Shown here one piece after another: positions 1-64,000 of a DNA stretch of 64,000 nucleotides (position 1 is its first letter; every line of letters starts with the position of its first letter). The notes below the pieces were generated by a model, which was not told the origin of the DNA, did no database searches, and saw only the letters and a list, made by a program, of their open reading frames with translations. The DNA is from Pseudonocardia kunmingensis (GTDB taxonomy: Bacteria > Actinomycetota > Actinomycetes > Mycobacteriales > Pseudonocardiaceae), in the NCBI RefSeq assembly GCF_006716445.1, contig NZ_VFPA01000001.1:2170001-2234000 (forward strand), given 5' to 3'. The translations under genes were made by a program, and so were the position numbers.

Positions 1-758
1 CCGGCCACCTCCGCCACCTCGGGCGCGACGTCGCCGACCAGGCCGGCGTCGGTGCGCGTGACACCGACGTCGAGCACCGCGGCGCCCGGCGCCACCATGT
101 CGGCGGTGATCAGCCCCTGCACGCCGGCCGCGGCGACCACCACGTCGGCACGGCGCACCTCGGCGGCGAGGTCCTTGGTGCCGGTGTGGCAGAGCGTCAC
201 GGTGGCGTTCTCCGAGCGGCGGGTGAGCAGCAGCCCGAGCGGCCGGCCCACGGTCACCCCGCGGCCCACCACGGTGACGCGTGCGCCGTTCAGGTCCACG
301 CCGTAGCGGCGGCACAGCTCGACGATGCCGCGCGGCGTGCACGGCAGCGGGCCCGGCTCGCCGAGCACCAGCCGCCCGAGGCTCACCGGGGCGAGCCTGT
401 CGGCGTCCTTCATCGGGTCGATCCGCTCGAGCGCCGCGCCGGCGTCGAGGCCCTTCGGCAGCGGGAGCTGCACGATGAAACCGGTGCAGGCGGGGTCGGT
501 GTTCAGCTCGTCGATCGCCCGCTCGACATCGGACTGGGTGGCGTCGGCCGGCAGCTCCCGCTGGATCGAGGTGATCCCGACCTTGGCGCAGTCGCGGTGC
601 TTGCCGCGCACGTAGGAGTGCGAGCCCGGGTCGTCGCCGACGAGCAGCGTGCCCAGCCCCGGCGCGACGCCCGCGGCCTGCAGCTTCTCGACCCGTCCCG
701 CCAGCTCGCCCAGGATCTCCTGCAGCGTGGCCTTGCCGTCCATCACCGTCGCCGTCAC
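1..758 (-). CDS. folD: Methylenetetrahydrofolate dehydrogenase/cyclohydrolase FolD (3' end cut off)
   Basis: Bifunctional cytosolic enzyme that oxidises 5,10-methylene-THF to methenyl-THF (NADP-dependent) and hydrolyses it to 10-formyl-THF. About 252 codons are present; the C-terminus runs off the left edge. The visible protein starts [15 protein letters not shown] and shows the family landmarks: [15 protein letters not shown] (the lysine of the YVxxK motif), the QLPLPKG substrate loop near residue 100, a PCTPRGI segment, and the Rossmann segment [16 protein letters not shown] in place of the usual GRSxxVGxP. Start taken as the GTG at 758; an ATG five codons in is the alternative. It is the last gene of the leftward set, separated from the pentapeptide gene by a palindromic repeat. 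Identification is secure. Confidence 0.93.
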
Positions 759-824
759 GGCTCCATCCTCCCAGTTCGCCGGACGCCGTCGAGCCCCGGT
801 GCGCCGTCGCGCGACGCACACACG

Positions 825-895
825 AGCTCGCACACCGATCGTGGCGCTCGCACACCGACTGCAGTCGGTGTAGGAGCGCAGCAGTCGGTGTGTCA
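825..895. repeat. Family B palindromic repeat, copy 1
   Basis: The core ACACCGACTGCAGTCGGTGT is a perfect 20-bp palindrome at 852-871. It is nested in a wider imperfect dyad in which CACACCGA and GCGCTC on the left match GAGCGC and TCGGTGTG on the right. The element touches the stop codon of the leftward pentapeptide gene (893-895). The same core recurs at 8166-8187 and 8280-8299, and a diverged version at 62561-62634. Its position fits a terminator-like or REP-like role. Confidence 0.8.
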
Positions 896-1498
896 GGCGA
901 CGCGCAGCCCGTGGGCCGCGGCGAAGGCGATCGCCTGCTCCACGTCCACGGTGGCGCCGGCCAGGCCGGCCTGCACCATCGCGTCCGCCCCGAGCCGGGC
1001 GCCCCGCAGGTCCGCGCCCTCCAGCCGCGCGTGCAGCAGGCGGGCGCCGGTGAGGTCGGCGCCCTGCAGGTCGGCGCCCCGCAGATCGGCCTCCACGAGG
1101 TTCGCCTCGCGCAGCCGCAGCCCGGACAGGTCCGTCTCCCGCAGGTCGGCGCGGCCGAGCGCGGCGAGGGTCAGGTCGCAGTCCGTGAACGTGATCGGCC
1201 GCAGGCGGCAGTCGATCAGCGCGGTGCCCAGCAGCGAGCAGCCCCGGAACGCCGTGCCCACCAGCGTGGCCCGCACGATCCGGCAGGAGCGCAACGCGCT
1301 GCCGCGGTGCTGCGAGTCGCCGAGGTCGGCGCCGGTGAAGTCGCACTCGTCGAACGTGCACGACTCGGTGACCAGCCCGCGCAGGTCCGCGTCCTCGAAG
1401 CTGCAGCGCACGAACCGGCGCCGCCGCCACGGCTCGTCGCCCGCCCGCACGTCCGACAGGTCGAGATCGGCGTACTCACCATCGTCCTCCTGGTCCAC
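893..1498 (-). CDS. Pentapeptide-repeat protein
   Basis: About 201 residues. After a short N-terminal segment ([17 protein letters not shown]) the protein is nearly all A(D/N)LXX-type pentapeptides, such as [38 protein letters not shown] and [10 protein letters not shown]. These predict a right-handed quadrilateral beta-helix. Some family members mimic DNA and protect gyrase from quinolones (MfpA, Qnr), but many have no known role, and nothing here points to gyrase specifically. The GTG at 1498 is chosen because the sequence upstream in this frame (to an ATG at 1618) looks non-homologous and Arg/Pro-rich. No membrane segment or signal peptide is seen. Function unknown. Confidence 0.8.
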
Positions 1499-1621
1499 GA
1501 GTGCACCCTGCCACCCCGTCCGCCGTCGTTCGACGGCGCCGGACGTGATGCACACCCGGCCAGCTGAGGGACGGTTCACCCGCACGCTTCCTGCTGATCC
1601 CGGAGGACGACCGGACACAGA

Positions 1622-2317
1622 TCACCCGGATCTCAGTTCCATCCCGACAGCCCGCGAAAACCGCTCGTACGCTTCGTAGCTGCTCCTCATGCGGGTACGC
1701 ACCGGATCCAATGACGAATCCTGTCGGGCATAGGATTCACTCGACGTACGGAGCATGATCTGCACGGTCTCGGACTGCCTTCTCACCAGCTCCTCAGCGA
1801 GTCGCACCACCTCGTCAGGTGCGGCGACGGACGAGTTCACGTGATCTGCAGCTTCTCGAACCTCGTCATACGCCTCTCGGATATCGTCGTGGATCTCTTC
1901 GATTTCCTGCACGGTCGCCGGCACCCACGCAAACCCTTTGCTTTCGGCCACCACATCCACGCATTTCTGCTCATGCGCCTGGAGAGTCACGACCGCATCC
2001 TTCAACTTCGTGTAGGCTTCGTGGCGTTGCTCGCGCGCGAGACTTTGCCTGGCCGCGTCCTCGGCAGCCACGATCTGGTTGTGCGAGACCACCAGCGTGG
2101 GCACCCCGGCGCCCAGGGCTCCAATCGCCGCGCTCACGATCGCCACGACCGCCGTCGAGCGGGCCGACGAGCGCGTGGGTCGCGATTCCGGAGCCGCCGT
2201 GGTGTCCGCGCCAGGATCCGGGTGGTCGGGCCCTCCGTCGGCGCATCCCGGAGTGGACGGCATGCCGGGGTCGGGATTCTCCGAGGAGGATTCGCTTGGT
2301 GGTTCAGCTGGACCCAT
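1622..2317 (-). CDS. Hypothetical membrane-anchored coiled-coil protein
   Basis: 231 residues, not recognised as a named family. The N-terminal 50 residues are Pro/Ser/Asp-rich and disordered. One hydrophobic segment follows (STAVVAIVSAAIGALGAGVPTLVV), then a mostly helical charged region with heptad-like spacing (DAARQSLAREQRHEAYTKLKDAVVTLQAHEQK and beyond), suggesting a single-pass protein with a C-terminal coiled coil. The ATG at 2317 is chosen because GGGGGAG lies just upstream; a start at 2359 is possible. The gene looks less biased in codon use than its neighbours, which may mark recent acquisition, but this was judged by eye only. Confidence 0.55.
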   Translation of the reverse strand: MGPAEPPSESSSENPDPGMPSTPGCADGGPDHPDPGADTTAAPESRPTRSSARSTAVVAIVSAAIGALGAGVPTLVVSHNQIVAAEDAARQSLAREQRHEAYTKLKDAVVTLQAHEQKCVDVVAESKGFAWVPATVQEIEEIHDDIREAYDEVREAADHVNSSVAAPDEVVRLAEELVRRQSETVQIMLRTSSESYARQDSSLDPVRTRMRSSYEAYERFSRAVGMELRSG

Positions 2318-2681
2318 GCGACACTCCCCCCGATAAGTCACTTGCGCGGATTCTAGCAAAAATGATCATGCAGGGATAGTCCTGCGCGCCCACCCGTCGC
2401 GGCGCGCACGCACCCCGGTCGCGCGCGAGAGGGCACTCAGCGCGAACCCGATGGAACAGCGCTTGTTGCCATCCCGGCCGCTGTCAACGGGATTCGGTAC
2501 CCACGTCAGCCGGTCCATGGTCGAGTTCGCCCCCGTCCGCCGCGAGGGCCTTCGCCGGACGGGTTCCGGCGGGGACACTACGACTGTCCGGCATCCCGGA
2601 GCCCCTGTGGCCGCGGCCGTAGTGGAACAGGGCCCCGCGGGTGTCCCGTGCAGGGAGTTCTCATCGACGAGAGGAACACCG
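2318..2681. other. Divergent intergenic region upstream of hutU
   Basis: 364 bp between the leftward coiled-coil gene and hutU. The hutU frame stays open back to 2451, but that extension does not resemble urocanase. The region should hold the promoters of both genes; an AT-richer patch near 2350-2375 is the likeliest core. No clear operator dyad or riboswitch was recognised. Confidence 0.4.
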
Positions 2682-4346
2682 GTGGAAGGTGCCCGACCGG
2701 TCCGCGCCGCACGCGGCACGACCCTGACCGCCCGGTCCTGGCAGACCGAGGCCCCGCTGCGGATGCTCTGCAACAACCTCGACCCCGAGGTCGCCGAGCG
2801 GCCCGACGACCTCGTCGTCTACGGCGGCACCGGGCGCGCGGCCCGTGACTGGCGCTCGTTCGACGCGATGGTCGCCACGCTCACCACGCTCGCCGACGAC
2901 GAGACGATGCTCGTGCAGTCCGGACGGCCGGTCGGGGTGCTGCGCACGCACGAGTGGGCGCCGCGGGTGCTGATCGCCAACTCCAACCTGGTGGGCGACT
3001 GGGCCACCTGGCCGGAGTTCCGGCGGCTCGAGAAGCTCGGCCTGACGATGTACGGCCAGATGACCGCGGGCTCCTGGATCTACATCGGCACCCAGGGCAT
3101 CCTGCAGGGCACCTACGAGACGTTCGCGGCCGTCGCCGAGAAGCGGTTCGGGGGCACCCTCGCCGGCACGCTCACCGTCACGGGGGGCTGCGGCGGCATG
3201 GGCGGCGCACAGCCCCTCGCGGTCACCCTCAACGGCGGCGTCTGCCTGGTGGTCGACGTCGACGCGGCCCGCCTGCGCCGCCGCGTCGAGCACCGCTACC
3301 TCGACGAGCTGGCCACCGACCTCGACGACGCCGTCGCCCGCTGCACGGCGGCGAAGGGCGAGCGGCGGGCGCTGTCGATCGGGCTGGTCGGCAACTGCGC
3401 GCGGGTGCTGCCGGAACTGCTGCGCCGGGGCGTCGAGGTCGACATCGTCACCGACCAGACGGCCGCCCACGACCCGCTGTCCTACCTGCCCGACGGCGTC
3501 GACCTCGACGACTGGGACGACTACGCCGCGAAGAAGCCCGACGAGTTCACCGACCGGGCACGGGAGTCGATGGCCCGCCACGTCGAGGCGATGGTCGGGT
3601 TCCTCGACGCGGGCGCCGAGGTGTTCGACTACGGCAACTCCCTGCGCGACGAGGCCCGCCAGGGCGGCTACGACCGCGCGTTCGCCTACCCCGGCTTCGT
3701 GCCCGCCTACATCCGGCCGCTGTTCTGCGAGGGCAAGGGCCCGTTCCGGTGGGCGGCGCTGTCGGGCGACCCGGCCGACATCGCCGTCACCGACGACGCC
3801 GTGCTCGAACTCTTCCCCGAGCACGACCGGCTGCACCGCTGGATCCGCGCCGCCCGCGAGCGCGTGGCGTTCCAGGGCCTGCCGGCGCGGATCTGCTGGC
3901 TCGGGCAGGGCGAGCGCGACAAGGCCGGGCTGCGGTTCAACGAGCTCGTCGCGTCGGGGGAGATCCGCGCGCCGATCGTGATCGGCCGCGACCACCTCGA
4001 CACCGGCTCGGTCGCCTCGCCCTACCGCGAGACCGAGGGCATGGCCGACGGCTCGGACGCCATCGCCGACTGGCCGCTGCTGAACGCGCTGGTCAGCACA
4101 TCGTCAGGGGCGAGCTGGGTGTCGATCCACCAGGGCGGCGGCGTCGGGATGGGGCGCTCGATCCACGCCGGTCAGGTCACGGTGGCCGACGGCACCGAGC
4201 TGGCCGCCGCGAAGATCGAGCGGGTGCTGACGAACGACCCGGCGACGGGCGTCCTGCGCCACGTCGACGCCGGGTACGAGACCGCGGCCGAGACCGCGCA
4301 GGTCCACGGCCTGCGGGTGCCGATGGCCGAGGGTGGCGAGGGATGA
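2682..4346 (+). CDS. hutU: Urocanate hydratase HutU
   Basis: NAD-dependent hydration of urocanate to imidazolonepropionate, the second step of histidine degradation, in the cytosol. 554 residues, the usual length. Landmarks are [21 protein letters not shown] near the N-terminus, [17 protein letters not shown], the glycine-rich [17 protein letters not shown] segment of the NAD site, [33 protein letters not shown] and [15 protein letters not shown]. The GTG at 2682 is preferred because GAGAGGAA lies about 8 nt upstream and homologues begin at this point ([12 protein letters not shown]). It is first in a run of overlapping genes continuing through hutI. hutH is not in the window. Confidence 0.95.
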
Positions 4347-4489
4347 GCGGCGGCGCCGACATCTCGTGGGTCGTCGGCCTGGTCGTCACCGCGGCGGTCT
4401 ACCACCCCTGGGCCAGGCGGACGACCGACGTGCCGACGGCGATGACCTACCCGCCAGGGACCGTCGAGCAGGAGGCGGGTGCGCGGTGA
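4343..4489 (+). pseudogene. 48-codon permease-like remnant or small membrane protein inside the hut operon
   Basis: A short frame coupled by ATGA to hutU and by GTGA to the next gene. It encodes one hydrophobic helix (ISWVVGLVVTAAVYHPWARR) and a polar tail ending VEQEAGAR. The 'DISWVVGL(V)V..A.VY' pattern followed by a basic ARR stop-transfer resembles the last membrane segment of NCS1-type nucleobase/allantoin symporters, which occur in some actinobacterial hut loci. I infer a deletion derivative that kept only the permease C-terminus, held in frame because translational coupling needs it. It could instead be a genuine small membrane protein. Confidence 0.45.
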
Positions 4490-5661
4490 CCTTCGACGCG
4501 ATGTGGGCCGACCTCGAACCGGTCGGCCGCGACTCCCGCAGCGGGGGCTACCGCCGGTTCGCCTGGACGGCCACCGACGCCACGTTGCGCGAGTGGTTCA
4601 CCGGTGCCGTGCAGGCCCGCGGGCTCGAGGTCACCACCGACCGCGCAGGCAACCTGTGGGCCTGGGCGGGCGACCCCGACGCCGACGGACCCGGCCTGGT
4701 CGTCGGCAGCCACCTCGACTCGGTGCCCGACGGAGGCGCCTTCGACGGCCCGCTGGGGGTGGTGTCCGCCCTCGCCGCGCTCGACGCCTTACGCGCCCGC
4801 GGATGGAGCCCGCGGCGGCCGCTGGGGATCGCGGTCTTCGGCGACGAGGAGGGTGCGCGGTTCGGAGTGGCGTGCGCGGGCAGCCGGATCCTCACCGGGG
4901 TCCTCGACGCCGACCGCGCCCGCGCCCTGCGCGACGCCGACGGCACGACGATGGCCGAGGCGATGGCGGCTGCGGGACACGACCCCGGCCGGGTCGGACG
5001 GGACGAGGCCACCCTGCGCCGCGTGGGTGCGTTCGTCGAACTGCACGTCGAGCAGGGTCGGGCGCTCGCAGGCGGGAGCGCCGCGGTCGGGGTCGCGCGC
5101 GCGATCTGGCCGCACGGCCGGTGGCGCCTCGACCTGCGCGGGCGCGCCGACCACGCCGGCACCACGCTCCTGGCCGACCGCGACGACCCGATGCTGCGCC
5201 TCGCCGACGCCGTCCGCACCGCGCGATCGGCAGCGCACCAGCACGCGATCCTCGCGACGGTCGGGAAGGTCGCGGTCGAGCCGAACGGCGTCAACGCCAT
5301 CCCCTCGGCGGTCACCGCGTGGCTCGACGCGCGCGGCCCGGGCGAGCCGGCCGTCCGGTCCGTGGTCGCCGCGGTCGGGGCCGCCGCGGGCGTCGACCCG
5401 GTCGAGGAGTCCTTCACTCCGCCCACCGCCTTCGACGCGGGCCTGCGGGACCGGCTCGCCACGCTCCTCGCAGGCGCTCCCGTCCTCGCCACCGGCGCCG
5501 GGCACGACGCGGGGATCCTCGCCGCCGCCGGGATCCCGACCGCGATGTTGTTCGTGCGCAACCCCACCGGCGTCTCGCACTCCCCGCACGAGCACGCCGA
5601 ACCGGCCGACTGCCACGCGGGCGTCGCCGCGCTCGCGCGCGTGCTGGAGGAGCTCGCGTGA
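4486..5661 (+). CDS. M20-family amidohydrolase (allantoate amidohydrolase type), likely N-formylglutamate hydrolase
   Basis: 391 residues, start GTG overlapping the previous stop as GTGA. The di-metal M20/HyuC-AllC signatures are present in order: VGSHLDSVPDGGAFDGPLGV (metal ligand His and bridging Asp), GDEEGARFG, ELHVEQG, GRADHAGTT, GAGHDAGIL and a final GVSHSPHEHAE ligand segment. Family members hydrolyse carbamoyl or formimino groups from small acids (allantoate, N-carbamoyl amino acids). HutF in the next gene yields N-formylglutamate, no HutG deformylase is encoded nearby, and this gene sits between hutU and hutF. I therefore infer that it removes the formyl group. Annotation pipelines would likely call it allantoate amidohydrolase. 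Confidence 0.8.
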   Translation: MTFDAMWADLEPVGRDSRSGGYRRFAWTATDATLREWFTGAVQARGLEVTTDRAGNLWAWAGDPDADGPGLVVGSHLDSVPDGGAFDGPLGVVSALAALDALRARGWSPRRPLGIAVFGDEEGARFGVACAGSRILTGVLDADRARALRDADGTTMAEAMAAAGHDPGRVGRDEATLRRVGAFVELHVEQGRALAGGSAAVGVARAIWPHGRWRLDLRGRADHAGTTLLADRDDPMLRLADAVRTARSAAHQHAILATVGKVAVEPNGVNAIPSAVTAWLDARGPGEPAVRSVVAAVGAAAGVDPVEESFTPPTAFDAGLRDRLATLLAGAPVLATGAGHDAGILAAAGIPTAMLFVRNPTGVSHSPHEHAEPADCHAGVAALARVLEELA

Positions 5662-6974
5662 CGTACTGGTGCGAGCGGGCCTGGCTGGACGGCGGCGCGG
5701 TGCCCCGCGTCCGGGTGGCCGTCGCGGACGGCCGGATCGCGGGCGTCGAGATCGGGGCGGACGCCGCCCCGGGCGACGAGCGGTTGCGCGGCCTGGTGCT
5801 GCCCGGGTTCGCGAACGCCCACAGCCACGCCTTCCACCGGGCGCTGCGCGGCCGCACCCACGACGGCGGGGGCACGTTCTGGACGTGGCGGGAGCGGATG
5901 TACGCGGTCGCCGCGCGGCTCGACCCGGACACCTACCTGGCCCTGGCCCGCGCGGTGTACGCGGAGATGGCGCTGGCCGGCGTCACGTGCGTCGGCGAGT
6001 TCCACTACCTGCACCACGGCCGGGGCGGCACGCCCTACGCCGACCCGAACGCGATGGGCCGGGCGCTGGTCCGGGCCGCGGCGGACGCCGGGGTCCGGCT
6101 CACGCTGCTCGACACCTGCTACCTGGCCGGCGGGCTCGACGCGGCCGGCCACGCCCCGCTGGACGACGTGCAGGCCCGGTTCGGTGACGGGGACGCCGCG
6201 GCGTGGGCGGCCCGCGTCGACGGTCTCGGCGAGCACGACCACGTCCGGGTCGGTGCCGCGGTGCACTCCGTGCGCGCGGTGCCGGCCGACCAGCTGCCCG
6301 ACGTCGTGCGCGCCGCCGCGGGCCGCCCGCTGCACGTGCACCTGTCGGAGCAGCCGCGGGAGAACGCCGCGTGCGAGGCGTTCTACGGGTGCACGCCCAC
6401 CGCGCTGCTCGCCGGGCACGGCGTGCTCGGTCCGGCCACCACCGCCGTCCACGCCACCCACCTGTCCGAGGCCGACATCGCCCTGCTGGGCGGCTCGCGC
6501 ACCAGCGTCTGCGCCTGCCCCAGCACCGAGGCCGACCTCGCCGACGGCATCGGCCCGTTCCGCGCGCTGCGCGCCGCCGGGTCGCCGCTGGCCGTCGGCA
6601 GCGACCAGCACGCGGCCGTCGACCTGCTGGCCGAGGCGCGACTCGTCGAGTCCCACGAGCGGCTGGCCTCCGGCGAGCGGGGCCGCATCGCACCCGCCGC
6701 GCTCGTCGACGCGCTCACCGCCCACCACTGCCTGGGCTGGCCCGACGCCGGCCGCATCGCCCCCGGGCGGCGGGCCGACCTGGTCGCGGTCGCGCTCGAC
6801 TCGCCCCGCACCGCCGGGGCCGCACCCGATCAGGTCGTGATGGCCGCCTGCGCCGAGGACGTCCGCACCGTCGTGGTGGACGGCCGCGTCGTCGTCCGCG
6901 ACGGGCAGCACGTCCTCGGGGACGTGGGCGCACTGCTCGCCGCGGCCGTCGCACCGCTGTGGGAGGAATCGTGA
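5658..6974 (+). CDS. hutF: Formimidoylglutamate deiminase HutF
   Basis: Zn-dependent amidohydrolase-superfamily enzyme that converts N-formimino-L-glutamate to N-formyl-L-glutamate and ammonia. 438 residues; GTG start overlaps the M20 stop as GTGA. Landmarks: [19 protein letters not shown] (HxH metal motif plus the HutF-typical FHR), [46 protein letters not shown] and [19 protein letters not shown] (Asp metal ligand). The FHRALRGR and LADGIGP motifs separate HutF from chlorohydrolases and guanine deaminases. It defines this cluster as the five-step HutF route rather than the four-step HutG formiminoglutamase route. Confidence 0.93.
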
Positions 6975-8134
6975 GCACGCTCGTCACCGGTATCGGGGAG
7001 CTCGTCACCAACGACGGGTCGCTGGGCGAGGGCCCGCTGGGCCTGGTGCCCGACGCGGCGCTCGTCGTCGAGGACGGCGCCGTGGCGTGGGTCGGTCCCG
7101 CCGCTGCCGCGCCCGCGGCGGACGCGCGCGTGGACGTCGAGGGCCGCGCCGTGCTGCCGGGGTTCGTCGACAGCCACGCGCACCTGGTGTTCGCCGGGGA
7201 GCGCTCCGCGGAGTTCGAGGCCCGGATGTCGGGCGTCCCGTACGACGGCGGCGGCATCGCCTCCACCGTCCGCGCCACCCGGGAGGCCGGTGACGACGTG
7301 CTGCGCGCCCGCCTGCGCGAGCTGGTCGCGGAGATGCGGGCGCAGGGCACCACGACCGTCGAGGTCAAGAGCGGATACGGGCTGACCGCGGCCGACGAGG
7401 AGCGGGCACTGCGGCTCGCGGGCGAGGTCACCGCCGAGACGACCTTCCTCGGGGCGCACGTCGTGCCGGCCGAGTACGCGGGCCGCGCGAGCGAGTACGT
7501 CGCGCTGGTCACCGGGCCGATGCTCGCGGCCTGCGCCCCGCACGCGCGGTGGGTGGACGTGTTCTGCGAGCCCGCGTCCCCGCACGCGTTCGACGGCGAC
7601 GCGAGCCGCGCCGTGCTGGTCGCGGGCCGCGACGCCGGGCTGGGGCTGCGCGTGCACGGCAACCAGCTCGGCCCGGGACCCGGCGTGCAGCTCGCCGTGG
7701 AGCTGGGCGCGGCCAGCGTCGACCACTGCACGTACCTGACGGGCGCCGACGTCGACGCGCTCGCCTCCGGCACCACGGTCGCGACGCTGCTGCCCGGCGT
7801 CGAGTTCTCCACCCGCCAGCCCTACCCGGACGCCCGCAGGCTGCTCGACGCCGGAGTCACCGTGGCACTGGCGACCGACTGCAACCCCGGCACGTGCTTC
7901 TCGTCCTCCATGGCGCTGTGCGTGGCGCTGGCGGTGCGGGAGATGCGGATGACACCGGCCGAGGCGGTGTGGGCCGCGACCGCGGGAGGCGCGGCCGCCC
8001 TGCGGCGCACCGACGTCGGCCACCTCGGAATCGGGGCCCGCGCCGACCTGTGCGTGCTCGCCGCGCCGTCCTACCGGCACCTGGCCTACCGCCCCGGCGT
8101 GCCACTGGCCCGCACGCTGGAGCTGCCCGGCTGA
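6971..8134 (+). CDS. hutI: Imidazolonepropionase HutI
   Basis: Hydrolyses 4-imidazolone-5-propionate to N-formimino-L-glutamate, the third step of histidine catabolism. 387 residues; the GTG start overlaps the hutF stop (GTGA). Metal-binding amidohydrolase motifs: [23 protein letters not shown] (HAH plus the HutI-typical FAGERS.EFE), [43 protein letters not shown] and [14 protein letters not shown]. It is the last gene of the hut operon and is followed immediately by tandem family B palindromic repeats, the likely transcription end facing dnaE2. Confidence 0.94.
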
Positions 8135-8140
8135 ACCTCG

Positions 8141-8328
8141 GCTCGCACACCAACTGTGGTGCTCCCACACCGACTGCAGTCGGTGTGCCGGCGCAGGAGT
8201 CGGTGCGTCAGCGCAGGAGTCGGTGCGTCAGGGTCCGCAGCGACCGCAACGCCGCTCCCACACCGACTGTGGTGCTCCCACACCGACTGCAGTCGGTGCG
8301 CCGGCGCAGAAGTCGGTGTGCGAGCTGC
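8141..8328. repeat. Family B palindromic repeats, copies 2 and 3 in tandem
   Basis: This fills the convergent gap between hutI and dnaE2. It holds two copies of the same core (ACACCGACTGCAGTCGGTG), at 8166-8187 and 8280-8299, each with flanking GCTCCCACACCGACTGTGGT-like and AGGAGTCGGTGCGTCAG-like half repeats. The cluster begins 7 nt after the hutI stop and ends at the dnaE2 stop, so it could form large hairpins in transcripts from either side. Bidirectional termination is the simplest reading; the near-identical internal repeats also point to duplication of a mobile or REP-like unit. Confidence 0.8.
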
Positions 8329-11300
8329 TCAGCGGAAGTCGCGCGACTTCACCGGCACCGTCAGGGCCAGCTTCTGCAGCCGGTCGGCCACCAGGTTCAG
8401 CACGCCCTCCGGGCTGCGTTCCAGCCGCCCGCGGACCAGCAGCGCCGAGCTGCTGATCGCCACCGTGCGGTAGCGCGCCCACAGCCCCTCCGAGCAGGTG
8501 ACGTTGAGCATGCCGCTCTCGTCCTCCAGGTTGAGGAACGTGACGCCGCGGGCGGTGGCGGGCCGCTGCCGGTGGGTGACGAGCCCGCCGACCAGCACGC
8601 GGGGCATGGCGTGCTCGGAGTCGCCGGGTGGGACGGCGCGCCCGATCGCGTCGAGGCCGTCGATCCGGACGGCGCCGAGGCCCTCGAGCCGCTCGCGCAG
8701 GTGCTGCATCGGGTGGGCGCCGGGCGAGACGCCGGTGGCCCACACGTCGGCGGCGGTGAGCTCGACGTCGGTGAGCCCCGGCAGCGCGGGCGCCTCCATC
8801 CCGACGGCCGTGCCCGGCAGCTGCTCGGGCCGCACCGCTGCCACCACCCCGGCCGCCCACAGCGCCGAGCGGCGGTCGATCCCGAAGCTGCCGAACGCGC
8901 CCGCCGTGGCCAGCGCCTCGGCCTGCGGGACGGTGAGCCGGACGCGGCGGGCGAGGTCGGCGAGGTCGCGGTAGGGGCCGGCCCGGTCGCGCTCGGCGTC
9001 GATCTCGTCGGCCAGGTCCTGGCCGATGCCGCGCACCTCGGCCAGGCCGAGCCGGATGGCCTGCCCCCCTGCGGAGAGCGGGTCGGGCTGCAGCACGGCG
9101 TCGGCGCGCCCGAGGTTGACGTCGGCGCCCCGGGTGAGCACCCCGTGCCGGCGCGCGTCGGCCACCAGCGACTGCGGCGAGTAGAACCCCATCGGCTGGG
9201 AGTTGAGCAGGGCCGCGCAGAACGCGGCCGGGTAGTAGTGCTTGAACCAGGCGCTGTAGTAGACGAGCGAGGCGAAGCTGATCGCGTGGCTCTCCGGGAA
9301 GCCGAAGTTGGCGAACGCGATCATCTTGCGGAAGATCCCGTCCGCCACCTCGCCGGTGATGCCGTTGGCCGCCATGCCGGCGAAGAAGCGGTCGCGCAGC
9401 CGCTCCATCTTCTCCTCCGAGCGCTTCGAGCCCATCGCGCGGCGCAGCTCGTCGGCGTCGGCGGCGGAGAAGCCGGCGACGTCCACCGCGATCTGCATGA
9501 GCTGCTCCTGGAACAGCGGCACGCCGAGCGTCTTCTCCAGCGCCCCCTTGAGCAGCGGGTGGTCGTAGTCCCACTCCTCGAGCTTGTTCCGCCGCCGGAC
9601 GTACGGGTGCACCGAGCCGCCCTGGATCGGGCCGGGCCGGATCAGCGCCACCTCCACGACCAGGTCGTAGAACACCCGGGGCTTGAGCCGGGGCAGCGTG
9701 GCCATCTGCGCACGGGACTCCACCTGGAACACCCCGACCGAGTCGGCCCGCGCGAGCATCGCGTAGACGGCCTCGTCGGTGGGCTGCAGCTCGTGCAGGC
9801 GGACCCGCCTGCCGTGGTGCTCGGCGACGAGGTCGATCATCAGGTGCAGGGCGGTGAGCATGCCGAGCCCGAGCAGGTCGAACTTGACGAGCCCGGCGTA
9901 CGCGCAGTCGTCCTTGTCCCACTGCACGACGGTGCGGCCGGGCATCCGCGCCCACTCGACGGGCACCACCTCCGACACCGGCCGGTCGCAGATGACCATG
10001 CCACCGGAGTGGATGCCGAGGTGGCGCGGGAAGCCGAGCAGCTCGTTGGCGAGCCCGACCACCTGGTCGGGCATCTCGGCGGGCGCGTCGGCGACCGGGC
10101 CGCCCCAGCGCTCGATCTGCTTGCTCCACGCGTCCTGCTGGCCCGGCGAGAAGCCCAGCGCCTTCGCCATGTCCCGCACGGCCGAGCGCGGCCGGTAGGT
10201 GATCACGTTGGCCACCTGGGCGGCGCACCCGCGCCCGTGCGTGGCGTAGACGTACTGGATCACCTCCTCGCGGCGTCCGGACTCGATGTCCAGGTCGATG
10301 TCCGGGTAGCCCTCGCGCGCCGGGGACAGGAACCGCTCGAACAGCAGGCCCATCTCCACCGCGTCGACGTTGGTGATGCCCAGCGCGTAGCAGACGGCCG
10401 AGTTGGCCGCCGATCCCCGGCCCTGGCAGAGGATGTCGACCCGCCGGCAGAACTGGACGATGTCGTGGACGATCAGGAAGTAGCCGGGGAAGTTCTTCTG
10501 CCTGATGATCTCGAACTCGCGCCGGACCGTCTCGACGGCCTCGGGGTGCTCGGCGTGGCTGCCGTAGCGCTGGGCCACCCCGCGCCGGACCAGCTCCCAC
10601 AGCCAGCTCGCCTCGTCGTGCCCCGGCGGCACCGGGAACGGCGGCAGGTCCGGCGCCACGAGGCGGATCGGGAACGCGCAGGTGGTTCCGATCTCCGCGG
10701 CCCGCGCCACCGCGCCCGGGTAGCGGGCGTCGAACCGCGCGGCCATCTCCGCGCCGGAGCGCAGGTGGGCGGTGCCCGCCGGGGGGAGCCAGCCGTCGGC
10801 CTCGTCGAGGCTGCGCCGCGCCCGCACCGCTGCCAACGCCGTGGCCAGCGGGAACCGGCGCGGCGTGGCGTAGTGCGCCGCGGTGGTGGCCACGGTGGGC
10901 AGCCCGGCGTCCCGGGCCAGCTCCGCCAGGACGTCGTTGCGCTCGGTGTCGGTGGGCAGGGCGGCGTGGGTGAGCTCGACGGCCACGTGGTCGGCCCCGA
11001 ACCGCTCGACGAGCCCGCGCAGCGCCTTGCCCGCCGCGTCGCGCCCGCCGTCCCGCAGCGCCTGCTGGACGCTGCCCTTGCGGCAGCCCGTGAGCACCAC
11101 GACCTGGCCGGCCGTGTCGGCCACCACCTCGTCGAGGTCGTAGACCGGGCGGCCCTTCTCCTGCCCGCGCAGCTGCGCGGTGCTGATCGTGCGGCAGAGC
11201 GCGCGGTAGCCCTCCGGGCCGCGGGCGAGCAGCAGCAGGTGGCTGCCCTCCGGGTCGGCCACGCCGTTCTGCGGGGCCGTGAGCCCGAGGGAGAGCTCGG

Positions 11301-11664
11301 TGCCGAAGGCCGTGCGCACGCCCAGCTCGGCGGCGGCCTCGGCGAACCGGACCACCCCGTACATGCCGTCGTGGTCGGTGAGCGCGATCGCGGAGAGGCC
11401 GAGCCGCGCGGCCTGCTCCACCAGCTCCTCCGGGTGGCTCGCGCCGTCGAGGAAGCTGAAGTTGGAGTGGCAGTGCAGCTCGGCGTACGGCACGCGCTCG
11501 CCGGGCTCGCCGACCGGCGGCGCGACGTAGGGCTCCCGCTTGCGCGACCACGCCGGGCCGTCACCGCCGTCGGGCGGGCCCGCGAGGTTCGGCGCATCCC
11601 GCGTGCGCCCCGACAGCGCCGCTTCCAGCTCGTTCCACGAGACGTCCGGGTTGTTCCAGCCCAC
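8329..11664 (-). CDS. dnaE2: Error-prone DNA polymerase III alpha subunit DnaE2
   Basis: C-family polymerase of SOS mutagenesis and translesion synthesis, partner of ImuA' and ImuB. About 1,111 residues. Starts MGWNNPDVSWNELEAAL (GTG at 11664), then the PHP domain (YAELHCHSNFSFLDGASHPEEL, ALTDHDGMYGVV). The palm region carries RGSAANSAVCYALGIT and PDIDLDIESGRREEVIQYVY with the catalytic acidic residues, followed by an HhH region (IRLGLAEVRGIGQDL) and a C-terminal OB fold (VGGLVTHRQRPATARGVTFLNLEDESG). It lacks the long C-terminus of replicative DnaE1. The frame is open to 11700, but that extension crosses the LexA box. Expected to be induced by DNA damage. Confidence 0.95.
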   Translation of the reverse strand: MGWNNPDVSWNELEAALSGRTRDAPNLAGPPDGGDGPAWSRKREPYVAPPVGEPGERVPYAELHCHSNFSFLDGASHPEELVEQAARLGLSAIALTDHDGMYGVVRFAEAAAELGVRTAFGTELSLGLTAPQNGVADPEGSHLLLLARGPEGYRALCRTISTAQLRGQEKGRPVYDLDEVVADTAGQVVVLTGCRKGSVQQALRDGGRDAAGKALRGLVERFGADHVAVELTHAALPTDTERNDVLAELARDAGLPTVATTAAHYATPRRFPLATALAAVRARRSLDEADGWLPPAGTAHLRSGAEMAARFDARYPGAVARAAEIGTTCAFPIRLVAPDLPPFPVPPGHDEASWLWELVRRGVAQRYGSHAEHPEAVETVRREFEIIRQKNFPGYFLIVHDIVQFCRRVDILCQGRGSAANSAVCYALGITNVDAVEMGLLFERFLSPAREGYPDIDLDIESGRREEVIQYVYATHGRGCAAQVANVITYRPRSAVRDMAKALGFSPGQQDAWSKQIERWGGPVADAPAEMPDQVVGLANELLGFPRHLGIHSGGMVICDRPVSEVVPVEWARMPGRTVVQWDKDDCAYAGLVKFDLLGLGMLTALHLMIDLVAEHHGRRVRLHELQPTDEAVYAMLARADSVGVFQVESRAQMATLPRLKPRVFYDLVVEVALIRPGPIQGGSVHPYVRRRNKLEEWDYDHPLLKGALEKTLGVPLFQEQLMQIAVDVAGFSAADADELRRAMGSKRSEEKMERLRDRFFAGMAANGITGEVADGIFRKMIAFANFGFPESHAISFASLVYYSAWFKHYYPAAFCAALLNSQPMGFYSPQSLVADARRHGVLTRGADVNLGRADAVLQPDPLSAGGQAIRLGLAEVRGIGQDLADEIDAERDRAGPYRDLADLARRVRLTVPQAEALATAGAFGSFGIDRRSALWAAGVVAAVRPEQLPGTAVGMEAPALPGLTDVELTAADVWATGVSPGAHPMQHLRERLEGLGAVRIDGLDAIGRAVPPGDSEHAMPRVLVGGLVTHRQRPATARGVTFLNLEDESGMLNVTCSEGLWARYRTVAISSSALLVRGRLERSPEGVLNLVADRLQKLALTVPVKSRDFR

Positions 11665-11672
11665 CGGAAGAG

Positions 11673-11688
11673 TCGAACACGTGTTCGA
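11673..11688. promoter_or_regulatory. LexA box (SOS operator) upstream of dnaE2
   Basis: TCGAACACGTGTTCGA is a perfect palindrome matching the actinobacterial LexA consensus TCGAAC-N4-GTTCGA. It lies 8 bp upstream of the chosen dnaE2 GTG, so bound LexA would block transcription or a near-leaderless start. An identical-consensus site precedes imuA at 22715-22730. Confidence 0.92.
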
Positions 11689-11750
11689 TGATCGGCTCAA
11701 GGGCTCGGCGGGGGAACCCGGTCACACGATCGGAAGCGCGCCACCCCTCC

Positions 11751-11803
11751 CTGACGAACGGCACTTTCGTCGGCTAGGAACCGACGGGAGTGCCGTTCGT
11801 CAG
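11751..11803. repeat. Family A hairpin element, copy 1
   Basis: Two 23-bp arms (11751-11773 and 11781-11803) separated by 7 nt, with two T/C differences between arms that become wobble pairs in RNA. The outer edge of the right arm contains the stop codon of the leftward phosphotransferase gene. The reverse complement is almost identical to the elements at 23781-23827 and 42467-42517, including the CCTAG loop. Likely a terminator that belongs to a dispersed repeat family. Confidence 0.85.
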
Positions 11804-12696
11804 GGGAGCGAGTGAGCGATCGCGTCCGATGCCGCCAGCATCTGCCCCCCTACCGGTTGCAGGCCGATCGCCGTCGCCAGCAGCCCCGTCGAGACGCGTT
11901 CGATCACGCCCCACTCCCAGACCGCCACCGGGTCGCAGCCGGTGCGCGTGGCGAGCCACCGGGCGCGCTCGCGCGGGTCGCCCGCCATCAGCTCCACCGG
12001 GTCCTCGCGCATGAGGATCCCGAGGTCGTACTCGGGTTCGGCCAGCAGACCGTCCGGATCGACGAGGGCGAAACCGCCGTCGCGGGTCTGCAGGGTGTTC
12101 CACTGGTGGACGTCGCCGTGCACCAGCACGGCCCGCTCCGGCACGTGGGCGGCGACCCGCCGGTCCGCGCAGGCCAGCGCGTGGTCGACGGCCGCGCGGG
12201 AGCAGGGTGCGTCGAGCTGCGCCCACATCGCCTCGATGTGCTCGGCGAGCCACCGCCCCTTCTCCGCGCCCGTGCGCAGGTCCGCATCCGGCGCCGGACG
12301 CCACAACCGGACCGCCAGGTCGCACATGACCTCCAGGCGACGCCCGAGCGGCAGGCCCAGCGCGTACAGCGACGGGCCGAGCCGGTCGAGCAGCAGCGCG
12401 CTGCGCTCGACGTCGGACGCGAGCAGCCGCACGCACCCGGCACCGTCCGCGAGCCGGAGCACCGTGATCTCGTCGGCCGCCAGGCCCGGCCGCGGCACCA
12501 GGAGCTTCAGGACCACGGGAGTGCCGTCGACGAGCGCGGCCTCGGCGACGTAGGCCTCGGTCGGGTCGCCGAACGCCCGGCCGACGGTGATCCCCCAGTC
12601 CCGCTCCAGCCCGGAGACCAGGTCCGGGAGCTCGGCGAGCCAGGCGCCGGCTCCTGCCTGCAGCGCCTTGGCCCGCACGACCTCCGGCACGTCCAT
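11800..12696 (-). CDS. APH(6)/hydroxyurea-type phosphotransferase (streptomycin 6-kinase family)
   Basis: 298 residues, kinase-like fold. The order of motifs matches streptomycin 6-kinases: ELPDLVSGLERDWGITVGRAFGDPTEAYVAEA near residue 30, VVLKLLVPRPG (ATP-binding lysine), ALLLDRLGPSLY, catalytic LVHGDVHQWNTL (HGDxxxxN), LVDPDGLLAEPEYDLGILMRED (metal-binding DPD) and C-terminal RVSTGLLATAIG. The family includes streptomycin and hydroxyurea phosphotransferases and many uncharacterised actinobacterial kinases, so resistance is possible but not shown. The ATG at 12696 is chosen as the start; the frame is open further upstream, but that part is Arg/Ala noise. A family A hairpin begins at its stop codon. 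Confidence 0.78.
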   Translation of the reverse strand: MDVPEVVRAKALQAGAGAWLAELPDLVSGLERDWGITVGRAFGDPTEAYVAEAALVDGTPVVLKLLVPRPGLAADEITVLRLADGAGCVRLLASDVERSALLLDRLGPSLYALGLPLGRRLEVMCDLAVRLWRPAPDADLRTGAEKGRWLAEHIEAMWAQLDAPCSRAAVDHALACADRRVAAHVPERAVLVHGDVHQWNTLQTRDGGFALVDPDGLLAEPEYDLGILMREDPVELMAGDPRERARWLATRTGCDPVAVWEWGVIERVSTGLLATAIGLQPVGGQMLAASDAIAHSLP

Positions 12697-12788
12697 GCGG
12701 CGGACGGTAGTGCGCACCGCACGCGACCGCGACGCAGTTCGCTCGGCTCCCCCGCCGCACGGTTGCGGCTCGCCGCCGTGGTGCGCCG

Positions 12789-13121
12789 TCAGGCCGCAGA
12801 CAGCGAGAGGTGCTCGTCGAGCGCCCGCAGGAGCGACGCCTTCGGCCGCGCGCCCACGACCTGCGTGACCACCCGCCCGCCGACGTAGAGGCCGAGCGTC
12901 GGCATCCCGAGCACCCCGGCGTCGCGCGCCGTGGCCGGGTTCGCGTCGACGTCGAGCTCGGCGACGACGAGCCGCCCCGCCAGCTCCTCGGCCAGCTCCC
13001 GCAACACCGGCTTGATCATCTTGCACGGCGGGCACCAGTCGGCGGTGAAGTCGAGCAGCACCGGCAGCTCGGCGCGCAGCACCAGCTCCTCGAACGTGGC
13101 GTCCGAGACGGAGAGGATCAT
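12789..13121 (-). CDS. Thioredoxin
   Basis: 110 residues with the complete thioredoxin fold pattern: VLLDFTADWCPPCKMIKPVL (active-site Cys30 and Cys33, WCPPC instead of the usual WCGPC), VAELDVDANPATARDAGVLGMPTL (cis-Pro loop) and LYVGGRVVTQVVGARPKASL. Start ATG overlaps the stop of the upstream merR gene (ATGA), so the two are translationally coupled. The CPPC motif usually gives a different redox potential from CGPC. It is likely a secondary, regulated thioredoxin rather than the housekeeping TrxA beside trxB. Confidence 0.88.
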   Translation of the reverse strand: MILSVSDATFEELVLRAELPVLLDFTADWCPPCKMIKPVLRELAEELAGRLVVAELDVDANPATARDAGVLGMPTLGLYVGGRVVTQVVGARPKASLLRALDEHLSLSAA

Positions 13122-13510
13122 CGGTTCTCCCAGGTTTCGTCGGGTGTCACCGCGCACCGCGGGACGGGCGGATCACCGAGCTGGGCCACGAGCTCGCGGC
13201 GCACGGCCGACAGCCGCGCCATCCACTCGTCGACCTCGGCGAGCTTGCGGCGCTGGACGGCGCGCGAGTCCGGGCAGCTCACCCCCGTGGGATGCCCGGC
13301 CCGCAGGCACTCGACGAACGGGCGCGTCTCCTCGAGCGCGAACCCCAGCTCGACCAGCGACCGGATCTCGGCGACCACCTGCAGGTCGCCCTCGTCGTAG
13401 TCGCGGTAGCCGTTGGCCCGCCGCCGCGCGTCGAGCAGGCCGAGCTCCTCGTAGTGGCGCAGCGCCCGGGTGCTCACCCCGGCGCGTCGCCCCAGCTCAC
13501 CGATCCGCAC
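13118..13510 (-). CDS. MerR-family transcriptional regulator
   Basis: 130 residues. The N-terminal winged helix is clear: VRIGELGRRAGVSTRALRHYEELGLLDARRRANGYRDYDEGDLQVVAEI. A dimerisation helix (LVELGFALEETRPFVECLRAG) and a second helix follow (RKLAEVDEWMARLSAVRRELVAQL). Cysteines occur at ECLRAG, GVSCPDS and near the C-terminus (PRCAVT), a spacing that could sense thiol oxidants or metals; this is only inference. GTG start at 13510. It is directly coupled to the thioredoxin gene, so it probably controls its own operon. Confidence 0.88.
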   Translation of the reverse strand: MRIGELGRRAGVSTRALRHYEELGLLDARRRANGYRDYDEGDLQVVAEIRSLVELGFALEETRPFVECLRAGHPTGVSCPDSRAVQRRKLAEVDEWMARLSAVRRELVAQLGDPPVPRCAVTPDETWENR

Positions 13511-13624
13511 GTCAGCGACGCTAGACCTTCACGTCGACGGCAACGCCAGTGTCGTACTGCGTCGGAGGTCCTCGCAGTGTGCGGCGACGGTCGAGCTCGA
13601 ACAGAACCACACTGCTTCCGACGC

Positions 13625-13954
13625 CTACCGCCCCGGGCCGGGGTCATCCGAATCCGGCTCGTCGAACTCGATCCTCAAGGAACTACGGAAGGCGCCTGGC
13701 GCATCGGCGACCTCATGACGGCCACTCGACAGGTCAGTGCCCTCGGGCAGCACGTTGATCGCACGCCACCGATAGCCGTCCTGCGAGGTGACCTGCTCGA
13801 ACGTGAGCTCGACCTGCTGGCCGACATGAAGCTCTGCAGCTGAACGCATGTCTATGTGCGAGTACAGGACCCAGCATCCACCTGGTGTCTCCGGCGAGTC
13901 GATGACTCCCCGTCCATCGTCACGATGCCACTCCCGGACAACCCCGCGCACCAT
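13625..13954 (-). CDS. Cold-shock-domain-like small protein
   Basis: 109 residues. The N-terminal 70 residues resemble a divergent OB-fold cold-shock domain: GVVREWHRDDGRGVIDSPETPGGCWVLYSHIDM (replacing GTVKWFNxxKGFGFI and VFVHYSAI) followed by LHVGQQVELTFEQVTSQDGYRWRAINV. The RNA-binding aromatic patch of CspA is only partly kept. The tail is acidic (EFDEPDSDDPGPGR). Sequence composition is a little less GC-rich than its neighbours. Convergent or unlinked to the surrounding genes. Single-strand nucleic-acid binding is plausible. Confidence 0.65.
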   Translation of the reverse strand: MVRGVVREWHRDDGRGVIDSPETPGGCWVLYSHIDMRSAAELHVGQQVELTFEQVTSQDGYRWRAINVLPEGTDLSSGRHEVADAPGAFRSSLRIEFDEPDSDDPGPGR

Positions 13955-14082
13955 GTGATCCCCTGAAGCTCAACCAGCGCCGGACAGCGACGCAGGAGCG
14001 CGCAGCCCTGGACCAGGGAATGATCATGGCCGTCTCGGCCCGGTCTCCCCCGCCGCCCGTCCGGACCAGGCACACTGCTCGG

Positions 14083-15498
14083 ATGCGGACGGTGCGCGCG
14101 CTGGTACTGGTTGCGATCACGACGACGATGGCGTGCGGAGCACCCGCCGCCGCACCACCCGCGCCCCCGGCGCCCGATCCGGCGCTGCCGTCCCGGATCG
14201 TCACCGACGTCACAGGCGACGGAGCGTTCGCGCACCTGTCCGAGCTGCAACGCATCGCAGAGGCCAACGGCGGCAACCGGGCGCTCGGCACGCCCGGCTA
14301 CGACGCGAGCGTCGAGTACGTGGCCACGACGCTGCGCGACGCCGGATACGACGTGCAGACGCCCACGTTCAGCGCCCGGCAGTTCGAGGTGCGGCAGGAG
14401 CAGCTCGCGGTCGAGGGCGAGGCCGTGCCGGTCTCGGCCCTCGGGTTCTCCCCCACCACCCCGGAGGGCGGGGTCACGGGCCCGCTCGCGCTGATCGCGG
14501 GCGAGGGGTGCGCGCCGGAGGACGCGGCGGGCGTCACGCCCGGGTCGGTGGCCCTGGTGCGCCGCGGCACCTGCACGTTCGCCGACAAGGCCGCACACGC
14601 CGCACGAGCGGGAGCGGTGGGCCTGATCGTGATCAATGCGGAGGACGTGCCGCTGGTCGACGGCACCCTCGGCGAGGGAGCCACCGGTGTGGTGCCCAGC
14701 GGCGGCGTGAGCCGGTCCGCGGGTGACGCGCTGGCCGCCCGCGCCGGCGCGAGCGTCACGCTGACGCTGGTGACGGCGGTGACGGAGACCCAGAGCCGCA
14801 ACGTCCTGGCCCAGACCCGCACCGGGAACCCGGACGAGGTGGTCGTGGCCGGCGGGCACCTGGACTCCGTGCCCGAAGGGCCGGGCGTCAACGACAACGG
14901 CTCCGGGGTCGCGGCGCTGCTGGAGACCGCGGTGCGCCTCGGCGGTTCGCCGCCGGTGGCCAACGCGGTGCGGTTCGCCTTCTGGGGCGCCGAGGAGGTC
15001 GGCCTGGTGGGCTCCACCGCCTACGTCAACGGGTTGCCCGAGCCGGAGCGCGCGCGGATCGCGCTCTACCTCAACCTGGACATGGTCGCCTCCCCGAACG
15101 CCGGGTACCTGGTCTACGACGGCGACGACTCCGACCGCGTGGGCGCAGGCCCCGGCCCCGCCGGGTCGGCCGTCGTGGAGCGCGCGCTCGTGGAGGGCCT
15201 GGCGGCGGCGGGGGTCACCTCCGCGGGCACCGACTTCACGGGTCGCTCCGACTACGGTCCGTTCATCGAGCACGGCATCCCGGCAGGCGGGCTGTTCACC
15301 GGCGCCGAGGAGGTCAAGACCCCCGAGCAGGCGCAGCAGTGGGGCGGCACCGCCGGGCAGCCCTACGACCCGTGCTACCACCAGGCGTGCGACCGCCTCG
15401 ACACGGTGGACCGCACCGCGCTGGACCGCAACACCGACGCCGTCGCCGCCGCGCTGGCCCGCTTCGCGCTGTCGACGGAGGAGCTGACCAGCGGCTGA
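14083..15498 (+). CDS. M28-family aminopeptidase with PA domain, lipoprotein
   Basis: 471 residues, exported. The N-terminus MRTVRALVLVAITTTMACG gives a signal peptide with a probable lipobox cysteine at 18. A protease-associated domain sits near residues 130-210 (GEGCAPEDAAGVTPGSVALVRRGTCTFADKA...GAVGLIVINAED). The zinc peptidase core follows: VVAGGHLDSVPEGPGVNDNGSGVAALLETA, FWGAEEVGLVGSTAYV, YLNLDMVASPNAGY and TDFTGRSDYGPFIEHGIPAGGLFTGAE. This is the Streptomyces/Mycobacterium aminopeptidase Y-like group. CACACT lies 6 nt upstream of the ATG at 14083, consistent with a -10 and a leaderless transcript. Confidence 0.9.
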   Translation: MRTVRALVLVAITTTMACGAPAAAPPAPPAPDPALPSRIVTDVTGDGAFAHLSELQRIAEANGGNRALGTPGYDASVEYVATTLRDAGYDVQTPTFSARQFEVRQEQLAVEGEAVPVSALGFSPTTPEGGVTGPLALIAGEGCAPEDAAGVTPGSVALVRRGTCTFADKAAHAARAGAVGLIVINAEDVPLVDGTLGEGATGVVPSGGVSRSAGDALAARAGASVTLTLVTAVTETQSRNVLAQTRTGNPDEVVVAGGHLDSVPEGPGVNDNGSGVAALLETAVRLGGSPPVANAVRFAFWGAEEVGLVGSTAYVNGLPEPERARIALYLNLDMVASPNAGYLVYDGDDSDRVGAGPGPAGSAVVERALVEGLAAAGVTSAGTDFTGRSDYGPFIEHGIPAGGLFTGAEEVKTPEQAQQWGGTAGQPYDPCYHQACDRLDTVDRTALDRNTDAVAAALARFALSTEELTSG

Positions 15499-15604
15499 GC
15501 CGGCACCGCCCCGGCAGGTGGCCCACCGCGCACGGTCGGCTCGGGGCGCGGGCGTCGGAGCCGGACGTACGGGAACGGCGTCCGCCGCGCCGGCCCGATC
15601 GGGA

Positions 15605-16654
15605 TCAGCGGGGTGGGAGCTCGCCCGAGCCGCGCCGGATCAGCGTCGTCGGGACCAGGCGGACGCCCGGCGGGCTGGTGTCCCCGCCGATCCGGGAGAA
15701 CAGCAGGGTCGCCGCGGTCCGCCCGATCGCGACCGGGTCCTGCGCCACCACGGTGATGCCCGGCGAGAGCAGGTCGCCGAGCAGGACGTCGTCGAACCCG
15801 ACGAGCGCGACGGCCCACTCCGCGCCCAACCTGCGCAGGGCGCGCACCGCCCCGATCGTGATCAGGTTCTGCGCGGTGAACAGGGCGGTGGGCGGGTCGG
15901 GCCCTGCCAGCAGCGCGGTGACGGCGCCGTCGGCATCGGCCGACTCGCGCAGGTCGTGCACCACGAGGCCCGCGTCGAGGGGCAGGCCGAGTGACGCGAG
16001 GGCCTCGCGGTAGCCCGCGAAGCGCTGCTCCGCAGTGCGGATCGAGCGCCGGTCGCCGAGGAACGCGATGCGCCGGTGCCCCGCGGCGGCGAGGTGCCGC
16101 ACGCCCTCCGCGGCGCCGAGCGCGTTCGTCGTGATCACCGAGTCGACGGCGAGGTCGCGCGCCTCCCGGTCGACGCAGACGACCGGGGTGCCGGCCGGGA
16201 GCTCGTCCGCGAGGTAGGACTGGTCATCGCCCGCCGGAGCGAGCACCAGCCCGTCGACCCGCCGGCCGCCGAACTCGCGGGCCAGCGCGCGCTCGCGCGC
16301 CGGGTCCTCGTCGATGCTGGCGGAGAACACGACGACGCCGCGCTCCCGCGCCTCGTTCTCGACGGCCCGCTGCACCGCGGCCGAGTACGGGTTGGCGACG
16401 TCCTCGAGCAGCAGGGCGATCGCCGACGTCCGGCCGTCGGTGCGCAGGAGCCGGGCGCCGGGATGCGGGTGGAAACCCAGCTCGTCGATCGCCCGCCGCA
16501 CCCGGACGGTGAGCGCCGCCGAGACACCCGGCTCGTCGTTGACCACGCGCGACACGGTCTTGAAGCTGACGTCGGCGAGCTGGGCGACGTCACGCATGGT
16601 CGGGCGGCGGCGCCGCGCCGGGTCGCTCTGCACGCCCGCCAGCATGACCCGCAC
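15605..16654 (-). CDS. LacI-family transcriptional repressor of the sugar ABC operon
   Basis: About 350 residues. The N-terminal HTH is canonical ([44 protein letters not shown]), followed by a periplasmic-binding-protein-like effector domain ([64 protein letters not shown]). Divergently transcribed from the substrate-binding-protein gene. A palindrome lies 4 bp upstream of this start and a second with the same core lies near the transporter gene, indicating autoregulation and control of the transporter. The start could also be the ATG at 16645 or 16597. Confidence 0.92.
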
Positions 16655-16657
16655 GCT

Positions 16658-16673
16658 GTGACATCGTTGTCAC
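16658..16673. promoter_or_regulatory. Putative LacI-family operator 1
   Basis: GTGACATCGTTGTCAC is a near-perfect palindrome directly upstream of the lacI-type gene. Its core GACATCGTTGTC differs by one base from the perfect palindrome at 16745-16756. The central CG step is typical of LacI-family operators. Binding here would repress the regulator's own promoter. Confidence 0.65.
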
Positions 16674-16744
16674 CGTTACCTCTTCGTAACGACCAGTTGC
16701 GCGGTGAGGGCTTGTGTACCGCGGCCAATGAACGCCAAGGTTCC

Positions 16745-16756
16745 GACAACGTTGTC
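16745..16756. promoter_or_regulatory. Putative LacI-family operator 2
   Basis: GACAACGTTGTC is a perfect 12-bp palindrome 30 bp upstream of the substrate-binding-protein start. It shares its core with the site at 16658-16673, and both lie in the regulator/transporter divergent region. Likely the site through which the LacI protein controls the ABC operon. Confidence 0.65.
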
Positions 16757-16786
16757 TCCACGTCAGTGCTGACGAGAGGTCGTGCG

Positions 16787-17857
16787 ATGAACCAGGCAGG
16801 GACGGCCCGCAGGCGGGCCACCGCAGTCGCCATCGGGGCCGTGGCGGTCCTCGCACTCGCCGCGTGCGGTGGCGGGTCCGAACCGGGCGGCGGAGGAGAC
16901 GGCGGCGACCGGCCGGTCGTCGGCCTCATCACCAAGACCGACACCAACCCGTTCTTCGTCAAGATGCGCGAGGGCGCCCAGCAGGCGGCCGACGCGCAGG
17001 GCGTCGAGCTGCAGAGCTTCGCGGGCCGGCAGGACGGCGACAACGAGTCGCAGGTGCAGGCCATCGAGACCCTGATCTCCGCGGGGGCGGCCGGGTTCAT
17101 GATCACGCCCAACGACTCCGCGGCGATCGTGCCCACGCTCGACCGCGCGCGGCAGCAGGGCCTGCTCGTCATCGCGCTCGACACCCAGACCGAGCCGCCG
17201 GACGCCGCGGACGCCACCTTCGCCACGGACAACTTCCAGGCCGGGCTGCTCATCGGGCAGTGGGCCAAGGCGAAGTTCGAGGCCGAGGGCAAGCAGGCCA
17301 AGATCGCGATGCTCGACCTCTCGCCGAACCGGCCGACCGTCGACGTCCAGCGCGACCAGGGCTTCCTGCAGGGCTTCGGGATCGAGGTGGGCGACCCCAC
17401 GCAGATCGGCGACGAGTCCGACCCGCGCATCGTGGGCCACGACGTCACCGACGGCGCCGAGGAGGGCGGCCGCACGGCGATGGAGAACCTCCTGCAGCGC
17501 GACCCGTCGATCAACCTCGTCTACACGATCAACGAGCCTGCCGCGGCCGGTGCGTACGAGGCGATCAAGGCCGCCGGCCGGGAGAACGACATCGAGATCG
17601 TCTCCGTCGACGGCGGCTGCCCCGGCGTCGAGAACGTCAAGGCCGGGATCATCGGGGCCACCTCGCAGCAGTACCCGCTGAAGATGGCGGCACAGGGCGT
17701 CGAGGCCATGGCCGCGTTCGCCAACGACGGCACCAAGCCGGAGGCCACCACGGGCAAGGACTTCGTCGACACCGGCGTCACGCTCATCACCGACGAGCCG
17801 CAGCCGGGCGTCGAGTCCCAGGACACGGCATTCGGGCTCGAGAACTGCTGGGGCTGA
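16787..17857 (+). CDS. Sugar ABC transporter substrate-binding lipoprotein (CUT2 type)
   Basis: 356 residues. A lipoprotein signal ends in [10 protein letters not shown] (lipobox LAAC), followed by a Gly/Asp linker and a type I periplasmic-binding fold: [67 protein letters not shown]. The C-terminal lobe carries [13 protein letters not shown] and [16 protein letters not shown]. This family binds pentoses and hexoses (RbsB, FrcB); the short ATPase downstream suggests the fructose-type FrcBCA system. First gene of a three-gene operon; the ATG at 16787 is preceded by GAGAGG about 10 nt upstream. Repressed, I infer, by the divergent LacI protein. Confidence 0.9.
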
Positions 17858-17861
17858 TCAA

Positions 17862-18917
17862 GTGCCGATGACCGACGACACCGGGGGCCCGGTCGCCGCG
17901 GCGACCGGGCCGCAGCCCCACGGGTTCGACGAGCGGCGGGCCGACACGCCGGTGCAGCGGCTGCAGCACGTCCTGCACGCCCGCCCCATCCTCGGCCCGC
18001 TCGCCGTTCTCCTGCTCGCGATCATCGCGTTCTCGCTGGTGAGCGACCGCTTCCTGACCGCGGCCAACCTCGGGCTCGTGATGCAGCAGGTCACGGTGAT
18101 CGCGGTGCTCGCCCTCGGCCAGACACTGGTGATCCTCACCGCCGGCATCGACCTCTCCGTCGGCGCGATCGCCGTGTTCTCCTCGATCATCATGGCCAAC
18201 CTGGCCACCGACCTGGGCATGCCCGGCGTTCCCGCCCTGGTGCTCGGGATCGTGTGCGGCACCGCGATGGGGGCGTTCAACGGCTTCCTGGTGACGCGGA
18301 TCGCGCTCCCGCCGTTCATCGTCACCCTGGGCACGCTCTCGATCTTCTTCTCGCTCAACTCGGTGGTGTCCCGGAGCGAGACCGTCCGTGGCACGGACAT
18401 GCCCTCGCTCCTGACCTGGACCGGCACCACGTTCCCGATCGGTGACTTCCGGATCACCTACGGGTCGATCATCATGCTGCTGCTCTTCGCGTTCTTCTAC
18501 TACGCGCTCGGGTACACGGCGTGGGGCCGGCACGTCTACGCCACGGGCGACGACATCGAGGCCGCCCGCCTCGCCGGCATCAGCACCGGCAGGGTGCTGT
18601 TCTCGGTCTACGCCGTGGCCGGGCTCGTCTACGCGATCGGCGCGTGGGTCCTGATCGGCAGGCTCGCGTCCGCGAGCCCGAACGTCGGCATCGAGTACAA
18701 CCTCAACTCCATCACGGCCGTCGTGCTCGGCGGCACCAGCCTGTTCGGCGGGCGCGGCCTGGTGATCGGCACGCTGGTCGGCGCGCTCATCGTCGGCGTG
18801 TTCCAGAACGGGCTGCAGCTGGGCGGCGTCGACGTCGTGTGGCAGGGCTTCGCGATCGGCCTGCTGGTCCTCGTGGCCGTGTCCATCGACCAGTGGATCA
18901 GGAAGGTCCGCGCATGA
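17862..18917 (+). CDS. Sugar ABC transporter permease (RbsC/FrcC type)
   Basis: 351 residues with about eight to ten hydrophobic helices. An N-terminal cytoplasmic segment precedes LGPLAVLLLAIIAFSLVSDRFLTAANLGLVMQQVTVIAVLALGQTLVILTAGIDLSVGA, the diagnostic BPD_transp_2 segment. The EAA-like loop region GDDIEAARLAGISTGRVLF and the C-terminal NLNSITAVVLGGTSLFGGRG are also typical. GTG at 17862 or ATG at 17868, only 4-10 nt after the binding-protein stop. The downstream ATPase gene overlaps its stop by ATGA. Forms the membrane pore of the sugar importer. Confidence 0.92.
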   Translation: MPMTDDTGGPVAAATGPQPHGFDERRADTPVQRLQHVLHARPILGPLAVLLLAIIAFSLVSDRFLTAANLGLVMQQVTVIAVLALGQTLVILTAGIDLSVGAIAVFSSIIMANLATDLGMPGVPALVLGIVCGTAMGAFNGFLVTRIALPPFIVTLGTLSIFFSLNSVVSRSETVRGTDMPSLLTWTGTTFPIGDFRITYGSIIMLLLFAFFYYALGYTAWGRHVYATGDDIEAARLAGISTGRVLFSVYAVAGLVYAIGAWVLIGRLASASPNVGIEYNLNSITAVVLGGTSLFGGRGLVIGTLVGALIVGVFQNGLQLGGVDVVWQGFAIGLLVLVAVSIDQWIRKVRA

Positions 18918-19699
18918 CGACCACGGTCCGGAAGCCCGTGCTCGAGGCGCGCGGGCTCGTCAAGCGCTACGGGCCGGTCACGGCGATCGCGAGTGGCGAC
19001 CTCGAGCTCTACCCCGGCGAGATCCTCGCGATCATCGGCGACAACGGCGCGGGCAAGACCAGCCTGATCAAGGCGCTGTGCGGGGCGCTCATCCCGGATG
19101 CCGGCGAGATCCGGCTGGACGGCGAGCCGGTGCACTTCCACAGCCCGATGGACGCCCGGCGCGCCGGCATCGAGACCGTCTACCAGACCCTCGCCGTCGC
19201 GCCGGGGCTCGACATCGCCGACAACCTGTTCCTCGGCCGCGAGGAGCGCAAGCCGGGCATCCTCGGGTCGGTGTTCCGGATGCTCGACCGCAAGCACATG
19301 CGGGCCGAGGCGAAGCGGCACATGGTCGAGCTGGGCATCACCACGCTGCAGAACATCGGGCAGGCCGTGGAGAGCCTGTCCGGCGGGCAGCGGCAGGGGG
19401 TGGCGGTCGCACGGTCGGCGGCGTTCGGCAGCAAGGTCGTGATCCTCGACGAGCCGACGGCGGCGCTGGGCGTCAAGGAGGGCAACCGGGTGCTGCAGCT
19501 CATCCGGGACGTCCGCGACCGCGGCCTGCCGGTGATCCTCATCAGCCACAACATGCCGCACGTGTTCGAGCTGGCCGACCGGATCCACATCCAGCGGCTC
19601 GGGCGCCGAGCCACGGTGATCACGCCGGAGTCGCACACGATGACCGAAGCGGTGGCGATCATGACGGGTGCGGCGGAGCCTCCCCCACCGGTCGCCTGA
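18914..19699 (+). CDS. Sugar ABC transporter ATP-binding protein (FrcA type)
   Basis: 261 residues with a single nucleotide-binding domain, unlike the double-domain RbsA/XylG proteins. This short form is typical of FrcA. Walker A GDNGAGKTS near residue 41, Q-loop TVYQTLAVAPGLDIADNLFLGRE, signature LSGGQRQG, Walker B VVILDEPTAALG and H-loop LISHNMP. ATGA overlap with the permease gene. The operon ends 33 bp before the convergent imuB stop with no obvious hairpin between them, so some transcriptional interference is possible. Confidence 0.92.
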   Translation: MTTTVRKPVLEARGLVKRYGPVTAIASGDLELYPGEILAIIGDNGAGKTSLIKALCGALIPDAGEIRLDGEPVHFHSPMDARRAGIETVYQTLAVAPGLDIADNLFLGREERKPGILGSVFRMLDRKHMRAEAKRHMVELGITTLQNIGQAVESLSGGQRQGVAVARSAAFGSKVVILDEPTAALGVKEGNRVLQLIRDVRDRGLPVILISHNMPHVFELADRIHIQRLGRRATVITPESHTMTEAVAIMTGAAEPPPPVA

Positions 19700-19732
19700 G
19701 ACGGACCGGGCATCCACGGGGTCGCGGGCCGG

Positions 19733-21910
19733 CTAGTCGTACTCGCCGATGACCCACCACCTCCCCTCCCGGCAGAGGAGCAGCAAGGCTCCACCGTCGT
19801 CGAGGGAGACCTGCAACCGGCTCGCGGCGGCGCGGCCCGGCGTCCACCACCGCTGCTGCACCGGCCACGGCCCGGCCCAGCCCAGCACCTCCAGCGGTGC
19901 GCCCCCGTCGACCACGACGTGCCGCGGGGGCGCGGTGAGCAGGTCGGGCGCCGCGAGCCGGACCGGGCTGCTGCCGTCGGCGGCGGTCAGCTCGGCCGGG
20001 AGGGGGTGCGGTGGCACCGTGGCGGGCGAGGGCGCCGGCAGCCGACCCGGCCAGGACGGCGGTGGCTCGCGGACCGCGGGGTGCCCGGCGGGCCGGCGCG
20101 GTGGGGAGACCCGACGGCGCCGGTTGGTGGAGCGCATGCGCACCGCCTCGGGCAGGTCGGCGGCGGAGATCCGGCCGGTGTGGCGCACGACGTCCTCGGG
20201 CCAGCCGGCGGGGGCGACGAGCTGCCCCGCGGCACCGGAGCGCTCCCACGCCCCCGCGCTCCCACCGGTTGCGGCGCTTCCCCCGGCCACCGCCGGCGAG
20301 CCGCCGACCGCTCCCCCGAGCGCGCGGTCACCGCCCCTCCCGCGATCCACCTCGGCACCACCCCGCACGTCGGCGCGCCCGCTCGTGCCCCCGGTGCCCC
20401 CCGCCGGCTCGGCGTCGCTGCCGAGGCCCGCTCCACCGGCGGGCACCGCGTGCGGCCCGTCCCCGACCTGCGGGCGGCGAGATGCGGGCACCCCACCCCG
20501 TGACCCGGCGTCGTCCGCGGCCGTGCCAGGGGGCGCCGGGAGGCCGAGGTCGCGGTCGTCGCCCCACGGCACGAGCCGGACCTGCTCGGCCGGGTCGCGC
20601 CCGCCCACCAGCACGGCGGTGACCACCGACTCCGGCCCGAGCAGCGCCTGCACCCGCACCAGCGCCCGCCCGGCGCGCTCGTCGGCCTCCCCGACATCGC
20701 CCCACAGGCCCAGTTGGAGGGCACCGGCGGTGACGGTCTCCTCCGGGACGAGACGGAGGCGGGCCACCGCGCCGTCGCCCGCCTCGTCGGCGGCGCCGTC
20801 CTCCCCGGCGCGCCGGCGGCGCGTGAGCCACGCGTCCAGCTGCCAGCGGACGCGGTCGACCGTGCCGGCCGGGGTGAGCGGCTCCGCGCACCGCCAGATC
20901 CGGTGCAGCTCCTCGCCGCCCACCGTGCGCGCGGCGACGCCGAGCCGGGTGCACGAGAGACCGTGCGAGGCCAGCGCGGCGTGCAGCCGCTCGGCCAGCC
21001 CACGGGCGGCGAAGGCCGCGGCGTCGACGCGGTCGACCGGCGGGTCGAGCTCCACCTCGACCGAGAGCTCCTCCGGCGGCGCGCGGCGCACGGGCGGGCG
21101 CGGGTCGAGCCCGCGGGCGAGCCGGTGGCAGTGCACGGCGTCGGCCCCGAACCGGGAGGCGACGTCCTCGGCGTCGAGCGCGGCGAACGCCCCCAGGCTG
21201 CGCAGGCCCAGCCTGCGCAGCAGCCCGACCAGCTCGGAGCGGTCGACGTCGGGCTCGCGGTCCAGCTCCTCGACGCCGAGCGGCGCCAGGAAGGCCGGGG
21301 TGTCGCCGGGCGCGACGGCCAGGGCGCGCCGGGCCGCGAGCACGGCGGCGAACAGCCCGTCGGCCACCCCCACCTGGCACTCGACGCCGGTGCGCGCGGC
21401 CACCCGGTCGACCAGGGCCTCCGCGGCCTCCTGCTCCCCGCCGAACCAGCCGACCGGGCCCTGCGCCCCCAGCGCCACCAGCCCGGGCCGGACGACCTCC
21501 ACACCCGGCGCCAGCTCCTCCACGGCGAGGACGACCGGCTCGAACGCGCGGGCGTCCCGGTCGGGGTCGCGGTCGAGCACGGCGAGATCGGGGCACCGGG
21601 CCTGCGCCTCCCGCCGCCGCAGCCCCCGGCGCACCCCCTGGGCGCGGGCCACGGCCGAGCAGGCCAGCACCCGGTTGGCCACCACCACCGCCGCAGGCCG
21701 GTGGGCCGGGACGTGCGCCGCCATGGCCGCCGCGGTGACCGGCCAGTCGGGCGACCACAGCGCGAGCACCCGCGCGGCACCGCTCTCCGCCGCACACACC
21801 TGCGCGGTGCCGCACACGACGTCGTCGGCGTGTGCGGACTCCGGGAGGTGTGTGCCGCCGGACACCGGGAGCTCGCTCACCGCACGGCCTCGCCGCTGTC
21901 GCTCGCTCAC
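19733..21910 (-). CDS. imuB: ImuB, catalytically inactive Y-family polymerase adaptor
   Basis: 725 residues. The Y-family little-finger and palm pattern is recognisable (VLALWSPDWPVTAAAMAAHVPAHRPAAVVVANRVLACSAVARAQGVRRGLRRREAQARCPDLAVLDRDPDRDARAFEPVV). The catalytic acidic residues of Pol IV are missing, as is known for ImuB. It bridges DnaE2, ImuA' and the beta clamp in SOS mutagenesis. Start GTG overlaps the imuA stop (GTGA). The protein is longer than mycobacterial ImuB because of a Gly/Arg-rich low-complexity stretch (roughly residues 440-560) before a conserved C-terminal segment (WAGPWPVQQRWWTPGRAAASRLQV...GRWWVIGEYD). Confidence 0.88.
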   Translation of the reverse strand: MSERQRRGRAVSELPVSGGTHLPESAHADDVVCGTAQVCAAESGAARVLALWSPDWPVTAAAMAAHVPAHRPAAVVVANRVLACSAVARAQGVRRGLRRREAQARCPDLAVLDRDPDRDARAFEPVVLAVEELAPGVEVVRPGLVALGAQGPVGWFGGEQEAAEALVDRVAARTGVECQVGVADGLFAAVLAARRALAVAPGDTPAFLAPLGVEELDREPDVDRSELVGLLRRLGLRSLGAFAALDAEDVASRFGADAVHCHRLARGLDPRPPVRRAPPEELSVEVELDPPVDRVDAAAFAARGLAERLHAALASHGLSCTRLGVAARTVGGEELHRIWRCAEPLTPAGTVDRVRWQLDAWLTRRRRAGEDGAADEAGDGAVARLRLVPEETVTAGALQLGLWGDVGEADERAGRALVRVQALLGPESVVTAVLVGGRDPAEQVRLVPWGDDRDLGLPAPPGTAADDAGSRGGVPASRRPQVGDGPHAVPAGGAGLGSDAEPAGGTGGTSGRADVRGGAEVDRGRGGDRALGGAVGGSPAVAGGSAATGGSAGAWERSGAAGQLVAPAGWPEDVVRHTGRISAADLPEAVRMRSTNRRRRVSPPRRPAGHPAVREPPPSWPGRLPAPSPATVPPHPLPAELTAADGSSPVRLAAPDLLTAPPRHVVVDGGAPLEVLGWAGPWPVQQRWWTPGRAAASRLQVSLDDGGALLLLCREGRWWVIGEYD

Positions 21911-22674
21911 CCCGCCACCCGCTCGACCTCGCGCCGCCCGCGGATCCGCTCCACACCGGCCTGCCGGGGAGCGGCCACCACCCCGCCGGGTGCCGGCAGC
22001 AGCACGCCGGCCGAGCGGCCCGCGGAGGTGACACCGCGCCCGCGCACCCGCACCCGGACCTGCCGCGCGTCCAGCCGACCGGCCCCGGCGCCCAGCCCCT
22101 GCCACCGGGCGTCGGCGCAGCTCAGCTCCACGTCGGCGCCCGGCCACGCCCCGAGCGCCACCAGCACCGTCCCGCGCTGGCGGGCCCGCGCCGCCAGCCG
22201 CTGCCGATCCGCGGCGCGCACCCCCGCCCGCTCCGCTCCCGCCACCGCCACGACGTCCATCCCGTCGAGCAGGGCGACGGTGACGGCCATCAGGTCGGTC
22301 CCCGGCTCGGGGACCAGTGCCAGCCGCTCGAGCCGCACCCCCGCCTCGGCGGCCGCCAGCAGCCCCAGCCCCGGCCTGCCGACCACGGCCGCCCACGCCC
22401 CCGCGGCGGACGCCTCCGCGAGGAGCGCGAACAGCAGCGACGTGGCGGCCGGAGCGTGCGGGAGCGCGACCGTGGCCCCGCGGCGCAGCCCGCCACCGGG
22501 CAGCAACCCGGCCAGCGGTGCGACCACCGGCAGCACCCGGCCGTCCGGCTCGGGAGCGGCCACCGGCCGCGCGCCCCCGGACCGGTTCTCGACGCGGCGC
22601 AGCAGCCCGCGCGCGAGCTCCAACCGGCTCGCCGGATCGCTCCGGCTCCCGGCCTCGACAGCAGCTCCACCCAC
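21907..22674 (-). CDS. imuA: ImuA' RecA-like mutasome protein
   Basis: 255 residues, RecA/SulA-like. Visible parts are LELARGLLRRVENRSG at the N-terminus, a glycine-rich PLAGLLPGGGLRRGATVALPHAPAATSLLFALLAEA segment where RecA has its Walker A, and GAWAAVVGRPGLGLLAAAEAGVRLERLALVPEPG. Mycobacterial ImuA' likewise has a degenerate ATP site. It recruits the mutasome to RecA filaments. It overlaps imuB by 4 bp and starts 40 bp downstream of a perfect LexA box, with GGGAGG just upstream. The fast-evolving sequence makes the name less certain than that of imuB, but the context is decisive. Confidence 0.82.
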   Translation of the reverse strand: MGGAAVEAGSRSDPASRLELARGLLRRVENRSGGARPVAAPEPDGRVLPVVAPLAGLLPGGGLRRGATVALPHAPAATSLLFALLAEASAAGAWAAVVGRPGLGLLAAAEAGVRLERLALVPEPGTDLMAVTVALLDGMDVVAVAGAERAGVRAADRQRLAARARQRGTVLVALGAWPGADVELSCADARWQGLGAGAGRLDARQVRVRVRGRGVTSAGRSAGVLLPAPGGVVAAPRQAGVERIRGRREVERVAG

Positions 22675-22714
22675 GCACGCCTCCCGCGTTGGTCGGCCGC
22701 GGGGAAGACGGCGA

Positions 22715-22730
22715 TCGAACGTCTGTTCGA
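22715..22730. promoter_or_regulatory. LexA box (SOS operator) upstream of imuA-imuB
   Basis: TCGAACGTCTGTTCGA matches the actinobacterial SOS consensus TCGAAC-N4-GTTCGA with perfect arms. It lies about 40 bp upstream of the imuA GTG. With the box at 11673-11688 it places the full ImuA-ImuB-DnaE2 mutasome under LexA. Confidence 0.92.
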
Positions 22731-22813
22731 TACTAGCGGGATCCGGTCACGGACTCAAGCGGGGCCGGCCCCCGTGACCACCTGACGGAGTGTGTCGGAG
22801 CCGACGTTCGCCC

Positions 22814-23578
22814 CTATGGCTGCGCAGCGCCGTTCACGGCGGCGTGCAGCGCGGCCCACACCTGCGGCCCCAGGTCCCGGGGGCGCGCGGCGGCATCGAG
22901 CCCGTGGGCGGCCAGCCAGCGCCGCGGTGCCGGCAGCGCCCGCCGGACGGCCGGCAGCAGCCGGTCGCCGCGGAACGCCTCCCGGACCAGCCGCTGGTAG
23001 GCAACGCGTTCCGCGGGCGGCACCAGCGGCTCGGGGCGCCTGCGGATCACCAGGATGCCGCCGTCGACCGCGGGCCGCGGCCGGAACGACGACGCGGGGA
23101 CCCGGCCGCCGAGGGAGAACTCGTACCAGGGCCACCAGCTCGCGGTGAGCAGTGTCGTGCCGCCGACGGCCGCGCGTTTGCGGGCCACCTCCCACTGCAC
23201 GAGCAGCACGGCCGTCGTCCAGCTGCCCTGGGCGAGCAGGTGGCGCAGCACCGGGGTCGTGATGCCGAACGGCACGTTGGACACGACGGTGGGGGCACCG
23301 TCGAGCCGCATCCGCAGCATGTCGGCCTGCACGACGCGGACGCGCCTGCCGAGCGCTCGGCGGAGCCCGGCGACGCGGCCGGGGTCGAGCTCGACGGCCG
23401 TGACGTCGCCCGACCGCGCGGCGAGCTGCCGGGTCAGGGCGCCGTCACCGGCGCCGAGCTCGAGGACGGGACCGGGCGGCACCAGCGCGACGATGCGCGC
23501 GGCGGCGCGGCGGTCGACGAGGAAGTTCTGTCCGAGTTCGTGCCGTCCGCCGACGGCGGGACGGGAGGACGAGGGCAT
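22814..23578 (-). CDS. erm: Erm-family 23S rRNA (adenine2058-N6) methyltransferase
   Basis: 254 residues. KsgA/Erm fold: RHELGQNFLVDRRAAARIVALV, motif I VLELGAGDGALTRQLA, VTAVELDPG, VVQADMLRM and motif IV NVPFGITTPVLRHLL. NVPFGITTP matches the actinobacterial Erm pattern (N-(I/V)-P-(Y/F)-x-(I)-(S/T)-(T/S)), not the NLPYN of KsgA. Dimethylation of A2058 confers macrolide-lincosamide-streptogramin B resistance in known members. Start ATG at 23578; an in-frame ATG at 23599 is also possible. A leader frame with an RLR motif lies upstream (23662-23712), as in drug-inducible erm genes. Resistance is inferred from family, not shown. Confidence 0.85.
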   Translation of the reverse strand: MPSSSRPAVGGRHELGQNFLVDRRAAARIVALVPPGPVLELGAGDGALTRQLAARSGDVTAVELDPGRVAGLRRALGRRVRVVQADMLRMRLDGAPTVVSNVPFGITTPVLRHLLAQGSWTTAVLLVQWEVARKRAAVGGTTLLTASWWPWYEFSLGGRVPASSFRPRPAVDGGILVIRRRPEPLVPPAERVAYQRLVREAFRGDRLLPAVRRALPAPRRWLAAHGLDAAARPRDLGPQVWAALHAAVNGAAQP

Positions 23579-23661
23579 GCGGGGACCTGCGCTTTGCATC
23601 GATCACAGACGGGGGGGTCCGGATCGGACGCGCGCAGAGCGGAACGGGCCCGAGGGCGGGA

Positions 23662-23712
23662 TCAGCTGCGCGGCGTCCGAGCGTCGCGCCGCAGCCGTAT
23701 CGAGGCGAACAT
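23662..23712 (-). CDS. Putative Erm leader peptide with RLR arrest motif
   Basis: A 16-codon frame, ATG to TGA, encoding MFASIRLRRDARTPRS. It lies about 80 nt upstream of erm on the same strand. Known inducible leader peptides such as ErmD's (MRLR) and ErmX's stall macrolide-bound ribosomes at R/K-x-R/K motifs; here IRLRR sits at residues 5-9. TAGCGT (23720-23725), which fits a TANNNT -10, ends 7 nt upstream, so the frame may be leaderless. Downstream of the arrest site the RNA can form a CGGCTGCGGCG/CGCCGCGCAGCTG hairpin, and GGACC near 23615 could pair with the AGGTCC before the erm start. No experiment supports it yet. Confidence 0.65.
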   Translation of the reverse strand: MFASIRLRRDARTPRS

Positions 23713-23780
23713 GCGTATCACGCTACCGGGCGGAGGCGACCGGTTATTGGCCGTCCGCATTAGCAGGGCCATCGAGCCGG

Positions 23781-23827
23781 ACGAACGGCACTCTCGTCGC
23801 TACCTAGCCGACGAAAGTGCCGTTCGT
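23781..23827. repeat. Family A hairpin element, copy 2
   Basis: Arms of 19 bp (23781-23799 and 23809-23827) around a CTACCTAGC loop. It lies 39 bp beyond the stop of leftward purH and just upstream of the erm promoter. It differs from the element at 42467-42517 by a single base over about 47 positions. Probable terminator isolating purH transcription from erm. Confidence 0.85.
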
Positions 23828-23865
23828 TGCGTGGAAGCGGCTCTTGACGGGCGCCGGGGCCGGGT

Positions 23866-25452
23866 TCAGTGGGCGAAGTGCCTGGTGCCCGTGAAGTACA
23901 TCGTCACGCCCGCCGCGGCGGCCGCGTCGATCGACTGCTGGTCGCGCACCGACCCGCCGGGCTGCACGACGGCCCGCACGCCCGCCTCGAGCAGCACCTC
24001 GAGCCCGTCGGCGAACGGGAAGTAGGCGTCGGACGCCGCCACCGAGCCGCGGGCGCGCTCGTCGGCGCGCTGCACCGCGAGCCGGCACGAGTCGACCCGG
24101 TTGACCTGGCCCATCCCGATCCCGACGGCCGCGCCACCGGACGCGAGCAGGATCGCGTTCGACTTCACCGACCGGCACGCCCGCCACGCGAACGCGAGGT
24201 CGGCGAGCACGTCGGCGGGCGCGGGCTCACCCGTCGCGAGGGTCCAGGTCGACGGGTCGTCGCCCGGGGCGTCCACGGCGTCGCGCTGCTGCAGCAGCAG
24301 GCCGCCCGAGATCGGACGCAGCTCGGCGCCGGTGCGCTCCACGGCGCCGGGCAGCCGCAGCACGCGGACGTTCTTCTTCCGCGTGAGGACCTCGAGCGCG
24401 CCCTCGGCGTAGGACGGGGCGACGACGACCTCGGTGAAGATCTCCGCCACCTGCTCGGCCATCGCCACGCTGACCTCGGTGTTCGTGGCGATCACGCCGC
24501 CGAACGCGCTCACCGGGTCGGTGGCGTGCGCCAGGCGGTGCGCCTCGGCCACGTCCGCGCCGACCGCGATGCCGCAGGGGTTGGCGTGCTTGATCACCGC
24601 GACGCAGACACCGTCGTGGTCGTGCGCGGCGCGCCAGGCGGCGTCGGCGTCGACGTAGTTGTTGTAGGACATCTCCTTGCCGTGCAGCTGCTCGGCGGCC
24701 GCGAGGCCGGGCCGGCCCGACACGTACAGGGCCGCCGCCTGGTGCGGGTTCTCGCCGTAGCGCAGGGTGGCGGAACGCTCCCATGTGGCGCCGACCCAGG
24801 ACGGGAACGCGCCCGCCTCCTCCTCGGGAGCGAGCACGTTCCCCATCCACGACGCCACCGCGACGTCGTAGGTGGCGGTGTGCCGGAACGCGGCGGCCGC
24901 GAGCCTGCGGCGGTCCTCGAGCGCGAAGCCGCCGTTCTTGACCTGCTCGAGCACCCACTCGTAGCGCGCGGGCTCGACGACGACGGCCACGCTGTCGTGG
25001 TTCTTCGCCGACGCCCGGACCATCGCAGGCCCGCCGATGTCGATCTGCTCGACGCACTCGTCCGGCGTCGCGCCGGAGGCCACGGTCTCGGTGAACGGGT
25101 AGAGGTTCGACACCAGCAGGTCGAACGGGGCGATCTCCAGCTCCGCGAGCTGCGCGACGTGCGCCGGGTTGCGGGTGTCGGCGAGCAGGCCCGCGTGCAC
25201 GCGCGGGTGCAGCGTCTTCACGCGCCCGTCCAGGCACTCCGGGAACCCCGTGAGCTGCTCGACGGGCGTGACCGGAACGCCGGCGTCGGCGATCCGCTGC
25301 GCCGTCGAGCCGGTGGACACGATCTCGACGCCGAGCCCGTGCAGGCCCGCAGCCAGCTCCGTGAGGCCGGTCTTGTCGTACACGCTGATCAGGGCACGAC
25401 GCACGGCGCGGCGTTCGCTCAGCACTGATGGTTCACTCGCGCGCTCGCTCAC
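23866..25452 (-). CDS. purH: Bifunctional AICAR transformylase / IMP cyclohydrolase PurH
   Basis: 528 residues, last two steps of IMP synthesis, using 10-formyl-THF. The N-terminal MGS-like cyclohydrolase domain starts [44 protein letters not shown], with [14 protein letters not shown]-like [18 protein letters not shown] and NLYPF. The AICARFT domain carries [39 protein letters not shown] and [27 protein letters not shown], ending in [13 protein letters not shown] start overlaps the purN stop (GTGA). Same purN-purH order as in M. tuberculosis (Rv0956-Rv0957). Confidence 0.97.
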
Positions 25453-26096
25453 GGGATGGTCACCTCTCGTCCGGTCACGGTGGCCCCGTCCCGGGCCAGC
25501 GCGGCGACGGTGCCCACGAGCAGCCGCCGCTCTTCGATCTTGATGCGTTCGTGCAGCGTGTCGACGGTGTCACCGGGCTCGACGGGCACCGCGCTCTGCG
25601 CGATCACCGGGCCGGTGTCGACCCCGTCGTCGACGAGGTGGACGGTGGCACCCGTGACCTTCACGCCGTACGCGAGCGCGTCGGCGGGCCCCCGCACCCC
25701 GGGGAACGACGGAAGCAGCGCCGGGTGCGTGTTGATCATCGGGCAGCCGACGCCTGCGAGGAAGCCGGGCCCGAGGATCTTCATGAAGCCGGCGCTCACG
25801 ACGAGGTCGGGACGGTGCTCGGCCACCGCCTTCGCGATCGCGGCGTCCCACGACGCGCGGTCGGCGTGGTCGGCGACGCGCACGGCGAACGCCGGCACGC
25901 CCGCCCGCCGGGCGCGCGCGAGGCCCTCGATGTCGGCCCGGTCGGCCCCGACGGCCACGACCTGCGCCGGGTACCCGGGCTCCGCCGCGGCGTCGAGCAA
26001 CGCCTGCAGGAGGGTGCCCGACCCGGACACGAGCACGACGACCCGGGCCGGCGCGGGGATCTCGACCCGGTACGAACGGCTCGGCGACGCGGGCAC
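25449..26096 (-). CDS. purN: Phosphoribosylglycinamide formyltransferase PurN
   Basis: 215 residues, formylates GAR with 10-formyl-THF. Landmarks: [18 protein letters not shown] (phosphate loop; GSGT instead of GxGSN), [40 protein letters not shown] (catalytic Asn-His region) and [24 protein letters not shown] (HxxD with catalytic Asp). Translationally coupled to purH. About 105 bp separate it from the DUF6350 gene upstream; all are leftward. Confidence 0.96.
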
Positions 26097-26201
26097 GCAG
26101 GAGCTCCTCGAGCGGTCGGGGGATCACCTCTGACGGTGTCCAGGGTAGGCGGCGGTGCAGGTCACACCGGCCCCGGACCTGCTTGGCGGCCAGGCGCCCC
26201 G

Positions 26202-28256
26202 TCAGCCTCCGCCGTCGCGCCGCGGCCGCGCCTCCCGCTCGGCGGCCTCCTGCGCGCGCTGGGCGACGAGCTCGCCGACGGTCTGCGGCCCGTCCTGCTC
26301 CGGCACGGGCGGTGCCGCGAGCTGCTCGCTCCCGCGCCGCCGCCACGGCAGGAACGACCCTCGGCCGGAACGGGACGAGGCAGCACCCACCGGTCCCTGC
26401 CGCTCGCCCCCGGCCCGACCGGACGCCGGGGTCCGACGCAACGCGGCCGGTCCCCGACCGGCCTCCCGACCGCCCTGCCCACGCTCGCTCCGGCGCGGGT
26501 CACGACGTTCGACCCGGGACCCCGCGCGCCGCCGCGCGCTCGGTGCGGCGGTGTCGTCGGTGTCGTCGGTGTCCTCGCGCCGCACCGCAGCGGTTCCCGC
26601 GCGCCGCGGCTCGCCCGATCCCGCTTCGCTCCCGGCGCCGCGCGGGCGTCGCGCACCGCCCCGGGCCTCGTCCTCGTCCTCGCGCGGGCGGCCGCGGGGC
26701 CGCTCCCGCCTCGCGTCGCCGTCACCGGACCGCCGCCCGGCTGCACCGGATCCCGGCCGACCGGTCGCGCCCTGCTCCACGCCCTCGTCCGGTCCCGCGC
26801 CGCCACGGGGGTGCTGCACGTCCTCGGAGCTCCCGTCCGGTTCGGGTCCGGTCTCCTCCGGGTCGGCACCCGGGCCGCCCTCCTCGACGTCCGGCTCCAC
26901 GCGCGAGCCCCGGTCCGCGACGTCCGCCTCGGCGCCGTCCGGCTCGGCGGCGTCCGGCGTTCGAGCCTCGTCCGCGCCGCCCTCGTCCCCGTCGACTCCG
27001 TCCCCGTCGACTCCGTGGCCGTCGACCTCGCCGTCGCCCACCTCGCCGTCGTCGACCTCCCGCTCGTCGGGAGCAGCGCCGGCACCGGCCGGACGCAACA
27101 CGGAGATCAGCATGACCGGCACGCCCACCCACAGCATCGCGGCCGGCACCAGCAGCTCGACGGGCAGCCGCACCGGGTCGAACGGCCCGGTCGCGAGCCG
27201 CCCACCGGCCATGACCGACAGGGCTCCGACGGCCACCGCGGTGAGGCCCACGGTGGCGAGGGCAGCCGCGAAGCCGTCCTGCGCGGTCGCTGCGCGGCGC
27301 ACCGCGAGCCCGGTCAGCACCCCGACGCCCAGCGGCAGCAGGAACACCGCCAAGGCCCACACCGGCGGCACCCCGCTCGGCAGGGCGGCCAGCAGCGGGA
27401 AGCTCGACGGCTCCGCGGTGTGCGTCACGAACGGCGACGCGGTGGCCGATCCCACGGCGACACCGGGCCCCAGCGCCCAGCCGACGCCCACGACGACGGC
27501 GTTGGGCAGGTAGGCGCCCGCCAGCAACGTGACCCCGACACCGGCCCCGAAGCCGGGAGCGAGTCGCGCGTAGGCGTCCGCCACCGCCTCGGCCTGCAGG
27601 ACCAGGCCGGTGAGCACGACGATCGCGCCCGTGAACGCCAGGCCGGCGAGCGCGATCGCGGCGCCGCGCAGGGCGGGCCGCAGCCACCCGGGGAGGCGGG
27701 CGGCGGCATCGGGCGGCAGCCCGCAGGCCCGTACGACGCCGAGCGCGGCCGCAGCGGCCGCCACGAGCCCGCCACCGACCATCGCCGACCACGGGGCCAC
27801 CGCGACCTCGGCCGCCCGCGGGAGCAGCGCGCTGCCCAGGACGGCGACGGCGGCGTGCGCGCCCGCGAGCGCCGCGACCACGGCGCCGGCATCGTGCCGC
27901 GGGCGTCCGCCGAGGCGCCGGACCGACCAGGCCGCGCCGAACGCGATCACCGCGATCACCCCGGCCGTCGGCAGCAACGGCAGCAGGCTGAGCGGCTGCC
28001 CCTCCAGCACCAGCGGGATCTGGTGGGCCGCGAGCCAGAGCGGGATCGCCGCGGCGAACGCGCCGTCGATCGAGACCGCGCCGCCCGCGGTGGCGATCAC
28101 CAGGGCGGCGGAGGGGACGAGCAGGGCGTAGCTGAGCAGGACGGTGCCCATCGCCCCGGCCAGCAGCAACCGCAGGCGGTCGAGGCCCTCGACACCGCCT
28201 GCCACGTGGTCGTCGTCAGGCGGTTCGCGGTCGGTGTCGGCGAGGGTGCGCGTCAC
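26202..28256 (-). CDS. DUF6350 polytopic membrane protein with long charged tail
   Basis: 684 residues. The N-terminal ~390 residues form about eight to ten hydrophobic helices separated by short loops ([53 protein letters not shown] and onwards), matching the actinobacterial DUF6350 family (position of Rv0955, next to purN). The last ~290 residues are a disordered tail, first strongly acidic ([19 protein letters not shown]...) then Arg/Gly-rich, ending [38 protein letters not shown]. Such a tail is longer than in the mycobacterial protein. Function unknown. GTG start at 28256. Confidence 0.75.
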
Positions 28257-28358
28257 CGGATCAGGGTCGCAGCGCTCCCCGTGCGGGTGGCGCAGGCGCG
28301 CCGCCGGGGCCTGGAGCGGGCTGGTGGCTCCCGGCGGGGAGCGCTAGGAGGGCGGCTC

Positions 28359-29327
28359 CTAGTAGCCGCCGTTCTGCTGGTTCGGCGGACGCTGCTCGCC
28401 TGCCTGGATGATCCGGGTCTGGTCGACGCTCGTCTGCTCCGAGTCGCCCTGCTCCGGACGCCCCGACGTCTGCGGGGCCGCTCCGGTCGGTTCGCCGGTC
28501 TGCGCGGGGGCGCCGGAAGCGAGCGGAGTGCCCGGAGCGCTCGGGGTGTCGGCAGCGCTGTCCCCGGAGCCGCCGTACCAGCTGGGGGTGCCCGCGGGCC
28601 GGCCGCCGGCATCGCCCTGCCCCGGCGTCGGGCCCCACGGCTGCTGGCCGTACCCACCGGGCGCGCCGTACCCCTGCTGCCCGTAGCCGGGCTGCCCGTA
28701 CTGGCCGGGCTGCCCCGGCTGGCCGTACCCCGGGGCGCCGTAGCCCGGCTGCTGCTGCCCGTACCCCTGCTGCCCGTAGCCCGGCTGCCCGTACTGGCCG
28801 GGCTGGCCGTAGCCCGGCGGGTACTGGCCGTAGCCACCCGGCTGGCCGTACCCGGGGGGCGTGCTCGCCCGCGGCGCGGGCGCCTTCACCAGGCCCGCGT
28901 CCAGCAGCACCGCGCCGATCACGGCGACGGTCTGCAGGAAGGCGAGCACGAGCGCGATGATCACCGACGTCGGCGAGGAGCCGCTGGTCACCATCTGCAG
29001 GAACAGCAGGGTGCCGGTGGTCACCATCACCGCGGCGGGCACGAGGACGCGGCCGACCTTCGGCAGCAGGGCCGATCCGGCGAGCAGGCCACCACCGACG
29101 AGGAGCACCCCGATGAACGTGGTGGCGAGCCCCAGGTCGAGGAAGCCGATCAGGTAGATCACGATGCCGAGGCCGGCCGTGACGAGCGCGAGCAGGCGCG
29201 CCGGGCCCGGTGCGAGCTGCGGGCCCGTCGAGGCGTCCGGGGTTCCCGAGCTCGACGTGTCCGACGGTGCGGAACCCGACGTGGCCGCCGGTGTTCCCGG
29301 TTGATGGGTTCCCGGTTGCTGGCTCAT
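28359..29327 (-). CDS. DUF5336 membrane protein with Gly/Tyr/Gln-rich tail
   Basis: 322 residues. Four hydrophobic helices lie at about residues 40-150 ([45 protein letters not shown], then [17 protein letters not shown] and [25 protein letters not shown]). They are followed by low-complexity repeats of the type GYGQPG(Q)YGQ and GYGQQGYG, and an acidic Ser/Thr/Pro tail. It corresponds in position and design to Rv0954 of M. tuberculosis (DUF5336), where the C-terminus is likewise Pro/Gln/Tyr-rich. ATG at 29327 chosen. The repeats may be condensate-forming. Role unknown. A 7-bp stem overlaps its stop codon (28344-28362). Confidence 0.75.
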
Positions 29328-29420
29328 GGAACGAACTCCCCTCGTGCGGACTCCCGCGGTCCGGCGCAGGCGGCGCACGGAACGCTAGTCCATCGTGCGG
29401 GTGACGGCGTGGGTGGGCGA

Positions 29421-30962
29421 TCAGCCCGCGCCGGTGGGTCCGGACACCTCTCGCAGTCCACTCTCCACGTTCCACCAGCGCGTGCAACCGATCCTCCACA
29501 GGAACGGCAGATCGTGGCTCGCGACCACGACCGCCCCGCGGAAGGCCCGCAGCGCCTCCGTGAGCCGCTCGACGCTGTCCAGGTCGAGGTTGTTCGTCGG
29601 CTCGTCGAGCAGGAGCAGCTGCGGCGGTGGCTCGGCGAGCAGCAACCGGGCCAGCACGACGCGGAACCGCTCCCCGCCCGACAGGGTGCCCACCCGGCGG
29701 TCGACGGCGTCGTCGTGGACGAGGAACCGGGCGAGCCCGGCGCGCACCCGCTGCGGGTCGGCGTCCGGGGCGGCGGCCCGCACCGCGTCGAGCACCGGGG
29801 CGGCGTCGTCGAGCACGTCGAGCCGTTGCGGCAGGTACGCGAACGGGACCGCCGGTGCGAGCCGGCGCAGCAGCGTGGTCTTGCCGCTGCCGTTGCCGCC
29901 GAGCAGCCCGATCCGCTCGGGTCCCCGGACGACGAGCCCGTCCACCTCGACCGCCGTGCGCCCGGCCGGGAGGGCCGTCCCGGGCAGGTCGATGCGGATG
30001 CGGTCGTCGTCCCGGACCGCCGCCTCGGCGGCACGCAGCTCCGCGCGGGCGCCGGCGAGCCGCTGCTCGTGCATGATCCGGTACTTGCCCGCGGAGACCT
30101 GGGCCTCCTGCCTGCGCTGGTTCATGATGACCTTGGGACGGCGCTTGTTCGCGTGGTCGGTGGCCGCGTAGCGGGCACGCCGGTCGAGCGCGACCCGCGC
30201 GTCGGCGAGCTGCCGGCGCTCGCGCCGCAGCCCCGTCTCGGCCACCCGGACGAGCCGCTGCGCCGCCTCCTGCTCCACGGCCAGCTGCGCCTCGTACTGC
30301 GACAACGTTCCCCCGAACAGCCGCACCCCGCCGTCGCGCAGCTCGACGACCGCGTCCACGAGCTCCAGCAGCTCCCGGTCGTGGCTCACGACGACGAGCA
30401 CGCCCGGCCAGCCGGCCACGGCGTCGTACAGCAGCTCACGGGCCCGCCGGTCGAGGTTGTTCGTCGGCTCGTCGAGCAGCGCGACCGCCGGGCGACGCAC
30501 GAGCAGCCCGGCCAGCCCGGTGAGCACGGCCTCGCCGCCGGACAGCGTGCCGACCGCGCGTTCGAGGTCGACGGGCAGGCCGAAGCGGGCGAGCTCGGCC
30601 GCCGCGCGCTCCTCGACGTCCCAGCCGTCGCCGACGGCCGGGACCGCCGAGGCGTCACCGGCCTCGACGGCGTGCAGCGCCGCCCGCTGCTCCGCGATGC
30701 CGAGCAGCTCCGCGACCGTGCGCCGCGGGTCGAGGGCCACGTCCTGGGGCAGGTACCCGACGTCGCCCGCGGTGTGGACGGTCCCGGCGCCGGGCGCGAG
30801 CCGGCCCGCGACGAGCCGCAGCAGCGTGGACTTGCCCGACCCGTTGGCGCCGACGAGGCCGGTGCGGCAGGCCCCGAACGCGAGGTCGAGGTCCCGCAGG
30901 ACGGGGGTGCCGTCGGGCCAGGAGAACGACAGGCCGGAGCAGACGACAGCGGGGGATGACAC
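29421..30962 (-). CDS. ABC-F family ATPase (putative ribosome-protection resistance factor)
   Basis: 513 residues with two tandem ATPase domains and no membrane segment, the ABC-F design. Domain 1: GANGSGKSTLL, LSGGE, VALLDEPTNNLD, VSHDRELL. A charged linker of about 80 residues follows (YEAQLAVEQEAAQRLVRVAETGLRRERRQLADARVALDRRARYAATDHANKRRPKVIMNQRRQEAQVS), containing the P-site tRNA interaction motif region. Domain 2: GGNGSGKTTLL, LSGGERFR, LLLDEPTNNLDLDS, ASHDLPFL. Actinobacterial members include antibiotic-resistance factors of the OleB/TlrC kind. GTG start with GAGGTG 5 nt upstream; that site can be sequestered by the leader described at 30966-31037. It interrupts an otherwise conserved DUF5336-sucD order. 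Confidence 0.85.
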   Translation of the reverse strand: MSSPAVVCSGLSFSWPDGTPVLRDLDLAFGACRTGLVGANGSGKSTLLRLVAGRLAPGAGTVHTAGDVGYLPQDVALDPRRTVAELLGIAEQRAALHAVEAGDASAVPAVGDGWDVEERAAAELARFGLPVDLERAVGTLSGGEAVLTGLAGLLVRRPAVALLDEPTNNLDRRARELLYDAVAGWPGVLVVVSHDRELLELVDAVVELRDGGVRLFGGTLSQYEAQLAVEQEAAQRLVRVAETGLRRERRQLADARVALDRRARYAATDHANKRRPKVIMNQRRQEAQVSAGKYRIMHEQRLAGARAELRAAEAAVRDDDRIRIDLPGTALPAGRTAVEVDGLVVRGPERIGLLGGNGSGKTTLLRRLAPAVPFAYLPQRLDVLDDAAPVLDAVRAAAPDADPQRVRAGLARFLVHDDAVDRRVGTLSGGERFRVVLARLLLAEPPPQLLLLDEPTNNLDLDSVERLTEALRAFRGAVVVASHDLPFLWRIGCTRWWNVESGLREVSGPTGAG

Positions 30963-30965
30963 GGG

Positions 30966-31026
30966 GACACCTCACGGACGAACCGGAACCCGCCGGGCGG
31001 AGCCACGGACGCGGGCGGGAGGTGTC
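30966..31026 (-). promoter_or_regulatory. Anti-Shine-Dalgarno attenuator helix upstream of the ABC-F gene
   Basis: The eight bases 31026-31019 (GACACCTC) are exactly complementary to 30973-30966 (GAGGTGTC), which includes the Shine-Dalgarno GAGGTG of the ABC-F gene. A GC-rich inner stem (CCCGCC with GGCGGG) lies between them. The left strand begins at the stop codon of a four-codon leader frame, so a ribosome stalled there would mask it and free the ribosome-binding site. This is the layout of translational attenuation in drug-induced resistance genes. Confidence 0.65.
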
Positions 31027-31037
31027 TACAGGCGCAC
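31026..31037 (-). CDS. Minimal leader frame Met-Arg-Leu-stop before the ABC-F gene
   Basis: GTG CGC CTG TAG encodes MRL and stops at the first base of the anti-Shine-Dalgarno strand. TAGCGT at 31044-31049, the same putative -10 hexamer as before the erm leader, ends 6 nt upstream, so transcription would begin at or next to the GTG. Macrolides are known to arrest ribosomes at MRLR in the ErmD leader; an MRL-stop frame is a shorter variant of that theme. Such a small frame can occur by chance, and its credibility rests on the adjoining helix. Confidence 0.5.
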   Translation of the reverse strand: MRL

Positions 31038-31062
31038 GCCGCAACGCTAGCGCGCGCCCCCG

Positions 31063-31117
31063 TTGCAGCAAAGCCACTTTCCTGCAGCGTGGTGGCAGGA
31101 AAGTGGCTCTGCTGCAA
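31063..31117. terminator. Long hairpin downstream of sucD
   Basis: Two 23-bp arms (31063-31085 and 31095-31117) with one mismatch and a 9-nt loop. The arms contain GCCACTTTCCTGC and its complement, unrelated in sequence to families A and B but of the same size. The element begins 16 nt after the leftward sucD stop. No U-tract follows, as is common for actinobacterial terminators. Its distal arm overlaps the possible -35 (TTGCTG) of the ABC-F leader promoter. Confidence 0.75.
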
Positions 31118-31132
31118 TCGGGCGGCGGGAGC

Positions 31133-32020
31133 CTAGGCGCTCGCCAGGATGTCCTTCATCAGCTGGGCCGTCTCGCTGGGGGTCTTGCCGACCTTCACCC
31201 CGGCCGCCTCCAGGGCGTCCTTCTTGGCCTGCGCGGTGCCCGCGGAGCCGGACACGATCGCCCCGGCGTGGCCCATGGTCTTGCCCTCCGGAGCGGTGAA
31301 CCCGGCCACGTAGCCCACCACCGGCTTGGTGACGTTGGCCCTGATGTAGTCCGCGGCCCGCTCCTCGGCGTCCCCACCGATCTCACCGATCATCACGATC
31401 GCCCGGGTGTCCGGGTCGGCCTCGAACGCGGCGAGGGCGTCGATGTGGGTGGTCCCGATCACCGGGTCCCCACCGATACCGATCGCGGAGGAGAAACCGT
31501 GCTCGCGCAGCTCGTACATCATCTGGTAGGTCAGCGTCCCGGACTTCGACACCAACCCGATCGGGCCCGCACCGGCGATGTCGGCCGGGATGATCCCCGC
31601 GTTGGACTTGCCGGGCGAGATGATCCCGGGGCAGTTCGGGCCGATGATCCGGGTCTTGTTCCCCTTGGCGCAGGCGTGCGCCCAGAAGAACGCCGAGTCG
31701 TGCACCGGGATGCCCTCGGTGATCACCACGGCCAGCGGGATCTCGGCGTCGACGGCCTCGATCACCGCGTCCTTGGCGAAGCGCGGCGGCACGAACACCA
31801 CCGACACGTCCGCGCCGGTCTCCTTCATCGCCTCCTCGACGGTGCCGAACACCGTGAGGTCGCGGCCCCCGATGGTCACGGTCGTGCCGGCCTTGCGGGC
31901 GTTCACGCCACCGACGATGTTGGTGCCGGCCGCCAGCATCTTCGTGCTGTGCTTGGTGCCCTCGCCGCCGGTGATGCCCTGGACGATGACCTTGCTGTTC
32001 TCGTTGAGGAAGATCGACAT
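31133..32020 (-). CDS. sucD: Succinyl-CoA synthetase alpha subunit SucD
   Basis: 295 residues; with SucC interconverts succinyl-CoA and succinate with formation of a nucleoside triphosphate (TCA cycle). Starts [39 protein letters not shown] (CoA-binding Rossmann domain), with [44 protein letters not shown] and the phosphohistidine loop [25 protein letters not shown] (His of GHAGA). ATG start 2 nt downstream of sucC. Order sucC-sucD is conserved with Rv0951-Rv0952. Confidence 0.97.
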
Positions 32021-32022
32021 GG

Positions 32023-33192
32023 TCAGGCTCCCGCCGCTGCCAGCTCGGCGGCCTTGTCGGCCGCGTCGTCCATCGTTCCCACCTGGGTGACCAGGGGGTG
32101 GTTGGCCTCGTCGAGGATCCGGCGGCCCTCCACGACGTTGTTGCCGTCCAGCCGCACGACCAGCGGCTTGGTGGCCGCGTCACCGAGGATCTTCAGCGCC
32201 TCGACGATGCCGGTGGCCACGGCGTCGCAGGCGGTGATGCCGCCGAAGACGTTGACGAACACGCTCTTCACACCCGGGTCGCCGAGGATGACGTCCAGGC
32301 CGGCGGCCATCACCTCGGCCGAGGCGCCACCGCCGATGTCGAGGAAGTTCGCCGGCTTCACCCCACCGTGCTTCTCCCCGGCGTAGGCGACGACGTCCAG
32401 CGTGCTCATCACGAGGCCGGCGCCGTTGCCGATGATCCCGACCTCGCCGTCGAGCTTGACGTAGTTGAGGTCCTTGGCCTTGGCCTTGGCCTCCAGCGGG
32501 TCCTCGGTGCGCTCGTCCACCAGGTCCGCGTGCCCGGGATGGCGGAAGGCGGCGTTGCCGTCGAGGGTGACCTTCCCGTCCAGCGCGACGACCTTGTCCT
32601 GCGGGTCGCGCACGAGCGGGTTGACCTCGACGAGCGTGGCGTCCTCCGCCACGAAGGTCTCCCACAGCTTGACGATCACGTCGGCGGCCTGGTCGGCGAC
32701 CGCGGCCGGGATCTTGCCCTGGGCGACGATCTCGGCGGCCTTCGCGCGGTCGACACCGGCGATCGCGTCGATCGGCACGCGCGCGAGCGCGTCCGGGCGC
32801 TCGACGGCGAGCTGCTCGATCTCCATGCCGCCCTCGGCCGAGCACATGGCCAGGAACGTGCGGTTCGACCGGTCCAGCAGGAACGAGAAGTAGTACTCCT
32901 CGGCGATGTCGCTGGCCTCGGTCACCAGCACCTGGTGCACGGTGTGGCCCTTGATGTCCATCCCGAGGATGGCACCGGCCTTCTCCTGCGCCTCGTCGGG
33001 CGTCTCCGCCAGTTTGACGCCGCCGGCCTTGCCGCGCCCGCCCGTCTTGACCTGCGCCTTGACGACGACCGCGGTGCCGATCTCGGCGGCCGCGGCACGT
33101 GCCTCCTCCGCCGTCTCCACGGTCCGGCCCGGCAGCACCGGGACTCCGTGCGCGGCGAAGAGCTCCTTCGCCTGGTACTCGTAGAGGTCCAC
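32023..33192 (-). CDS. sucC: Succinyl-CoA synthetase beta subunit SucC
   Basis: 389 residues. The N-terminal ATP-grasp domain starts [31 protein letters not shown], with [58 protein letters not shown] (metal ligands), [15 protein letters not shown] and the C-terminal domain [23 protein letters not shown]...NFLDIGGGA. First gene of a two-gene operon with sucD. The region upstream (33193-33377) separates it from the divergent lipase-like gene and should hold both promoters. Confidence 0.97.
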
Positions 33193-33377
33193 TCGGCTCT
33201 CTCCCTGCCCACTCCGCTTGTGCGATGCGGGCCTGGAGCCCGCGACGTCCGCTGCCGCAGCGACCCTAGCGACGTCGGACGCACCCGCCCTGACCTGCCC
33301 GGGTGATGGCAGTCACCCGACCACCGGTGGACGCGCCAGGGCGGGCGGGCCCGGCCGAGATCACCTACCGTCAGTAC

Positions 33378-34337
33378 ATGGCACCGTCCCACGCCGGGGT
33401 GGACCGCCTGGCCAGGACGGCCGCGGCGGTCCGGGTCGGCGTGACCGGGGCCGTCCGGGTGGGCACCTACGCCGCGCGCACGTTCGGCGCGCCGGCCGGT
33501 CTGCGCGGGCTCGCCGTGGAGTGGGCGTGGCTCGCCGCGCACCTCGCCGTGTACCCGGCCGGCCTGCTGCGCGAGCAGCTCCGGGACGTCGCCGGCTACC
33601 GCACCGACCCACTGCCCCCGGCGCGACGCGGCCTCGTGGTCACCGACCCGCAGGCCGCCGGCACGCCGATCCTGCTGCTGCACGGGATCCTGGACAACCG
33701 CTCGGTGTTCACCCTGTTCCGGCGTTCGCTGCGCCGTCGCGGCTTCGGGATCGCCCACGCCGTCAACTACAGCCTGTTCACCGGTGACGTCCGCGCGGCC
33801 GCCCGGGAACTGCACGAGCACGTCGAGCAGCTCCGGGACCGCACCGGTGCCGAGAGGATCCACATCGTCGGCCACTCCCTCGGCGGCGTGATCGCGCGCT
33901 ACTACGTCCAGCGCATGGGCGGCAGCGACGCCGTGGACACCCTCGTGACGCTCGGCAGCCCGCACGCCGGCACGCTCGCGGCCTACCTGCTGCCGACCCC
34001 GCTCGCCCGCCAGCTGCGGCCGGGCTCGGACGTGGTGGCCGAGCTCGCGCGGCCGGCCCCCGGGTGCAGCACGCGGTTCCTGGTGGTCTGGAGCCGGATG
34101 GACCAGATGGTGCTGCCCCAGCGCAACGGCCGGCTGCGGCATCCCGACCTCGAGGTCGACGAGCTGGAAATACGTGATGTCGGTCACTTGGCCCTGCCGA
34201 TCGACCCGCGCGCCGTGCACTGGGTGGCGGACGCGCTGGGCCGAACAGAGCGAACCGCTCACCCGTTACGACCTGGACACCAGCTACCGACGGGTCAGTC
34301 CGAACCGGTGGACGCCCCGTCGACGCCCGCATCCTGA
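33378..34337 (+). CDS. Alpha/beta hydrolase (lipase-like, esterase)
   Basis: 319 residues. After an N-terminal helical segment (VGTYAARTFGAPAGLRGLAVEWAWLAAHLAVYPAGLL) the hydrolase core has the oxyanion strand TPILLLHGILDNRSVFTLFRRSLRRRGFG, nucleophile elbow HIVGHSLGGVIARYYVQRMGG (catalytic Ser), a conserved VTLGSPHAGTLAAYLL, acid region VWSRMDQMVLP, and a probable catalytic His in DVGHLALPIDPRAV. This resembles the triacylglycerol lipase/PGAP1-like proteins of actinobacteria. Start ATG at 33378; divergent from sucC. It is inserted between sucC and the M23 peptidase relative to the mycobacterial order. Substrate unknown. Confidence 0.82.
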   Translation: MAPSHAGVDRLARTAAAVRVGVTGAVRVGTYAARTFGAPAGLRGLAVEWAWLAAHLAVYPAGLLREQLRDVAGYRTDPLPPARRGLVVTDPQAAGTPILLLHGILDNRSVFTLFRRSLRRRGFGIAHAVNYSLFTGDVRAAARELHEHVEQLRDRTGAERIHIVGHSLGGVIARYYVQRMGGSDAVDTLVTLGSPHAGTLAAYLLPTPLARQLRPGSDVVAELARPAPGCSTRFLVVWSRMDQMVLPQRNGRLRHPDLEVDELEIRDVGHLALPIDPRAVHWVADALGRTERTAHPLRPGHQLPTGQSEPVDAPSTPAS

Positions 34338-34526
34338 CGCAGCGTCGACCGCACCGACACACGGCGCGAGGAGTTGCCTGACTCCGACCCACCTCGCTAC
34401 CGTCCGCGGGTCCGTGTCACAGCTCGATCACGGCGGCGATGACGACCCCGATCGTCATCACGGGATCCCCAGCCCATGCCGCCGCGGGCCGACCACGGAC
34501 ATCCGGTCAGTCGAGAAGGGCAGGTC

Positions 34527-35405
34527 TTGGCGCGCCACCGCTCCCCCAGCGGCGCCCAGGCAGACGATCCGGGACGCACGACGCCCCTGCGCGTCACCGA
34601 CGTCCCGGGCGTGCATCGTCTCCCGGCGCCCCCCGCGGCGTCGCTGCGCGGGCTGGCCACCATGGCCGCGGTCGCCGCGGGTGCCGTGGTGGCGGGCGGC
34701 CAGACCGTGGCCACGACGTTCACCGAGGAGCCGGTCCAGACGGTCAGCGCCCTGGTCCCGGTGGCCCAGAGCACCGACTCGGGGGCCGAGGAGGCGCAGG
34801 CCGACCCGGCCGCCGCGTTCGGCGGCGCCATCGGTGGCGACCAGCTCCTGCCCGACCCGCTCTCGCTCGACGTCCGCGACGCGCTCGACGCCTCGGAGCA
34901 GGTGGACGTCCAGAGCCTCGCCAAGGCCGTCGACATCGGGCGCGAGCTCACCCGGCAGGCCGCGCTCATCGAGTCCGCCCTGTCCCACGGCGCCTCCCAG
35001 GCGAACCTGTACGGCGACACCACGTACGTGCGCCCCGCCGACGGCAACCTCACCTCGGTGTTCGGCAGCCGGTGGGGAACCACGCACCAGGGCATCGACG
35101 TCGCGGGGCCGATCGGCACCCCGATCTACGCGCTCACCGACGGCGTCGTGGAGGAGGCCGGGCCGGCCACCGGGTTCGGCCTGTGGGTGGTGCTGCGCCA
35201 CACCGACGGGACCCAGAGCGTGTACGGCCACGTCAACCGCATGTTCGTGGACGTCGGGGACGAGGTGGAGGCGGGCGAGGAGATCGCCGAGATCGGCAAC
35301 CGCGGCCACTCCACCGGCCCCCACCTGCACCTGGAGATCTGGACCGCCGACGGATCCAAGATCAACCCGCTGACCTGGATGCGCAAGCGGGGCCTCGACT
35401 ACTAG
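34527..35405 (+). CDS. M23-family peptidoglycan endopeptidase
   Basis: About 292 residues from the TTG at 34527 (GAAGGG lies upstream); an ATG at 34476 is possible. A hydrophobic segment (GLATMAAVAAGAVVAGGQTVATT) serves as signal or anchor after a basic, disordered start. The LytM domain spans the last 120 residues: VRPADGNLTSVFGSRWGTTHQGIDVAGPIGTPIYALTDGVV (zinc HxxxD), VVLRHTDGTQSVYGHVNRMFV and the second zinc motif GPHLHLEIW (HLH). Both motifs are intact, so it should be active, unlike many divisome LytM factors. Counterpart of Rv0950c beside sucC in mycobacteria. Extracytoplasmic. Confidence 0.88.
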   Translation: MARHRSPSGAQADDPGRTTPLRVTDVPGVHRLPAPPAASLRGLATMAAVAAGAVVAGGQTVATTFTEEPVQTVSALVPVAQSTDSGAEEAQADPAAAFGGAIGGDQLLPDPLSLDVRDALDASEQVDVQSLAKAVDIGRELTRQAALIESALSHGASQANLYGDTTYVRPADGNLTSVFGSRWGTTHQGIDVAGPIGTPIYALTDGVVEEAGPATGFGLWVVLRHTDGTQSVYGHVNRMFVDVGDEVEAGEEIAEIGNRGHSTGPHLHLEIWTADGSKINPLTWMRKRGLDY

Positions 35406-35440
35406 TGGTCCCCGCCGGACACCTCGCCTAGCCTCCCGGC

Positions 35441-36283
35441 GTGGGCCTCGTCTCGTGGCGCGAGGAGTCCGAGCTGGGCTCCTGGACGCAGATCACGTGG
35501 CGCCAGAGCGCGCTCGCCGGGCTGGTCGAATCCGTGTGGCTGTTCGACGGCACGCTCGGGCGGCGCCGGGAACGCCACTACCCGACCGGCGAGCTCGACC
35601 TGATCGTGCAGCTGGGCGCACCGTTCCGCGTCGTCGAGGGCCAGCCGGCGGCCACGTGTCCGCCGTCCCTCCTCGCCGGGCTCGCCGTGGCCCCACTCGT
35701 GATCGAGACACCCGCCCCGAGGTCTCGCGTGCTCGGCGTCCGCCTTCGACCGGCGGGCGCCTTCTCCCTCTTCGGCGTCCCGCTGCGCGAGCTGACCGGG
35801 GCCACCGCGAATCTGCAGGACCTGATCGGCGGCGAGTCGCGACGCCTCGCCGAGCGTCTGGACGAGGCGAGCTCCGACGAAGCGCGCGTGCTGCTCCTGG
35901 GAGGCTGGATCACCGAGCGGCTCGCCGGACGCCCCGGCACCGATCCGCGCATCGCCCACGCGGTTTCGATGATCGAGAGCACCGGCGGGAAGGCGCCCAT
36001 CGGGGACGTCCTCCGTCGGATCGACGCCTCCCCCACGCGCTTCACCAGCCTGTTCGAGGAGCAGGTCGGCGTGAAGCCGAAGCTCTTCGCCCGCATCGTC
36101 CGGTTCCGCAGGTCGGCGGCAGCCCTCCGGTCCGGGACCGGCTCCTTCGGCCGGCTGGCGCTCGCGCACGGCTACTACGACCAGTCGCACATGAACGCGG
36201 ATTTCAGGCAGTTCGCGGGCATGTCGCCCGGGCGGTTCCGGGCTGCCACGGCGTACCCGGAAACGCTGAGCTCGGCCGACTGA
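35441..36283 (+). CDS. AraC-family transcriptional regulator
   Basis: 280 residues. The N-terminal half is a DUF6597-like domain (QSALAGLVESVWLFDGTLGRRRERHYPTGELDLIVQLG, then VLGVRLRPAGAFSLFGVPLRELTG). The C-terminal double HTH carries IGDVLRRIDASPTRFTSLFEEQVGVKPKLFARIVRFRRSAAAL and LALAHGYYDQSHMNADFRQFAGMSPGRFRA. GTG start at 35441, 35 bp after the M23 gene. The reductase gene 33 bp downstream on the other strand and the VOC gene are plausible targets, as the AraC/reductase/VOC trio is an insertion in the conserved block. Confidence 0.9.
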   Translation: MGLVSWREESELGSWTQITWRQSALAGLVESVWLFDGTLGRRRERHYPTGELDLIVQLGAPFRVVEGQPAATCPPSLLAGLAVAPLVIETPAPRSRVLGVRLRPAGAFSLFGVPLRELTGATANLQDLIGGESRRLAERLDEASSDEARVLLLGGWITERLAGRPGTDPRIAHAVSMIESTGGKAPIGDVLRRIDASPTRFTSLFEEQVGVKPKLFARIVRFRRSAAALRSGTGSFGRLALAHGYYDQSHMNADFRQFAGMSPGRFRAATAYPETLSSAD

Positions 36284-36316
36284 CCACGGCGTTCGACAGC
36301 TGGGGGCGGGGCGACG

Positions 36317-36922
36317 TCACGCCGGGGCGCCGAGCGGCGGGTGCTCGAGCACGCGGGGCTTGTACTCGACCAGCTGGATGCGGCCGTCGAAGGTCCGGTG
36401 ATCGATCATCTCGAGGGCGACGTCCGGATAGCCGTCGTAGATGCGTTCTGCGCCCGTGGCCCCGGTGATCACCGGGAACATCCCGACCCGGAAGCGGTCG
36501 ACGAGTCCGGCTCGCAGCAGGGACCGGCACAGGCTGAGGCTGCCGATCGTGCTGAGGAGCCCCGAGCCGTTCTCCTTCATGGCGCGGACCGCCGCGACGG
36601 CGTCCCCGCGGACGAGGGTGGTGTTGGCCCACGTCAGTGGCTCCTCGAGCGAGGAGGAGAACACCACCTTGGGTGCTCGCGTGAGCTCGTCGACGGACGC
36701 CTCCTCTTCGGCCCTGAACCCGTCCTGGCCGTCCGGGACCTCGCCGGCGGCGAAGCCCGACATCAGGCGGTAGGTGTTCGCTCCCATCAAGTGGGTGACC
36801 TCGGGCTGCTCGCCGAGCCACGCCAGGTACTCCGGGCCCTCGAGGCCCCAGAACCCGGGCCAGCCCTCTCCCGATGCGTAGCCGTCGAGCGAGGTGATGA
36901 AGTCGACGAGAAGCTCCGACAT
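36317..36922 (-). CDS. Dihydrofolate reductase-like (RibD C-terminal domain) protein
   Basis: 201 residues. Typical YyaP/RibD-C pattern: LLVDFITSLDGYASGEGWPGFWGLEGPEYLAWLGEQPEVTHLMGANTYRLMSG, KVVFSSSLEEPLTWANTTLVRGDAVAAVRAMKENGSGLLSTIGSLSLCRSLLRAGLVDRFRVGMFPVITGATGAERIYDGYPDVAL. NADPH-dependent reductases of this group are widespread in actinobacteria, and most have unknown substrates; they are not the essential folate enzyme. Convergent with the AraC gene, divergent from the VOC gene. Confidence 0.85.
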   Translation of the reverse strand: MSELLVDFITSLDGYASGEGWPGFWGLEGPEYLAWLGEQPEVTHLMGANTYRLMSGFAAGEVPDGQDGFRAEEEASVDELTRAPKVVFSSSLEEPLTWANTTLVRGDAVAAVRAMKENGSGLLSTIGSLSLCRSLLRAGLVDRFRVGMFPVITGATGAERIYDGYPDVALEMIDHRTFDGRIQLVEYKPRVLEHPPLGAPA

Positions 36923-37179
36923 GGCGGTGTCCTTTCCTCGGGGTCACGAGCTTGGACCAGCCGAGGGCCGCGAACTCATCGGATCCTGGCGCCGGCCACG
37001 TCGTCCCGGACCGCGTTCGGGGTAGCGGATCGGGATCCGCACGACATGATCAGCACACCGGGTTATCCGGTGGATCGAGGCCGAGCCGCCGCGGCTTTTT
37101 TCCAAGACCCGGCATCCGGCCGCCGCTACCGTCGCGGGCACCCACTCCCCGCAGACCGAGCCGAAAGGGTCAGCATCGG

Positions 37180-37536
37180 ATGCCTGGATCGAACCTCGTG
37201 AACGTGGTCGGCGTGCTGCCCGTCACCGACCACGCGAAGGCCGTGGCGTGGTACCAGAAGTGGGTCGGGCGGGCCCCTGACGTCGAGCCCATGGAGGGAA
37301 TCGCCGAGTGGCAGCTGGCCGAGAACGCGTGGATCCAGGTGGCCGTCGATCCCGGGTCCGCCGGCGGCACCACGGTCGTCGTCGGCGTCGAGGACCTCGA
37401 CGCCCAGCGCTCCGCGTGCGCCGCTGTCGAGGTCGCCGTGGGTGAGGTCAGCGACCACGGGTTCGTCAAGACCGCGGAAGCGGTCGATCCGGCGGGCAAC
37501 AAGATCCTGTTCGTGCAGGAGTCGCGGGAGCCGTAG
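37180..37536 (+). CDS. VOC-family (glyoxalase/bleomycin-resistance fold) protein
   Basis: 118 residues. Two beta-alpha-beta-beta-beta units: VVGVLPVTDHAKAVAWYQKWVGRAPDVEPMEGIAEWQLAENAWIQVAVDP and TTVVVGVEDLDAQRSACAAVEVAVGEVSDHGFVKTAEAVDPAGNKILFVQE, with the closing DPxGN(K/R)I typical of the fold. GAAAGGG lies upstream of the ATG. Could be a small-molecule binding or detoxifying enzyme; no substrate evidence. Divergent from the reductase gene, 257 bp apart. Confidence 0.85.
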   Translation: MPGSNLVNVVGVLPVTDHAKAVAWYQKWVGRAPDVEPMEGIAEWQLAENAWIQVAVDPGSAGGTTVVVGVEDLDAQRSACAAVEVAVGEVSDHGFVKTAEAVDPAGNKILFVQESREP

Positions 37537-37585
37537 CGGCGCGCGTCACCCACCACCCGGGACGAGCACGCGGACGCGCCGGTCG

Positions 37586-39916
37586 CTACAGCTTCTGCAG
37601 CGGCACCCCGCCGATGAGCATCAGCCGGACGGTGCCCGCGCTTCCGAAGTCGATCAGCACCCGCTGGGTGGACTTGTCGGACTCGATGACCGTGCCCAGG
37701 CCGTACTTGTCGTGGTTGACGCGGTCGCCGACATCGAGCGAGATGCTGGCCTTCATCGCCGCCCTCGGCACGTTCCAGGAGCCGCGGTCGGTGGCCCCCG
37801 GACGCTTCCCGAACCCGAAGCGGCCCACCGGCGCCGATCGCTCCGGCTCGGCCCGACGCCAGTCGACCAGGTCGTCGGGCACCTCGGCGAGGAAGCGCGA
37901 CGCCGGGTTGGCGTTGGGCTGCCCGAACGACGAGCGGATCATCGCCCGGGACAGGTAGAGCCGCTGCTGGGCCCGGGTGATGCCGACGTAGGCCAGGCGA
38001 CGCTCCTCGGCCAGCTCCGCCGGGTCGCCCATGGCCCGCATGTGCGGGAACACGCCGTCCTCCCACCCGGTGAGGAACACGATCGGGAACTCCAGGCCCT
38101 TCGCGGTGTGCAGGGTCATCAGCGTGACCATGCCTTCGTCGTTGTCCGGGATGGAGTCGGCGTCGGCGACCAGGGCCACCCGTTCCAGGAACGCGGCCAA
38201 CGAGCCGGGGGCCGGGGCACCCACCTCGACATCGGAGTCGTCCAGGTCGGCCACCGCGGCGTCACCCGCGAACTCGCGGGCGACCGTGACCAGCTCGGCG
38301 AGGTTCTCCCGCCGCGAGCCGTCCTGCGGGTCGTCGCTCGCCTCCAGCTCGGCCGTGTACCCGGTGCGGGCGTAGACGGCCTCGAGGATCTCCGCGGTCT
38401 CCTCCCCGCGCTCCACCAGCTCGTCGAGCTCGTCGAGCAGCCGGACGAACCCGGCGATGCACCGGTGCGACCGCGTGACCAGGCCCGGTATGCGTTCGGG
38501 CCGCTCGGCGGCGATCCGCAGCGCCGCGGCGAACGAGATGCGCTCGCGGTCGGCGTAGGTGGCGACCATCTCCTCCGCGCGCTCACCGATGCCCCGCTTG
38601 GGGACGTTCAGGATGCGGCGCAGGCTGACCGTGTCCTCCGGGTTGGACAGCACCCGCAGGTAGGCCAGCGCGTCGCGCACCTCCTTGCGCTCGTAGAAGC
38701 GCACGCCGCCGACGACCTTGTACGGCAGCCCGACGCGCAGGAACACGTCCTCGAACACCCGCGACTGCGAGTTGGTGCGGTAGAAGACGGCGACGTCGGA
38801 GTTGCGGATCTCGCCCGAATCCACCAGCCGGTCGATCTCCTGCGCGACGAACGCGGCCTCGTCGTGCTCGTTGTCGGCGACGTAGCCGACCACCTTCGCG
38901 CCGTCGCCCTGCTCGGACCACAGGCGCTTGTCGCGGCGGTCCGGGTTGCGCGCGATGACGGCGTTGGCCGCGGACAGGATGTGCTGCGTGGAGCGGTAGT
39001 TCTGCTCCAGCATGATCGTGCGCGCGTCGGGGAAGTCCTGCTCGAACTCGATGATGTTGCGGATGCTGGCGCCGCGGAAGGCGTAGATCGACTGGTCCGA
39101 GTCGCCCACCACGCACAGCTCGGCCGGCTGCACGCCCTCCGCCGCCGGGGCCACGAGCTCGCGCACCAGCACGTACTGCGCGTGGTTGGTGTCCTGGTAC
39201 TCGTCGACGAGCACGTGGCGGAACCGGCGCCGGTAGTACTCGGCGACGGCGGGCAGCCGCTGCAGCAGCGACACCGTCTCCATGATCAGGTCGTCGAAGT
39301 CGAACGCGTTGGCCGTGTGCAGCCGCGCCTGGTAGACGCCGTACACCTCGGCGACCTTGCGCTCGTACTCGTTGCTCGCGCGCTCGGCGGCGTCCTCGGG
39401 CGAGCGCAACTCGTTCTTGAGGTTCGAGATCTGCGCGGCGACGCCGCGGGCGGCGAACTTCTTCGGGTCGAGCTCCAGGTCGCGGGCGACCAGGCCGACG
39501 AGCCTGCGGGTGTCGTCGGCGTCGTAGACGGAGAACGCGCTGCGCACCCCCAGGTGCTTGGCCTCGCGCCGCAGGATGCGCACGCACATCGAGTGGAACG
39601 TGGACACCCACATCGCGTTGCCGCGGCGTCCGACCAGCGCGTCGACCCGCTCCTTCATCTCGGCCGCTGCCTTGTTCGTGAAGGTGATCGACATGACCTC
39701 GCCGGGGTGCACACCGCGCTCGGCCAGCAGCCAGGCGATCCGGTGGGTGAGCACGCGCGTCTTGCCCGACCCCGCACCGGCGACGATCAGCAACGGCGAG
39801 CCCGCGTGGACCACCGCCTCACGCTGGCGTGGGTTGAGCCCCTCCAGCAGGGCCGCACCGCGCTCGGTGCGGGGGTGGACGGGGTTCTCCGTGGGCAGTT
39901 CGAACAGCGCGCTCAT
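37586..39916 (-). CDS. pcrA: ATP-dependent DNA helicase PcrA/UvrD
   Basis: 776 residues, superfamily 1A helicase acting in nucleotide excision repair and replication restart. Motifs in order: Q-motif LNPRQREAVVHAGSPLLIVAGAGSGKTRVLTHRIAWLL (Walker A), ITFTNKAAAEMKERV (Ia), VDEYQDTNHAQYVLVRELV (II), VVGDSDQSIYAFRGA (III), LEQNYRSTQHIL (IV), TLMTLHTAKGLEFPIVFLTGWEDGVFPH (V) and EERRLAYVGITRAQQRLYLSRA (VI). The C-terminus ends in a Tudor-like GDRVNHDKYGLGTVI segment that binds RNA polymerase. Start MSALFELPTEN at 39916. Pairing with divergent chorismate mutase matches Rv0949-Rv0948c. Confidence 0.96.
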   Translation of the reverse strand: MSALFELPTENPVHPRTERGAALLEGLNPRQREAVVHAGSPLLIVAGAGSGKTRVLTHRIAWLLAERGVHPGEVMSITFTNKAAAEMKERVDALVGRRGNAMWVSTFHSMCVRILRREAKHLGVRSAFSVYDADDTRRLVGLVARDLELDPKKFAARGVAAQISNLKNELRSPEDAAERASNEYERKVAEVYGVYQARLHTANAFDFDDLIMETVSLLQRLPAVAEYYRRRFRHVLVDEYQDTNHAQYVLVRELVAPAAEGVQPAELCVVGDSDQSIYAFRGASIRNIIEFEQDFPDARTIMLEQNYRSTQHILSAANAVIARNPDRRDKRLWSEQGDGAKVVGYVADNEHDEAAFVAQEIDRLVDSGEIRNSDVAVFYRTNSQSRVFEDVFLRVGLPYKVVGGVRFYERKEVRDALAYLRVLSNPEDTVSLRRILNVPKRGIGERAEEMVATYADRERISFAAALRIAAERPERIPGLVTRSHRCIAGFVRLLDELDELVERGEETAEILEAVYARTGYTAELEASDDPQDGSRRENLAELVTVAREFAGDAAVADLDDSDVEVGAPAPGSLAAFLERVALVADADSIPDNDEGMVTLMTLHTAKGLEFPIVFLTGWEDGVFPHMRAMGDPAELAEERRLAYVGITRAQQRLYLSRAMIRSSFGQPNANPASRFLAEVPDDLVDWRRAEPERSAPVGRFGFGKRPGATDRGSWNVPRAAMKASISLDVGDRVNHDKYGLGTVIESDKSTQRVLIDFGSAGTVRLMLIGGVPLQKL

Positions 39917-39974
39917 CGTGTTCGAAAGGGTACCGCCGCTCCCCGACACCCCTCGGATGTGGCACACTGCTGGC

Positions 39975-40037
39975 GTGCCACTGATCAGCCGACGATTTTT
40001 CTACGGGTACCGGACACCGGTTCCCGTGACAGGCTGA
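39975..40037 (+). CDS. Aromatic-rich leader peptide upstream of chorismate mutase
   Basis: A 20-codon frame, GTG to TGA, encoding MPLISRRFFYGYRTPVPVTG. Four aromatic residues fall within five codons (FFYGY), two Phe and two Tyr, which are the end products of the pathway that the downstream gene serves. This is the signature of transcription attenuation leaders such as pheL. A GC-rich terminator-like hairpin follows at 40051-40078, and the chorismate mutase gene begins at 40123. CACACT ends 6 nt upstream and could be a -10 for a leaderless transcript. No experiment is known to me for this gene family. Confidence 0.7.
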   Translation: MPLISRRFFYGYRTPVPVTG

Positions 40038-40050
40038 CCAGCCCCGACCA

Positions 40051-40078
40051 CGCCCCGGAGTCCATCGGACCCGGGGCG
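40051..40078 (+). promoter_or_regulatory. Attenuator hairpin before chorismate mutase
   Basis: CGCCCCGG (40051-40058) pairs with CCGGGGCG (40071-40078), and GTCC (40060-40063) with GGAC (40067-40070), leaving an ATC loop and one bulged A. That gives a 12-bp stem in the space between the aromatic leader peptide and the gene. A smaller upstream stem, ACCGG with CCGGT just after the FFYGY codons, could act as a competing or pause structure. Confidence 0.65.
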
Positions 40079-40122
40079 TTCGCGCGTCACGGGCCCGGGC
40101 CCGGCACCGCCAGGAGGAGACC

Positions 40123-40458
40123 GTGACCGTGACCGACGAGACCACCGAGCAGCCCGCCGTGGAGCCGGCCGCCGCACGACCCGCCGCGGACGACGCCGCC
40201 GCGACCGCCCCCGACGCCGACATCGCCGAGCTGCGCGTCGAGATCGACCGGCTCGACGCCGAGATCCTGCGGCTGATCAAGCGCCGCACGGAGGTGTCCC
40301 AGACCATCGGCAGGGCGCGGATGGCCGCGGGCGGCCCCCGCATCGTCTACAGCCGGGAGATGGCCGTGCTGGCCCGCTTCCGCGAGCTCGGCAGCGAAGG
40401 CCGCGACCTGGCCCTCCTGCTGCTGAAGCTGGGCCGCGGCCGCCTCGGCGGGCGCTGA
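40123..40458 (+). CDS. Chorismate mutase (AroQ-delta type)
   Basis: 111 residues; rearranges chorismate to prephenate for Phe and Tyr synthesis. The catalytic domain is ELRVEIDRLDAEILRLIKRRTEVSQTIGRARMAAGGPRIVYSREMAVLARFRELGSEGRDLALLLLKLGRGRLGG. It closely follows Rv0948c, whose weak activity is boosted by binding DAHP synthase through its C-terminal RLG tail, which is kept here. The Ala/Pro-rich first 30 residues are extra. AGGAGG lies 5 nt upstream of the GTG at 40123. Preceded by an aromatic leader peptide and hairpin suggesting Phe/Tyr attenuation. Confidence 0.92.
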   Translation: MTVTDETTEQPAVEPAAARPAADDAAATAPDADIAELRVEIDRLDAEILRLIKRRTEVSQTIGRARMAAGGPRIVYSREMAVLARFRELGSEGRDLALLLLKLGRGRLGGR

Positions 40459-40537
40459 CACCGCCCAGGGGCACCCCTGGAGGAACTCCTCGTGCGGAGT
40501 GCGGCGCGACGGGCCCGGTTCGTGGCACTCTTGGTGC

Positions 40538-40855
40538 ATGGGTGCGGTGTTCGGGATCGTCGCAGCAGTGATCGCCCTGGTCGGCCTGATCGTCGCGCTC
40601 GGGCACGTCGGCTACCTGGCGCTGCTGAACAACGCGGCGAAGAAGCGCGGGATGTCCGGTGGCACCACCACCGACTACGTCAACAGCCGCTGGAAGGTCG
40701 CGGGCGGCACGGCCGGCGTCGCCCTGCTGGGTCTCCTGCTCACCTCCGGTGGCACGGTGCCCGACATCGCGGGGCTGCTGCTCGCCGGCGGCGCGGGTCT
40801 CTACGCGAAGCAGGCGCTCGACTCCACGCGCTCGCGTTTCCGCAGCCTCCCCTGA
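40538..40855 (+). CDS. Small hypothetical membrane protein
   Basis: 105 residues. Two hydrophobic segments: GAVFGIVAAVIALVGLIVALGHVGYLALLNNAA at the N-terminus and GGTAGVALLGLLLTSGGTVPDIAGLLLAGGAGLYAKQAL in the second half, joined by a polar loop (KKRGMSGGTTTDYVNSRWKVA). No family recognised. CACTCT lies about 7 nt upstream of the ATG, again compatible with a leaderless start. It is 80 bp after chorismate mutase, same strand, and may be co-transcribed. Confidence 0.65.
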   Translation: MGAVFGIVAAVIALVGLIVALGHVGYLALLNNAAKKRGMSGGTTTDYVNSRWKVAGGTAGVALLGLLLTSGGTVPDIAGLLLAGGAGLYAKQALDSTRSRFRSLP

Positions 40856-41204
40856 GCCTCTCCTCTGAGCCTCCACTGAGCCGCGGGCCGCACCGGTCGC
40901 CGTTTCGCGGGGCCACGGATCGCCGGATCTCGGAACGATCACGGATCCGTTCGCGGATTTCCGGGCCATCGGCGGTGCCCGCTCGGCGCAGCGCGCGCTC
41001 GGGCGAGCGGCCTGATCTGCCCGACGGACGGTAACGGTCTGCGACGAACGGCAGGCCGATCAGGCGAGCGGTCGGTAGCAGTCGTCGAGTGGATGTAACC
41101 CATGTGGGTGACGCGCGACGAGCGGATGAATGACACTTGGTACCCGTCTTCGGCATCCGGTAGACATTCGAGCGTCCGTTCACTCCAAGGGAGGACGTCT
41201 CGCT
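40856..41204. other. Intergenic region with no recognised gene
   Basis: 349 bp between the small membrane protein and the acidic protein gene, both rightward. Open frames here are short and lack coding character. GGGAGGA at about 41189-41195 is the ribosome-binding site of the next gene. Its promoter probably lies near 41100-41180; nothing else was recognised. Confidence 0.4.
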
Positions 41205-42434
41205 GTGGCCCAGCTGCTGTCCCGAAGTGGATCAGATGCACCTGCGACGGAGGTACTCACCGTCGCCGATCTGTTGAGCCGCAACGCGCCCGTTCCGCCC
41301 ACCTTCGAGGACTCGGCCGACGAGCCCGCCACCGTCGGCGTCTCGGTCGGTTCGCTGCTGCGTCGCGAGGGCCGTGCTCCCCACGCCGTGGACCGTCCGG
41401 TCCAGCCGCGCCCGCACCAGCAGGCCGCCGACGCCGACGAGGACAGGCGCGCCGCGGGCCGGCACGCCCTGGTGCGCCGTGGCGCGATCGCCGCGGGCGC
41501 GCTCCTGGCCGTCGGCTCGGTCGTCGGCGCCGCGGTCCTCACCGACGTGGTCCCCACCGGCAACGAGGCCCCCGCCGGTGGCGGCACCGCCGAGGACGAG
41601 GGCCCGTACCCGGGCCAGGGGCTGCTCGACGCGCAGGACCCGGCCGCCACTCCCCCCAGCGTGGTCATCGACCAGGCCGCCGCCACCGACACCCTCGACG
41701 CCGGCACCGCGGCCCCCACCAACTGGGTCCCCGTCGCGTTCCCGGCCGCCCTCGCGGGTGCCGCGGGCACCGAGGCGCAGGACACGGCCGCCGGCCCGGA
41801 CGACGCCGCGAGCGGCGGCTCCGGTGGTGACAGCGCCACCGCCACGTCCGACGACTCGGACGAGAACGCGGGCAGCAACTCCGACGGCAGCAGCTCCGCC
41901 GGCACCGACGACGACCGGGCCGACACCGCGAAGAGCGCGAGCACCGGCGACGACTCCGACGGCGGCGACGAGAGTTCCTCCGGCGACACGAGCCGCAGCG
42001 CGGGCAGCGGGTCCGAGGAGAGCGACGACGACGGCGACGACGGTGGCGACGGCCTCCTCGGCGCGGTCGGCAACACGGTCAACGGCCTCACCGGCGCCCT
42101 CGGTCTCACCAGCGACGACGACGGCGACGACGACGACAAGCGCAGCAACAGCAAGAGCAATGACGACGGCGACGACGAAGGCGACGAGGACTCGCGTTCC
42201 TTCAGCCTCTTCTCCGCCGGCGACGAAGACTCGTCCGCTCCCCAGAAGGACGACGCCGAGAAGGACGACCGGAAGTCGAGCAGCGACAGCGACGATCGCA
42301 GCGACGACAGCAAGGACGACAGCGACAGCAGCGACGACAACGAGGACAGCGGCAAGGACGACAGCGGCGACGACGACGGCGACGGCGGGCTCGTCGACGC
42401 GGTCGGCGACACCGTGAGCGGCCTGCTCGGCTGA
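41205..42434 (+). CDS. Single-pass protein with a long acidic Ser/Asp-rich region
   Basis: 409 residues. Cytoplasmic N-terminus of about 90 residues with two related stretches (VAQLLSRSG... TVADLLSRNA and SVGSLLRREG). One membrane helix follows (GAIAAGALLAVGSVVGAAVLTDVV), then about 290 extracytoplasmic residues, mostly Ser, Asp, Gly and Glu (e.g. SDDSDENAGSNSDGSSSAGTDDD, DSDSSDDNEDSGKDDSGDDDGD). Two related amphipathic segments are embedded: LLGAVGNTVNGLTGALG and C-terminal LVDAVGDTVSGLLG. Resembles cell-wall-spanning or calcium-binding Ser-Asp stalks in composition only. GTG at 41205 chosen for its GGGAGGA. No family recognised. Confidence 0.65.
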   Translation: MAQLLSRSGSDAPATEVLTVADLLSRNAPVPPTFEDSADEPATVGVSVGSLLRREGRAPHAVDRPVQPRPHQQAADADEDRRAAGRHALVRRGAIAAGALLAVGSVVGAAVLTDVVPTGNEAPAGGGTAEDEGPYPGQGLLDAQDPAATPPSVVIDQAAATDTLDAGTAAPTNWVPVAFPAALAGAAGTEAQDTAAGPDDAASGGSGGDSATATSDDSDENAGSNSDGSSSAGTDDDRADTAKSASTGDDSDGGDESSSGDTSRSAGSGSEESDDDGDDGGDGLLGAVGNTVNGLTGALGLTSDDDGDDDDKRSNSKSNDDGDDEGDEDSRSFSLFSAGDEDSSAPQKDDAEKDDRKSSSDSDDRSDDSKDDSDSSDDNEDSGKDDSGDDDGDGGLVDAVGDTVSGLLG

Positions 42435-42466
42435 GGCCTCAGCGCAGCGGGTGCAAGTCGCGCACC

Positions 42467-42517
42467 TGACGAACGGCACTCTCGTCGGTACCTAGCCGAC
42501 GAAAGTGCCGTTCGTCA
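42467..42517. repeat. Family A hairpin element, copy 3
   Basis: 22-bp arms (42467-42488 and 42496-42517) with one mismatch and the 7-nt loop TACCTAG. It lies in the convergent gap between the acidic-protein gene and the response regulator, 13 nt from the latter's stop. Nearly identical to the copies at 23781-23827 and, inverted, 11751-11803. Suited to stop transcription from both sides. Confidence 0.85.
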
Positions 42518-42529
42518 TGCGAATCCCGC

Positions 42530-43198
42530 TCAGACGAGGCGCCGGTCCGAGGCCCACCTGGAGAGCTCGTAGCGGTTGGACAGCTGCGTCTTGCGCAGCA
42601 CGCTCGACACGTGCGTCTCCACCGTCTTGACGGAGATGAACAGCTCCCCTGCGATCTCCTTGTACGCGTAGCCGCGCGCGAGCAGGCGCAGGACGTCGCG
42701 CTCGCGGCGGGTGAGCAGGTCCAGCTCCGGGTCCCCGGGCGGGGCGGCGCCGGGCCGGTCGGAGAACACGTCCAGCACGAAGCCGGCCAGTCGCGGTGAG
42801 AACACCGCGTCGCCGGACCGCACCCGCCGCACCGCGTCGGCGAGCTCCCGACCGGAGATCGTCTTCGTGACGTACCCGCGGGCACCCGCGCGGATCACCG
42901 CGATCACGTCCTCCGCGGCGTCGGACACCGACAGTGCCAGGAACACCACGTCGGGCAGCTCGGGTCGCAGCTGCCGCAGCACCTCCGCACCGCCGCCGTC
43001 GGGCATGTGGACGTCGAGCAGCACGACGTCGGGACGCACGTGCCGGATCGCGGCCACCGCCTCGTCGACGGACCCGGCCTCGCCCACGACCGTGACGTCC
43101 GGGACGTGCCGGTCCAGCTCGGCCCGCACCCCGGACCGGAAGAGGCCGTGGTCGTCGACCAGGAAGACGCGGATCGGCGTGTCCGTCGGCTCGCTCAT
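42530..43198 (-). CDS. NarL/LuxR-type response regulator
   Basis: 222 residues. Canonical receiver: IRVFLVDDHGLFRSGVRAEL (acidic pair), VVLLDVHMPDGGG (phospho-Asp), LALSVSDAAEDVIAVIRAGARGYVTKTIS (Thr/Ser and Lys). LuxR HTH: LTRRERDVLRLLARGYAYKEIAGELFISVKTVETHVSSVLRKTQLSNRYELSRWA. Its ATG overlaps the histidine kinase stop (ATGA), so the pair is an operon. All phosphotransfer residues are intact, in contrast to the BldM-like protein at 55102-55698. Confidence 0.93.
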   Translation of the reverse strand: MSEPTDTPIRVFLVDDHGLFRSGVRAELDRHVPDVTVVGEAGSVDEAVAAIRHVRPDVVLLDVHMPDGGGAEVLRQLRPELPDVVFLALSVSDAAEDVIAVIRAGARGYVTKTISGRELADAVRRVRSGDAVFSPRLAGFVLDVFSDRPGAAPPGDPELDLLTRRERDVLRLLARGYAYKEIAGELFISVKTVETHVSSVLRKTQLSNRYELSRWASDRRLV

Positions 43199-44523
43199 CG
43201 GTGTGCTTCCTCCTGCGCCCGCGCATCGGGCTCGTCCTGCTCGGAGCGGGCTGCTGCCCGCCCGTCCACCGGCATGCTCAGGTGCACCTCGGTGCCCTCT
43301 CCCGGGGTGCTGCGCAGCCGCACCGCCCCGCCGTGCCGGTCCATCCTGCCGTGCACCGAGTCGGCGAGGCCGTGCCGGTCGCCGGGCACCGCGTCCGGGT
43401 CGAAGCCGACGCCGCGGTCCCGCACGAACACGTGCACCTCATCGGGCTCGACCTCGACGTAGACGCTGACCTCGCCCACCTGCGCGTGCTTCGCCGCGTT
43501 GACCATGGACTCGCGGGCCGCGAGCACGAGCGCGCGCAGCCCGTCGTCGAGCGGGCGGTCACCCACCACGACGGGGCGCACGTCGATCGCGTAGGTGTCC
43601 TCCACCTCCGCGGCGGCGCTCGTGATGGCGCCGGCCAGCCCTTCGTCGAGCGCCGGGTCCCCCGACGCGCGCCCGGACCGGCCGTACCCGGCGGGCCCGT
43701 AGAGCCAGTGGCGCAGCTCGCGTTCCTGGCCGCGGGCCAGCCGCAGCACCTCGCGCGGCTGGTCGGACTGGCGCTGGATGAGCGCCAGCGTCTGCAGCAC
43801 GGAGTCGTGCAGGTGCGCGGCGATCTCGGCACGCTCGGTCTCGACGATGCGCTCGCGGCGCTCCTCACCCAGCTCGCGCATCAGGCGCACCCACCACGGG
43901 ATGGTGAGCACACCGACGCCGAGCAGGGTGGCGAACACCGCCAACAGCCCGAACTGCACCTGCGAGAGGTCCAGGTTGCCCAACAGGAACACCCCGATCC
44001 CGGTGGCGACGAAGAGCGCACCCGCGAGCACCCGCCACAGCGCCGGCCAGCCGGTGCCCGTGACGCCGGTGACGCCCGAGCGCGCGCCGGCCGTCCAGCG
44101 CCTGCGCTGCGACTCGTCGGCCTCCCGCCACACGACCGCGGCACCGACCGCTGCCACTCCGAGCGGGCCGACGATCCAGCCGATGACGGTGTTGCCCAGC
44201 GCCGCCGCGGCGAGGCCCGCGCCGATGCCCAGAGCGGCGAGTCCGAGCGCCTGCTGGCGCTCGGTGCGTCCGAGCGCGCGGGGCACCTCCGCGGACTCCT
44301 GGCGCACGAAGATCCACAGCAGTCCGTAGGCGATGACACCGGCGCCGTTGACCGCGGCGAGGACGACGAACGCCGTCCGCACCCACAGGACGTCGACCCC
44401 GAGGTGGTCGGCCACGCCCCCGGCGACGCCCGCCACGAGCCGCCCGCCACGCCTGCGCGCGAGCGGCGGCGTGCCGGACGGCGACGCCACGGGCTGCGGG
44501 ACGGGGGCAGGAGCTGGGATCAC
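43195..44523 (-). CDS. PspC-domain sensor histidine kinase
   Basis: 442 residues. N-terminal PspC domain (LARRRGGRLVAGVAGGVADHLGVDVLWVRTAFVVLAAVNGAGVIAYGLLWIFV), then about four more membrane helices (GLAALGIGAGLAAAALGNTVIGWIVGPLGVAAVGAAVV; LAGALFVATGIGVFLLGNL; FGLLAVFATLLGVGVLTIPWWV). DesK/NarX-type kinase core: ERAEIAAHLHDSVLQTLALIQRQ (phospho-His in HLHDSV) and HATPase_c with ESMVNAAKHAQ, VFVRDRGVGFD and HGLADSVHGRM. GTG at 44523 chosen; divergent from the PspC-toastrack gene. Likely senses envelope stress, possibly through the neighbouring PspC proteins. Confidence 0.9.
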   Translation of the reverse strand: MIPAPAPVPQPVASPSGTPPLARRRGGRLVAGVAGGVADHLGVDVLWVRTAFVVLAAVNGAGVIAYGLLWIFVRQESAEVPRALGRTERQQALGLAALGIGAGLAAAALGNTVIGWIVGPLGVAAVGAAVVWREADESQRRRWTAGARSGVTGVTGTGWPALWRVLAGALFVATGIGVFLLGNLDLSQVQFGLLAVFATLLGVGVLTIPWWVRLMRELGEERRERIVETERAEIAAHLHDSVLQTLALIQRQSDQPREVLRLARGQERELRHWLYGPAGYGRSGRASGDPALDEGLAGAITSAAAEVEDTYAIDVRPVVVGDRPLDDGLRALVLAARESMVNAAKHAQVGEVSVYVEVEPDEVHVFVRDRGVGFDPDAVPGDRHGLADSVHGRMDRHGGAVRLRSTPGEGTEVHLSMPVDGRAAARSEQDEPDARAQEEAHR

Positions 44524-44646
44524 ACACCCATGGTCACACGCGGGGGAAGTACGGACATCGGGGAAACCTCCGGGGCTTCTCGGGGCCATCCCCCATGCTC
44601 GGGGGTCGCCACGGCGGGCAGGCTGTGCCGCAGAGGAGGTGCGGAC

Positions 44647-45852
44647 ATGACTCGCACGGACGTGCAGGACACCCTGCGGGAGATGTGGGAGACGCGGCCC
44701 GCGCGGCCGCGGGACGACCGCCAGATCGCGGGTGTGGCGGCAGGGATCGCGCGCCGCTACGACATCGACCCGGTGCTGGTGCGGGTCGGGTTCGTGGTGG
44801 CGGCGTTCTCCGGGATCGGCGCGGCGCTCTACATCGCGGGCTGGATCCTGCTGCCGGACGCCCCCGCCGACCCGTCGGCACCGGCCCGGTCCCGCACGCG
44901 GGGGTACCTCGTGGTCGGCCTCGCGATCGCCGCGGCCATCACGGTCGGGTCGCTGTTCGGGGGGAACGGCCCGGACGTGCTGCTCCCGCTGCTCGTCGTC
45001 GCCGGACTGCTGTACCTGCTGCACCGCAGCCGGGGCAAGCTCGGCACCGGCGCGACGGCGTCCGAGGCACCGACGGTGGCGACGCCGGCGGCGGCCGGCG
45101 GCCCGTCGCTGGTCAAGGACCCGGCAGGGCCACCGGCGTGGGACCCGCTCGGAGCGGCGCCGTTCGCGTGGGACCTCCCCGAGCCGTCCCCCGCGCCGGC
45201 GCCACCGCCGCCGCGCACGCTGCCGGTCACATCGGTGACGCTGGGGCTCGCGCTCATCGCGGGCGCCGCCACCTCGGTGATCATGCTGCTGGCCGGCGCA
45301 CTCACGGTGGCGAACCTGCCGGTGCTGCTCGGCGTCGTGCTCGCGGTGCTCGGAGCCGGGCTGGTCGTCGGGTCGTTCCTGCGGGCCGGGCGGGGGCTCA
45401 TCCCGTTCGCGCTGCTGCTGAGCGTGCTCACCTGGTCCGTCGTCGCGGCGCCGCTCGACCGGTGGCAGGGCAACGGGTGGGGCGAGCTGCGCGCCGCGCC
45501 CACCACCGTCGCCGCCCTGCAGACCACCTACCAGCGCACGGCCGGCGAGATCGACCTCGACCTGCGCAACCTCGACCTGGGCGTCGGGCCGGACGGCAAC
45601 ACCAACGCGGTGCGCACGAGGATCTCCCTCGGCGCGGGTGACGTGCTGGTGCAGGTGCCGAACACGGCCGACGTCACGCTCACCGGGTCGCTCGGCGTGG
45701 GGGACATCTCGTTCGGCGAGCAGCGCGACGACGGGCCGGGCGCGGAGCTGAACGTGGTCGACGACCTCGGCACCGACGGGGTCCGCAGTGGACGGCCGCT
45801 CCTCCTCGACATCGAGGCGGGCGCAGGAGACGTGGAGGTGCGCCGTGGCTGA
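44647..45852 (+). CDS. PspC-domain membrane protein with C-terminal toastrack-like domain
   Basis: 401 residues. PspC domain at residues 20-75 (DRQIAGVAAGIARRYDIDPVLVRVGFVVAAFSGIGAALYIAGWILLPD). Further helices follow (YLVVGLAIAAAITVGSLF; VLLPLLVVAGLLYLL; a Pro/Ala linker; VTLGLALIAGAATSVIMLLAGAL; VLLGVVLAVLGAGLVVGSFL). A soluble C-terminal beta-rich domain comes last (GEIDLDLRNLDLGVGPDGNTNAVRTRISLGAGDVLVQVPNTADVTLTGSLGVGDISFGEQ...LLLDIEAGAGDVEVRRG), typical of LiaF/DUF4097-like toastrack folds. GGAGGT precedes the ATG. Divergent from the PspC kinase, and probably modulates it. Confidence 0.88.
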   Translation: MTRTDVQDTLREMWETRPARPRDDRQIAGVAAGIARRYDIDPVLVRVGFVVAAFSGIGAALYIAGWILLPDAPADPSAPARSRTRGYLVVGLAIAAAITVGSLFGGNGPDVLLPLLVVAGLLYLLHRSRGKLGTGATASEAPTVATPAAAGGPSLVKDPAGPPAWDPLGAAPFAWDLPEPSPAPAPPPPRTLPVTSVTLGLALIAGAATSVIMLLAGALTVANLPVLLGVVLAVLGAGLVVGSFLRAGRGLIPFALLLSVLTWSVVAAPLDRWQGNGWGELRAAPTTVAALQTTYQRTAGEIDLDLRNLDLGVGPDGNTNAVRTRISLGAGDVLVQVPNTADVTLTGSLGVGDISFGEQRDDGPGAELNVVDDLGTDGVRSGRPLLLDIEAGAGDVEVRRG

Positions 45853-46057
45853 CGGCACGGGTCAGGAGGTCCGCAAGCGCGGGCCCGAGGTGTTCACGCT
45901 GATCGTCGGGATCCTCGCGCTGGGCATGGCGACCAGCGCGTTCGTCGGCCAGGTGCCGACGCTCGCCGGCCTCGACGCGCGGTGGCTGCTCGCGGCGGGG
46001 GCCGCCGCGGTCGGGCTGCTCCTGCTGATCGGCAGCCTGCGGGGGCGCAGGCGTTAG
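45845..46057 (+). CDS. Small two-helix membrane protein
   Basis: 70 residues. Two hydrophobic segments, VFTLIVGILALGMATSAFVGQVPTLA and RWLLAAGAAAVGLLLLIGSL, with a basic C-terminus (RGRRR). GTG at 45845 overlaps the end of the PspC-toastrack gene by 8 bp, so it is probably translationally coupled and part of the same envelope-stress module. No named family recognised. A strong hairpin follows. Confidence 0.75.
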   Translation: MADGTGQEVRKRGPEVFTLIVGILALGMATSAFVGQVPTLAGLDARWLLAAGAAAVGLLLLIGSLRGRRR

Positions 46058-46065
46058 ACGACGCC

Positions 46066-46089
46066 GGCCGGTGCTGGGGAGCACCGGCC
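46066..46089. terminator. Bidirectional terminator between the PspC operon and guaA
   Basis: GGCCGGTGCT and AGCACCGGCC form a perfect 10-bp stem with a GGGG loop. It lies 9 bp after the rightward small membrane gene and about 70 bp beyond the leftward guaA stop. Confidence 0.75.
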
Positions 46090-46160
46090 GCGCGTCACGG
46101 GCCGCTGCTGGGGAGCGAGCGGTCGACGGGCGGCGCCGGGGCGGGGGCCCCGGTGCCGCC

Positions 46161-47711
46161 CTACTCCCATTCGATGGTGCCGGGCGGCTTGCTCGTGACG
46201 TCCAGGACGACGCGGTTGACCTCGGCCACCTCGTTCGTGATGCGCGTGGAGATCCGCTCGAGCAGGTCGTAGGGCAGCCGCGTCCAGTCGGCCGTCATCG
46301 CGTCCTCGCTGGACACCGGCCGCAGCACCACCGGGTGCCCGTACGTGCGGCCGTCGCCCTGCACGCCCACGCTGCGGACGTCGGCCAGCAGCACGACGGG
46401 GCACTGCCAGATGTCGCGGTCCAGCCCGGCGTAGGTGAGCTCCTCGCGGACGATCGCGTCGGCGTCCCGCAGCGTGGCCAGCCGCTCGGCGGTGACCTCA
46501 CCGATGATCCGGATCCCGAGCCCGGGGCCGGGGAACGGCTGACGGTGCACGATCGTCTCGGGCAGCCCGAGCTCGGCACCGACCCGGCGCACCTCGTCCT
46601 TGAACAACGCCCGCAACGGCTCCACCAGCGCGAACTCGATGTCCTCCGGCAGCCCGCCCACGTTGTGATGGCTCTTGATCGTGGCCGTTCCCGAGCCGCC
46701 GCCGGACTCGACGACGTCCGGGTAGAGCGTGCCCTGGACGAGGAAGCCGACATGCTCCTGCTCGGCGACCTCGGTGGTGGCCGCCTCGAACACCCGGATG
46801 AACTCGCGGCCGATGACCTTGCGCTTCTCCTCGGGATCGGTGATCCCGGCGAGCGCGCCGAGGAAGCGCTCACGGGCGTCGACGGTGTGCAGCTTCGCAC
46901 CGGTCGCCGCCACGAAGTCGCGTTCGACCTGCTCGCGCTCGCCCGAACGCAGCAGGCCGTGGTCGACGAAGACGCACGTCAGCTGGTCACCGATCGCGCG
47001 CTGCACCAGCGCGGCGGCCACTGCGGAGTCCACGCCGCCGGACAGGCCGCAGATGGCGCGGCCCTCGCCCACCTGCGCCCGCACCGCGTCGATCGTGTCG
47101 TCGATGATCGACGCCGTGGTCCAGCCGGGCGTGACGCCTGCGATGTCGTGCAGGAAGCGGCGCAGCACCTCCTGGCCGTGCGGGGAGTGCCCGACCTCGG
47201 GGTGGTACTGCACCCCGGCGAGCCGGCGCACCGGATCCTCGAATGCGGCCACCGCCGCGCGCTCCGAGGACGCCGTGACCGTGAAGCCCTCCGGCGCCTG
47301 CACGACCGAGTCGCCGTGGCTCATCCACACCGGGTGCCGCGCCGGCAGCCCGCCGTGCAGCGTGCTCTCCGCGGCGCAGAGCGTCAGCTCGGTGCGGCCG
47401 TACTCCCGGGTGCCGTCCGGGGCCACCTCGCCCCCGAGCGCCCGCGCCATGGCCTGGAACCCGTAGCACAGCCCCAGCACCGGGATGCCCGTCCGGAACA
47501 GCTCGGGGTCGACGCTCGGCGCGCCCGCCTCGTACACGCTCGACGGCCCGCCGGAGAGGATCAGCGCCGCCGGCTTGCGCGCGACGATCTCCGACACGGG
47601 CGTGTCACCCGGCACGATCTCGGAGTACACCTGCGCCTCCCGCACCCGGCGGGCGATCAGCTGGGCGTACTGCGCCCCGTAGTCGACGACGAGGACGGTG
47701 GGAGGTTGCAC
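46161..47711 (-). CDS. guaA: GMP synthase (glutamine-hydrolysing) GuaA
   Basis: 516 residues; amidates XMP to GMP. N-terminal class I glutaminase: [61 protein letters not shown] (catalytic Cys) and [11 protein letters not shown] (His, Glu). ATP-pyrophosphatase: [37 protein letters not shown] (P-loop SGGVDS). Dimerisation domain: [18 protein letters not shown], ending [16 protein letters not shown] at 47711 preferred. Nearby guaB3 and guaB give the two-step IMP to GMP route, as in the mycobacterial guaB2-guaB3-guaA region. Confidence 0.97.
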
Positions 47712-47750
47712 CGCACCAGGGTAATCACCGCTCCCGCCGCGCCGGGCCGC

Positions 47751-48175
47751 CCGCCCGCGATCGCGGCGAGAAGCACACCACCGCTGCGCCGACGACCACG
47801 ACGTACCCCTCGCACCGATCACGGCCTTGAGATCGCTCCGAGCCGCACACGACCGCCGACGAACCACGCGGAGGTGCGCCTCGCACCGATCATCCCCGTG
47901 ATCGTTCCGACCCGCACACCATCGCTGGCGCCACCACGCTGACGCGCTACTCGCGCGGATCACCGCGGACGAGAAGCACACCAGCGCACCGGCAGCAACA
48001 CTCGCGTACCACTCGGACCGATCAACTGCAGGTGCCGCCAGCAGCTGGCGCCAGCGGCTGTGTGCGGATCGGACTGATCATGCGGGCGCGGCGCCATTGT
48101 GAGGTGCGGATCGGACCGATCTGCGGACCGAACGTGTGCAGGTGCGAACGTTCCAGCCGGAAACGGAACCGCGCG
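47751..48175. repeat. Degenerate GATC-containing repeat array, left of the DUF559 gene
   Basis: No gene seen between guaA and the DUF559 gene. Instead a degenerate 20-21 bp unit, roughly GATCGNTCCGANCCGCACAC, recurs in both orientations. Clear copies lie at 47759-47779, 47831-47850 and 47900-47920, with reversed copies at 47873-47891, 48060-48079 and 48102-48121. Copies are spaced about 40-80 bp apart with related CGCTGGCGCCNNCACG-like spacers. Similar units lie on the other side of the gene (49078-49411). Confidence 0.6.
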
Positions 48176-48191
48176 GGCGCGGGGGTCGTCC

Positions 48192-49079
48192 ATGCCGCGC
48201 ATGAACCTCACCCAGCCCTTCCGCGGCTCCGAGGCCGTCACCGCAGGCCTGCTCACCCCCGCGATGCTGCGCGGCCCCCGCTTCCGTCGCCTGTTCCCCG
48301 ACATCTACGCCCCCGCCGACGCCGAGGTCGACCTCGAGCTGCTCTCCCGGGCCGCCTACCTCCTGATCGCGGGGCGCGGCGCGCTCGGCGGGTACTCGGC
48401 GGCCGAGCTGCTCGACGCCTCATGCGGCCCGCTCGGAGCACCGGCGGAGGTCGTCGTCCCGCACCGCATGCGGTCCCGTCCCGGGCTGCTGGTCCGCCAG
48501 GACGAACTCTGGGCCGACGAGGTGGAGGAGGTCGGCGACCTCCTGGTCACGACACCGCGGCGCACGGCGTACGACCTGGGCCGGCGCGGCTCGCTCGTCG
48601 AGGCGGTCATCGCCGTCGACGCGCTGAGCCACGCCCACGGGTTCGACCCCGACGAGGTGCTGCTCCTGGCCCGACGGCACCTGGGCGGTCGCGGCAGCGC
48701 ACGGCTGCCCCGGGTCGTCGCGCTGTCCGACCGCCGCTCCGGCTCCCCGATGGAGACGCGGATCCGCCTCGCCCTCGAGTTCGGCGGCCTGCCGGAGCCG
48801 GAGCTGCAGCACCCGGTCGGCCCGTACCTGCTCGACCTCGCCTACCCGGCCGTGCGCATCGCCGTCGAGTACAACGGCAGCGACCACCTGGACCCGGACC
48901 GCGCGCTGCACGACCTGCAGCGCGAGGCGTACCTGACGGCTGCCGGGTGGGTCGTCATCCGGTTCGGCGCGTACATCGTCATCCGCCGTCCGGACTGGGT
49001 CGCGGACAGGGTCCGCACCCGCCTCGTCGCGGCCGCGGCGGCCGCCGGCCTGCCCCTGGAGGCCCTCGGCGCGGCCTGA
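48192..49079 (+). CDS. DUF559 (Vsr-like) endonuclease-domain protein with AbiEi-type N-terminus
   Basis: 295 residues. The N-terminal ~180 residues resemble the winged-helix region common to actinobacterial 'type IV toxin-antitoxin AbiEi / DUF559' proteins (LTQPFRGSEAVTAGLLTPAMLRGPRFRRLFPDIYAPADAE, then LLVTTPRRTAYDLGRRGSLVEAVIAVDAL). The C-terminal ~110 residues form a Vsr/PD-(D/E)XK-like fold: GSPMETRIRLALEFGGLPEPELQHPVGPYLLDLAYPAVRIAVEYNGSDHLD, with METR glutamate, the LDLAYP aspartate and the VEYNG glutamate as candidate catalytic residues. Either ATG, 48192 or 48201, may start it. It sits alone in repeat DNA between guaA and guaB3; true role unknown. Confidence 0.78.
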   Translation: MPRMNLTQPFRGSEAVTAGLLTPAMLRGPRFRRLFPDIYAPADAEVDLELLSRAAYLLIAGRGALGGYSAAELLDASCGPLGAPAEVVVPHRMRSRPGLLVRQDELWADEVEEVGDLLVTTPRRTAYDLGRRGSLVEAVIAVDALSHAHGFDPDEVLLLARRHLGGRGSARLPRVVALSDRRSGSPMETRIRLALEFGGLPEPELQHPVGPYLLDLAYPAVRIAVEYNGSDHLDPDRALHDLQREAYLTAAGWVVIRFGAYIVIRRPDWVADRVRTRLVAAAAAAGLPLEALGAA

Positions 49080-49411
49080 TCGCCGCGAGCCGTACACCAG
49101 GAACGCCCACCCGCGCCCCTGATCGACGCGAGCCGCACGTCAGCGCTGCCGCCAGCACGCCGGCGTGCGCTCAGCGTTCACCACATCGATCCGTCCGAGC
49201 CGCACACCACCGCGGCCGCAACGTCGCTGCCGTACGTCTCGACGCGATCAACCCGGCCGGATCCATCCGACCCGTCCACCAGGGCGGCGGCCACCACCCG
49301 CAGGTGCCTCTCGCAACGATCAAGGGCCCGACATCGACCCGGCACCTGATCGATCCGAACCGCACCTCGGCGCGGTGGCCACCGCGCTCACGCACGGGTC
49401 GGACCGATCAG
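49078..49411. repeat. Degenerate GATC-containing repeat array, right of the DUF559 gene
   Basis: About 330 bp with no gene, holding further copies of the unit seen at 47751-48175: 49078-49098 (overlapping the DUF559 stop), 49121-49140, about 49185-49208, 49348-49368, and a reversed GGGTCGGACCGATCAG at 49396-49411 that overlaps the guaB3 stop. The match to the left array suggests that gene and repeats form one unit. Confidence 0.6.
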
Positions 49412-50532
49412 CCGCGGACCGTCAGGCCCACGCGCTGGAACTCCTTCAGGTCCGAGTAGCCCGTCTTCGCCATCGCCCGCCGCAGGGCGCCGAACAGGTT
49501 CACCGTGCCGTAGGGGCTGCTGGCCGGGCCGAAGAGGACGCCCTCCAGGTCGAGCTCGCCGGGGGCGAAGCCCGTGACCTCCGAGCGGGGCAGGGAGGGG
49601 TGGGCCACCGACGAGGTCCAGTACAGGCCCTGGCCCGGCGCCTCGGTGGCCTCGGCCAGCTGCTCGCCGAGCATCACGGCGTCGGCGCCGCAGGCGATGG
49701 CCTTGGCCATGTCCCCCGAGCCGGCCATGCCGCCGTCGGCGATGACGTGGACGTAGCGGCCGCCGGTCTCGTCGAGGTAGTCGCGGCGGGCGGCGGCGGC
49801 GTCGACGATCGCGGTGGCCATCGGCACGCCGATGCCGAGCACGTCGTCGGTGGTGGTGGCCGAGGACTCCCCGTAGCCCACGATGACGCCGGCCGCGCCG
49901 GTGCGCATGAGGTGCATCGCGGTGCGGTAGTCGCCGCAGCCGCCCGCGACGACCGGGACGTCGAGGGAGTTGATGAACTCCTTGAGGTTCAGCGGCTCCC
50001 CGCCGGACACGTGCTCGGCCGAGATGATGGTGCCCTGCACGACGAGGATCTCGACGCCGCCCGCGAGCAGATCGGGGGTGAGCTCGCGGGCGCGCTGCGG
50101 GCTGACGCGGGCGGCCACGGTCACCCCGGCCTCGCGCACGGTCTTGAGCGCCTCGGTGAGCAGGTCGGCCTGGATGGGGGCCGCGTGCAGCTCCTGCAGC
50201 AGCCGGACGGCCGCGGACGGGTCGTCGTCGGTGGCCGCCTCGAGCACGCGTTCGAGGGCGCCGTCGGCGTCGGCGTGGCGCGCCCAGAGCCCTTCGGCGT
50301 TGAGCACCGGCAAGCCGCCGAGCTGCCCGATCCGCACCGCACTCGCCGGCGACACGATCGCGTCGGTGGGGTGGGTCACGAGCGGGATCTCGAACGGGTA
50401 CGCGTCGAGCTGCCAGGCGGTCGAGACCTCCTGTGAGCTCCGCGTCCGCCGGGACGGAACGATCTCGACCTGCGACAGGTCGTAGCTACGACGGGCCTCT
50501 CGGCCCATCCCGATCTCCACGAGGTCACGCAC
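49408..50532 (-). CDS. guaB3: GuaB3, IMP-dehydrogenase-family protein
   Basis: 374 residues; starts VRDLVEIGMGREARRSYDLSQVEIVPSRRTRSSQEVSTAWQLDAYPFEIPLVTHPTDAIVSP, nearly as in mycobacterial GuaB3. The TIM barrel lacks CBS domains. It has LLVQ-like ILVVQGTIISAEHVS, VPVVAGGCGDYRTAMHLMRTGAAGVIVGYGESSATTTDDVLGIGVPMATAI, YVHVIADGGMAGSGDMAKAIACGADAVMLG and DLKEFQRVGLTV. The catalytic-Cys loop is replaced by SATTTDDVLG, so it is probably not a standard IMPDH; GMP reductase activity has been proposed for the family. It lies 23 bp downstream of guaB, same strand. Confidence 0.92.
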   Translation of the reverse strand: MRDLVEIGMGREARRSYDLSQVEIVPSRRTRSSQEVSTAWQLDAYPFEIPLVTHPTDAIVSPASAVRIGQLGGLPVLNAEGLWARHADADGALERVLEAATDDDPSAAVRLLQELHAAPIQADLLTEALKTVREAGVTVAARVSPQRARELTPDLLAGGVEILVVQGTIISAEHVSGGEPLNLKEFINSLDVPVVAGGCGDYRTAMHLMRTGAAGVIVGYGESSATTTDDVLGIGVPMATAIVDAAAARRDYLDETGGRYVHVIADGGMAGSGDMAKAIACGADAVMLGEQLAEATEAPGQGLYWTSSVAHPSLPRSEVTGFAPGELDLEGVLFGPASSPYGTVNLFGALRRAMAKTGYSDLKEFQRVGLTVRG

Positions 50533-50555
50533 GGGTGACCACAGTAGAACCCCGC

Positions 50556-52675
<2,120 letters not shown>

Positions 52676-52702
52676 CGCGGGCGGCGGACGCCGCCACCCA
52701 CG

Positions 52703-52746
52703 ACGCAGAACGGCCCCCGATCCGCGGATCGGGGGCCGTTCTGCGT
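52703..52746. terminator. 44-bp perfect palindrome between DUF5319 and rsdA
   Basis: Arms of 22 bp without mismatch, containing CAGAACGGCCCCCGATCCG and its complement. It fills the convergent gap, 27 bp after the DUF5319 stop and 10 bp beyond the rsdA stop. Strong bidirectional terminator candidate. Confidence 0.85.
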
Positions 52747-52756
52747 GCAGGCCGTA

Positions 52757-53953
52757 TCAGCCGCCTGCGGGCGGCGGCTCGGAGCCCGACGCCGTGGGCC
52801 GGTCGCTGGGAGCCGCGCCCCCGCCACCGTCGCTCGAGGGAGGAGGAGGCGGCGGCGTCGTCGATGTGGTGGTGGGGTCGGGACGCCCCTCGTTCGTGGC
52901 GCTCGGCGGGGTGCTGCCGGTCGGGTCGTCCGGCTCGCCTTCGCCGTGGCCGTCGGGCTGCGGACGGCTCGTGGTGGTGCCGTCCCCGCTCTCCGGCGCG
53001 AGCTGGGCGTGGCGCGGGTCGTTCGTGGGCCGGGTGGAGCTGTCCGGCGCCGAGGTGTCGCCGTCGGGGGTGCCGGCGACGTCGGGCCCGCGGTCGGACT
53101 CCGGCCGCGACGTACCGCTCGTCGACTCCTCGTCCCCGGAACCGGTCGAGGTGTCGGACTCGGACGGGTCCACGGGCTCGCGCGCACCCTGCGGCACCGG
53201 GCGCGAGGGCTGCGTGGACAGCGGGCTCGCGGGGTCGGCGGACTGCCCCGGTGGGGTCTCGGCCGCCTTGGCCTGGAGGAACTCCTGGGTCTCGGCGAGC
53301 CCGTCCTGCCCCTCCTGGGGACGGACGGCCGCGAGGTCCTCCTGCGCCCGGGCCAGCTCCTGCGCGGCGAGCACCGGTTGCCCGGCGACGAGCGCCGCCT
53401 TGGCGGCCGCGATGCGGTCCTCGACCCGCGACGCCGCCTCCACCGACTCGGCGCGCTCGGAGTAGAGGACCTTCGACACGCCCCACAGCGCGTCCTCGGG
53501 CTGGGCGTTGTAGGAACTGACCGAGACCCCGCCGATGACCAGCACGAGGAACGCGGCGGCCGCGGCCACCGGGACGAGGTGGCGGGCGCGCGAGGACGGG
53601 GGGCGCGCGGCGACGACGGTGGCCACCGCGGTGTCGACGTCGACGAGCTCCGGGACCGGCTCGGCGTCCACGTCCGCCTTCCAGGCGGCGAGGATCGCCG
53701 CGACCCGGTCGTCGGCGTCGTAGCCGCCCACGCCGGGCGACGACACGGACATGCCGGCCGCGAGCGCGTTGATGAGCTCGTCGTCGGCCTGGACGGCGAC
53801 CAGGTCGACGGGCTCGGCGAGATCGTCGAACGGGACGGGGTGCGCGGTCGAGCCGTGGTGCCGGGCGCCGTTCGTACCGTTGTGAGGACGGCTGCGAGAG
53901 CTGCGGCCACCGTCGAAGGGGCCGCCACCCGCCCCGAAAGTCCTGTCAGGCAC
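52757..53953 (-). CDS. rsdA: Anti-sigma-D factor RsdA
   Basis: 398 residues, single-pass membrane protein that holds SigD. The N-terminal cytoplasmic sigma-binding segment is PVPFDDLAEPVDLVAVQADDELINALAAGMSV...DDRVAAILAAWKADVDAEPVPELVD. The membrane helix is LVPVAAAAAFLVLVIGGVSV. The proximal extracytoplasmic part is helical and Ala-rich (EDALWGVSKVLYSERAESVEAASRVEDRIAAAKAALVAGQPVLAAQELARAQEDL); the last ~190 residues are disordered Pro/Ser/Thr/Asp-rich. Longer than the M. tuberculosis protein, where ClpXP processing releases SigD. GTG at 53953 abuts the sigD stop, so the two are coupled. Confidence 0.9.
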   Translation of the reverse strand: MPDRTFGAGGGPFDGGRSSRSRPHNGTNGARHHGSTAHPVPFDDLAEPVDLVAVQADDELINALAAGMSVSSPGVGGYDADDRVAAILAAWKADVDAEPVPELVDVDTAVATVVAARPPSSRARHLVPVAAAAAFLVLVIGGVSVSSYNAQPEDALWGVSKVLYSERAESVEAASRVEDRIAAAKAALVAGQPVLAAQELARAQEDLAAVRPQEGQDGLAETQEFLQAKAAETPPGQSADPASPLSTQPSRPVPQGAREPVDPSESDTSTGSGDEESTSGTSRPESDRGPDVAGTPDGDTSAPDSSTRPTNDPRHAQLAPESGDGTTTSRPQPDGHGEGEPDDPTGSTPPSATNEGRPDPTTTSTTPPPPPPSSDGGGGAAPSDRPTASGSEPPPAGG

Positions 53954-54526
53954 TCAGACCACCTCCTCCTCTGGCATCGACTTGCGCAGGCGGGCGAGCG
54001 CCCGGTGCTGGGCCACGCGCACGGCTCCCGGCGTGGAGCCCACGGCTTCCGCCGTCTCCTCTGCGGAGAGGCCGACGACCACGCGCAGCACGAGGATCTC
54101 CCGTTGCTTGTCCGGCAGCGTGTCGAGCAGCTTGCCCATCTCGCTCGACAGCTCGACCCGCAGCGCGCGCTGCTCCGGCCCGTCCGCGCCCGAGACCGCG
54201 TCGGGGACGTCGGCGACCGGCTCCGACCGGTTCCGCGTGGCCGCCCGGTGGGCGTCGATCACTTTGTGTGAGGCGATTCCGTACACGAACGCCAGGAACG
54301 GTCGTCCCTGGACGCGGTACCCCGGCAGTGCAGTGAGCACGGCCAAGCACACCTCCTGCGCAACGTCGTCGGCCGAGACCGACGACCGGTCCACCCGTCC
54401 GAGTCGCGCCCTGCAGTAGCGCACGACCATGGGCCGGATGATGGCGATCACGGCCCCGACGGCCTGGGGGTCGCCCGTCATGGCGCGGGCCACCAGTTCG
54501 TCGGGTACCTCTGTCGTCTCACTCAT
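53954..54526 (-). CDS. sigD: ECF sigma factor SigD
   Basis: 190 residues. Region 2: ELVARAMTGDPQAVGAVIAIIRPMVVRYCRARLGRVDRSSVSADDVAQEVCLAVLTALPGYRVQGRPFLAFVYGIASHKVIDAHRAATRN. Region 4: LSSEMGKLLDTLPDKQREILVLRVVVGLSAEETAEAVGSTPGAVRVAQHRALARLRKSM. The flanking genes (rsdA, DUF5319, guaB, bldM-like, whiB) match the SigD locus of both Mycobacterium and Streptomyces. Controlled by RsdA; autoregulation is likely from its upstream promoter, which was not identified with confidence. Confidence 0.94.
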   Translation of the reverse strand: MSETTEVPDELVARAMTGDPQAVGAVIAIIRPMVVRYCRARLGRVDRSSVSADDVAQEVCLAVLTALPGYRVQGRPFLAFVYGIASHKVIDAHRAATRNRSEPVADVPDAVSGADGPEQRALRVELSSEMGKLLDTLPDKQREILVLRVVVGLSAEETAEAVGSTPGAVRVAQHRALARLRKSMPEEEVV

Positions 54527-55101
54527 CGCGGACCGTGGTTCGGGCGTTACGGAACATGTTCGGCATCATCCGTTCGTGAGGCTGATCACGGAGCGTGCTC
54601 AACCGTGCCCTCATTCCGGACCACCGTAGCGAAGACGCACGGCGGCGCGGGACGGGCTCCTCCTCGGACGGGAAGACGAACGAGAGTGGGGTTCCGTTGC
54701 TGGTTCAGCCCGACGACCACCCGATCGGGGGTCTCGGAAGGGCACCGTTCGAGTGGTGCCGTCACCGCGGGGAGTGGACACCGCGGGGAAGAGGACGTGC
54801 AGGTCCGGGACGGGGAACACCGCGCCCGAACGGGGGCCGCCGCGCCGCCACCGCGCCCGGATGCGGGCTACCGGCGGTGCCGAGCGTGAGGCGCGCGGGA
54901 ACGGGCCGGGGCGTGCTGGCGGTGCCCTCGACCGTGGAGCGGGCGCAGCCGTCCGCGTGTGTGCGGACGGTGACGCGCGGGACGCGGGGCGCCGCGGTGG
55001 TGCCCGCGGCCGCCCGCGCCGACGCGCCGGGGGCCGGGCGGCCACGACCCGTGACGGGCCGGAGCGCCGGTCCCTGACGCCGAGCTCCCGGGGGAGGCCT
55101 A
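54527..55101. other. 575-bp intergenic region without a recognisable gene
   Basis: Several open frames cross it on both strands, but all are Arg/Pro/Gly-rich without family resemblance, as expected from GC bias. It should contain the sigD promoter near 54527-54600 and the 3' region of the bldM-like gene. Unusually long for this otherwise dense window. Confidence 0.4.
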
Positions 55102-55698
55102 CTAGGACACGAGCCCGCGGCGGAAGCCGTGGGCGACGGCCTGGGCCCGGTCGCGCACGCCGAGCTTGCGGAACAGCCGGCGGGCGTGGGTCTTGACCGT
55201 GTCCTCCGACAGGTAGAGCTCCCGGCCGATCTGGCCGTTGCTCTTGCCCTGGCTCATGCCGCGCAGCACCTGGAGCTCGCGCTCGGTGAGCTGCACGCCG
55301 GGATCGGTGGGCGCACGGGGCGTGGGCACCGCGGTGCTCGCGAGCGTGTGCGCGAGTGCGGCCACCAGTTCGGGGCGCGAGGCGTCCCAACGGAGGTAGC
55401 CGCGCGCACCGCCTGCGATCGCGGCGGCGATGCTGCCCGCGTCGTCGGGGGCTCCGAAGACGATGACGTTGGCCTGCGGGTGGGCGGCGACCAGCCGCCG
55501 CGTGGCCTCGACCCCGGTGGGCACCGCCCGCTGGGTGCCGACCAGGACCACGTCCACCGGCTGCCGCGAGAACCTCGCCAGCAACTCGTCCCCGTGGGCA
55601 ACGCAATCAATCCGGTGCACCCCCGGCACCGCGGACATCACGCGGGTCAGGCCTTCGCGGACGCTACGACGATCGTCGCAGATGAGTACCGTCGTCAC
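55102..55698 (-). CDS. BldM-like orphan response regulator with degenerate receiver
   Basis: 198 residues. The C-terminal LuxR HTH is very close to Streptomyces BldM: LTERELQVLRGMSQGKSNGQIGRELYLSEDTVKTHARRLFRKLGVRDRAQAVAHGFRRGLV. The position beside sigD, guaB and whiB also matches (SCO4768 neighbourhood). The receiver domain keeps the acidic pair (VLICDDRRSVREGL) but has lost the phospho-acceptor: the expected Asp is Gly in VVLVGTQRA, the Thr/Ser is Gly in VIVFGAPDD, and the Lys is replaced in GYLRWDAS. It must act independently of phosphorylation. AAGGAA precedes the GTG at 55698. Confidence 0.85.
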   Translation of the reverse strand: MTTVLICDDRRSVREGLTRVMSAVPGVHRIDCVAHGDELLARFSRQPVDVVLVGTQRAVPTGVEATRRLVAAHPQANVIVFGAPDDAGSIAAAIAGGARGYLRWDASRPELVAALAHTLASTAVPTPRAPTDPGVQLTERELQVLRGMSQGKSNGQIGRELYLSEDTVKTHARRLFRKLGVRDRAQAVAHGFRRGLVS

Positions 55699-56085
55699 GA
55701 CGATTCCTTCCTGCAGCTTCCTGCAGCCGGGTGATGTGTCACCCCCCGCATCGGCGGGTGACTGCCTCACCTTGACACGATCAGGGCGGTTTGTGCCCTC
55801 CATTCGGGAGTGTTGCGCCGAGTGGCACTCGTCATGTGGGTGACCTAGGTCCGAATGGCGTAATCAGATTACCGGGAGCCGAGCACGAGGGCCCTCACCC
55901 TCCCTCATCGGGCGGCTCCCGACCAGGTCATGACGAGGCACGATGAACGCTCACCGTGGCCGCCCCGGCGTGTCGTCGGCGTGGCGTGCCGCTCATCCGT
56001 TCGTTCGTCGATCGCTGCGCCATCCGGGGAGCGTGCTCGTTTGCACCAGGAGCACCCCGGCTAGCCGCCCCGCCACACACGGAGC
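55699..56085. other. Intergenic region upstream of the bldM-like gene
   Basis: 387 bp with no gene, lying between leftward genes. Contains the perfect 13-bp inverted repeat GTAATCAGATTAC at 55860-55872, which stands out in AT content from its surroundings, and GTGACCTAGGTCC next to it. These may be operator or promoter elements of the bldM-like gene; the start site was not located. Confidence 0.45.
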
Positions 56086-57108
56086 TCACACCAGAACGGT
56101 GTCGGAGATCGCCGCCAGAGCGGCGGTCAAGGACGCGAGCCGGACGATCGGCCGCGGCACGTCCGCGTCCACCCACCCCGGGCCGGCGACGAACGTGCGG
56201 AACCGCGGGCGGGTGCGCGGGAGGGCGCGCAGCACGTCGCCGTCCGCGGTCTCCCCGAGCTGCGCCCAGAGCACCACGGCCGCGGGCGCGGTGCGGCGGG
56301 CAGCGGCCGCTAACGCGTCCGCCGGCAGGTCCGCACCGAGGTAGCGCTGCGCGACACCGCGCGCGTCCAGCGCGCACGCGAGGGCCAGGAGCGGGAGCGT
56401 GTGCTGCTCGCCGGGCATCGCGGCGAGCAGCACGGGCCGCGCGGCACCGCTCGCGGCGGGCGCCGCCCGACCCGACCCCGCGCCGAACAGGTCGCGGACG
56501 CATTCGCTGACCAGGTGCTCGATCTCGACGCCGGTGCCGGTGTGGTTCCACCGCTCCCCGACGGCGGCCAGCACGGGCCGCACCACGTCGTCCCACGTGG
56601 TCTCCACGCCGTCCTCGGCCAGCGACTCGCGCAGCACGCCCGCGACCGCGGGCCCGTCGAGGGCGAGCGCCGCGCGGCCCAAGCCGCGGGCGCGCCGGCC
56701 GGCGCCGGGCAGTCGGAGCACGCGGCCGCCCACGCGGGCCTGCCCGTCACCGGCCGGCAGCGGCGGAGCGGGGTCGGCAGCAGGGCCGGGCGCGACGGTG
56801 CCGCCCGCGGGCAGCGGTGCGGTGAGCGCATAGCGCGCCGCCTCGCCCGGCGACACGCCACGCACGAGCGCCCGCTGCATCAGCTCCAGGCGCGTCACGT
56901 CGACGGGCGAGTAGCGGCGGTGCCGGCCGGGCGCGTGCCCGCTGGGACCGATCCCGTACCGGCGGTCCCAGGTGCGCAACGTGCCGGGCGCGACCCCGAG
57001 CCTGCGGGCGACCGCCGCCACCGAGAGCCCCGGCACGTCGGGCGGCGGGGGGCGGCGGGTCGTCACCGCGCCATCGTCGACGCCGGAGGGGCGACCGACA
57101 AGTCGCAT
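56086..57108 (-). CDS. MerR-type regulator with C-terminal cobalamin-binding domain
   Basis: 340 residues, CarH/LitR-like design. HTH: LSVAAVARRLGVAPGTLRTWDRRYGIGPSGHAPGRHRRYSPVDVTRLELMQRALVRGVSPGEAARYAL. Helical cap near residues 140-200 (ESLAEDGVETTWDDVVRPVLAAVGERWNHTGTGVEIEHLVSECVRDLF). B12-binding Rossmann domain: PVLLAAMPGEQHTLPLLALACALDARGVAQRYLGADLPADALAAAA, where the His in PGEQHTLPL aligns with the lower cobalt ligand of CarH. ATG at 57108 has GGGAG upstream. Divergent from whiB (89 bp). May sense adenosylcobalamin or light; not demonstrated. Confidence 0.82.
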   Translation of the reverse strand: MRLVGRPSGVDDGAVTTRRPPPPDVPGLSVAAVARRLGVAPGTLRTWDRRYGIGPSGHAPGRHRRYSPVDVTRLELMQRALVRGVSPGEAARYALTAPLPAGGTVAPGPAADPAPPLPAGDGQARVGGRVLRLPGAGRRARGLGRAALALDGPAVAGVLRESLAEDGVETTWDDVVRPVLAAVGERWNHTGTGVEIEHLVSECVRDLFGAGSGRAAPAASGAARPVLLAAMPGEQHTLPLLALACALDARGVAQRYLGADLPADALAAAARRTAPAAVVLWAQLGETADGDVLRALPRTRPRFRTFVAGPGWVDADVPRPIVRLASLTAALAAISDTVLV

Positions 57109-57197
57109 CGACACTCCCGTGAACAAGGTGTGGTGCGTTTCCGGCCGGGGTACCTCCCGCGCGTGGGGAAAGTTCGCCGAACGGACGAGGTGAGGGT

Positions 57198-57557
57198 GTG
57201 GCGGACACGCGGAAGCTTCCGGAGCCGGTTGCCGAGACCTGGGACTGGCAGATGCAGGCGGCCTGCCGCGGCATGGACAGCGGGTTCTTCTTCCACCCGG
57301 AGCGGGAGCGCGGCCCGGCCAAGGCCGACCGCGAGGCGCGGGCCAAGGAGATCTGCGCCCGCTGCCCCGTCATCGAGCCATGCCGTCGGCACGCCCTCGC
57401 GGCCGAGGAACCCTACGGCGTGTGGGGCGGGCTCACGGCGGCCGAACGCGACGACATCGTGCGCAGGCAGCGCCGCAGGCCCACCCTGGGCGATCCCGAG
57501 GCGACGCCCGCGGGAACGGCGAACGCCGGAACGACGAACGGCGCCCTCCACGGCTGA
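57198..57557 (+). CDS. WhiB-family Fe-S regulator (WhiB3/WhiD type)
   Basis: 119 residues. Starts VADTRKLPEPVAETWDWQMQAACRGMDSGFFFHPERERGPAKADREARAKEICARCPVIEPCRRHALAAEEPYGVWGGLTAAERD. Four Cys ligands of the [4Fe-4S] cluster at 23, 53, 56 and 62 (C-x29-C-x2-C-x5-C) and the GVWGG turn near 74-78. The DTWDWQ... FFFHP(E/D)xERG pattern and the site between sigD/bldM and groEL match M. tuberculosis whiB3 and Streptomyces whiD. Basic AT-hook-like RRQRRRPTLG in the C-terminal part. GGTGAGGG precedes the GTG. Confidence 0.92.
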   Translation: MADTRKLPEPVAETWDWQMQAACRGMDSGFFFHPERERGPAKADREARAKEICARCPVIEPCRRHALAAEEPYGVWGGLTAAERDDIVRRQRRRPTLGDPEATPAGTANAGTTNGALHG

Positions 57558-57579
57558 CCGCCGGGAAGAGCGCCGTTCG
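57535..57579. terminator. Terminator hairpin at the end of whiB
   Basis: CGAACGGCGC (57535-57544) and GCGCCGTTCG (57570-57579) form a perfect 10-bp stem with a smaller CGGC/GCCG stem inside. It includes the whiB stop codon and lies in the convergent gap with groEL. The CGAACGG edge recalls family A, but the rest is unrelated. Confidence 0.65.
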
Positions 57580-57600
57580 CGTTCGCTCGGTCGTGCAGGC

Positions 57601-59235
<1,635 letters not shown>

Positions 59236-59247
59236 TCAGCGGAAACG

Positions 59248-59297
59248 ACGCCGCCCCGGCGGCCCACTCGGTCGAGGGACCACCGGGGCGGCGGCGT
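59248..59297 (-). promoter_or_regulatory. GC-rich hairpin in the groES-groEL spacer
   Basis: ACGCCGCCCCGG (59248-59259) pairs with CCGGGGCGGCGGCGT (59283-59297) leaving a 3-nt bulge. It begins 14 bp after the groES stop and ends about 28 bp before groEL. It may partly terminate, or mark a processing site that makes the GroES to GroEL ratio unequal. Confidence 0.5.
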
Positions 59298-59310
59298 CAG
59301 GAGGACCTGG

Positions 59311-59601
59311 TCAGTTGACGACCGCGAGCACGTCGCGGGCGGAGAGGATGAGGTACTCCTCGCCGTTGTACTTGACCTCGGTGCCGCCGTACTTCGAGTA
59401 GATGACGACGTCGCCGACGCTCACGTCGAGCGGAACGCGGTTGCCGTTGTCGTCGATGCGCCCCGGCCCGACCGCGAGGACCTTGCCCTCCTGGGGCTTC
59501 TCCTTCGCCGTGTCGGGGATGACGATCCCGGACGCGGTGGTGGTCTCGGCCTCGCTGGCCTGAACGACGATCTTGTCCTCGAGCGGCTTGATGTTCGCCA
59601 C
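59311..59601 (-). CDS. groES: Co-chaperonin GroES (10 kDa)
   Basis: 96 residues, complete. [96 protein letters not shown]. The mobile loop ([21 protein letters not shown]) with the GIVIP contact is intact. Caps the GroEL ring. Preceded by a CIRCE operator that overlaps a good promoter. Confidence 0.97.
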
Positions 59602-59707
59602 TTGATGACCTCCCCTTCCTGGGGTGCGTGCACTCGCCTGATGGGTTCTGGTGGACAGCGCGCGGGCGTCCCGTCGTCGCGGGTGCCGGGACGTCCGGAC
59701 CGTTCCG

Positions 59708-59741
59708 TTGGCACTCTACCGGTGAGAGTGCCAACGCTCAA
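59708..59741 (-). promoter_or_regulatory. groES promoter overlapped by a CIRCE operator (HrcA site)
   Basis: TTGGCACTC-N9-GAGTGCCAA (59708-59734) is a perfect inverted repeat of the CIRCE type, bound by HrcA. On the reverse strand a -35 TTGAGC (59741-59736), a 17-bp spacer and a -10 TAGAGT (59718-59713) fit a primary sigma-factor promoter, so HrcA would block polymerase directly. The -35 overlaps the last codons and stop of the glycosyltransferase gene (stop 59738-59740). Confidence 0.9.
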
Positions 59742-60916
59742 ACAGTGGTCATGCGCAGCGCGTCCTCGACGAGCTCGGCCGCCCGCACGGCGCCGCCGTC
59801 CTCGCGCAGCTCGGCGCGGATCGCCGCGCTGCGCCGGGCCACCTCTTCGGATCCGGTGAGCTCGAGCAGCGCCTCGCGCAGCTCGGCGGCCGTGACCGTC
59901 GCCGAGTCGACCCGGCGCGCCACCCCCGCGGCGACCAGGGCGTCGGCGTTGCCGAACTGGTCGACGGCCTGCGGCGCGGCGATCATCGGCGTCCCCGTCC
60001 ACAGGCCCTCGACGGACCCGCCCATGCCGGCGTGCGTGAGGAACGCGTCGGCGTGGGAGAGAACGGCCAGCTGCGGCACCCACGAGTGCACCTCCACCGA
60101 CTCCGGCACCTCGCCGAGCACGGCCGGATCGACGTGGGCCCCGATCTGCAGCACGACGTGCCACCCCGGCAGGTCCCCGTAGGCCTGCACGCAGCGCCGG
60201 TAGAAGTCGGGGTGGTCGGTGTAGGCCGATCCGAGCGAGACCAGCAGGACCTTCTCCGCCTGCGCGGGCCGCGTCCAGTCGCCCTGCTCGGGTCGCGGCG
60301 CCAGGCACGGGCCGACGAACGTGAAGTGCGGACCCACCCGGTCCGCGTGCGGCTGCAGGACTCGCGGCACGAGGACCAGCCCGCGCTCGGGCCGGCCCAT
60401 CCACGCCTCGTCCGCGGGCGCACCGTGCTCGGCCAGCCACTCGCCCAGGCGGCGGTAGTAGTCCTGACCGCGCGGGTCGGCCTTCATCTGCGCGACCGAC
60501 TCGGCCATCTCCTCCTCGTAGCCCTCCCACGCCACGAAGGTGGGCGAGAGCTGGACGGCCGGGATCCCCCACTCGGCCGCGAGCAGCCGCGCCGCCCCGC
60601 CCGCGATGTCGTAGAGGAACACGTCGGGCCGGTCGTCGTCGTAGGCCGCCCTGAGCTTCGGCAGCATCGCGATGGCGTCGTCGAGGAAGAGGGCGAGCGC
60701 GTCGATCGTGTCGCCGGTGAACGACTCGCCGGTGTGGAACGGGAGCGTCGACTCGCAGGGCACGAACTCGGCGCCGAGGCCGCGCACCGTGTCGGCGTAG
60801 GACGGGTCGTTGGCGTAGGTGACGCGGTGCCCGCGCTCGACGAGGGTCCGGATCACCTCGCTGCTCGGGTTGACGTGACCCGGCGCCGGGATGCTGACCA
60901 TGGCGATGTGCACCAT
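59738..60916 (-). CDS. Macrolide-type glycosyltransferase (MGT family, GT1)
   Basis: 392 residues, cytosolic UDP-sugar transferase. N-terminal acceptor domain: MVHIAMVSIPAPGHVNPSSEVIRTLVERGHRVTYANDPSYADTVRGLGAEFVPCESTL. C-terminal donor domain: KVLLVSLGSAYTDHPDFYRRCVQAYGDLPGWHVVLQIG, VEVHSWVPQLAVLSHADAFLTHAGMGGSVEGLWTGTPMIAAPQAVDQFGNADALVAAG (the HxGxGS..E...PQ..DQ donor signature). The pattern fits the OleD/OleI/MgtA group, which inactivates macrolides by glucosylation, though other acceptors are common. GAGGAG precedes the ATG at 60916. Divergent from a TetR gene with a shared operator region. Confidence 0.88.
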   Translation of the reverse strand: MVHIAMVSIPAPGHVNPSSEVIRTLVERGHRVTYANDPSYADTVRGLGAEFVPCESTLPFHTGESFTGDTIDALALFLDDAIAMLPKLRAAYDDDRPDVFLYDIAGGAARLLAAEWGIPAVQLSPTFVAWEGYEEEMAESVAQMKADPRGQDYYRRLGEWLAEHGAPADEAWMGRPERGLVLVPRVLQPHADRVGPHFTFVGPCLAPRPEQGDWTRPAQAEKVLLVSLGSAYTDHPDFYRRCVQAYGDLPGWHVVLQIGAHVDPAVLGEVPESVEVHSWVPQLAVLSHADAFLTHAGMGGSVEGLWTGTPMIAAPQAVDQFGNADALVAAGVARRVDSATVTAAELREALLELTGSEEVARRSAAIRAELREDGGAVRAAELVEDALRMTTV

Positions 60917-60934
60917 CGGAACTCCTCTCGTCGC

Positions 60935-61020
60935 GAGACGAACCGTCTCGGCTTGTCGTACTCTGCATCCTCGAGCGCGCCGTGTCAAGACGGTTCGTCT
61001 CGTCTCGTTCGGGGTATCCT
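60935..61020. promoter_or_regulatory. Divergent promoters and paired TetR operators
   Basis: Two copies of the core AGACGAACCGTCT: one at 60936-60948, extended to GAGACG-AAC-CGTCTC (60935-60949), and one in reverse orientation at 60988-61000. On the reverse strand a -35 TTGACA (60988-60983), 17 bp, and CAGAGT (60965-60960) form the glycosyltransferase promoter; the second operator abuts its -35 and the first lies just past the start point. For TetR, TATCCT (61015-61020) ends 6 nt before the ATG, suggesting a leaderless transcript. Confidence 0.75.
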
Positions 61021-61026
61021 CCTGTC

Positions 61027-61641
61027 ATGCCCGACCCCACCCGGCGCAGCGAACGCTCCCGGCACGCGATCCTCACCGCGGCGCACGAGCTCGTCGGTGA
61101 GGTCGGCTACCGGAAGCTGACGATCGAGGCCATCGCGGCGCGGGCGGGCGTGGGGAAGCAGACGATCTACCGCTGGTGGCCGTCGAAGGGCGCCGTGGTC
61201 CTCGACGCGATGCTCGCCACCGTGAGCGACCCCGCCGACCTCGCCCTGCCCGACACCGGCGACGTCGACGCGGACCTGCGCGGGGTGGTGCACGCCATCG
61301 TCGCGGAGCTCGCCGACCCCACGCTCTCCGGCACCAGCCGGGCCCTGATGATCGAGATCCAGGAGGACCCCGGCCTCGCCGAGTCGATGGTCGAACGCAT
61401 CCTCGGACCGAACCTCGCCGCGATCGCCGACCGCCTCCGGGCGGCCCAGGACGCCGGCCAGCTGCGCCGCGACCTCGACCTGTCCGTGGCCGTCGAGATG
61501 ATCGTCGGGCCGCTCTACCACCGGTGGCTGCTGCGCACGGCCCCGCTGACCCCTGCCTACGCCGACACCGTCACCGACCTCGCCCTGCGCGCGCTCGCGC
61601 CGGATAGGCTCGCGCCCCATGGTGAAGATCGGCTCGAGTGA
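61027..61641 (+). CDS. TetR-family repressor
   Basis: 204 residues. HTH: TRRSERSRHAILTAAHELVGEVGYRKLTIEAIAARAGVGKQTIYRWWPSKGAVVLDAML. Ligand domain of the TetR_C_33/AcrR-like type (DLRGVVHAIVAELADPTLSGTSRALMIEIQEDPGLAESMVERILGPNLAAIADRL...VAVEMIVGPLYHRWLL). ATG at 61027 chosen because a -10 (TATCCT) lies immediately upstream and homologues start near here. Divergent from the glycosyltransferase with paired operators; probably relieved by the glycosyltransferase substrate. Overlaps the aldo/keto reductase start by 23 bp. Confidence 0.9.
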   Translation: MPDPTRRSERSRHAILTAAHELVGEVGYRKLTIEAIAARAGVGKQTIYRWWPSKGAVVLDAMLATVSDPADLALPDTGDVDADLRGVVHAIVAELADPTLSGTSRALMIEIQEDPGLAESMVERILGPNLAAIADRLRAAQDAGQLRRDLDLSVAVEMIVGPLYHRWLLRTAPLTPAYADTVTDLALRALAPDRLAPHGEDRLE

Positions 61642-62551
61642 CCTCGACGTCTCCCGGCTCTGCCTCGGCGGCAACGTGTTCGGCTGGACGGCCGACCCGG
61701 ACACCTCGTTCGCCGTCCTCGACGCCTACCTCGCCGCGGGCGGCAACTTCGTCGACACCGCCGACTCCTACTTCTGGCGCAAGCCGGGCAACTCCGGCGG
61801 CGAGTCCGAGACGATCATCGGCGACTGGATGGCGGCCCGCGGCAACCGGGACCAGGTCGTGATCGCCACGAAGGTGGGGTCGTGGCCGGAGCGGCCGGGG
61901 CTGTCGGCCCGCAACATCGCCACGGCGGTCGAGGACTCGCTGCGCCGCCTGCGGACCGACCGGATCGACCTCTACTACGCCCACCGCGACGACCCCGACA
62001 CCGCGCAGGAGGAGACGGCCGACGCGTTCGACCGGCTCGTGCGGGAGGGCAAGGTGCGTGCGATCGCCGCGTCCAACTTCACCGCCGAGCGGCTGCGTTC
62101 GGCCCTGGAGATCTCCGCCCGCGACGGGCTCGCGTCCTACGTGGCGCTGCAACCGCACTACAACCTCATGGAGCGCGACGAGTACGAGAACGCGCTCGCG
62201 CCGCTGCTCGCGAGCGAGGGCCTGGCCGGGTTCCCCTACTACGCGCTGGCCAAGGGCTTCCTCACGGGCAAGTACCGGCCCGACACGGACGTGGACAGCG
62301 TGCGTTCCGAGGGCGCGCGGGCCTACCTCGACGACCGGGGCCGAGCCGTGCTCGCCGCGCTCGACGAGATCGCGGCCGGGCACGAGGTGCCGGTGGCGGC
62401 CGTGGCGCTGGCGTGGCTCGCCGACCAGCCGACGGTCACGGCCCCGATCGCGAGCGCCCGCACCCCGGAGCAGCTGGCGGACCTGCTGCCCGCGCTGGAG
62501 CTGCACCTCACCGACGACGAACAGCGCCTGCTGGCCCACGTCTCGTCCTGA
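61619..62551 (+). CDS. Aldo/keto reductase
   Basis: 310 residues, NADPH-dependent TIM-barrel oxidoreductase of the YajO/Tas-like group. Landmarks: GGNVFGWTADPDTSFAVLDAYLAAGGNFVDTADSYFWRKPGNSGGESETIIGDWM (catalytic Asp and Tyr in DTADSY), VIATKVG (Lys), RIDLYYAHRDDP (HRDD; His present) and IAASNFTAERL, with the cofactor segment ITAPIASARTPEQL. ATG at 61619 lies inside the 3' end of tetR in another frame, so the two are co-transcribed. Substrate unknown; role in the same detoxification module is inference. Confidence 0.9.
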   Translation: MVKIGSSDLDVSRLCLGGNVFGWTADPDTSFAVLDAYLAAGGNFVDTADSYFWRKPGNSGGESETIIGDWMAARGNRDQVVIATKVGSWPERPGLSARNIATAVEDSLRRLRTDRIDLYYAHRDDPDTAQEETADAFDRLVREGKVRAIAASNFTAERLRSALEISARDGLASYVALQPHYNLMERDEYENALAPLLASEGLAGFPYYALAKGFLTGKYRPDTDVDSVRSEGARAYLDDRGRAVLAALDEIAAGHEVPVAAVALAWLADQPTVTAPIASARTPEQLADLLPALELHLTDDEQRLLAHVSS

Positions 62552-62560
62552 CCGCCGACC

Positions 62561-62634
62561 TGCTCGCACACCGATAGCGGCGCTCACGCACCGACTGCGG
62601 TTGATGTGCGAGCACCGGAGTCGGTGTGCGAGCA
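62561..62634. repeat. Family B palindromic repeat, copy 4 (diverged)
   Basis: Perfect outer arms TGCTCGCACACCGA (62561-62574) and TCGGTGTGCGAGCA (62621-62634), with CACCGACTGCGG inside instead of the full palindromic core. It begins 9 nt after the aldo/keto reductase stop and ends just before the vapB promoter. Terminator-like position, as for the other copies. Confidence 0.75.
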
Positions 62635-62642
62635 AGCGACGG

Positions 62643-62671
62643 TTGACCCTGGCAGTAGGAATTCTTACTGT
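62643..62671 (+). promoter_or_regulatory. vapBC promoter with overlapping operator dyad
   Basis: TTGACC (62643-62648), a 17-bp spacer and TACTGT (62666-62671) form a good primary-sigma promoter; the start point would be at or next to the vapB ATG (62678), so the transcript is probably leaderless. The 18-bp CAGTAGGAATTCTTACTG (62653-62670) is a palindrome with one mismatched pair and covers spacer and -10, the expected site for VapB autoregulation. Its AT content stands out. Confidence 0.75.
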
Positions 62672-62677
62672 TGAAGT

Positions 62678-62908
62678 ATGAAAGCTGTCGTGTCCGAGAA
62701 GGGCCAGGTGACGATCCCGAAGCAGGTGCGGGACCGTCTCGGGATCGTGCCCGGCCAGGAGCTCGACTTCACCGACGAGGACGGACGGCTGGTGGCGCGC
62801 AAGGTCCAGGATCGCGGCCCGGTGAGCGCGGTGTACGGGATCCTGGACCTGCCCTCCGGCACCGACGCGACGATCGATGAGCTCCGCGGGCCCGCGGAGC
62901 TGCCGTGA
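62678..62908 (+). CDS. vapB: AbrB/MazE-type antitoxin VapB
   Basis: 76 residues. N-terminal swapped-hairpin DNA-binding domain: MKAVVSEKGQVTIPKQVRDRLGIVPGQELDFTDEDGRLVARKV. The flexible C-terminal half (SAVYGILDLPSGTDATIDELRGPAELP) should wrap the toxin. Stop overlaps the vapC GTG (GTGA). Preceded by a near-leaderless promoter with an operator dyad. A perfect palindrome spans its last codons. Confidence 0.88.
   Translation: MKAVVSEKGQVTIPKQVRDRLGIVPGQELDFTDEDGRLVARKVQDRGPVSAVYGILDLPSGTDATIDELRGPAELP
62880..62901 (+). promoter_or_regulatory. 22-bp perfect palindrome at the vapB-vapC junction
   Basis: AGCTCCGCGGG and its exact complement meet without a loop, ending 4 nt before the vapC GTG. 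A hairpin here would enclose the only purine-rich stretch (CGGAG) able to serve as vapC ribosome-binding site, so toxin translation would depend on ribosomes arriving from vapB. Confidence 0.6.
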
Positions 62909-63312
62909 TCACCGCGGTCGATACGAACGTCCTGCTCGATGTCTTCGGTGCGGACGAGACGTTCGGACCACGCTCGCGCTCCGCCCTGGAGCAGAGCCTC
63001 GGAGAGGGTGCACTGGTCGTGTCCGACGCGGTCTGGGCGGAGACGGTCGCGGCGTTCCCGGATCACAAGGCCGCCACCGATGCCTTCGCCCGCCTCGGTG
63101 TCGGGTACAGCGCGCCGACCCACGAGGCCGCGACCCGCGCGGGCATGGCGTGGCGCTCCTACCGGGCAGCAGGTGGGCCCCGGACCCGCGTCGTCGCCGA
63201 CTTCGTCATCGGAGCCCACGCCCTGGTGCAGGCCGACCGGCTCCTCACTCGGGATCGCGGCTTCTACCGCCGCTATTTCACCGATCTGACCGTGCTCGAC
63301 CCGACGGCCTGA
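62905..63312 (+). CDS. vapC: PIN-domain ribonuclease toxin VapC
   Basis: 135 residues. Conserved acidic residues of the PIN active site are all visible: D6 in ITAVDTNVLLDV, E46 in SDAVWAETVAAF, D99 in VVADFVIGAHAL and D117 in LLTRDRGFYRRYF. Should be a metal-dependent RNase inhibited by VapB. GTG overlaps the antitoxin stop. Convergent with tsaD, 8 bp between stop codons. Confidence 0.92.
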   Translation: MITAVDTNVLLDVFGADETFGPRSRSALEQSLGEGALVVSDAVWAETVAAFPDHKAATDAFARLGVGYSAPTHEAATRAGMAWRSYRAAGGPRTRVVADFVIGAHALVQADRLLTRDRGFYRRYFTDLTVLDPTA

Positions 63313-63320
63313 CCCGTCGA

Positions 63321-64000
63321 TCAGCCGACCAGCACCTCGGTGACCGGCAGCGAGGAGTCCGCCGGCAGGTCCGCGGGGCTGGCCGGCGCCCCGCCCGCGA
63401 GCAGGTGCGCGCCCAGCGCGGCGACCATCGCGCCGTTGTCGGTGCACAGCCCCGGGCGCGGCACGCGCAGCCCGATCCCGGCCGCGTCGCAGCGCTCCTG
63501 CGCCAGCGCCCGCAACCGCGAGTTGGCCGCGACACCGCCGCCGAGCAGGAGGGTGTCCATCCCCCGCTCGCGGGCCGCGCGCACGGCCTTCGCCGTGAGC
63601 ACGTCGACCACGGCCTCCTGGAAGCTCGCCGCCACGTCGGCCACCGGGACGGGCGTGCCCGCCCGCTCCAAGGCCTCCACGTGCCGCGCGACGGCCGTCT
63701 TGAGGCCGGAGAAGGAGAAGTCGAACGGCGCGTCCCGCGGCCCGGTGAGGCCCCGGGGGAAGGCGATCGCGGCGGGGTCGCCGGCGCGGGCCTCCCGGTC
63801 GATGTGCGGGCCGCCCGGGAACGGCAGGCCGAGCAGCCGCGCGACCTTGTCGAACGCCTCTCCGGCCGCGTCGTCGATGGTGGCGCCGAGCGGGGTGACC
63901 GGCCCGGCCAGGTCGGGCACGTCCAGCAGGCTGGAGTGCCCGCCGGACACGAGCAGCGCGAGGCACGGCGGCAGCGGGCCGTGCTGCAGCGTGTCGACGG
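63321..64000 (-). CDS. tsaD: tRNA N6-threonylcarbamoyladenosine transferase TsaD (5' part beyond the window)
   Basis: C-terminal ~226 codons of the catalytic subunit that adds threonylcarbamoyl to A37 of ANN-decoding tRNAs. Visible parts: [58 protein letters not shown] (ASKHA nucleotide-binding segment), [31 protein letters not shown] and [22 protein letters not shown] (metal-binding Asp). The HxxxH metal motif lies in the missing N-terminal part. In mycobacteria tsaD directly precedes groES; here the glycosyltransferase-VapC module lies between them. Confidence 0.95.

Follow-up and report, generated by a model that had tools for sequence, protein, structure and literature searches.

What might a frame of only three codons do directly upstream of a gene for an ABC-F ATPase? 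The gene lies on the minus strand of the window, by which we mean the whole 64,000-nt stretch of Pseudonocardia kunmingensis DNA analyzed here. It encodes a 513-aa, putatively ARE5-like ABC-F protein with two ABC domains (29421-30962, with the GTG start at 30962-30960). An original prediction made from the sequence had read its leader as a translational attenuator that might sense macrolides through the encoded peptide.

Layout of the leader

The upstream frame, GTG CGC CTG TAG (Met-Arg-Leu-stop, 31037-31026, minus strand), follows a -10 element, TAGCGT (31049-31044), at a distance of 6 nt. The last base of its stop codon is the first base of an anti-Shine-Dalgarno (anti-SD) arm, GACACCTC (31026-31019), which is the exact complement, over 8 bp, of the SD arm GAGGTGTC (30973-30966). 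The SD arm holds the ABC-F Shine-Dalgarno sequence, GAGGTG, located 5 nt upstream of the ABC-F GTG. The arms are separated by a conserved linker (30974-31018) with predicted inner hairpins, and the leader measures 75 nt from the first G of the mini-frame (31037) to the ABC-F start (30962). The original prediction had placed the promoter-like TAGCGT, the MRL-stop frame, the overlap of stop and arm, the helix and the SD spacing correctly to the base. It had not mentioned what is the distinctive feature of the frame, its leaderless look, with a -10 hexamer only 6 nt before the GTG. Transcription would start at the G of this GTG, at 31037, or at an adjacent base.

A candidate -35 element, TTGCTG (31066-31071), is separated from the -10 by 16 nt; in the five closest relatives the corresponding hexamer reads TTGCGT or TTGCAA and the spacing is 17–18 nt. 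The candidate falls within the 3' arm of a long inverted repeat, recognized by eye, that occupies 31063-31117 between the leader and sucD, which ends at 31133 on the same strand. This repeat is possibly the sucCD terminator. It is absent from the output of a terminator scan of 30600-31600, and inverted repeats of different sequence are seen by eye at the corresponding place in all five closest relatives (L009-L012 and L022). No promoter emerged from a strict sigma-70 scan of 30600-31600, the terminator scan of this interval (a simple one, which would miss Rho-dependent sites) listed nothing terminator-like for the minus strand, and Rfam gave no window match at gathering score.

The protein contains two ABC_tran stretches, its remaining Pfam matches being P-loop models. 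The best NCBIfam model, ribo_prot_ABC_F, scores 283 bits versus a cut-off of 380, and a search of solved structures returned general ABC-F matches, with nine sequences at E 1e-40. The nearest named relatives are from Pseudonocardia sp. MH-G8 (90% identity) and CNS-004 (80%). Proteins from loci with MLV and DDDISG leaders are 50–66% identical to it, in a comparison that included no reference Are5sc or TiaA sequence. A second ABC-F in the same genome (L002, G000:C3:1245789-1247384) is 53% identical to the window's protein; its leader frame, MAGDDDISG-stop, is by eye of the tiaA type.

Conservation among the closest leaders

We aligned the window leader with those of L009-L012 and L022, whose proteins are 78–92% identical to the window's. 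In all six leaders a TANNNT precedes GTGCGC by 6–7 nt and an in-frame stop follows the third codon. As third codon the window has CTG, L009 has TCC and the remaining four have AGC; one leader thus encodes MRL and five encode MRS. At that point the window is one base longer and has TAG where the other five have TGA; the stop is therefore kept.

Both arms, GACACCTC and GAGGTGTC, are present in all six leaders, L012 having GAGGTGTT with one G-U pair, and the helix is part of the minimum-energy fold of each. The linker contains many invariant columns, and the inner folds vary among the sequences. Apart from the G-U pair of L012 the 8-bp helix is invariant, with no covariation among the six; the compensatory changes that the original prediction had named as a check do not occur within the close clade, and complementary re-coding is found only between lineages. 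Of the conservation expected in Pseudonocardia, promoter, GTG, Arg codon, stop and helix are borne out by all six leaders, and the MRL peptide is not. As read from these alignments, it is the architecture that is conserved, not the peptide.

Survey of ABC-F loci

Protein searches covered the window's own genome and genomes of its genus (62), family (297), order (298) and class (296), in total 954 genome searches with overlapping genomes, at cut-offs of E 1e-60 for the genus and 1e-130 for family, order and class. The resulting set comprises 185 loci. Outside it stand four places from the genus search (one 50%-identical copy, part of the L022 gene and two partial copies of 46–48% identity), the weaker own-genome ABC matches L003-L008, repeats of places already included, and the L200-L279 set. 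Leaders were scanned for a TANNNT 5–8 nt before an ATG or GTG, a frame of 2–6 residues, and a helix of at least 6 bp between the first 25 nt of the frame and the SD region; these criteria were fixed after inspection of the first 92 loci. ABC-F starts were picked by a script on SD match, and some, probably that of L099, may be wrong. Sixty shuffles were made per locus, and 1000 for the window locus.

A leaderless frame of 3–5 residues with a 6–9-bp SD helix occurs at 23 of the 185 loci, where shuffles predict 0.10; for helices of at least 8 bp, 8 are observed versus 0.02 expected. Not independent of one another, the 23 loci group into some six lineages. Their frames are MRL/MRS (six loci; 5' arm GACACCTC, ACACCTC in L012), MLFS/MLMFS (two; GTGCTC or TGCTCA), MDL (one; GGACCTC), MDNLR (two; AACCTCCGC), MEF (one; TGAGGTCT) and MIF/MIL/MFL (eleven; TGAGAC). 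The 5' arm of each lineage has its own SD-side complement and begins at +0 to +11 from the frame start. Among the 185 loci the leaderless form with a helix is confined to the window's family, except for a single case in a neighboring family (L101).

On both strands of the window, the MRL frame is the only ATG/GTG frame of 2–6 codons that lies 5–8 nt after a TANNNT, and this sole frame also bears the 8-bp helix. Dinucleotide shuffles of the window's upstream region never produced a leaderless frame with a helix of at least 6 bp to the fixed SD region (0/1000). The arrangement in the window is not due to chance, because it contains the only such mini-frame there and because 23 of 185 loci share the form versus 0.1 expected. 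The promoter-frame motif alone is not enriched genome-wide, since TANNNT-N6-RTG-N6-TRR has 15 matches in the 9.1-Mb genome, of which 4 end in a true stop, and the reversed pattern has 22. The relatives' form, with TRR-N-ACCTC after the frame, has no match in the window's own genome; the window site cannot match it, as its arm lies one base further. At the other true-stop sites (L282, L284 and L285), where only the frames were inspected, no ABC-F was recognized. By eye, L284 has a leaderless-looking MPG-stop frame (~1501-1531) shortly before a putative MFS transporter.

A midpoint-rooted tree was built from 100 of the 185 loci, those whose DNA was sufficient and whose frame was open; six of the eleven MIF/MIL/MFL loci are in it and L022 is not, and several of its deep nodes are weak. 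The MRL/MRS, MLFS/MLMFS, MDL, MDNLR and MEF kinds fall together in a 19-member clade (support 0.889, as low as 0.285 at inner nodes), which also includes members without the arrangement. The MIF group forms its own clade (support 1.0) within a wider one shared with L051 and the SD-led L053 (0.983). Because this group is placed apart from the other kinds, two or more origins of the leaderless form are probable, the alternative being a single origin with many losses.

The sister loci L100 and L101 (support 0.998) share the 8-bp helix TGAGGTCT/AGACCTCA. The L101 frame, MEF, is leaderless; the L100 frame, MEH, has GGAGG in front and lies 36 nt from the nearest TANNNT by hand count. To judge from these two sequences, what counts could be simply that the frame is translated. 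L017 retains a 10-bp helix and has a frame without a stop codon. Kin in the same clade that lack the arrangement are L015, L018, L019, L021 and L032, and L099 and L100 are not leaderless. L015, L019, L021 and L032 have an MLIRR-stop frame and L018 has, by eye, MLTRR, ~150–220 nt before the ABC-F gene and 9–10 nt after a TANNNT.

Candidate transcriptional elements were also found. A palindrome, YGCGAC-N4-GTYRCR, which looks like a repressor operator, lies at or over the -35 in L009-L013, L016, L017 and L022, ~88–127 nt before the ABC-F start. A related form, TAACGC..GCRTTA, is present in L058 and L061, and L016 has, by eye, a TetR-like frame downstream. A AAATCGGTTGCC-like box, which we take to resemble the WhiB7/WblC promoter element, occurs at 20 of the 185 loci (for example L103, L110, L122 and L158) and is followed by a TANNNT at 14–19 nt in 14 of the 20; reversed and shuffled controls each gave 0/185.

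Predicted folding

Overall, the window leader shows ordinary stability compared with shuffles (z = 0.12); the helix is nonetheless in its minimum-energy structure. Masking the first 17 nt raises the predicted accessibility of the window's SD and start from 0.04, the value of the free leader, to 0.40; masking a different 17 nt leaves it at 0.04. Averaged over 24 loci, predicted accessibility stays flat, at 0.31 for the free leader, 0.33 with 17 nt masked and 0.29 with 26 nt masked. A clear rise with the 17-nt mask is seen for the window (L001), L009-L011, L017, L101, L058 and L059; in L058 and L059 it is limited to this mask, and L058 drops with 26 nt. L012 rises only with 26 nt masked, L037 and L038 rise little, and L022, L013, L014, L016 and the other nine MIF/MIL-type loci do not rise. 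Folding predictions support a switch for the window and for most leaders closely related to it, but not for all lineages.

Relation to known leaders

The MRL frame had been proposed as one of the shortest sensors of its kind, but three-residue leaders of ABC-F genes are already known (are5sc MLV, VmlR MIN, CplR MR[I/M]; accessible parts of PMC12421871 and PMC10201436). The ErmD leader, MRLR, shares the M-R-L start with the window; according to the accessible part of PMC8298421, macrolides and ketolides arrest the ribosome at its Arg-Leu-Arg, whereas in the window and its kin the Leu is not conserved and a stop follows. By analogy, the ARE5 ABC-F leaders of Streptomyces appear to be a better match than MRLR. 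In are5sc and tiaA, lincosamides, pleuromutilin and streptogramin A cause stalling at the start codon, and erythromycin does not (PMC12421871, accessible text). Like the window, S. coelicolor are5sc (SCO6720) has a three-residue frame before an ABC-F gene, which in are5sc is of the ARE5 type, and start-codon stalling by early-elongation inhibitors is its proposed signal. Its upstream frames are MLV and an overlapping MRS, for the latter of which no translation was seen (PMC12421871). The are5sc frame has its own ribosome binding site, in a 232-nt leader with transcriptional, anti-terminator control (PMC12421871, same portion); the window, in contrast, has an apparently leaderless frame and a 75-nt leader in which a single SD helix is visible. 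The MLV frame (TTGCTCGTCTGA, once TTGCTGGTTTGA) is found in 26 of 80 named relatives, one of the 80 lacking a placeable start. tiaA (SCO0636), likewise an ARE5 ABC-F gene, has a conserved nine-residue peptide, MVGDDDISG, in a 194-nt leader (PMC12421871, accessible text).

Very short frames also precede the Firmicutes ABC-F genes cplR, vmlR, vmlR2 and lsaA (MR[I/M], MIN, MK[L/Q] and MAGN). In cplR the SD is sequestered, as is predicted for the window, but the leader spans 212 nt and contains a terminator hairpin; leaderless initiation goes unmentioned for these four leaders in the accessible part of the report (PMC10201436). Ribosome-mediated transcriptional attenuation is described for Streptomyces lmrC (PMC8546547, in part). 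In mycobacteria a 5'-end ATG or GTG is necessary and sufficient for leaderless translation, and leaderless small upstream frames, with their start codon at the mRNA 5' end, are widespread; the accessible portion of that report does not tie them to ABC-F genes or antibiotic sensing (PMC4633059). We recognized no description of a leaderless frame joined with an ABC-F attenuator in the literature searched, in which subscription journals were thinly covered. The attenuation principle is known; its leaderless, SD-less and apparently terminator-free form seems undescribed.

Proposed mechanism and alternatives

We favor, with a probability of about 0.7, a model in which the leader acts as a minimal translational attenuator for a ribosome-protection gene of the ARE5 type of ABC-F: a ribosome trapped at the start codon of the mini-frame would operate it by covering the anti-SD arm. 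The message would begin with the leaderless Met-Arg-Leu-stop frame, at or next to G 31037. Without drug, a 70S ribosome would complete the three codons and depart, and the freed GACACCTC, complementary to GAGGTGTC and paired with it in the predicted fold, would hide the ABC-F SD and repress translation. A drug acting on the peptidyl transferase would trap the ribosome at the start codon or during its first steps. A ribosome's footprint extends ~17 nt downstream, and that of the trapped ribosome would cover most or all of the anti-SD arm (+11 to +18), blocking the helix and allowing ABC-F to be translated. The attenuation geometry put forward in the original prediction is supported in that the frame is conserved in relatives and the helix would hide the SD and overlaps the expected footprint. 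Against the model stand the lack of covariation within the close clade, the flat mean accessibility over 24 loci, the missing stop of L017 and the clade members without the arrangement. A ribosome at the start codon would already have the arm within its footprint, so the peptide would not need a particular sequence and its residues could vary; this favors a sensor of footprint over a sensor of peptide. By analogy with are5sc and tiaA, the inducers would be expected to be lincosamides, pleuromutilins and streptogramin A, not macrolides. We also lean, more tentatively, toward the leaderless micro-frame being the drug sensor itself: the mRNA would start with the sensor, dispense with an SD, a terminator and a specific peptide, and act through the footprint of one trapped 70S ribosome. 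SD-led ARE5 leaders would probably have given rise to such a sensor on two or more occasions.

Other readings of the leader fare less well. The helix could by itself simply hold translation low, a static hairpin that lowers ABC-F expression constitutively next to an incidental mini-frame, with control exerted on transcription by a repressor at the palindrome or by a WhiB7/WblC-like activator. Of 32 leaders scanned, 8 have the palindrome over the -35, among them those of all five closest relatives; this and the WhiB7-like boxes of the survey fit the proposal. We nevertheless regard it as unlikely: neither palindrome nor box was found in the window, and the mini-frame retains its start and stop across several lineages whose helices are unrelated. 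Still less probable is transcriptional attenuation, in which stalling would prevent an intrinsic or Rho-dependent terminator from acting inside the leader. Regulation of are5sc and lmrC is reported to be transcriptional (accessible parts of PMC12421871 and PMC8546547), but the window leader is short, its main helix includes the SD, and the simple scan, which Rho-dependent terminators would escape, detected nothing like a terminator; an intrinsic terminator was rejected on this basis.

We give the least credence, by a small step, to the macrolide sensing of the original prediction, namely that an erythromycin-bound ribosome arrests on Met-Arg-Leu as it does on the MRLR peptide of ErmD. The window's residues do equal the start of MRLR, and erythromycin stalling on ErmDL tolerates Ala at either Arg of RLR, so that a loose requirement is conceivable (PMC8298421, in part). 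However, the window has a stop codon where MRLR has its second Arg and thus lacks the ErmD-type Arg-X-Arg, and the two related ARE5 leaders that were tested gave no erythromycin response (PMC12421871, accessible text). A peptide-specific sensor of the MRL/MRLR type appears unlikely above all because M-R-L is not conserved: five of the six closest leaders encode MRS and other lineages quite different residues, and peptide-specific MRL sensing was rejected on these grounds.

If the footprint model is true, drug sensing by an RNA would require just a stop codon, a single helix with the SD and a promoter positioned so that the message opens with a start codon, and the leader would be one of the smallest complete attenuators that sense antibiotics. 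Leaderless initiation, which is common in mycobacteria and related bacteria, would acquire a defined regulatory role in intrinsic tolerance of antibiotics. The leaders form a natural series (MRL, MRS, MEF, MDL, MIF and MDNLR; leaderless versus SD-led) for the question of peptide identity versus footprint position.

Other short frames at ABC-F loci

Inspection by eye revealed further arrangements among the surveyed loci. In L085, L088, L092 and L097 the ABC-F ATG itself seems leaderless, with TTACGGT or TACCGT a few nucleotides before it and no space for a leader frame. The long ABC-F leaders of L069-L072, L075, L076, L078 and L079 contain possible two-codon frames: GTG ACG TGA, GTG ATG TGA and GTG ACA TGA.
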